Shown here: positions 1 through 21,846 of the stretch, one piece after another
Position numbering within the stretch: the stretch's first letter is position 1
Layout: every line of letters starts with the position of its first letter
Assembly: GCA_946886245.1 (NCBI GenBank)
Contig: CAMPIF010000014.1
Span: 1 to 21,846 of the forward strand
Direction of reading: 5' to 3'
Source of the DNA: Ectopseudomonas composti
Lineage (GTDB): Bacteria > Pseudomonadota > Gammaproteobacteria > Pseudomonadales > Pseudomonadaceae
Length of the DNA stretch: 21,846 bases
Program-made: the position numbers and the translations under genes
The notes under the pieces: generated by a model
What the model was told of the DNA's origin: nothing
Databases searched by the model: none
The model's input: only the letters and a program-made list of their open reading frames with translations

Positions 1-3
1 GGA

Positions 4-765
4 ATGACCATGCAGATTCTCAAGGTGATTTCCCTGTTGCTCGACTACCCCGAGGAGGCGCTGCGTAGTGCCCACAAGGAGCTGGATGAGGCCATCTGCA
101 ATGCTCGCGAGATTAGCCCGGACCAGCGCGGCTCGCTGCTGCGCCTGCTCGACGAGCTGGCCAGTGACGAGCTGATGGATGTGCAGGAGCGCTACACCGA
201 GCTTTTTGACCGTGGCCGCGCCCTGTCGCTGCTGCTGTTTGAGCACGTGCATGGCGAGTCGCGCGATCGCGGCCAGGCCATGGTCGACCTGATGGCGCAG
301 TACGAAGCCGCCGGGTTCGCCATCGGCGTGCGCGAGCTGCCCGACTACATCCCGCTTTACCTGGAATACCTGGCCAGCCGCGAGGACCTCGAGGCCCGAG
401 AGGGCCTGGCCGACGTGGCGCACCTGCTGGCCCTGCTGGCGGCGCGCCTGGAGGAACGCGAGAGCCCTTACGCCGCATGCTTCCGCGCGCTGCTGCAGAT
501 CGCCGGCGAACAACCGGCGGTGGCGGTGGCCGAGGTGCGCGAGCAGGTGGCCGGCGAGGTGCGCGACGACAGCCTGGAAGCGCTGGACAAGCTGTGGGAG
601 GAGGAGGCCGTGGATTTCCTCAAGGCAGAGCAGCAGGACCGCTGCCCGAGCCAGACCACGCTGCCGGGCAAGGCTCGCGAAGAGGTGCCGGTGCCGCTGC
701 ACTGGATCGATTTCAAGCAGGACGGGGCGGCCAGCGCGCCGGCCCAGGAGGTGCACAATGGCTAA
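4..765 (+). CDS. narJ: NarJ, nitrate reductase assembly chaperone
   Basis: Cytoplasmic TorD/NarJ-family chaperone needed for molybdenum cofactor insertion into NarG and for membrane attachment of NarGH; it is not part of the final enzyme. The 253-residue product is all-helical, begins MTMQILKVISLLLDYP like other NarJ proteins, contains the family-typical YTELFDRGRALSLLLFEHVHGES stretch (about residues 60-82, split here only for description), and is slightly longer than the roughly 236-residue E. coli protein. ATG at 4 and ATG at 10 are both possible starts; ATG at 4 overlaps a TGA at 5-7, an ATGA arrangement that would couple it to narH, which must lie just upstream of the window. Its stop overlaps the narI start by 8 bases. 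Identification is firm because narI follows; only the start is uncertain. Confidence 0.95.
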   Translation: MTMQILKVISLLLDYPEEALRSAHKELDEAICNAREISPDQRGSLLRLLDELASDELMDVQERYTELFDRGRALSLLLFEHVHGESRDRGQAMVDLMAQYEAAGFAIGVRELPDYIPLYLEYLASREDLEAREGLADVAHLLALLAARLEERESPYAACFRALLQIAGEQPAVAVAEVREQVAGEVRDDSLEALDKLWEEEAVDFLKAEQQDRCPSQTTLPGKAREEVPVPLHWIDFKQDGAASAPAQEVHNG

Positions 766-1453
766 TCTGAACTTCCTCGCCTTCGGCGTGTATCCCTATA
801 TCGCCCTGGCGATCTGCCTGATCGGCAGCTGGGCGCGTTTCGATCTGTCGCAGTACAGCTGGAAGGCTGGTTCCAGCCAGATCTTCAACCGTACCCCGGC
901 CGAACACCGCTACATGCGCATTGCCAGCAACCTGTTCCATGTCGGCGTGCTGTTCGTGCTGGCCGGCCACTTCGTCGGCCTGCTGACCCCGGCCTCGGTC
1001 TATCACCATGTGATCAGCACAGAGCACAAGCAGTTGCTGGCGATGGTCTCCGGCGGCTTCTTCGGCGGCCTGTGCCTGATCGGCCTGCTGATGCTGCTCA
1101 AGCGCCGCCTGAGCGACGCACGGGTCCGCGCCAGCTCCAGCTGCTCGGACATTCTGGTGCTGGTGCTGCTGCTGGTGCAACTGCTGCTGGGCCTGGGCAC
1201 CATCTATGCATCGACCCACCACATGGACGGTTCGGTGATGGTGATGCTGGCCGACTGGGCGCAGTACACCGTCACCCTGCAGCCGCAGTTGGCCGCCGAG
1301 GCCATCGCGCCGGTGAGCCTGGTGTACAAGCTGCACGTGTTCCTCGGCTTGAGCCTGTTCGTGCTGTTCCCCTTCACCCGCCTGGTGCACATCGTCAGCG
1401 CACCGGTTTGGTATCTGGGACGGCGCTACCAGATCGTGCGTCAGAAGGCCTGA
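758..1453 (+). CDS. narI: NarI, cytochrome b subunit of respiratory nitrate reductase
   Basis: Membrane subunit that oxidises quinol and passes electrons through two b-type hemes to NarH and NarG. The 231-residue protein has about five hydrophobic segments. The four histidines expected to bind the hemes are present: H61 and H71 (NLFHVGVLFVLAGH), H193 (YKLHVFLG) and H211 (TRLVHI). The N-terminus (YPYIALAICLIGSWARFD) and the HMDGS loop after the fourth helix match the NarI family, and length is near the E. coli 225 residues. The ATG lies inside the end of narJ, so translation is probably coupled. It is the last structural gene of the narGHJI unit; a hairpin-rich gap separates it from the isomerase gene. 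Confidence 0.97.
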   Translation: MANLNFLAFGVYPYIALAICLIGSWARFDLSQYSWKAGSSQIFNRTPAEHRYMRIASNLFHVGVLFVLAGHFVGLLTPASVYHHVISTEHKQLLAMVSGGFFGGLCLIGLLMLLKRRLSDARVRASSSCSDILVLVLLLVQLLLGLGTIYASTHHMDGSVMVMLADWAQYTVTLQPQLAAEAIAPVSLVYKLHVFLGLSLFVLFPFTRLVHIVSAPVWYLGRRYQIVRQKA

Positions 1454-1526
1454 GGGAGCTTTTGGATTAGCTGCGCGTCGGCCGGTCGATCCAGACTTGA
1501 AGATTGTCGAGTGTTTGATTACGTAG

Positions 1527-1553
1527 CCCGGATAGGCGCCAGCGCCATACGGG
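1527..1553. repeat. Imperfect hairpin, REP-like intergenic element
   Basis: The gap 1454-1631 holds no convincing gene. Arms CCCG (1527-1530) and CGGG (1550-1553) enclose inner arms GGCG and CGCC around a three-base loop, with a few mismatches between. The flank GTAGCCCGGAT resembles short interspersed palindromic elements common between pseudomonad genes. There is no T-run, so it is not an obvious intrinsic terminator. It may stabilise or process the narGHJI transcript. Only one clear copy was seen in this window, so the repeat status is inference. Confidence 0.4.
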
Positions 1554-1574
1554 AGCGGACAGCATGAAGAGCTG

Positions 1575-1605
1575 GGTGGGTGGCGCCGTCAGCGGCGTAC
1601 CCACC
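1575..1605. repeat. Strong intergenic hairpin between narI and the isomerase gene
   Basis: GGTGGGT (1575-1581) pairs with ACCCACC (1599-1605). After a single bulged G the inner arms GCGCCG and CGGCGT pair across a TCAG loop, giving about 13 base pairs. No U-tract follows. It sits about 25 bases before the isomerase start and could limit read-through, protect the 3' end of the narGHJI message, or be part of a REP-like cluster with the 1527-1553 hairpin. Confidence 0.5.
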
Positions 1606-1631
1606 GCCAAACGAATGGGTGGAGGTGTGAC

Positions 1632-2600
1632 ATGGGTTGTGGATGCGGTGGTAACGGCAACGGAAGCGGCGGCTGCGCCGGTGGCGCCAGCCAGGTGGTG
1701 GTGCCCGAGCCGGCACAGGCCGGTGTGCAGGCGTTCGAACCGGTCGTCGAGCAGGCTCCGGCCGCGGACGACGAAGGCGAGGATGAGCCTTCACTGGAAC
1801 TGATCGCCAGCAGCGAGCAGGAGTGGCCGCGGATCAAGGTCAATGGCGTCGGCATCGCGCCCGAGGCGATCGCCCAGGAGCTGCAGTACCACCCGGCGAA
1901 CACCCGCCAGGAAGCCATCTTCCTGGCCAGCCAGGCGCTGGTGCTCCGCGAGCTGCTGCAGCAGCGGATCAACGCGCTGGATATCCGGGTGCGCGCGGCC
2001 CCGGGCGAGAGCGAGGAGGAGGCCGCCACCCGCACCCTGATAGAGCGCGAGGTGGCGCTGCCGCATGCCGACGAGACGACCTGTCGCGCCTACTTCGAGC
2101 GCAATCGCTCGCGCTATGCCAGCGCGCCGCTGCTGGCGGCCCGGCACATCCTGCTGGCCTGTCCGGCCGACGATGCCGAGGAGCGCAGCCGCGTGCGTGA
2201 CCAGGCCCAGGCGCTGATCGCCGAGCTGCAGGCGCAGCCCGAGCGTTTCGCCGAGCTGGCCATGGCGCACTCGATCTGCCCCTCCAAGGAACAGGGCGGG
2301 GCGCTGGGGCAGATTAGCCAGGGCCAGACGGTGCCCGAGTTCGAGCGCCAGCTGTTCCGTCTGCCGATCGGTTTGGCCGGACAGCCGCTGGAGAGCCGCT
2401 ACGGTTTCCATGTGGCGCAGGTGGAACAGCGCATCGAGGGGCAGCCGCTGCCTTTCGAAACGGTGGAGAAAAGCATCTGTGCCGAACTGGATCAGCGTGT
2501 CTGGCAGGTGGCCGTGGCGCAGTATCTGAAGAACCTGATCGGCGAGGCGGACATTCAGGGCATCCTGCTCGAAGGCGCCGACAGCCCGCTGTTGCAGTAA
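1632..2600 (+). CDS. PpiC-type (parvulin) peptidyl-prolyl isomerase of the nar operon
   Basis: Probable peptidyl-prolyl cis-trans isomerase linked to nitrate reductase. Residues about 170-265 form a parvulin domain: the [10 protein letters not shown] strand, a helical [13 protein letters not shown] segment, [17 protein letters not shown], then the closing [11 protein letters not shown] strand. The first 18 residues are almost all Gly with C3, C5 and C15. There is no hydrophobic signal peptide, so it should act in the cytoplasm, unlike SurA or PrsA; overall layout (N-terminal helical region, C-terminal parvulin) recalls NifM. The ATG has GGAGG six bases upstream (1621-1625). P. aeruginosa carries a gene of this class between narI and moaA1. 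A role in NarG/NarH folding is inference from position; the Gly/Cys start has no function I can name. Confidence 0.9.
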
Positions 2601-2625
2601 ACCGGCCAAGTGCCTGGAGAGTACC

Positions 2626-3615
2626 ATGAGCAGCCTGCTGCAGGACGGCTTTGGCCGCAGCATCGATTACCTGCGCCTGTCGATCACCGACCGTTGCGAT
2701 TTCCGCTGCGTCTACTGCATGGCCGAGGACATGACCTTCCTGCCGCGCCAGCAGGTGCTGACGCTGGAGGAACTGGAGCGCATCGCGCGGATCTTCGTCG
2801 CCCAGGGCGTACGCAAGATCCGTCTCACCGGCGGCGAGCCGCTGGTGCGCCCCGGCGTGGTCGGCCTGTGCCAGCGCATCGCTGCGCTGCCGGGCCTGCG
2901 CGAGCTGGTGATGACCACCAACGGCTCACAGCTGCACAAGCTGGCCAGGCCGCTGGCCGAGGCGGGGGTCAAACGCCTCAATATCAGCCTGGACAGCCTG
3001 CGCCCCGAGCGCTTCCGCGCTATCACCCGCACTGGTGAACTAAACCAGGTGCTGTCCGGTATCGAGGCTGCGCAGGCGGTCGGCTTCGCCAACCTCAAGC
3101 TGAACGTGGTGGTGATGCACGGGCGCAATGCCGACGAAGTGACGGACCTGGTCGACTTCGCGCTGAGCCGTGGGCTGGATATCAGCTTTATCGAGGAGAT
3201 GCCGCTGGGGCAGGTGGGGCGTGAGCGCGGCGAGAGTTACTGCTCCAGCGACTGGGTTCGCGAGCGCATCGCTGAGCGCCACAGCCTGCTCGACAGCGCC
3301 GAGCACAGTGGCGGGCCGGCACGCTACGTGCGTGTCAAGGATTTCCCCGACAGCCGCATCGGCTTCATCTCGCCGCACAGCCACAACTTCTGCGCGACCT
3401 GCAACCGTGTGCGGGTCACGGTCGAGGGGCGCCTGTTGCTGTGCCTGGGCCACGAACATTCCCTCGATTTGCGCGGCCTACTGCGTCGCCACCCATGCGA
3501 CAACGAGCCGGTGCTGGCGGCCGTTCGCCAAGGCTTGTTACGCAAACCGTTGCGCCACGAGTTCGATACCGGCGAGGTGCAGATCCTGCGCTTCATGAAC
3601 GCCACCGGCGGCTGA
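2626..3615 (+). CDS. moaA: MoaA, GTP 3',8-cyclase (molybdenum cofactor step 1)
   Basis: Radical SAM enzyme that converts GTP to 3',8-cyclo-GTP, from which MoaC makes cyclic pyranopterin monophosphate. The 329-residue protein has the N-terminal CxxxCxxC cluster (C24, C28, C31), the TGGEPL motif near residue 68, and the C-terminal [4Fe-4S] ligands C256, C259 and C273 (CxxC-x13-C). It ends with the GG tail important for MoaA activity. Start: ATG with GGAG about eight bases upstream. It follows the isomerase gene by 25 bases and is probably cotranscribed with nar, so cofactor supply rises with nitrate reductase. moaC and mobA lie elsewhere in this window; another housekeeping moaA may exist outside it. 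Confidence 0.96.
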
Positions 3616-3669
3616 ATAACTCCCTCTGGCCCGTATCCTGGGCCTTCACCACTTGCCCGACAGGAGACT

Positions 3670-3691
3670 CCCGCCGTGGCGGGTGGTTTTT
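3670..3691 (+). terminator. Intrinsic terminator after moaA
   Basis: CCCGCC (3670-3675) pairs perfectly with GGCGGG (3678-3683) across a two-base GT turn, followed by TGGTTTTTGT. A GC-rich stem with a T-run lying between convergent moaA and hemN fits a rho-independent terminator for the nar-moaA transcript. The reverse strand lacks a clear U-tract, so hemN termination here is less certain. Confidence 0.75.
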
Positions 3692-3694
3692 GTA

Positions 3695-5080
3695 CTAAAC
3701 GGTGCGTGATAAACGCTCGCTCTGGCCCTCACCAAGATAGGCATCGAATGCCATCGCCACGCTGCGCAGCATTAGTTGCCCGCAGGGCAGCAACACCAGC
3801 GCATCGTCATGGATCTGCAGCAGATCGTCGGCCAGGTGTTCCTCTAGCTTGGCCAGCGCCTCGGCGAAGTAGTCGAGGAAGCGGATGCCGTGGCGCGCCT
3901 CAATTCCCGCGAACTCGACCCGGCCACGGCACATCAATGCGGTGATCACCTCACGCCGCAGCAAGTCGTCGGCGTTCAGGTGGTAGCCACGGTGCACTGG
4001 CAGCAGGCCCTGATCGATGCGCGCGTAGTACTGAGAAAGCTCCTTGACGTTCTGGCTGTAGCTGTCGCTCACCTTGCCGATCGACGACACCCCGAAACCG
4101 ATCAGGTCGCAGTCGGCATGGGTGGAGTAGCCTTGGAAGTTGCGCTGCAGCGTACCTGCCTCGCGGGCCAGGCACAGCTCGTCGTCGGGCAGGGCGAAGT
4201 GATCCATACCGATATAGACGTAGCCGGCTGTGGTCAGACGCTGGATGGTCAGCTCCAGCAGTTCCAGCTTGCGCTCCGGTGGCGGCATGTCCTCGCGGCG
4301 AATCAGCCGCTGGGCGCGCACCATTTCTGGCAGGTGCGCATAGCTGTACGCGGCGATGCGATCCGGGCGCAGGGCGATAATCTTGTCCAGGGTGGTGTCA
4401 AAGCTGGTGACGGTCTGCAGCGGCAGGCCATAGATCAGATCCACCGAGACCGATTTGAAGGCTGCCTCGCGGGCGGCGGCGACCAGTTCATAGGTCTGCT
4501 CTTCGCTCTGCAGGCGATTGACGGCGGCCTGCACCTGCTGGTCGAAGTCCTGCACGCCGAAGCTCAGACGGTTGAAGCCCAGCGCACGCAGCTCGGCGAT
4601 GCGTTCGCGGCTGATGGTGCGCGGGTCGACCTCGATGGAAAACTCGTGATTGTCGCTTTCATCGAAGCTGAAGTGCTGGCGCAGGCAGTCCATCAGTTCG
4701 GCGAGCTGCGCGCTGCTCAGGTAGGTCGGCGTGCCGCCGCCGAGGTGCAGCTGGGTCAGGCGTCGCGACGGGCTGAACAGCGCCGCCTGCAGGGCGATTT
4801 CGCGCTTGAGGTAATCCAGATACTCGACGGCGCGGTGGGTCTTCTGGGTGATGATCTTGTTGCAGGCGCAGTAGTAGCAGAGGCTCTTGCAGAAGGGGAT
4901 GTGGATGTAGGCCGACAACGGCTTGGCGGGCGCCTGGTTGCTCCTGTCGATGGCGTGCCGGTAGTCGTCCTCGGCGAAGGCCTGGCGAAACTGGGGCGCG
5001 GTGGGGTAGGAGGTGTAGCGCGGCCCTGGGCGGTCGTATTTCTCTACCAGCGAGCGGTCGAAGCGCAGTGGACTGGCCAT
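3695..5080 (-). CDS. hemN: HemN, oxygen-independent coproporphyrinogen III dehydrogenase
   Basis: Radical SAM enzyme that decarboxylates coproporphyrinogen III to protoporphyrinogen IX without oxygen, supplying heme for NarI, NorB and other anaerobic cytochromes. From the chosen ATG the protein has 461 residues, close to E. coli HemN (457). It carries HIPFCKSLCYYCACNK with the cluster cysteines C64, C68 and C71 plus C73, a GGGTPTYL motif for SAM binding, and the family N-terminus KYDRPGPRYTSYPTA. The frame stays open 48 codons further upstream, but that extension resembles no HemN sequence and would run across the ANR box. The ATG at 5080 has a GAGGAA Shine-Dalgarno. The gene diverges from nrdD and shares an FNR/ANR box centred about 107 bases upstream of its start. 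Confidence 0.95.
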   Translation of the reverse strand: MASPLRFDRSLVEKYDRPGPRYTSYPTAPQFRQAFAEDDYRHAIDRSNQAPAKPLSAYIHIPFCKSLCYYCACNKIITQKTHRAVEYLDYLKREIALQAALFSPSRRLTQLHLGGGTPTYLSSAQLAELMDCLRQHFSFDESDNHEFSIEVDPRTISRERIAELRALGFNRLSFGVQDFDQQVQAAVNRLQSEEQTYELVAAAREAAFKSVSVDLIYGLPLQTVTSFDTTLDKIIALRPDRIAAYSYAHLPEMVRAQRLIRREDMPPPERKLELLELTIQRLTTAGYVYIGMDHFALPDDELCLAREAGTLQRNFQGYSTHADCDLIGFGVSSIGKVSDSYSQNVKELSQYYARIDQGLLPVHRGYHLNADDLLRREVITALMCRGRVEFAGIEARHGIRFLDYFAEALAKLEEHLADDLLQIHDDALVLLPCGQLMLRSVAMAFDAYLGEGQSERLSRTV

Positions 5081-5179
5081 GGCAAGCAATTCCTCAGGAG
5101 CCTGATACACAGCAGGATACCCCCTGGCGACGGCTGGTGCGAACGGCCGCGAGGGATCTGCGTACTTTCGGGGGCAAAC

Positions 5180-5193
5180 TTGATCATGGTCAA
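5180..5193. promoter_or_regulatory. FNR/ANR box between hemN and nrdD
   Basis: TTGATCATGGTCAA matches the consensus TTGAT-N4-ATCAA at 9 of 10 fixed positions. Its centre lies about 28.5 bases before the TAGATT -10 candidate of nrdD, the spacing of a class II FNR-type activator site near -41.5. It can also be read toward hemN, although no equally good -10 was found on that side. This predicts oxygen-controlled expression of nrdD and probably hemN by ANR or a relative. Confidence 0.75.
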
Positions 5194-5214
5194 GTTGCAT
5201 CCGGCCTCCTGACG

Positions 5215-5220
5215 TAGATT
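5215..5220 (+). promoter_or_regulatory. Candidate -10 element of the nrdD promoter
   Basis: TAGATT matches TATAAT at 4 of 6 positions and is placed so that transcription would begin near 5227, putting the FNR/ANR box at about -41. The call depends mainly on this spacing. Confidence 0.4.
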
Positions 5221-5222
5221 GC

Positions 5223-5238
5223 ACACCATGTTGTGTGT
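5223..5238. promoter_or_regulatory. NrdR-like box 1 upstream of nrdD
   Basis: A 16-base element with ACAC and GTGT at its ends matches about 12 of 16 positions of the NrdR consensus ACACWATATMTNGTGT as I recall it. It overlaps the predicted nrdD transcription start, a sensible place for the ribonucleotide-reductase repressor NrdR. The inner bases diverge, so the assignment is tentative. Confidence 0.4.
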
Positions 5239-5252
5239 ATTTCTAATAAGCA

Positions 5253-5268
5253 TAACTATATGATGTGT
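5253..5268. promoter_or_regulatory. NrdR-like box 2 upstream of nrdD
   Basis: TAACTATATGATGTGT matches about 12 of 16 consensus positions, including the core CTATAT and the end GTGT. It begins 30 bases after box 1, about three helical turns, close to the 31-32 base pairing described for NrdR sites. It ends just before the AAGGAGG Shine-Dalgarno. Confidence 0.4.
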
Positions 5269-5269
5269 T

Positions 5270-5276
5270 AAGGAGG
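5270..5276 (+). promoter_or_regulatory. Shine-Dalgarno that fixes the nrdD start
   Basis: AAGGAGG lies six bases before ATG 5283. An in-frame GTG at 5265 is upstream of this perfect ribosome binding site and is not a credible start. Confidence 0.85.
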
Positions 5277-5282
5277 TTTTCG

Positions 5283-7301
5283 ATGTATCTCGGTCAATCG
5301 CCGCACCGACCGCGTTCCCTGTTCAAACGAGATGGCAATGAAGTGCCTTTCGAGGCGTCCAAGATAGAGTGCGCGATTGCCGCCGCCGGCCGGGCCAGCA
5401 ACCAGTTCGGAGCCCGTGAGGCCAGAGACCTGACCGAGGCGGTGCTTGCCCGCCTGCTGGAGTTCCGTAGCCTGGAGGTGGAGCAGGTACAGGACAAGGT
5501 CGAGCTGGTGCTGATGGAGGCCGGTTACTATGCAACTGCCCGCGCCTACATCGTCTACCGCGAGCGCCACGGGCGCCTGCGCCGTGAGCGTAAGCAACTG
5601 ATCGACGTTGCCGCCTCGATGAACGAGTACCTGTCGCGCGAGGACTGGCGGGTACAGGCCAACGCCAACCAGGGTTACTCGCTGGGCGGGCTGATCCTCA
5701 ACGTGTCCGGCAAGGTCACCGCCAACTACTGGCTGGACGAGGTGTACAGCAGCGGCATCGGCTGGGCGCACCGCGAGGCCGACCTGCATATCCACGACCT
5801 CGACATGCTCGCCGGCTACTGCGCCGGCTGGTCGCTGCGCACCCTGCTGCACGAAGGACTCAACGGCATCCCTGGGCGGGTCGAGGCCGGGCCGCCCAAG
5901 CACCTGTCCAGTGCCCTCGGACAGATGGTCAACTTCCTCGGGACCCTGCAGAACGAGTGGGCAGGGGCCCAGGCCTTCAGCTCCTTCGACACCTACCTGG
6001 CGCCCTACGTGCGCAAGGACAACCTGAGTTTCGAGCAGGTGCGTCAGTCGCTACAGGAGTTCATCTACAATCTCAACGTGCCGTCGCGCTGGGGCACCCA
6101 GACGCCATTCACCAACCTGACCTTCGACTGGGTCTGCCCGGAAGACCTGCGCGAGCAGGTGCCGGTGATCGGCGGGCAGGAGATGCCGTTCTGCTACGGC
6201 GAGCTGCAGGCCGAGATGGAGCTGATCAACCGCGCCTACATCGAGGTGATGATGGCCGGCGACGCCAAGGGCCGGGTGTTCACCTTCCCGATCCCGACCT
6301 ACAACATCACCCACGACTTCCCCTGGGACAGCGACAACGCCACGCGCCTGTTCGACATGACCGCGCGCTACGGCCTGCCGTACTTCCAGAACTTCCTTAA
6401 CTCCGACATGCAGCCCAATCAGGTGCGCTCCATGTGTTGCCGCCTGCAGCTGGACGTGCGCGAGCTGCTCACACGCGGCAACGGCCTGTTCGGCTCGGCC
6501 GAGCAGACCGGCTCGCTGGGTGTGGTGACCATCAACTGTGCGCGCCTGGGCTATCGCCACCGGCAGGATCTGCCGGGCCTGCTGCGGCGCCTCGACGAGC
6601 TGCTGGACATGGCCTTCGAGAGCCTGGAGGTGAAGCGCAAGGTGATCCAGCACCACATGGATGCCGGCCTCTATCCCTACACCCGACGCTACCTGGGCAC
6701 CCTGCGCAATCACTTCTCCACCATCGGTGTCAACGGCCTGCACGAGATGCTGCGCAACTTCAGCGGCGACCGCGAGGGCATGCACACCGAAGGCGGCCGC
6801 CAGTTGGCGCTGCAGGTGCTGGATCATGTGCGCGCGCGCCTGGTGCAGTTCCAGGAGCAGAGCGGCCACCTGTACAACCTGGAGGCCACCCCGGCCGAGG
6901 GCACCACCTACCGCTTCGCCAAGGAAGACCGCAAGCGCTTCCCCGACATCCTCCAGGCCGGAACGCCCGAGGCACCGTACTACACCAACTCCTCGCAGCT
7001 TCCGGTGGGCTTCACCGATGACCCCTTCGAGGCGCTGGCGCTGCAGGACGAGCTGCAGTGCAAGTACACCGGCGGCACCGTGCTGCACCTGTACATGGCC
7101 GAGCGGATCTCCTCGGCGCAGGCCTGCAAGCAGCTGGTGCGTACCGCGCTGTCGCGCTTCCGCCTGCCGTACCTGACCATCACCCCGACCTTCTCCATCT
7201 GCCCGGTGCATGGCTACCTGGCTGGTGAGCACGAGTTCTGTCCGAAGTGCGACGAGGCGCTGCTGCAGAAGCAGCAGTGCTGCGGCGACTGCGGTGGCTG
7301 A
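5283..7301 (+). CDS. nrdD: NrdD, class III anaerobic ribonucleoside-triphosphate reductase, main chain without the glycyl-radical segment
   Basis: Large subunit of the oxygen-sensitive RNR that makes dNTPs anaerobically. The 672-residue chain has an N-terminal ATP-cone (about residues 10-100), then the ten-stranded barrel with the conserved Cys in AGYCAGW (C180), PSRWGTQTPFTNLT, and a double Cys RSMCCR (C394, C395). Near the end, FSICPVHGYLAGEHEFCPKC (C640, H643, C653, C656) is the zinc region that in ordinary NrdD proteins directly precedes the glycyl-radical loop. Here the chain instead ends in a Cys-rich tail, QQCCGDCGG, and a UGA; no R-V-x-G-Y motif is present. That motif is in the next ORF, in the same frame. 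ATG 5283 has AAGGAGG six bases upstream. Alternatives to a true split are read-through of the UGA or a sequencing error; see the next feature. Confidence 0.93.
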   Translation: MYLGQSPHRPRSLFKRDGNEVPFEASKIECAIAAAGRASNQFGAREARDLTEAVLARLLEFRSLEVEQVQDKVELVLMEAGYYATARAYIVYRERHGRLRRERKQLIDVAASMNEYLSREDWRVQANANQGYSLGGLILNVSGKVTANYWLDEVYSSGIGWAHREADLHIHDLDMLAGYCAGWSLRTLLHEGLNGIPGRVEAGPPKHLSSALGQMVNFLGTLQNEWAGAQAFSSFDTYLAPYVRKDNLSFEQVRQSLQEFIYNLNVPSRWGTQTPFTNLTFDWVCPEDLREQVPVIGGQEMPFCYGELQAEMELINRAYIEVMMAGDAKGRVFTFPIPTYNITHDFPWDSDNATRLFDMTARYGLPYFQNFLNSDMQPNQVRSMCCRLQLDVRELLTRGNGLFGSAEQTGSLGVVTINCARLGYRHRQDLPGLLRRLDELLDMAFESLEVKRKVIQHHMDAGLYPYTRRYLGTLRNHFSTIGVNGLHEMLRNFSGDREGMHTEGGRQLALQVLDHVRARLVQFQEQSGHLYNLEATPAEGTTYRFAKEDRKRFPDILQAGTPEAPYYTNSSQLPVGFTDDPFEALALQDELQCKYTGGTVLHLYMAERISSAQACKQLVRTALSRFRLPYLTITPTFSICPVHGYLAGEHEFCPKCDEALLQKQQCCGDCGG

Positions 7302-7334
7302 ACCACTATTCCATCCACAGCAAGGAGCAACACC

Positions 7335-7484
7335 ATGAATGCACCCATGCAACTTCCCGAAGCCCAGCGCCAGCGCTGCGAGGTCTGGACCCGCGTGATG
7401 GGTTACCACCGTCCGGTGGCGGCCTTCAATCTCGGCAAGCAGTCCGAGCATCGCGAGCGCCAGCATTTCGCCGAGCCACGCTGA
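7335..7484 (+). CDS. Separate 49-residue glycyl-radical domain of class III RNR
   Basis: This small ORF encodes the part missing from NrdD. Its residues RCEVWTRVMGYHRPV followed by GKQSEH match the C-terminal glycyl-radical region of class III reductases (E. coli NrdD has RVCGYLG followed by FNAGKQEE). G23 in R-V-M-G-Y is the predicted radical glycine. A good Shine-Dalgarno, AAGGAG (7322-7327), lies seven bases before the ATG, so independent translation is likely. It is in the same frame as nrdD (start-to-start distance 2052 bases, 684 codons), with only the UGA at 7299-7301 between them, so read-through would give a fused protein. I infer that it binds NrdD and is activated by NrdG, whose gene follows. 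C15 could add to the NrdD zinc site. The homology is clear by eye; independent function is inference. Confidence 0.88.
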   Translation: MNAPMQLPEAQRQRCEVWTRVMGYHRPVAAFNLGKQSEHRERQHFAEPR

Positions 7485-7494
7485 GTCAGCCCGG

Positions 7495-7523
7495 AGCCCG
7501 GGCCATCGGTGATGGCCCGGGCT
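7495..7523 (+). terminator. Very strong hairpin between the glycyl-radical ORF and nrdG
   Basis: AGCCCGGGCCATC (7495-7507) pairs perfectly with its reverse complement (7511-7523) across a GGT loop, 13 base pairs beginning 10 bases after the stop codon. Only two T residues follow, so termination would be partial at best. It may act as an attenuator or RNA-stabilising element that lowers nrdG output relative to nrdD. The nrdG Shine-Dalgarno and start lie beyond it. Confidence 0.6.
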
Positions 7524-7552
7524 TCGCCATGTCCGCCATTGGAGCCACGAGC

Positions 7553-8275
7553 ATGCCTTCAGTGCCTTCGCGTCATGCCTTTCGCCCGCTGCGCATCGGC
7601 GGGCTGCAAGCCATGACCACCCTCGACTACCCCGATCATCTGGCCTGCGTACTGTTCTGCCAGGGCTGCGCCTGGCGTTGCCGCTACTGCCACAACCCGG
7701 AGCTGATCCGCTGCGGCGGCCCCACCGAATGGAGCTGGAACAAGGTGCTGGGCTTCCTGCGGCAGCGCCAGGGGTTGCTGCAGGCAGTGGTGTTCTCCGG
7801 TGGTGAGGCGACCCTGCAGCCGGCGCTGCCGTCCGCCATGCGCCGGGTGCGCGAGCTGGGCTTCAAGGTCGGCCTGCACAGCGCCGGGATCAAGCCGGCT
7901 TCCTTCGGTCGCGCGCTGGCGCACTGCGACTGGCTCGGTTTTGACGTCAAGGCGCTGGAGGAGGACGCGGCGCTGATCACCGGCGTCAGCGGCAGCGGCC
8001 AGGCCAACTGGACCAGCCTGGAGCTGCTGCTGGACAGCGGCGTGGACTACGAATGCCGCACCACGGTGCACTGGGATCTGTTCGACTGCCGGCGCCTGCA
8101 GCGCCTGGGCGAGCGTCTGGCGGCCCTTGGCGTGCGGCGCTTCGCCGTGCAGCTGGCGCGTCCGCAGCAGATGCTCGATGGCGAGCTGGGCGCGGCTGCC
8201 ACACCGGCTCAGGCCGCCGAACTCTGGCCTTACTTCGCCCAGCTGTTTGAGCGTTTCGAGCTACGCGCGGCCTGA
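7553..8275 (+). CDS. nrdG: NrdG-like glycyl-radical activase of anaerobic RNR
   Basis: Radical SAM activase expected to generate the glycyl radical of the class III reductase. The 240-residue protein has the CQGCAWRCRYCHNPEL motif: cluster ligands C39, C43, C46 (CxxxCxxC) preceded by C36, plus a GGE-type motif (FSGGEATL) and the LGFDVKAL strand. It is longer than E. coli NrdG (154 residues) and resembles the pseudomonad and Thermotoga-like activases. ATG 7553 has GGAG eight bases upstream; ATG 7529 is possible but less well placed, and the open frame further upstream to 7247 overlaps nrdD and is spurious. It follows the separate glycyl-radical ORF, its presumed substrate. Its stop is one base from the convergent ftrD stop. 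Confidence 0.9.
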   Translation: MPSVPSRHAFRPLRIGGLQAMTTLDYPDHLACVLFCQGCAWRCRYCHNPELIRCGGPTEWSWNKVLGFLRQRQGLLQAVVFSGGEATLQPALPSAMRRVRELGFKVGLHSAGIKPASFGRALAHCDWLGFDVKALEEDAALITGVSGSGQANWTSLELLLDSGVDYECRTTVHWDLFDCRRLQRLGERLAALGVRRFAVQLARPQQMLDGELGAAATPAQAAELWPYFAQLFERFELRAA

Positions 8276-8276
8276 C

Positions 8277-9644
8277 TCACCAGCCCCAGAACTGCAGCCA
8301 CCAGCCATAGCCGATCAGGGCGTTGCCCAGCAGCAGCGCGCCGACCGGTACGGCACGGCGCCAGCCGGGCAGGGCGGCGCTCACCCGCCAGCCCAGCCAC
8401 AGGCTCCAGGCCATGGCCAGGACCAGCAGGGCCCCCCGCGCCTGGCCGACCCAGAGCAGTTCCAGTCCTTCGTAGCGCAGCAGCTTCACCGTGGTCGCCG
8501 AGAGGCCGAGAAACAGCCCGGCGGCGCCGGTCGGTACCAGGCACAGCGCCAGATGGCGGGTGAACTGCAGCGAGCGCCCGACCAGGCGTGCGCCGGCATG
8601 CAGCAGCAGGTGCAGGCCGCCGCCCAGCAGCAGGGCGCTGCCACCCAGATACAGGCAGATACCCAGGCCGTCGAGCCAGGTGAAGGCATCATTGAGTTGC
8701 GGGTAATGGGTCAGCAGCCACCAGGGCGCATCGGCCTGCAGCAGCCACAGCTGCCCGTGTTCTACCAGCCATTCGGCCAGCGTCTGCTTGAGGGCGATGA
8801 ACCAGGGGCTGAGCGTCCACTGGAAGGCGCCCATGGCCAGGCCGATCACCCCGTACAGCAGCAGGATGACTTCCCAGCGGTTGTCTGGAGTATTGCCGAA
8901 ACGCACGATCTCCTCGCTGCCGGAGCGGGCGATCAGACGCACCGCGTCGCGCTGGCCGCTGCAGCGCCCGCAAGCATGGCAGGCCGAGGCGCCGCGCATG
9001 CGGCGGATGTCCAGCAGCGGCGCGCAGTTGGGCGGCGGCAGGTGCGGCGGCGGGTTGGCCTGCCAGCGCTGCTCATCCACCCGGAAGTGCATGGGCGCGA
9101 GCTTGGCTAGCAGGGCGAACACGCCACTGACCGGGCACAGGTAGCGGCACCACACGCGCTTGCCGCGGCCGTACAGCCAGCCGACCAGTATGGCCGCCAG
9201 GGTCGAGCCGCCGAGGATCAGCAGCGCCGCCTGGGCGTAGTCGTACACGCTGATCAGCTGGCCGTAGAGCGTGGTGAGCAGAAAACCCAGGGTCGGCCAG
9301 CCGCCCCAGCGCATCCAGCGCGGCACACCGCCGCCGCGGCCATGGCGACTGGCCCACTCGCTGAGCGCCCCCTCGGGGCACAGCAGGCCGCACCACAGGC
9401 GGCCGAACAGCACCACCGAGAGCAGTACGAAGGGCCACCAGAGCCCCCAGAAGACGAACTGCGCCAGCAGGGTCAGGTCGTCCAGCAGGCGCGCCTGACC
9501 ATCCGGCAGCGGCAGCCAGGCGGGAATCACCAGCAGCAAGGCGTACAGCAGCACCACGGCCCATTGCAGGCGGCGGATCAGGCCAGCATGGCGCCGCAGC
9601 GCCGCGCCGAAGGCGCCCAGCCGGCGATCCAGCGCGGCTTTCAT
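8277..9644 (-). CDS. ftrD: FtrD-like membrane polyferredoxin of ferrous iron uptake
   Basis: Integral membrane iron-sulfur protein of 455 residues, last gene of the iron operon. About eight or more hydrophobic segments surround cysteine motifs: WCGLLCP (C85, C89), WCRYLCP (C166, C170) and CHACGRC (C222, C225, C228) with C207 just before it as a possible fourth ligand. The paired CxxxCP motifs are shared with NapH, NosR and CcoG-type proteins. In Bordetella and Brucella FtrABCD systems the polyferredoxin FtrD is thought to take electrons from Fe(II) oxidation at the permease. The start overlaps the ftrC stop (ATGA). The name rests on the neighbours; taken alone it would be a 4Fe-4S membrane protein. 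Confidence 0.85.
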   Translation of the reverse strand: MKAALDRRLGAFGAALRRHAGLIRRLQWAVVLLYALLLVIPAWLPLPDGQARLLDDLTLLAQFVFWGLWWPFVLLSVVLFGRLWCGLLCPEGALSEWASRHGRGGGVPRWMRWGGWPTLGFLLTTLYGQLISVYDYAQAALLILGGSTLAAILVGWLYGRGKRVWCRYLCPVSGVFALLAKLAPMHFRVDEQRWQANPPPHLPPPNCAPLLDIRRMRGASACHACGRCSGQRDAVRLIARSGSEEIVRFGNTPDNRWEVILLLYGVIGLAMGAFQWTLSPWFIALKQTLAEWLVEHGQLWLLQADAPWWLLTHYPQLNDAFTWLDGLGICLYLGGSALLLGGGLHLLLHAGARLVGRSLQFTRHLALCLVPTGAAGLFLGLSATTVKLLRYEGLELLWVGQARGALLVLAMAWSLWLGWRVSAALPGWRRAVPVGALLLGNALIGYGWWLQFWGW

Positions 9645-10489
9645 GCCACGCTCCGTTCGCCCTCAGCCTGCCGGGGCGCGTGTCGCCAACACCAGGCGAG
9701 TAGCCAGAAGCCGCCCAGCAGCAGTGCGGCGGCGGCCGACGGCATGGCCCGGTAGCCGGTCAGGCCGGCGATCAGCCCGCCCAGGCGCGAGCCATCGTCG
9801 AGCCAGGCCGAGCTGTCCCACAGCGGGTCGCCCAGCCAGGCATACAGCTGCTCGGGCAGGTCCATGCCCATCAGCTGGCCGCTGGCGCGGTCCAGGGCGT
9901 TCATCAGCATGGCGCCGCCGAGCAGGAGCAACAGGGTCTCGCTGATGGCGAAGAAGCGCCGCCAGTCGAGCAGGCGGCTGCCGGCCTGCAGCAAGGCGAA
10001 GCTGGCCGCGCCGAGCAGCCCACCGAGCAAGGCACCGCCGAGCATCTGCGAGGCGCTGGCGGAGCCGCTCGCACCATAGAGGAAGATGGCGATCTCACTG
10101 CCTTCGCGGGCCACGGCCAGGGCCGCCAGCAGCGCCAGGGCGGCATGCCGGCCCTGACTCACGGCCTGCTCGGCACGGCTTTCCAGGTCATGGCGCAACT
10201 GGCGGCCGTTGCGCGTCATCCACACCACCATCTGCAGCACCAGCAGGCTGGCCAGGGCGCTCATGGCCGCCTGGAACCACTCGCCGGCCGGGCCGCTCAT
10301 CCAGTTGCCGGCCAGCAGCATCAGGGTCGCCAGCAGGCCGGCCAGCGCCACACCCCCGGCCACGCCGGCCCAGAGCAGGCGCAGGTGCCGGCGTCGCTGC
10401 GGCTGGCGACTCAGCCAGGCATACAGCAAGCCGATGACCAGCAGGGCCTCGACGCTCTCGCGCCAGACGATCAGAAGAGCCTGTTCCAT
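9641..10489 (-). CDS. ftrC: FtrC, FTR1-family iron permease
   Basis: Inner-membrane high-affinity iron permease of 282 residues with about seven transmembrane helices. Both REXXE iron-binding motifs of the FTR1/EfeU family are present: RESVE at residues 10-14 in the first helix and REGSE at 128-132 in the fourth. The gene lies 9 bases after ftrB and overlaps ftrD by four, so the operon is tightly packed. It probably moves iron that FtrB has oxidised. The motifs make the family certain; the Ftr name comes from the neighbours, since EfeUOB would need EfeO and a DyP-type peroxidase, which are absent here. Confidence 0.93.
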   Translation of the reverse strand: MEQALLIVWRESVEALLVIGLLYAWLSRQPQRRRHLRLLWAGVAGGVALAGLLATLMLLAGNWMSGPAGEWFQAAMSALASLLVLQMVVWMTRNGRQLRHDLESRAEQAVSQGRHAALALLAALAVAREGSEIAIFLYGASGSASASQMLGGALLGGLLGAASFALLQAGSRLLDWRRFFAISETLLLLLGGAMLMNALDRASGQLMGMDLPEQLYAWLGDPLWDSSAWLDDGSRLGGLIAGLTGYRAMPSAAAALLLGGFWLLAWCWRHAPRQAEGERSVA

Positions 10490-10498
10490 ACCTATTCC

Positions 10499-10819
10499 TT
10501 ACTGTGCCTCGATGAAGCCGCCGGGCAGATCGAGGTGGAATTCGTCGAAGAAGCCATAGCGCCCCGGCTTGAGCGGGTGGATCACCACGAAGGAGCTGAC
10601 GCCAGGGCCGAGCACCTTTTCCACCCGCAGGGGCAGGCTCTCGAACTCCACCGGTCCCTGGCCACGGTTGTGCACGATGACCTTGAAGCGCTGGCCGGCG
10701 GGCACCAGCAGGCTGGCCGGGGTGAAGTGGCCGTCGCGAATCTCCAGCTGGTAGCTGGGCAGCGGCGCTCCCGCCGCCGGCAGGACCAGCGCGAGGAGGA
10801 GGGCGGGGAGGGTTCTCAT
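10499..10819 (-). CDS. ftrB: FtrB-like periplasmic cupredoxin
   Basis: Small exported cupredoxin-fold protein of 106 residues. A signal peptide (residues 1-18, ending AAGA) precedes a single beta-rich domain with GHFTPASLLVPAG, VIVHNRG and the closing PGRYGFFDEFH. In FtrABCD systems FtrB is proposed to oxidise Fe(II) at the permease. No mature-chain Cys is present, so it is not a classical blue copper site; His, Glu and Met residues would have to bind metal. The start ATG at 10819 sits 32 bases after the ftrA stop with a GGAG-type ribosome binding site; longer open frame upstream overlaps ftrA and is spurious. Confidence 0.85.
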   Translation of the reverse strand: MRTLPALLLALVLPAAGAPLPSYQLEIRDGHFTPASLLVPAGQRFKVIVHNRGQGPVEFESLPLRVEKVLGPGVSSFVVIHPLKPGRYGFFDEFHLDLPGGFIEAQ

Positions 10820-10851
10820 GGTCGGTCTCCTGCGAGGGCGCGCCGGCGGCG

Positions 10852-11388
10852 TCAGTAGCCGCCTTTCTTGCCGATGCCGGCGTAGGTGAAGCTGTAGGTC
10901 AGTTCGCAGGGCTCGAACCAGGCTGCCACGCCGGTCTCCTTGTCGGTGTGGCGGCCGAAGGCGTGCTGGTGATGGCCGCCGGGTGGCGCTACGCGGTAGG
11001 TCAGTCGGTACTGACCGGGGCCATCCAGCTTGACGTTGTCGCCGTAGTGCGGGCCGTCGCTGGCGACCATGGCGTGGAAGTCGCCCTGGATGGCCTTGTC
11101 GCTGCCCAGCCGTTGCAGGCGGTAGGAGATCGACAGATAGGGCACGAAGCTGCCTTCCTGGAAGCCGTGGCGGTTGTTCTCCAGGGCGCTGATGTCCGCC
11201 TCCATGTGCACGTCGGACTCGGCGGCCGGGCGCATCATGCCGGGCGGGTCCATCTCGATCGGCTGCAGGTACACCGCGCCAACCTCCATGCCGGCGCACT
11301 GCTGAGGTTCGCCGATGGGGTACTCGCGGGCCGAGGCGAGGGGGATGGCGAACAGGGCGAAGAGCGGGAACAGGGCGAGTGGTTTCAT
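10852..11388 (-). CDS. ftrA: FtrA, periplasmic iron-binding protein (P19/Tp34 family)
   Basis: First gene of the ferrous-iron operon. The 178-residue precursor has a signal peptide (1-20, cut after ASA) and a P19/Tp34 domain: DVHMEADISALE, GSFVPYLSISYRL, DGPHYGDNVKL, and a His-rich HHQHAFGRH stretch near residues 139-147. Likely Fe/Cu ligands by analogy with Campylobacter P19 are E35, H61, E63, M107, H114 and a histidine of the HHQH cluster. C31 and C161 may form a disulfide. ATG 11388 was chosen because the signal peptide begins there and an AAGGAA lies nine bases upstream; an open extension to 11448 has no such signal. A Fur-like site lies upstream, so iron control is likely. Confidence 0.9.
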   Translation of the reverse strand: MKPLALFPLFALFAIPLASAREYPIGEPQQCAGMEVGAVYLQPIEMDPPGMMRPAAESDVHMEADISALENNRHGFQEGSFVPYLSISYRLQRLGSDKAIQGDFHAMVASDGPHYGDNVKLDGPGQYRLTYRVAPPGGHHQHAFGRHTDKETGVAAWFEPCELTYSFTYAGIGKKGGY

Positions 11389-11445
11389 GCTGCGGACTTC
11401 CTTAGCGGGGAATGTTGGCGGCAGCTTAGGAAGCCCGAAACTAAT

Positions 11446-11466
11446 CAATAATGATTCTTGTCAATT
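11446..11466. promoter_or_regulatory. Possible Fur box upstream of ftrA
   Basis: An A/T-rich patch in an otherwise GC-rich region. AATAATGAT followed by TCTTGTCAAT matches the 19-base Fur consensus at about 11 positions, with the TAATGAT core intact. It includes the palindrome AATCA-ATAA-TGATT (11443-11456). It lies 58 bases upstream of the ftrA start, also facing the small + strand ORF at 11563. The partial match keeps this tentative. Confidence 0.4.
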
Positions 11467-11562
11467 TTATCCGGCACATAAGTGATACCCAGATGGAGGT
11501 ATGGCTCTGTGCGGTGGGATAGGTGATCTTGCCGAGCCACCCAATAGCCCGGAGCCCGCCCC

Positions 11563-11763
11563 GTGACGGACCAGGATGCATTGCTGACGGCAGTTTTGCT
11601 TACCCACCGCAACCAGGTTGCCCTGGCAGAGTCGGTGCAACTGATCTCCCGCTGGTTCCAGCAGAATGGGCTGCCGACCATGACCGAGGAGCTGCAGGTG
11701 CACATGGAACAGGTGGTAAGCAATTCACTGCATATCAACCAACTGCTTGAAGGGCTTGAATAG
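11563..11763 (+). CDS. Small helical protein of unknown function
   Basis: I do not recognise this 66-residue protein. It begins with GTG, preceded at eight bases by GGAG, and reads as a compact, acidic, mostly helical chain: LLTAVLLTHRNQVALAESVQLIS, then a WFQQNGLP turn, then TEELQVHMEQVVSNSLHINQLLEGL. There is no signal peptide, membrane helix or Cys. It is transcribed away from ftrA, and mobA follows 194 bases later. Coding is supported by the ribosome binding site and amphipathic heptad-like leucine spacing, but a chance ORF cannot be excluded. Confidence 0.6.
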   Translation: MTDQDALLTAVLLTHRNQVALAESVQLISRWFQQNGLPTMTEELQVHMEQVVSNSLHINQLLEGLE

Positions 11764-11887
11764 AGACCGTTTAGCAGCCTTCAGGGCCTGATGGCCTCTG
11801 CTTGTACAGGCTGACAGCAGTTGCATCTGATCGATGCCGGTCTTCGCTGATGTCAGGGCGACTGAATACGCAGCAGAGGCTTCTCTC

Positions 11888-11901
11888 TTGACCTGGGTCA
11901 T
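11888..11901. promoter_or_regulatory. Weak FNR/Dnr-like palindrome upstream of mobA
   Basis: TTGACCTGGGTCAT matches 7 of 10 fixed positions of TTGAT-N4-ATCAA and contains the perfect palindrome TGACC-TG-GGTCA. The centre is about 63 bases before the mobA start, but no good -10 sits at the expected distance. Anaerobic control would suit mobA-nnrS. Tentative. Confidence 0.3.
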
Positions 11902-11908
11902 GCAGTCC

Positions 11909-11929
11909 CATGCTGCACAAGACAGCATG
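11909..11929. promoter_or_regulatory. Inverted repeat in the mobA leader
   Basis: CATGCTG (11909-11915) and CAGCATG (11923-11929) are exact reverse complements separated by seven bases. It lies 28 bases before the mobA start and could be an operator or a leader hairpin. The rest of 11764-11957 shows no gene. Confidence 0.4.
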
Positions 11930-11957
11930 TATTCGAGAGTTCGCTGGAGAGGCGCAG

Positions 11958-12575
11958 ATGCGAGATGGGTGTTCCGGGCTGGTTCTGAGCGGTGGTCAGG
12001 GTACGCGCATGGGCGGGGCGGACAAGGGGCTGATGCCGTGGTGCGGCAGGCCGATGGTCGAGTGGGTCTGCCGGCAGATGCGCCCCTTGGTTGGTGAACT
12101 GGCCATTTCCTGCAATCGCAACGTGGAGAGCTATGCCGCGTTCTGTGACCGTACGCTGAGCGATGCTCACACCGGCTATCCGGGGCCCCTGGCCGGTATC
12201 CTCGCCGGGCTACGCTCCCTGTGCGGCACGCATCTGCTGGTCGCCCCCTGTGACCTGCCCGCCATTGAGCAGGAGCTGCTGCGCGAACTGCAGCAGCTCG
12301 CACTTGCGCATTCCGGGCGGATCGCCGTGGTGCGTCAGGGTGAAAGGCTGCAGCCGCTACTCTGCGTGCTACCGCGTACCCTGCTGGCTGCGGTCGAGTC
12401 CGCGTGGACAGCCGGCGAGCGCAGTCCGAGCCGCCTGTGGCAGCGCCTGGGTACCTGCGAGCTGGCCTGTCGGGAAGACGATCCGCGCCTGCTCAACTTC
12501 AATTGTCCTGAGGTGCTGCTGGCGGCCCGCCAGTCGGCCCACGGTGAATGGGGAAGCTATGTTGATCATCGATAA
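11958..12575 (+). CDS. mobA: MobA, molybdenum cofactor guanylyltransferase
   Basis: Transfers GMP from GTP to molybdopterin to form the guanine dinucleotide cofactor used by NarG. The 205-residue protein opens with LVLSGGQGTRMGGADKG (residues 8-24), the nucleotide-binding signature of MobA, followed by GPLAG (76-80) and the metal-binding VAPCDLP (D99). ATG 11958 is favoured because GGAGAGG ends six bases upstream; the frame is open 16 codons further but with no ribosome site. The last 17 bases overlap nnrS, implying translational coupling. With moaA and moaC this gives part of a cofactor supply for anaerobic respiration. Confidence 0.93.
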   Translation: MRDGCSGLVLSGGQGTRMGGADKGLMPWCGRPMVEWVCRQMRPLVGELAISCNRNVESYAAFCDRTLSDAHTGYPGPLAGILAGLRSLCGTHLLVAPCDLPAIEQELLRELQQLALAHSGRIAVVRQGERLQPLLCVLPRTLLAAVESAWTAGERSPSRLWQRLGTCELACREDDPRLLNFNCPEVLLAARQSAHGEWGSYVDHR

Positions 12576-13743
12576 GCGCAAGGCCATGGCCGTTGCGCCG
12601 ATTCTGCGCCTGGGTTTCCGGCCCTTTTTTCTGCTCGGCGCCGTGCTGGCCGCGCTGGCCATTCCGGTGTGGATCGCCGCCTTGCAGGGCTGGGCGCTAC
12701 CGGCGCCGGTGGGGGGCTGGCTAGCCTGGCACCGGCATGAACTGGTGTTCGGCTTTGCCGGTGCCATCATCGCCGGCTTTCTGCTCACGGCGGTGCAGAC
12801 CTGGACCGGCCGGCCGAGTCTTTCCGGACGGCCGCTGGCCCTGCTGGTCGGGCTCTGGCTGCTGGGGCGGCTGAGCTGGTGGCTGCCCTCGGCCTGGCTC
12901 TTGCTGCTGTTCAATCTGGCGTTTCTGCTCGCGGTGGCTGGGATCATGGCGCGGCTGCTGTGGGCCGTGCGGCAGCGGCGCAACTATCCCATCGTGCTGG
13001 TGCTCATGCTGCTGGCCGCGGTCGACCTGCTGAGCCTGTTCGGCGTGCTGCTGCAGCACGACGCCTGGCAGCGCCAGGGTAGCCAGGCGGCGATCTGGCT
13101 GGTGGCGGCGATGATGACGCTGATCGGCGGGCGGGTGATTCCCTTCTTTACCCAGCGTGGCCTCGGTCGGCTGGAGATGGTGCAGCCCTGGGCCTGGCTG
13201 GATCTGGCGCTGCTGGTCGGTACGCTTCTTCTGGCGCTGCTGACGGGCTCAGGCCTGCTGCTGCAGCCGCACTGGGGCGGCGCGGTTCTGCTGCTGGCCC
13301 TGGGGCTGGGGCACGGCATTCGCCTGGGGCGCTGGTTCGATCGTGGGCTGTTGCGAGTACCGTTGTTGTGGTCGCTGCACCTGGCCTATGCCTGGATGGT
13401 GCTGGCCTGCCTGGGCCTGGCGCTCTGGCATGCCGGCGTGGCAGTACCCTTCAGCCAGGTGCTGCACGCGCTGACGGTAGGGGCCATGGCTGGGCTGATT
13501 CTGGCCATGCTGGCGCGGGTCTCGCTGGGCCATACCGGCCGGCCGCTGGAGTTGCCGCGAGGCTTTGCCGTCGCCTTCGCGTTGCTCAACCTGGCGGCGC
13601 TACTGCGGGTGCTGGGCGTTTCCTTCGCCTATCAGCCCGCCCTGTGGTTGGCGGCGCTGGCTTGGGTGTTGGCCTTCGCGCAGTTTCTCTTCTGCTACGG
13701 CCCCATGCTCTGTCGCACGCGTGCCGATGGCCATCCAGGCTAG
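12559..13743 (+). CDS. nnrS: NnrS, heme/copper membrane protein linked to nitric oxide
   Basis: Polytopic membrane protein of 394 residues with about twelve hydrophobic segments. NnrS proteins bind heme and copper and are induced by NO in denitrifiers; they ease NO stress by a route that is not settled. Family marks seen here are LRLGFRPFFLLGA near the N-terminus, WHRHELVFGFAGAIIAGFLLTA with its histidines, TWTGRPSLSGRPL, and the late AMLARVSLGHTGRPL. ATG 12559 lies inside the end of mobA with GGGGAA upstream; the open frame from 12163 is a mobA shadow. A CopD-like gene follows after nine bases, so the three genes are probably one operon. Confidence 0.93.
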   Translation: MLIIDKRKAMAVAPILRLGFRPFFLLGAVLAALAIPVWIAALQGWALPAPVGGWLAWHRHELVFGFAGAIIAGFLLTAVQTWTGRPSLSGRPLALLVGLWLLGRLSWWLPSAWLLLLFNLAFLLAVAGIMARLLWAVRQRRNYPIVLVLMLLAAVDLLSLFGVLLQHDAWQRQGSQAAIWLVAAMMTLIGGRVIPFFTQRGLGRLEMVQPWAWLDLALLVGTLLLALLTGSGLLLQPHWGGAVLLLALGLGHGIRLGRWFDRGLLRVPLLWSLHLAYAWMVLACLGLALWHAGVAVPFSQVLHALTVGAMAGLILAMLARVSLGHTGRPLELPRGFAVAFALLNLAALLRVLGVSFAYQPALWLAALAWVLAFAQFLFCYGPMLCRTRADGHPG

Positions 13744-13752
13744 GGAGGCAAG

Positions 13753-14193
13753 ATGCTCTACCTGTTGCTTAAGTTCGTTCACCTGAGTGCCGCAGCCTTC
13801 TTCATTGGTGGGGTGTTCTTCGAGGTGATGATCCTCAGTCGCGCCGCCAGGCAACTGGACGAGGCGCCGCGCGCGCAGTTATCCAAGGCGCTCGGACAGC
13901 GCGCGCGCCAGGTCATGCACTGGGTGGTGTTGGCGCTCTATGGCGCGGGCATCGGCCTGGCCTGGCATTACCGCGCCGCGCTCGCGCAACCTTTCGCCAG
14001 CAGCTTCGGCACCCTGCTGACGCTGAAGATCTGCCTGGCGCTGAGCATCCTCGGCCACTTCCTCTTCGTAGTCTTCCTGATGCGCAGCGGACGCATGACG
14101 CCCGCGCGCTCGCGACTGATCCACCTCAGTGTGTTGGTGCAGATGCTCGCCATCCTGTTTCTGGCCAAAGCGATGTTCCTGCTCAGTTGGTGA
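13753..14193 (+). CDS. CopD-like small integral membrane protein
   Basis: 146-residue protein with four predicted membrane helices. Histidines lie in or next to helices at H10 (KFVHLSAAAFFIGG), H56 (QVMHWVV), H102 (LGHFLFV) and H124 (LIHLSVL), a pattern like CopD-domain and other diheme four-helix proteins, so heme b or copper binding is plausible. GGGAGG lies five bases before the ATG. It follows nnrS by nine bases, which suggests a joint role in NO or metal handling; that is inference. The exact family name is uncertain. Confidence 0.75.
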   Translation: MLYLLLKFVHLSAAAFFIGGVFFEVMILSRAARQLDEAPRAQLSKALGQRARQVMHWVVLALYGAGIGLAWHYRAALAQPFASSFGTLLTLKICLALSILGHFLFVVFLMRSGRMTPARSRLIHLSVLVQMLAILFLAKAMFLLSW

Positions 14194-14320
14194 GTGCTGG
14201 CGATGATCCTGGTCAAGAAGTGGCGGGCCTGATGCAGGGCCATCCGCGCCATCCAGCTTGGTTCTGATACGCGGCCATCGCGCCTAGCCTGTGGGAATTA
14301 CCTAGCATGAGGATGCCCCG

Positions 14321-15565
14321 ATGGATTTTGCCTTCAGCCCCAGAGTGGAAGCGCTGCGCCGGCAGTTGCAGGATTTCATGGATGCCCATGTGGTGCCGCG
14401 CCATGCCCAGTGGCTGGCGGAGGTGCAGGCCGGGTGCCTGCCGGTATCTTTCATGGCCGACCTCAAGGCCCTGGCGCGCAGCGAAGGGCTGTGGAACCTG
14501 TTCCTGCCCGGTCTGCGTGACGATGAGCCGGGCACGCGCCTGAGCAACCTCGAGTACGCACCGCTGGCGGAGATCATGGGGCGCATTCCCTGGGCCAGCG
14601 AGGTGTTCAACTGCAGCGCGCCGGATACTGGCAACATGGAGTTGCTGCATCTGTTCGCCAGCCCCGCGCAGCACCAGCGCTGGCTGCTACCGCTGCTGGA
14701 AGGCGAGGTCCGCTCGGCCTTCGCCATGAGCGAGCCGGACGTGGCCAGCTCGGACGCCGGCAACGTGCAGACGCTGATCCATCGTGACGGCGAGCATTAC
14801 GTCCTCAACGGGCGCAAATGGTTCATCACCAATGCTTGTCACCCGCAGTGTCGTCTGCTGATCGTGATGGGCAAGACTGATCCCGAGGCCTCGCCACATC
14901 GTCAGCAGAGCATGGTTCTGGTGCCTTTCGACACGCCGGGGGTGCAGTTGCTGCGCAATATTCCGGTGCTCAACCATGTTTCGGCAGAAGGTCATGCGGA
15001 GATCTTGTTGGGCGATGTGCGGGTGCCGTGCAATCACCTGCTCGGCCAGGAGGGCGACGGCTTCATGATGGCCCAGGCGCGTCTTGGACCGGGGCGGGTG
15101 CACCACTGTATGCGCGCCATCGGCATGGCCGAACTGGCCCTGCAGCTGCTGCTGGAACGCTGCCAGGAACGCCGCACCTTCGGCCGCTACCTGGCGCAGT
15201 ACGCCAATATTGGCGACTGGATCGGCGAATCGCGGCTAGATATCGAGCAGGCGCGCCTACTGGTACTCAAGACCGCCTGGATGCTGGATGAAGTGGGCGC
15301 CAGGGCGGCGCGCCGGGAGATCGCCATGATCAAGGCCCAGGTGCCGCGCATGCTCTGCCGGGTGGTCGATCGCGCCATGCAGGTGTTCGGCGCCATGGGC
15401 CTGAGCCCCGATACGCCGCTGGCGGATTTCTACACTCAAGGCCGTGCGCTGCGCTTCGCCGACGGCCCCGATGAGGTACACCTGCGCAGCCTGGCGCGCT
15501 GGGAGCTGGAGGCCAGCGCCCAGCAGCGCGGGCAGACGGCGGCCTATCTCACGCCGCCGGGTTGA
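14321..15565 (+). CDS. Acyl-CoA dehydrogenase family protein (ACAD10/11-like)
   Basis: FAD-dependent dehydrogenase of 414 residues. Seen in order: N-terminal helical domain, FAMSEPDVASSDA (about residues 132-144) in the beta domain, NGRKWFITNA, a C-terminal helical domain with RRTFGRYLAQYANI, and FADGPDEVHLRSLARWE near residue 379, where E385 is a candidate catalytic base. The SEPDVASSDA form and late catalytic position suit the ACAD10/11-type branch rather than classic short- or medium-chain enzymes. Substrate unknown. The ATG has GAGGA about eight bases upstream. It follows a 127-base gap that shows no gene and no clear promoter, and it has no obvious link to denitrification. Confidence 0.88.
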   Translation: MDFAFSPRVEALRRQLQDFMDAHVVPRHAQWLAEVQAGCLPVSFMADLKALARSEGLWNLFLPGLRDDEPGTRLSNLEYAPLAEIMGRIPWASEVFNCSAPDTGNMELLHLFASPAQHQRWLLPLLEGEVRSAFAMSEPDVASSDAGNVQTLIHRDGEHYVLNGRKWFITNACHPQCRLLIVMGKTDPEASPHRQQSMVLVPFDTPGVQLLRNIPVLNHVSAEGHAEILLGDVRVPCNHLLGQEGDGFMMAQARLGPGRVHHCMRAIGMAELALQLLLERCQERRTFGRYLAQYANIGDWIGESRLDIEQARLLVLKTAWMLDEVGARAARREIAMIKAQVPRMLCRVVDRAMQVFGAMGLSPDTPLADFYTQGRALRFADGPDEVHLRSLARWELEASAQQRGQTAAYLTPPG

Positions 15566-15568
15566 GCC

Positions 15569-15916
15569 TCAGAACGGCAGGCCGTGGCCGAACGGCTGCA
15601 GGTGGGCAAGCAACAGGAAGAACGAGGCCAGCACGGCATTGATCGACCAGGCCACGGTCAGGAAGCGGGCGATCTCGCCGTAGATGGGCTCGCGCACGTT
15701 GCCGGCGTTGCGCCAGACCGCGTTCAGCACCCAGGCGGTGTAGCCGACGAAAGCCGCCAGCAGCAGGGCCAGCGTTACGCTGTCGACTTGCCGGTAGAGC
15801 AGCAGGATGGCGCCAAACAGCAGGTGGCTGAGCAGCACGCCCCGCAGCCAGAACACTTGCCATAGCGGGCGACTGCCGGGAGTGTCGAGGCACGTGAGAA
15901 TCTTGTGTGTATGCAT
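15569..15916 (-). CDS. Small three-helix membrane protein downstream of norB
   Basis: I cannot assign a family. The 115-residue protein has three hydrophobic segments (about residues 18-42, 46-68 and 82-105) and a short, charged N-terminus beginning MHTHKILTCLDTPGS. ATG 15916 is preferred because GGAG lies about seven bases upstream; ATG 15943 is in frame but poorly supported. It is on the same strand as norB, 105 bases downstream, beyond a hairpin at 15972-15996, so it may be expressed by read-through from the dnrN-norB promoter. It converges with the acyl-CoA dehydrogenase gene with three bases between the stops. A role in NO reductase assembly is possible but unproven. Confidence 0.7.
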   Translation of the reverse strand: MHTHKILTCLDTPGSRPLWQVFWLRGVLLSHLLFGAILLLYRQVDSVTLALLLAAFVGYTAWVLNAVWRNAGNVREPIYGEIARFLTVAWSINAVLASFFLLLAHLQPFGHGLPF

Positions 15917-15971
15917 GGTGCGACTCCGTTCGGGAAACTTCATGCTTCAGTCTAGGCGAGGTCAACAACGA

Positions 15972-15996
15972 CTCGACCCGCGTATCGCGGGCCGAG
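15972..15996 (-). terminator. Hairpin after norB
   Basis: CTCG-A-CCCGCG and CGCGGG-C-CGAG pair across a TAT loop with one A/C mismatch, ten base pairs in all. On the minus strand it begins 26 bases after the norB stop and is followed by TCGTTGTTG, only a weak T-rich tail. It may be a partial terminator or mRNA 3' stabiliser between norB and the small membrane protein gene. Confidence 0.5.
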
Positions 15997-16021
15997 CCTA
16001 GCCAATACACATCCAACGTAT

Positions 16022-18301
16022 TTAATTAATCGTTCGGGCACCTCCTTGCGCGCGCAGCGGCACGCTCCTGGGGACAGGTGAGAAGAAGCCAATGACCACC
16101 TGCCAGGTCATGGCCAGGGCGCCGACGATGAACACCACGTCGCCGAAGGTGCGCACCCAGCGCAGGGTCTGCAGCAGGTCCTGTTGCATGAAGGCCTCGC
16201 TGCGGGCGTACCACAGTCCCTCGCTGACGCTGGCGTGGAACTGGATGATGCCGATCGGCAGCAGGCTGGTGGCGATCATCAGCACCAGACCTGCGTTGAG
16301 CCACCAGAAGGCGACTTTCATCAGCCCCTCGCTGAACTGCAGTTGCGGGCGGATATAGCGCAGCACCAGCAGGGTGAAGCCCAGGGCGAGGAAGCCGTAG
16401 ACCCCGAACAGCGCGGCGTGCGCGTGGACTGGCGTGGTATTGAGGCCCTGCACGTAGTACAGCGAGATCGGCGGGTTGATCATGAAGCCGAACACCCCGG
16501 CGCCAAGCATGTTCCAGAAGGCCACGGCGACGAAGCACATCAGCGGCCACTTGACCCGTTCCATCCATACCGCGCGGCTCTTCAGGCGCCAGTTCTCCCA
16601 GGCCTCGTAGCCGAGCACGATCAGCGGCACCACTTCCAGGGCGCTGAAGGTCGCACCTACCGCCATCACCGGGGTGGTGGTGCCGGAGAAGTACAGGTGG
16701 TGGAAGGTGCCGGGCACGCCGCCGAGCATGAACAGCGAGGCGGAGGCCAGGCTGGCGGTGGTGGCCATGCGCTTGGACACCAGGCCCATGCTGGAGAAGA
16801 TGAAGGCCAGCGCGGTGGTGGCGAACACCTCGAAGAAGCCCTCCACCCACAGGTGCACCACCCACCAGCGCCAGTACTCCATCACCGACAGATGGGTGCG
16901 CTCGCCGTAGGCGAAGCCGGCGCCGTAGAACAGGCCGATGGCGATCACCGAGGCCGACAGCAGGGCCAGCAGGTTCTTGTCGCCGGGCTGGCGGAAGGCC
17001 GGCAGGATGCCGCGCAGCATCAGCAGCAGCCAGAAGGCCACACCGGTGAACTTGCCGATCTGCCACAGGCGACCGAGGTCGACGTACTCGTAGCCCTGAT
17101 GGCCGAGCCAGAAGTTCCACTCGGCCGGCATGATCTGGGCGATGGCCAGGTAATTACCGACGAAGGAACCCAGCACCACGACCACCAGCGCGCAGAACAG
17201 CAGATCCACGCCGAGCTTCTGGAATTTCGGGTCTTTGCCGCCATTGATGATGGGGGCGAGGAACAGTCCCGCTGCGAGGAAGCCGGTGGCGATCCAGAAC
17301 AGCGCGCTCTGGATGTGCCAGGTACGCAGCAGCGAGTAGGGGAACCACTGCGACAGCGGGAAGCCATAGAAATCCTGGCCCTCCACCGTGTAGTGGGCGG
17401 TGGCGCCGCCGAGCATGACCTGGAAGGCGAACAGCCCGACCACCAGCAGCAGGTACTTGCCCAGCGCCTTCTGCGACGGTGTCAGGCCGACCAGGCTGAG
17501 CGGGTCGTGGGCCGGCGCGACCGGTTCGTCCTCCTCGTGATCGCGCAGGAAGGCCCAGGCCCAGACCAGGAAGCCGATGCCGGCAATCAGCAGGATCACG
17601 CTGGTGATGGACCAGATCAGGTTCTCCGCGGTCGGTTTGTTGTCGATCAGCGGCTCGTGCGGCCAGTTGTTGGTGTAGGTGGCATCATGTCCCGGACGCT
17701 CGGTGGCGGCCACCCAGGCAGTCCAGAAGAAGAACTGGGTCAACTGCCCGCGCCGTGCGGCGTCGGGTAGGGTGTTCTCCTTCATGGCGAAGCTCTTGCG
17801 GCTGCCCTGCAGGACCGGGTCGTTGCCGAACAGCGCCTTGTAGTAAGCCGCAGTCAGTTCGACAGCGGCGACGCGGCGTTCGCTGAGCACCAGCACCTCG
17901 CCATGCACCTGGTTGCCGCGGTATTCGCGCTTGAGTTGCTGGCGCAGCAGGGCCTGATGGTCTTCGTCCACCTCAGCATAGGGCACACCGTAGGTTTGCT
18001 GTGCGGCCAGGTCGAGCCAAGCCGTCAGTTCACGGTGCAGCCAGTCGGCGGTCCAGTCCGGCGCCTGGTAGGCACCGTGGCCCCAGATCGAACCGAGCTG
18101 CATGCCGCCCACACTCTGCCAGGCGGTCTGGCCGTCGAGGATGTCTTCATCGGTAAATAGCAGGCTGCCGTCGGCGCTCTGCACCTGTTGTGGGATCGGT
18201 GGTGCCTGGCGATAGACCTCGCGCCCAAACCAGCCGAGCACACAGAAAGTCACGCCGAGTACGGCGATCAATGCCCACCAGAGTTTGCGATACTCACCCA
18301 T
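16022..18301 (-). CDS. norB: NorB/NorZ, quinol-dependent nitric oxide reductase
   Basis: Single-subunit membrane enzyme that reduces two NO to N2O with electrons from quinol. Its 759 residues and about 14 helices fit qNOR, not the roughly 450-residue cytochrome-c-dependent NorB. The N-terminal extension (about residues 30-220) has the cytochrome c-like fold region but no CxxCH heme site, as expected. Heme and FeB residues are present: H329 (RTWHIQS) and H628 (HAHAALFG) or H626 for hemes, H483, H534 and H535 for FeB, and the conserved glutamates E487 and E491 (HLWVEGFFE). The start overlaps the end of dnrN by eight bases, so the two are coupled and share the sigma-54 promoter upstream of dnrN. 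Confidence 0.96.
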   Translation of the reverse strand: MGEYRKLWWALIAVLGVTFCVLGWFGREVYRQAPPIPQQVQSADGSLLFTDEDILDGQTAWQSVGGMQLGSIWGHGAYQAPDWTADWLHRELTAWLDLAAQQTYGVPYAEVDEDHQALLRQQLKREYRGNQVHGEVLVLSERRVAAVELTAAYYKALFGNDPVLQGSRKSFAMKENTLPDAARRGQLTQFFFWTAWVAATERPGHDATYTNNWPHEPLIDNKPTAENLIWSITSVILLIAGIGFLVWAWAFLRDHEEDEPVAPAHDPLSLVGLTPSQKALGKYLLLVVGLFAFQVMLGGATAHYTVEGQDFYGFPLSQWFPYSLLRTWHIQSALFWIATGFLAAGLFLAPIINGGKDPKFQKLGVDLLFCALVVVVLGSFVGNYLAIAQIMPAEWNFWLGHQGYEYVDLGRLWQIGKFTGVAFWLLLMLRGILPAFRQPGDKNLLALLSASVIAIGLFYGAGFAYGERTHLSVMEYWRWWVVHLWVEGFFEVFATTALAFIFSSMGLVSKRMATTASLASASLFMLGGVPGTFHHLYFSGTTTPVMAVGATFSALEVVPLIVLGYEAWENWRLKSRAVWMERVKWPLMCFVAVAFWNMLGAGVFGFMINPPISLYYVQGLNTTPVHAHAALFGVYGFLALGFTLLVLRYIRPQLQFSEGLMKVAFWWLNAGLVLMIATSLLPIGIIQFHASVSEGLWYARSEAFMQQDLLQTLRWVRTFGDVVFIVGALAMTWQVVIGFFSPVPRSVPLRAQGGARTIN

Positions 18302-18977
18302 GCTGCACCGCCTCGCCGAGGGCGCGTGGGAACAGAAGATTGTTTTCCAGATGGATGTGCTGCATCAGGTCGCGACGCATCTCATCCAGTCCGCGGTACA
18401 GCGCGCGCCAGGTGTTGCAGGCATTGGCCGGCGGTTGCATGTCGTCGGTCATTTCGACGACACGCTCCAGCGCATCGCCGTGCTGGTCGTGCTCGTACCG
18501 CATCACCGAGATCGGACCACCAGCCATCGTGCCGCCACCACGCAGGATCATCGGGAAGAGAATCTGCTCTTCCTTCTGCATGTGGCTTTCCAGCTCCTGC
18601 TGCATGTCGATCAGCAGATCTGTCAGTCCCACTGGGCAGTGCTCGCGGCCGCCATGCACCTGCTCGACTCTCGCCGCGAGACGAATCAACTCCGGCAGTT
18701 GCTGACGGTGCACGTCGTGGTAGCGCTGCAGGATGTGTTCAATCAACTGCTCGTCCGGGACCGTACGCCAATCCTCCGCGTCTTGGGCTTCGCCGCTGAG
18801 TGAGAGCAAGCGTTCCTGTATCTGGCTGGCATCGATGCCGTGCTCCTGCGCGGCCTGGCGTAGGCTCTTCTGACCGCCGCAGCAGAAGTCGAGGTGGAAT
18901 TCGTGGAACACCCGGGTCGCACCGGGGATGCTGCAGGCAATATTGCCTAGGGTGCTGTCAAGCAGTTGGCTGGCCAT
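18294..18977 (-). CDS. dnrN: DnrN/NorA, RIC-type iron-sulfur cluster repair protein
   Basis: Cytoplasmic di-iron protein of the YtfE/ScdA/DnrN family that helps restore iron-sulfur clusters damaged by NO. The 227-residue chain has the N-terminal ScdA domain with its double cysteine (DFCCGG, C32 and C33), then a hemerythrin-like helical domain with ligands spread over RYHDVHRQQLPEL, HMQKEEQILFPM, YEHDQHGDALE and HIHLENNLLFPRA. AGGAG lies seven bases before ATG 18977. It is the first gene of the dnrN-norB operon behind a sigma-54 promoter with NorR sites; Ralstonia eutropha norA occupies the same position, so either name could be used. Confidence 0.95.
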   Translation of the reverse strand: MASQLLDSTLGNIACSIPGATRVFHEFHLDFCCGGQKSLRQAAQEHGIDASQIQERLLSLSGEAQDAEDWRTVPDEQLIEHILQRYHDVHRQQLPELIRLAARVEQVHGGREHCPVGLTDLLIDMQQELESHMQKEEQILFPMILRGGGTMAGGPISVMRYEHDQHGDALERVVEMTDDMQPPANACNTWRALYRGLDEMRRDLMQHIHLENNLLFPRALGEAVQHG

Positions 18978-19017
18978 GGAGGTCTCCTATCAGACATATT
19001 GGTCTGCATGCTCCATC

Positions 19018-19031
19018 GCAAGCCCTGTGCC
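19018..19031 (-). promoter_or_regulatory. Sigma-54 -24/-12 promoter of dnrN-norB
   Basis: On the minus strand the sequence reads GGCACAGGGCTTGC: the -24 GG and -12 GC doublets are ten bases apart and the GGCAC and TTGC boxes match the consensus exactly. Transcription would start near 19006, about 28 bases before the dnrN start codon. NorR is a sigma-54 activator, and its gene and binding sites lie directly upstream. Confidence 0.85.
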
Positions 19032-19041
19032 GCTTTCCAAC

Positions 19042-19055
19042 TTGACGGAAATCAA
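19042..19055. promoter_or_regulatory. FNR/Dnr-type box in the norR promoter
   Basis: TTGACGGAAATCAA matches TTGAT-N4-ATCAA at 9 of 10 fixed positions. Reading toward norR, its centre is 27.5 bases before a TCTAAT element (19076-19081, 5 of 6 matches to TATAAT), which suits a class II activated promoter starting near 19088. norR would then rise under low oxygen or NO through ANR or Dnr. It overlaps the IHF site. Confidence 0.65.
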
Positions 19056-19062
19056 GGGCTTG
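19050..19062. promoter_or_regulatory. IHF site between NorR enhancers and the sigma-54 promoter
   Basis: AATCAAGGGCTTG matches the IHF consensus WATCAA-N4-TTR at every fixed position. It lies between the -24 element and the nearest NorR site, where DNA bending would help NorR contact sigma-54 polymerase. It shares bases with the FNR/Dnr box, so the two proteins may compete. Confidence 0.6.
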
Positions 19063-19073
19063 CGCGCTGACAG

Positions 19074-19086
19074 GGTCTAATCTACC
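19074..19086. promoter_or_regulatory. NorR enhancer site 1 (GGT-N7-ACC)
   Basis: GGTCTAATCTACC fits the GGT-N7-ACC NorR motif described in Ralstonia eutropha. It lies about 74 bases upstream of the predicted dnrN start of transcription and covers the candidate -10 of norR, which implies that NorR may repress its own gene. Confidence 0.75.
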
Positions 19087-19098
19087 CCGAAGAAATCA

Positions 19099-19111
19099 GG
19101 TAGCGGATACC
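19099..19111. promoter_or_regulatory. NorR enhancer site 2 (GGT-N7-ACC)
   Basis: GGTAGCGGATACC is the second perfect match, centred 25 bases from site 1 and just before the norR start codon. Confidence 0.75.
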
Positions 19112-19115
19112 CGAA

Positions 19116-20645
19116 ATGGTAGATTTCACCCCTCTGCAGAACACCTTGCTCGCCGATCTGGTCAGCGAGCTACCATCCGCCGTACGCCTTCAGCGTCTGG
19201 TTGTCAGCCTGCGCGAAATATTCGCTTGCAGCGCGGTGGTGCTGTTACGCCTGGATGGCGAAAGCCTACGACCGCAGGCGGCAGTCGGCTTGGCCCACGA
19301 AGCGCTGGGGCGCAGCTTCGTAATCGCCCGGCATCCGCGCTTGGCGCAGATCTTGGCACAGCGTGAGCCATTGCAATTCGCCGCCAACAGCGAGTTGCCC
19401 GACCCTTACGACGGCCTGTTGCAGGACAGTCCTGATGAGCCGTTACCTGTGCACGATTGCATGGGCATGAGTCTGTTTCTCGACGGCCGCCTATGGGGGG
19501 CTGTGACCTTGGATGCCCTACGCCGCGGTACCTTTGACCGCACCGCCACCCAGCGCCTGCAGCGTTATGCCCTGCTAATAGAGGCAGCGCTGCGGATGTG
19601 TCGTCTGGAAAACGAAATTCGCAGCCTGCGCCTGGCCCGACGGGAGGAAGGCGAGGTTGGTGACCAGACTGGCGGCACCATCCTCGGCGACAGCTCGGTG
19701 TTATGCCATTTACTCGACGAGCTGGGCGTCGTAGCGGACTCCGAGCTGCCTGTACTGCTGCAAGGTGAGACAGGCGTAGGCAAGGAGCTGTTTGCCCGCT
19801 GGCTGCATGCCCACTCGCCGCGCGCGCGCAAACCGCTGGTTTACGTCAACTGCGCCGCACTCCCGGAGACTTTGGCTGAGAGTGAACTGTTCGGCCACGT
19901 AAAGGGGGCGTTTTCTGGTGCCGCGCATGAGCGCCCCGGCCGCTTTGAGGCGGCCAATGGTGGCACGTTATTCCTCGACGAGATCGGTGAGCTGCCGCTG
20001 TCGATCCAGGCCAAGCTGTTGCGCGCCCTGCAGAATGGCGAGATTCAGCGCTTGGGCGCTGATCGCCCAAGGCATGTCGACGTACGAGTGATCACTGCGA
20101 CCAACCGGCGCTTACACGAGGAAGTGCGTGAAGGGCGTTTCCGCGCCGACCTCTACCACCGCCTTTCTGTCTACCCGGTGCACATACCTCCGTTGCGCGA
20201 GCGCGGCCGGGACGTGCTGGTGCTGGCCGGGCATTTTCTCGAACTCAACCGCGCCCGCCTGGGTTTGCGCTGCCTGCGCCTGTCCGCCGATGCTGAGCGC
20301 GCCCTGTTGGCCTACTCCTGGCCGGGCAACGTGCGTGAGCTGGAACATGTGATCAGCCGCGCCGCGCTCAAGGTACTCAGCCAGGCCGAGTCACGCACCG
20401 CACTGCTCAGTATCGAGGCAACTTGGCTTGGGCTGGACGGCCTAGTACCAGCGCCGAGCAGCGTCCCGTCGGCTGTGCCGCTGGTACCTAGCGAAAGCCT
20501 GCACCAGGCTATGGAGCGCTATCAGCGCGAACTAATCCAGAACACTCTGGCGCAGCATGCCGGCAAATGGGCCACCGCCGCACGGGCGCTGGCAATCGAC
20601 CCGAGCAATCTGCGTAAGCTGGCACGGCGGCTCAACTTAATCTGA
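19116..20645 (+). CDS. norR: NorR, nitric-oxide-sensing sigma-54 activator
   Basis: Enhancer-binding protein of 509 residues with an N-terminal GAF domain (about 15-165) holding a non-heme iron for NO, an AAA+ domain (about 188-415) and a C-terminal helix-turn-helix (about 470-507). Counterparts of the E. coli iron-site residues are seen: R75, D96/D99, C115 and D133. The AAA+ part has Walker A GETGVGKE (217-224), Walker B GGTLFLDE (282-289) and a sigma-54 contact loop GAFSGA (264-269), Ser replacing the usual Thr of GAFTGA. No strong Shine-Dalgarno precedes ATG 19116. It diverges from dnrN-norB and its own promoter seems to carry an FNR/Dnr box. A/T-ending codons appear more often than in nar or nrdD genes. 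Confidence 0.95.
19118..19130. promoter_or_regulatory. NorR enhancer site 3 (GGT-N7-ACC), overlapping norR codons 1-5
   Basis: GGTAGATTTCACC is the third perfect match, centred 19 bases from site 2. It begins with the last base of the norR start codon. Three sites match the arrangement reported for NorR in Ralstonia and E. coli. Confidence 0.65.
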
Positions 20646-20659
20646 CTATGGAGAAACCT

Positions 20660-21127
20660 ATGCTGACCCATCTCGATGCCCACGGCCGTGCCAGCATGGT
20701 GGATGTCACCGACAAGACGGTGACCTGCCGCGAGGCCGTAGCCGAAGCCCGCGTGCGCATGCTGCCGGCGACACTGGCGATGATCGCCGATGGACATCAC
20801 CCCAAGGGCGACGTTTTCGCTGTGGCACGCATCGCCGGCATCCAGGCTGCAAAGAAGACTCATGAGCTGATCCCGCTTTGCCACCCGCTGCTGCTGACCG
20901 CCATCAAGGTCGAGCTGGAGGCCGAAGGCGAAGACTGCGTGCACATAGTTGCGCGCTGCAAGTTGGCCGGGCAGACCGGTGTGGAGATGGAGGCGCTGAC
21001 TGCCGCCAGTGTCGCCGCGCTGACCATTTACGACATGTGTAAGGCGGTGGATCGCGGTATGACCATCGAGCTGGTACGCCTGCTGGAGAAGAGCGGCGGT
21101 GTTTCGGGGATATACAGGGCGCCTTGA
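20660..21127 (+). CDS. moaC: MoaC, cyclic pyranopterin monophosphate synthase
   Basis: Turns the MoaA product 3',8-cyclo-GTP into cyclic pyranopterin monophosphate. The 155-residue protein matches MoaC throughout: [14 protein letters not shown] near the start, [14 protein letters not shown] with the active-site lysine, LIPLCHPL with the active-site histidine, and [13 protein letters not shown] with the catalytic Asp and Lys. The ATG at 20660 is preferred over the in-frame ATG at 20648 because the latter contains the GGAG that serves as its ribosome site and the family starts at LTHLD. It begins 14 bases after norR, so it is probably cotranscribed with it, tying cofactor synthesis to NO-responsive control. 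Confidence 0.95.
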
Positions 21128-21193
21128 CCAAACGCAAGGTGTGGCCAATACCGGAGCGCCAGACTGGCGGAGTTTCATCGAGGAGCACTCGCC

Positions 21194-21846
21194 ATGCACG
21201 AGCGTTTTCATTTGAGCGGCATGCGCCGCCAGTATCAGGTTAGTGAGTTGCTGGAACGCCAGGCTCCCGAGTCAGCCTTGCAGTTATTGCATGAGTGGCT
21301 CGATCAGGCGATTGCTAGCGAGGCCCCGCCAATCGAGGCCAATGCCATGACCCTGGCAACGGTCGATGCTAAGGGGCAGCCGCATTGCCGTGTGGTTTTG
21401 CTCAAGGGCATCGATGAGCGTGGCCTGCTGTTCTATAGCCACTATGGCAGCGGCAAGGGTCAGGAGCTGGCCAGCAATCCGCGAGCAGCCTTGCTTTTCC
21501 ACTGGCCCACATTGGAGCGTCAGTTGCGCATCGAGGGTGAAGTTGAGCGGGTTGTGGCGCAGGAGGCTGACATATACTTCGCCAACCGCCCATTGCCCAG
21601 TCGTCTGGCCTGCTGGGCCAGTGAGCAAAGCCAGGTCATAGGTGGGCGGGAGGAGCTTGAAGCACGCCTGGAGATCGCGCAGAAACGTTTCATGGAGGTA
21701 GAACCATCTCGCCCGGCAGGCTGGGGCGGCTTCAGGGTCGTACCTGCCAGCCTGGAGTTCTGGCAGGGCAGACCGGATCGTCTGCATGACCGATTGCGCT
21801 ACAGGCGTGACTCCAAGGGCTGGTGCCGCGAACGGTTGGCCCCCTG
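21194..21846 (+). CDS. pdxH: PdxH, pyridoxamine/pyridoxine 5'-phosphate oxidase (stop just outside window)
   Basis: FMN enzyme that makes pyridoxal 5'-phosphate from pyridoxamine or pyridoxine phosphate, using oxygen. 217 residues are visible, the full usual length. Matches to the family include MTLATVD, RVVLLKGIDERGLLFYSHYGSGKG (FMN-binding segment, described not as a continuous quotation), LFHWPTLERQLRIEG, PAGWGGFRV and the terminal WQGRPDRLHDRLRYRR. The last two bases in the window are TG after the codons for RLAP, where E. coli PdxH also ends, so the next base probably completes TGA. AGGAG lies eight bases before the ATG. An O2-using enzyme in an anaerobic cluster is unexpected; it could be a second copy or simply a neighbour. 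Confidence 0.94.
   Translation, partial: MHERFHLSGMRRQYQVSELLERQAPESALQLLHEWLDQAIASEAPPIEANAMTLATVDAKGQPHCRVVLLKGIDERGLLFYSHYGSGKGQELASNPRAALLFHWPTLERQLRIEGEVERVVAQEADIYFANRPLPSRLACWASEQSQVIGGREELEARLEIAQKRFMEVEPSRPAGWGGFRVVPASLEFWQGRPDRLHDRLRYRRDSKGWCRERLAP

Follow-up and report, generated by a model that had tools for sequence, protein, structure and literature searches.

The window analysed here, a stretch of 21,846 nucleotides from Ectopseudomonas composti, contains an nrdD gene for a class III ribonucleotide reductase (RNR) whose product stops short of the glycyl-radical loop, and a very small gene that encodes such a loop stands immediately downstream. To our knowledge, class III RNRs hold their radical inside NrdD. 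The locus raises the question of whether the radical-bearing segment is a protein in its own right. We are highly confident that the locus encodes a two-polypeptide class III RNR, composed of an NrdD that ends after its predicted zinc site and a 49-codon glycyl-radical domain (GRD), for which we predict activation by NrdG and docking into NrdD. Copies of the GRD carried by viruses would, in our best reading, serve as exchangeable parts.

Table 1. Features at and around the split nrdD locus (positions in the window).
Feature	Position	Strand	Basis or remark
Anr/Dnr-like box TTGATCATGGTCAA, upstream of nrdD	5180..5193	.	one mismatch to TTGATNNNNATCAA
nrdD, catalytic subunit of a class III RNR, glycyl-radical loop missing	5265..7301	+	ATP-cone + NRDD barrel
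Predicted zinc site of NrdD, C646-x2-H649 ... C659-x2-C662, stays on large subunit	7200..7250	+	
AAGGAG ribosome-binding site of GRD gene	7322-7327	+	seven bases 5' of ATG
Stand-alone GRD gene, 49 codons	7335..7484	+	Pfam NRDD
Gly23 codon, predicted radical glycine (R-V-M-G-Y)	7401..7403	+	model vs T4 NrdD 1h78
16-pair hairpin, gap between GRD gene and nrdG	7492..7526	.	fold -36.4 kcal/mol for 7485-7552, z -3.1
nrdG, radical-SAM activase, NrdG2 type	7553..8275	+	TIGR02495 2.3e-59

The nrdD ORF comprises 678 codons from a GTG start as called (ATG 5283 is an alternative) to a TGA stop at 7299-7301. Its product matches the Pfam ATP-cone (PF03477, 2.7e-18) and positions 2-529 of the 562 positions of NRDD (PF13597, 3e-171), and its best family is NF006126 (1117.5 bits). 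Class II RNR models match only the ATP-cone part, which speaks against a class II barrel and B12 use. The C-terminus reads CPVHGYLAGEHEFCPKCDEALLQKQQCCGDCGG and has no R-V-x-G-Y loop; the protein closes with CPVHGYLAGEHEFCPKC and a short tail. The missing piece lies in the 49-codon ORF, which holds EVWTRVMGYHRPV...NLGKQ, including the loop-bearing segment RCEVWTRVMGYHRPVAAFNLGKQ. This 49-mer covers NRDD positions 531-562 of 562 (3.8e-08) and so complements the match of NrdD. Since the NRDD match of the large protein ends at 529 and the loop is encoded by a separate ORF, we regard the enzyme as a split variant and not as a standard member of class III. These observations bear out an earlier sequence-only reading, which had described an NrdD without glycine loop, a 49-residue ORF consisting mainly of the loop and a GKQ segment behind its own AAGGAG, and an nrdG gene after it. 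The nrdG gene lies directly downstream, with ATG 7553 as the start and 7529 as an alternative. Of the zinc region and the Cys-rich tail in that description, the zinc region is the conserved feature: C646, H649, C659, and C662 are invariant in a 47-row alignment and are predicted, by analogy with class III RNR structures, to bind zinc, whereas the Cys-rich tail varies among relatives. The tail (7272-7298) is rich in CC/CxxC in many relatives, although not in all, and might be a redox tail.

In the window, the GRD ORF and nrdD share one reading frame, separated by one TGA and 11 sense codons. Such a layout would also fit a single fused chain that arises when the TGA is recoded or read through, or a split created by sequencing error, so the window alone does not decide the matter; its relatives do. 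A genome scan with NrdD was evaluated for the best 80 of 576 relatives, mostly Pseudomonas and Stutzerimonas. Among these 80 and the window, 78 of 81 loci have an NrdD with zinc site followed by a separate GRD ORF within 900 nt, and in the other three the contig breaks off, right where NrdD ends or shortly behind it in L064 and L071, and after 548 nt of repeats in L061. In the latter, from Pseudomonas lini CC269, repeats (L061:5980-6528) extend from nrdD to the contig end where the GRD gene would be expected. For the 78 pairs, the frame offset between NrdD and GRD is 0, 1, or 2 in 19, 27, and 32 cases, respectively, the gap ranges from -26 to 410 nt (median 32), and NrdD ends with TGA (67), TAA (9), or TAG (2). 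A Shine-Dalgarno (SD)-like motif precedes the chosen GRD start in 78/78 (77 of the best 80 of 576 loci plus the window), against an all-ATG background of 13% in 80 loci, a count biased by the fact that the choice of start favored such motifs. When 20 same-frame loci were re-read (16 from the Pseudomonadaceae draw described below and 4 from the Allochromatium family), one to four stops lay between the parts in the 19 that were motif-matched; the remaining one, L265, was unmatched by the motif and has a TAG between the parts according to the Pfam NRDD genome scan. In genome G706, the GRD gene lies beside nrdG with nrdD about 9 kb away, an unlinked arrangement that would be expected if, as we infer, the GRD is the substrate of NrdG. 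With 59 of 78 pairs in another frame, three kinds of stop codon, and a GRD start of its own, a single fused chain or a sequencing error is extremely improbable, and selenocysteine insertion or read-through at the TGA is rejected on the same frames and stop types. Post-translational joining was also rejected; a Pfam scan found no intein domain in the window NrdD or the 49-mer, and the insert in Allochromatium-family NrdD sits elsewhere (around profile position 158). The broken frame relative to fused NrdD is the one point for a decaying pseudogene in the window strain, a reading to which we give practically no credence. The same arrangement occurs family-wide, and the GRD gene is under strong purifying selection: in 78 sequences (from the best 80 of 576 loci plus the window), pN/pS is 0.086 over a 31-codon GRD core, compared with 4.1 when the +1 frame is read as a control. 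A protein database search returned 938 homologs of the 49-mer at E <= 0.01, including a 48-residue copy listed for P. aeruginosa. Given these homologs and the low pN/pS, the ORF pair is far above chance.

The two-polypeptide arrangement extends well beyond this group, as judged from Pfam NRDD searches over whole genomes (every draw includes G001, and the draws overlap in further genomes as well). In Pseudomonadaceae, NRDD was found in 53 of 148 genomes, of which 46 give separate matches for body and GRD, 6 give one match with internal stops, and 1 is a fragment. The sequence-only reading had named a continuous NrdD in related genomes as its refutation; none of these 53 genomes has an uninterrupted NRDD and 52 are split (the window's own genome is outside the sample). 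Its proposal that the radical segment is normally a separate subunit is thus upheld, and the spread is much wider than pseudomonads. Among Gammaproteobacteria, 21 of 229 genomes contain NRDD (16 split, 4 fused, 1 weak). In Pseudomonadota, 57 of 398 do: NRDD is split in 13 and runs through without a break in 41 (chiefly E. coli-like forms, among those read), while 2 have separate matches in an unrelated NrdD and 1 is weak. In a distant NrdD type (L194 and L197, from G755 and G691), the glycyl loop follows a stop, read as TAG in L194/G755, which is possibly an independent split. The Allochromatium family (Chromatiaceae) contains NRDD in 97 of 146 genomes and, among the matches listed, only G810 and G930 are uninterrupted to position 562. 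Many NrdD proteins of this family have an in-frame insert near profile position 158 (e.g., L252:1636-4641); the one scanned has a LAGLIDADG domain, and the insert is probably an intein.

The split is also found in plasmid records, namely Cupriavidus necator pHG1 and Sulfuricurvum (Campylobacterota); Acidiphilium, Actinomyces, and Geoalkalibacter have fused forms. The pHG1 and Sulfuricurvum records name the small ORF "nrdD, anaerobic ribonucleoside-triphosphate reductase," so that the GRD is present in databases without explanation. In plasmids of Bradyrhizobium (L083) and Thiothrix (L223), the GRD and nrdG are annotated, and the nrdD body is unannotated with an apparently broken frame. Proteins with a fused GRD like that of Acidiphilium gave 2906 matches, and those named among the best 120 are mostly from Actinomycetota, in addition to Achromobacter. 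When the split/fused label is traced on a tree built from 63 of 141 bodies, it changes five times, with at least three changes forced by starred branches. For this tree, 4 rows of E. coli type and every third of the loci L001-L069 were retained, and 12 bodies were removed (chiefly fragments, insert-bearing, duplicate, or mislabeled); L171, L194, and L197, whose automatic labels were wrong or doubtful, were dropped, and an alignment mixing full proteins with 49-mers was unused as the short rows aligned badly. Fused forms are nested among split ones, so that gain or loss of the split must have occurred repeatedly.

A structure model places the 49-mer in the NrdD fold with Gly23 at the position of T4 Gly580, an equivalence that assumes a gap-free course from the last aligned pair between the model and T4 NrdD 1h78 (720/587). 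Because both parts were modeled as one chain, with the TGA read as Trp, and the alignment included fused homologs, this docking is partly imposed; with that qualification, the model supports docking of the 49-mer into NrdD. A PDB profile search with 11 GRDs returned nothing at E <= 1, probably due to the short profile. Activation of the 49-mer by NrdG is supported by operon linkage.

Stand-alone GRDs are also encoded by viruses. With 11 GRDs as queries against viral contigs, 184 relatives were obtained. In the best 80, a short stand-alone GRD was called in 79, of which 4 run off the contig, and the remaining one, L146, was classed as long solely through an open upstream frame; no NrdD body was found near the GRD in the fetched stretches (tblastn E <= 1e-4). 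A second scan with a longer viral protein as query gave 29 loci, some shared with the first, including two with a body and a separate GRD (L237, L239) and one fused form (L235). In whole-record searches of 40 of the best 80 loci, picked by length, each record contained a single NRDD match, to the GRD only. Twelve more records, one of them already counted, included 11 with a match (9 GRD only, 2 body plus GRD) and 1 with none, so that 48 of the 50 distinct records with an NRDD match have the GRD only and 2 have body plus GRD (the L235 record is outside this set); as the records may be fragments, the missing body is no proof of absence. Of 10 proteins tested from around the GRDs, 7 are products of virus genes, namely terminase (L088, L110), portal (L130, L160), virion protein (L119), tail fiber (L165), and tape measure (L231). 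In L103, the GRD is flanked by genes for thymidylate synthase, clamp, DNA polymerase, and clamp loader and by a UvsX-like gene. An ORF of 144 residues in the archaeal virus ANMV-1 carries the annotation of an anaerobic RNR, but its match is confined to NRDD 519-562. This virus is the single match in 50,697 records of isolated phages; nearly all viral GRDs in this analysis thus come from prophages and from contigs of uncultivated viruses.

Some of these contigs can be tied to genomes with a split enzyme. Over about 12.1 kb, contigs L231 and L091 show 100% identity to prophages of G813 and G918, genomes that carry their own split nrdD and GRD in addition to the prophage GRD, and a contig of the split-NrdD genome G928 shares 93% identity with L166 over 1165 bases. 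Of the three GRDs in Allochromatium humboldtianum, one accompanies nrdD and the others stand alone, one of these among phage structural genes. Stand-alone GRDs share the motif ER[QT]xCE[VI]W. The pattern used to extract GRD cores fitted none at 8 of the 101 viral loci given and at 3 of the 98 bacterial ones. The motif Cys occurs in 61 of 63 distinct cores from viral loci without a body, in all 40 distinct bacterial-split cores, and in 2 of 7 fused ones, indicating that the viral copies belong with the split type; the Gly is kept in all cores, including all 63 of these viral ones. At least three Cys precede the GRD core at 15 of 97 viral loci, including the fused L235 (others are, e.g., L160, L091, L132, and L166), and L160:5878-6150 matches NRDD 513-561; some viral GRDs may bring their own zinc site. 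The PHROG family phrog_4132, a phage family of unknown function with 179 positions, matches viral GRDs at positions 110-154.

What purpose the free GRD serves can be read in other ways. At E <= 1, a Pfam search of the 49-mer returned only PF13597 and no match to PF01228 (Gly_radical), which we take to be the family of YfiD/GrcA. PF01228/PFL-type domains are also absent from 9 of 10 genomes tested, and a spare part for pyruvate formate-lyase (PFL) is rejected on these grounds. More broadly, the 49-mer could merely serve to repair an intact NrdD or PFL encoded at another locus, in keeping with the logic of YfiD/GrcA (PMC8683613, in the part available), yet a fused NRDD occurs in none of the 53 Pseudomonadaceae genomes with a match (again with the window's own genome outside the sample). 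We consider this very unlikely; with neither a fused NRDD nor, in 9 of 10 genomes, a PFL-type domain to repair, the 49-mer must be the normal subunit, and it may serve in repair as well. For the viral copies, the location of several in virion-structure modules, and not beside nucleotide genes, makes their role unsure. They could be decoys that occupy host NrdG or NrdD and block the class III RNR, as a position in structural, probably late modules and the lack of an nrdD body of their own would allow. Against this stand the retained Gly (63/63) and stand-alone-type Cys (61/63), which are expected of working parts, the gene neighborhood of L103, and the whole split enzyme in 2 of 50 virus records. 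We therefore hold the decoy role to be unlikely, and it is likely that viruses carry the GRD to keep the host class III enzyme running.

For the two-polypeptide enzyme, we propose that NrdG would place the radical on Gly23 of the 49-mer, which would dock into NrdD and hand the radical to an NrdD cysteine, starting nucleotide reduction. Oxygen would cut the chain at the glycine, and only the 49-mer would need replacing, by fresh copies of host or viral origin. Replaceability after oxygen cleavage is an idea that the stand-alone viral copies make more plausible. Viral GRDs would act as further exchangeable radical subunits for the host's split NrdD, and dNTP synthesis could continue during infection.

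In the sources available to us in part, the class III RNR radical is located within NrdD (PMC11226230). Fused NrdD proteins (T4 1h78/1hk8, Thermotoga 4coi, Prevotella copri 8p23) share with the window the NRDD barrel, zinc site, R-V-x-G-Y-like loop, and NrdG, with an ATP-cone not in all (PMC11226230), but their loop is in the chain, whereas in the window the NrdD chain breaks directly behind the zinc site and the loop forms a protein of 49 residues on its own. The class II NrdJa/NrdJb of Pseudomonas aeruginosa is likewise an RNR in two ORFs of one operon; however, it is B12-dependent, and its small part mediates disulfide reduction and not the radical (PMC4520616). YfiD/GrcA and T4 Y06I, spare parts of PFL, are also small stand-alone glycyl-radical proteins, one of them phage-encoded, although they are about 14 kDa and serve to repair an intact enzyme, which has a glycyl-radical domain itself (PMC8683613). 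Split phage nrdA/nrdD genes also come in pieces, but through introns, inteins, homing endonucleases, or unknown breaks and, in the text available, with no conserved free GRD (Dwivedi et al., 2013; PMC3653736).

In the open-licence literature, as far as its text was available, we found no description of a split NrdD with a free GRD. A paper of 1999 reportedly dealt with nrdDG of Alcaligenes eutrophus (megaplasmid pHG1) and may contain an early mention of the split. The available part of a 2014 review mentions the class II split and no class III split (PMC4009431), and NrdD appears among the viral genes in two studies of ANME-1 viruses, which, in the text available, make no remark on its size (PMC4372165, PMC9894754). 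A family-wide RNR phylogeny excluded sequences under 400 residues (PMC9531940, seen in part), which could explain why the GRD was missed. The GRD gene is separate in 52 of the 53 sampled Pseudomonadaceae genomes with NRDD, a copy is listed for P. aeruginosa, and it occurs in many other Proteobacteria, so experiments limited to NrdD and NrdG would be missing the subunit that bears the radical. Spare parts for glycyl-radical enzymes other than PFL have been considered possible but unvalidated (Andorfer et al., 2021; PMC8683613, in the part available), and this question becomes directly testable, with natural viral versions at hand. We lean slightly towards the GRD being an exchangeable cartridge, such that bacteria would lose only a 49-residue peptide to oxygen and viruses would carry the GRD to recharge the host enzyme, which would make it the first non-PFL spare part.

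As for the surroundings of the locus, the box upstream of nrdD deviates at one position from TTGATNNNNATCAA, presumably the Anr/Dnr consensus, and adjoins a divergent hemN-like gene; nitrate reductase gamma and NnrS genes are also present in the window. We read this region as an anaerobic-respiration island. The hairpin between the GRD gene and nrdG is a local feature, as many relatives have few bases in this gap, and is perhaps a repeat element or an expression divider.
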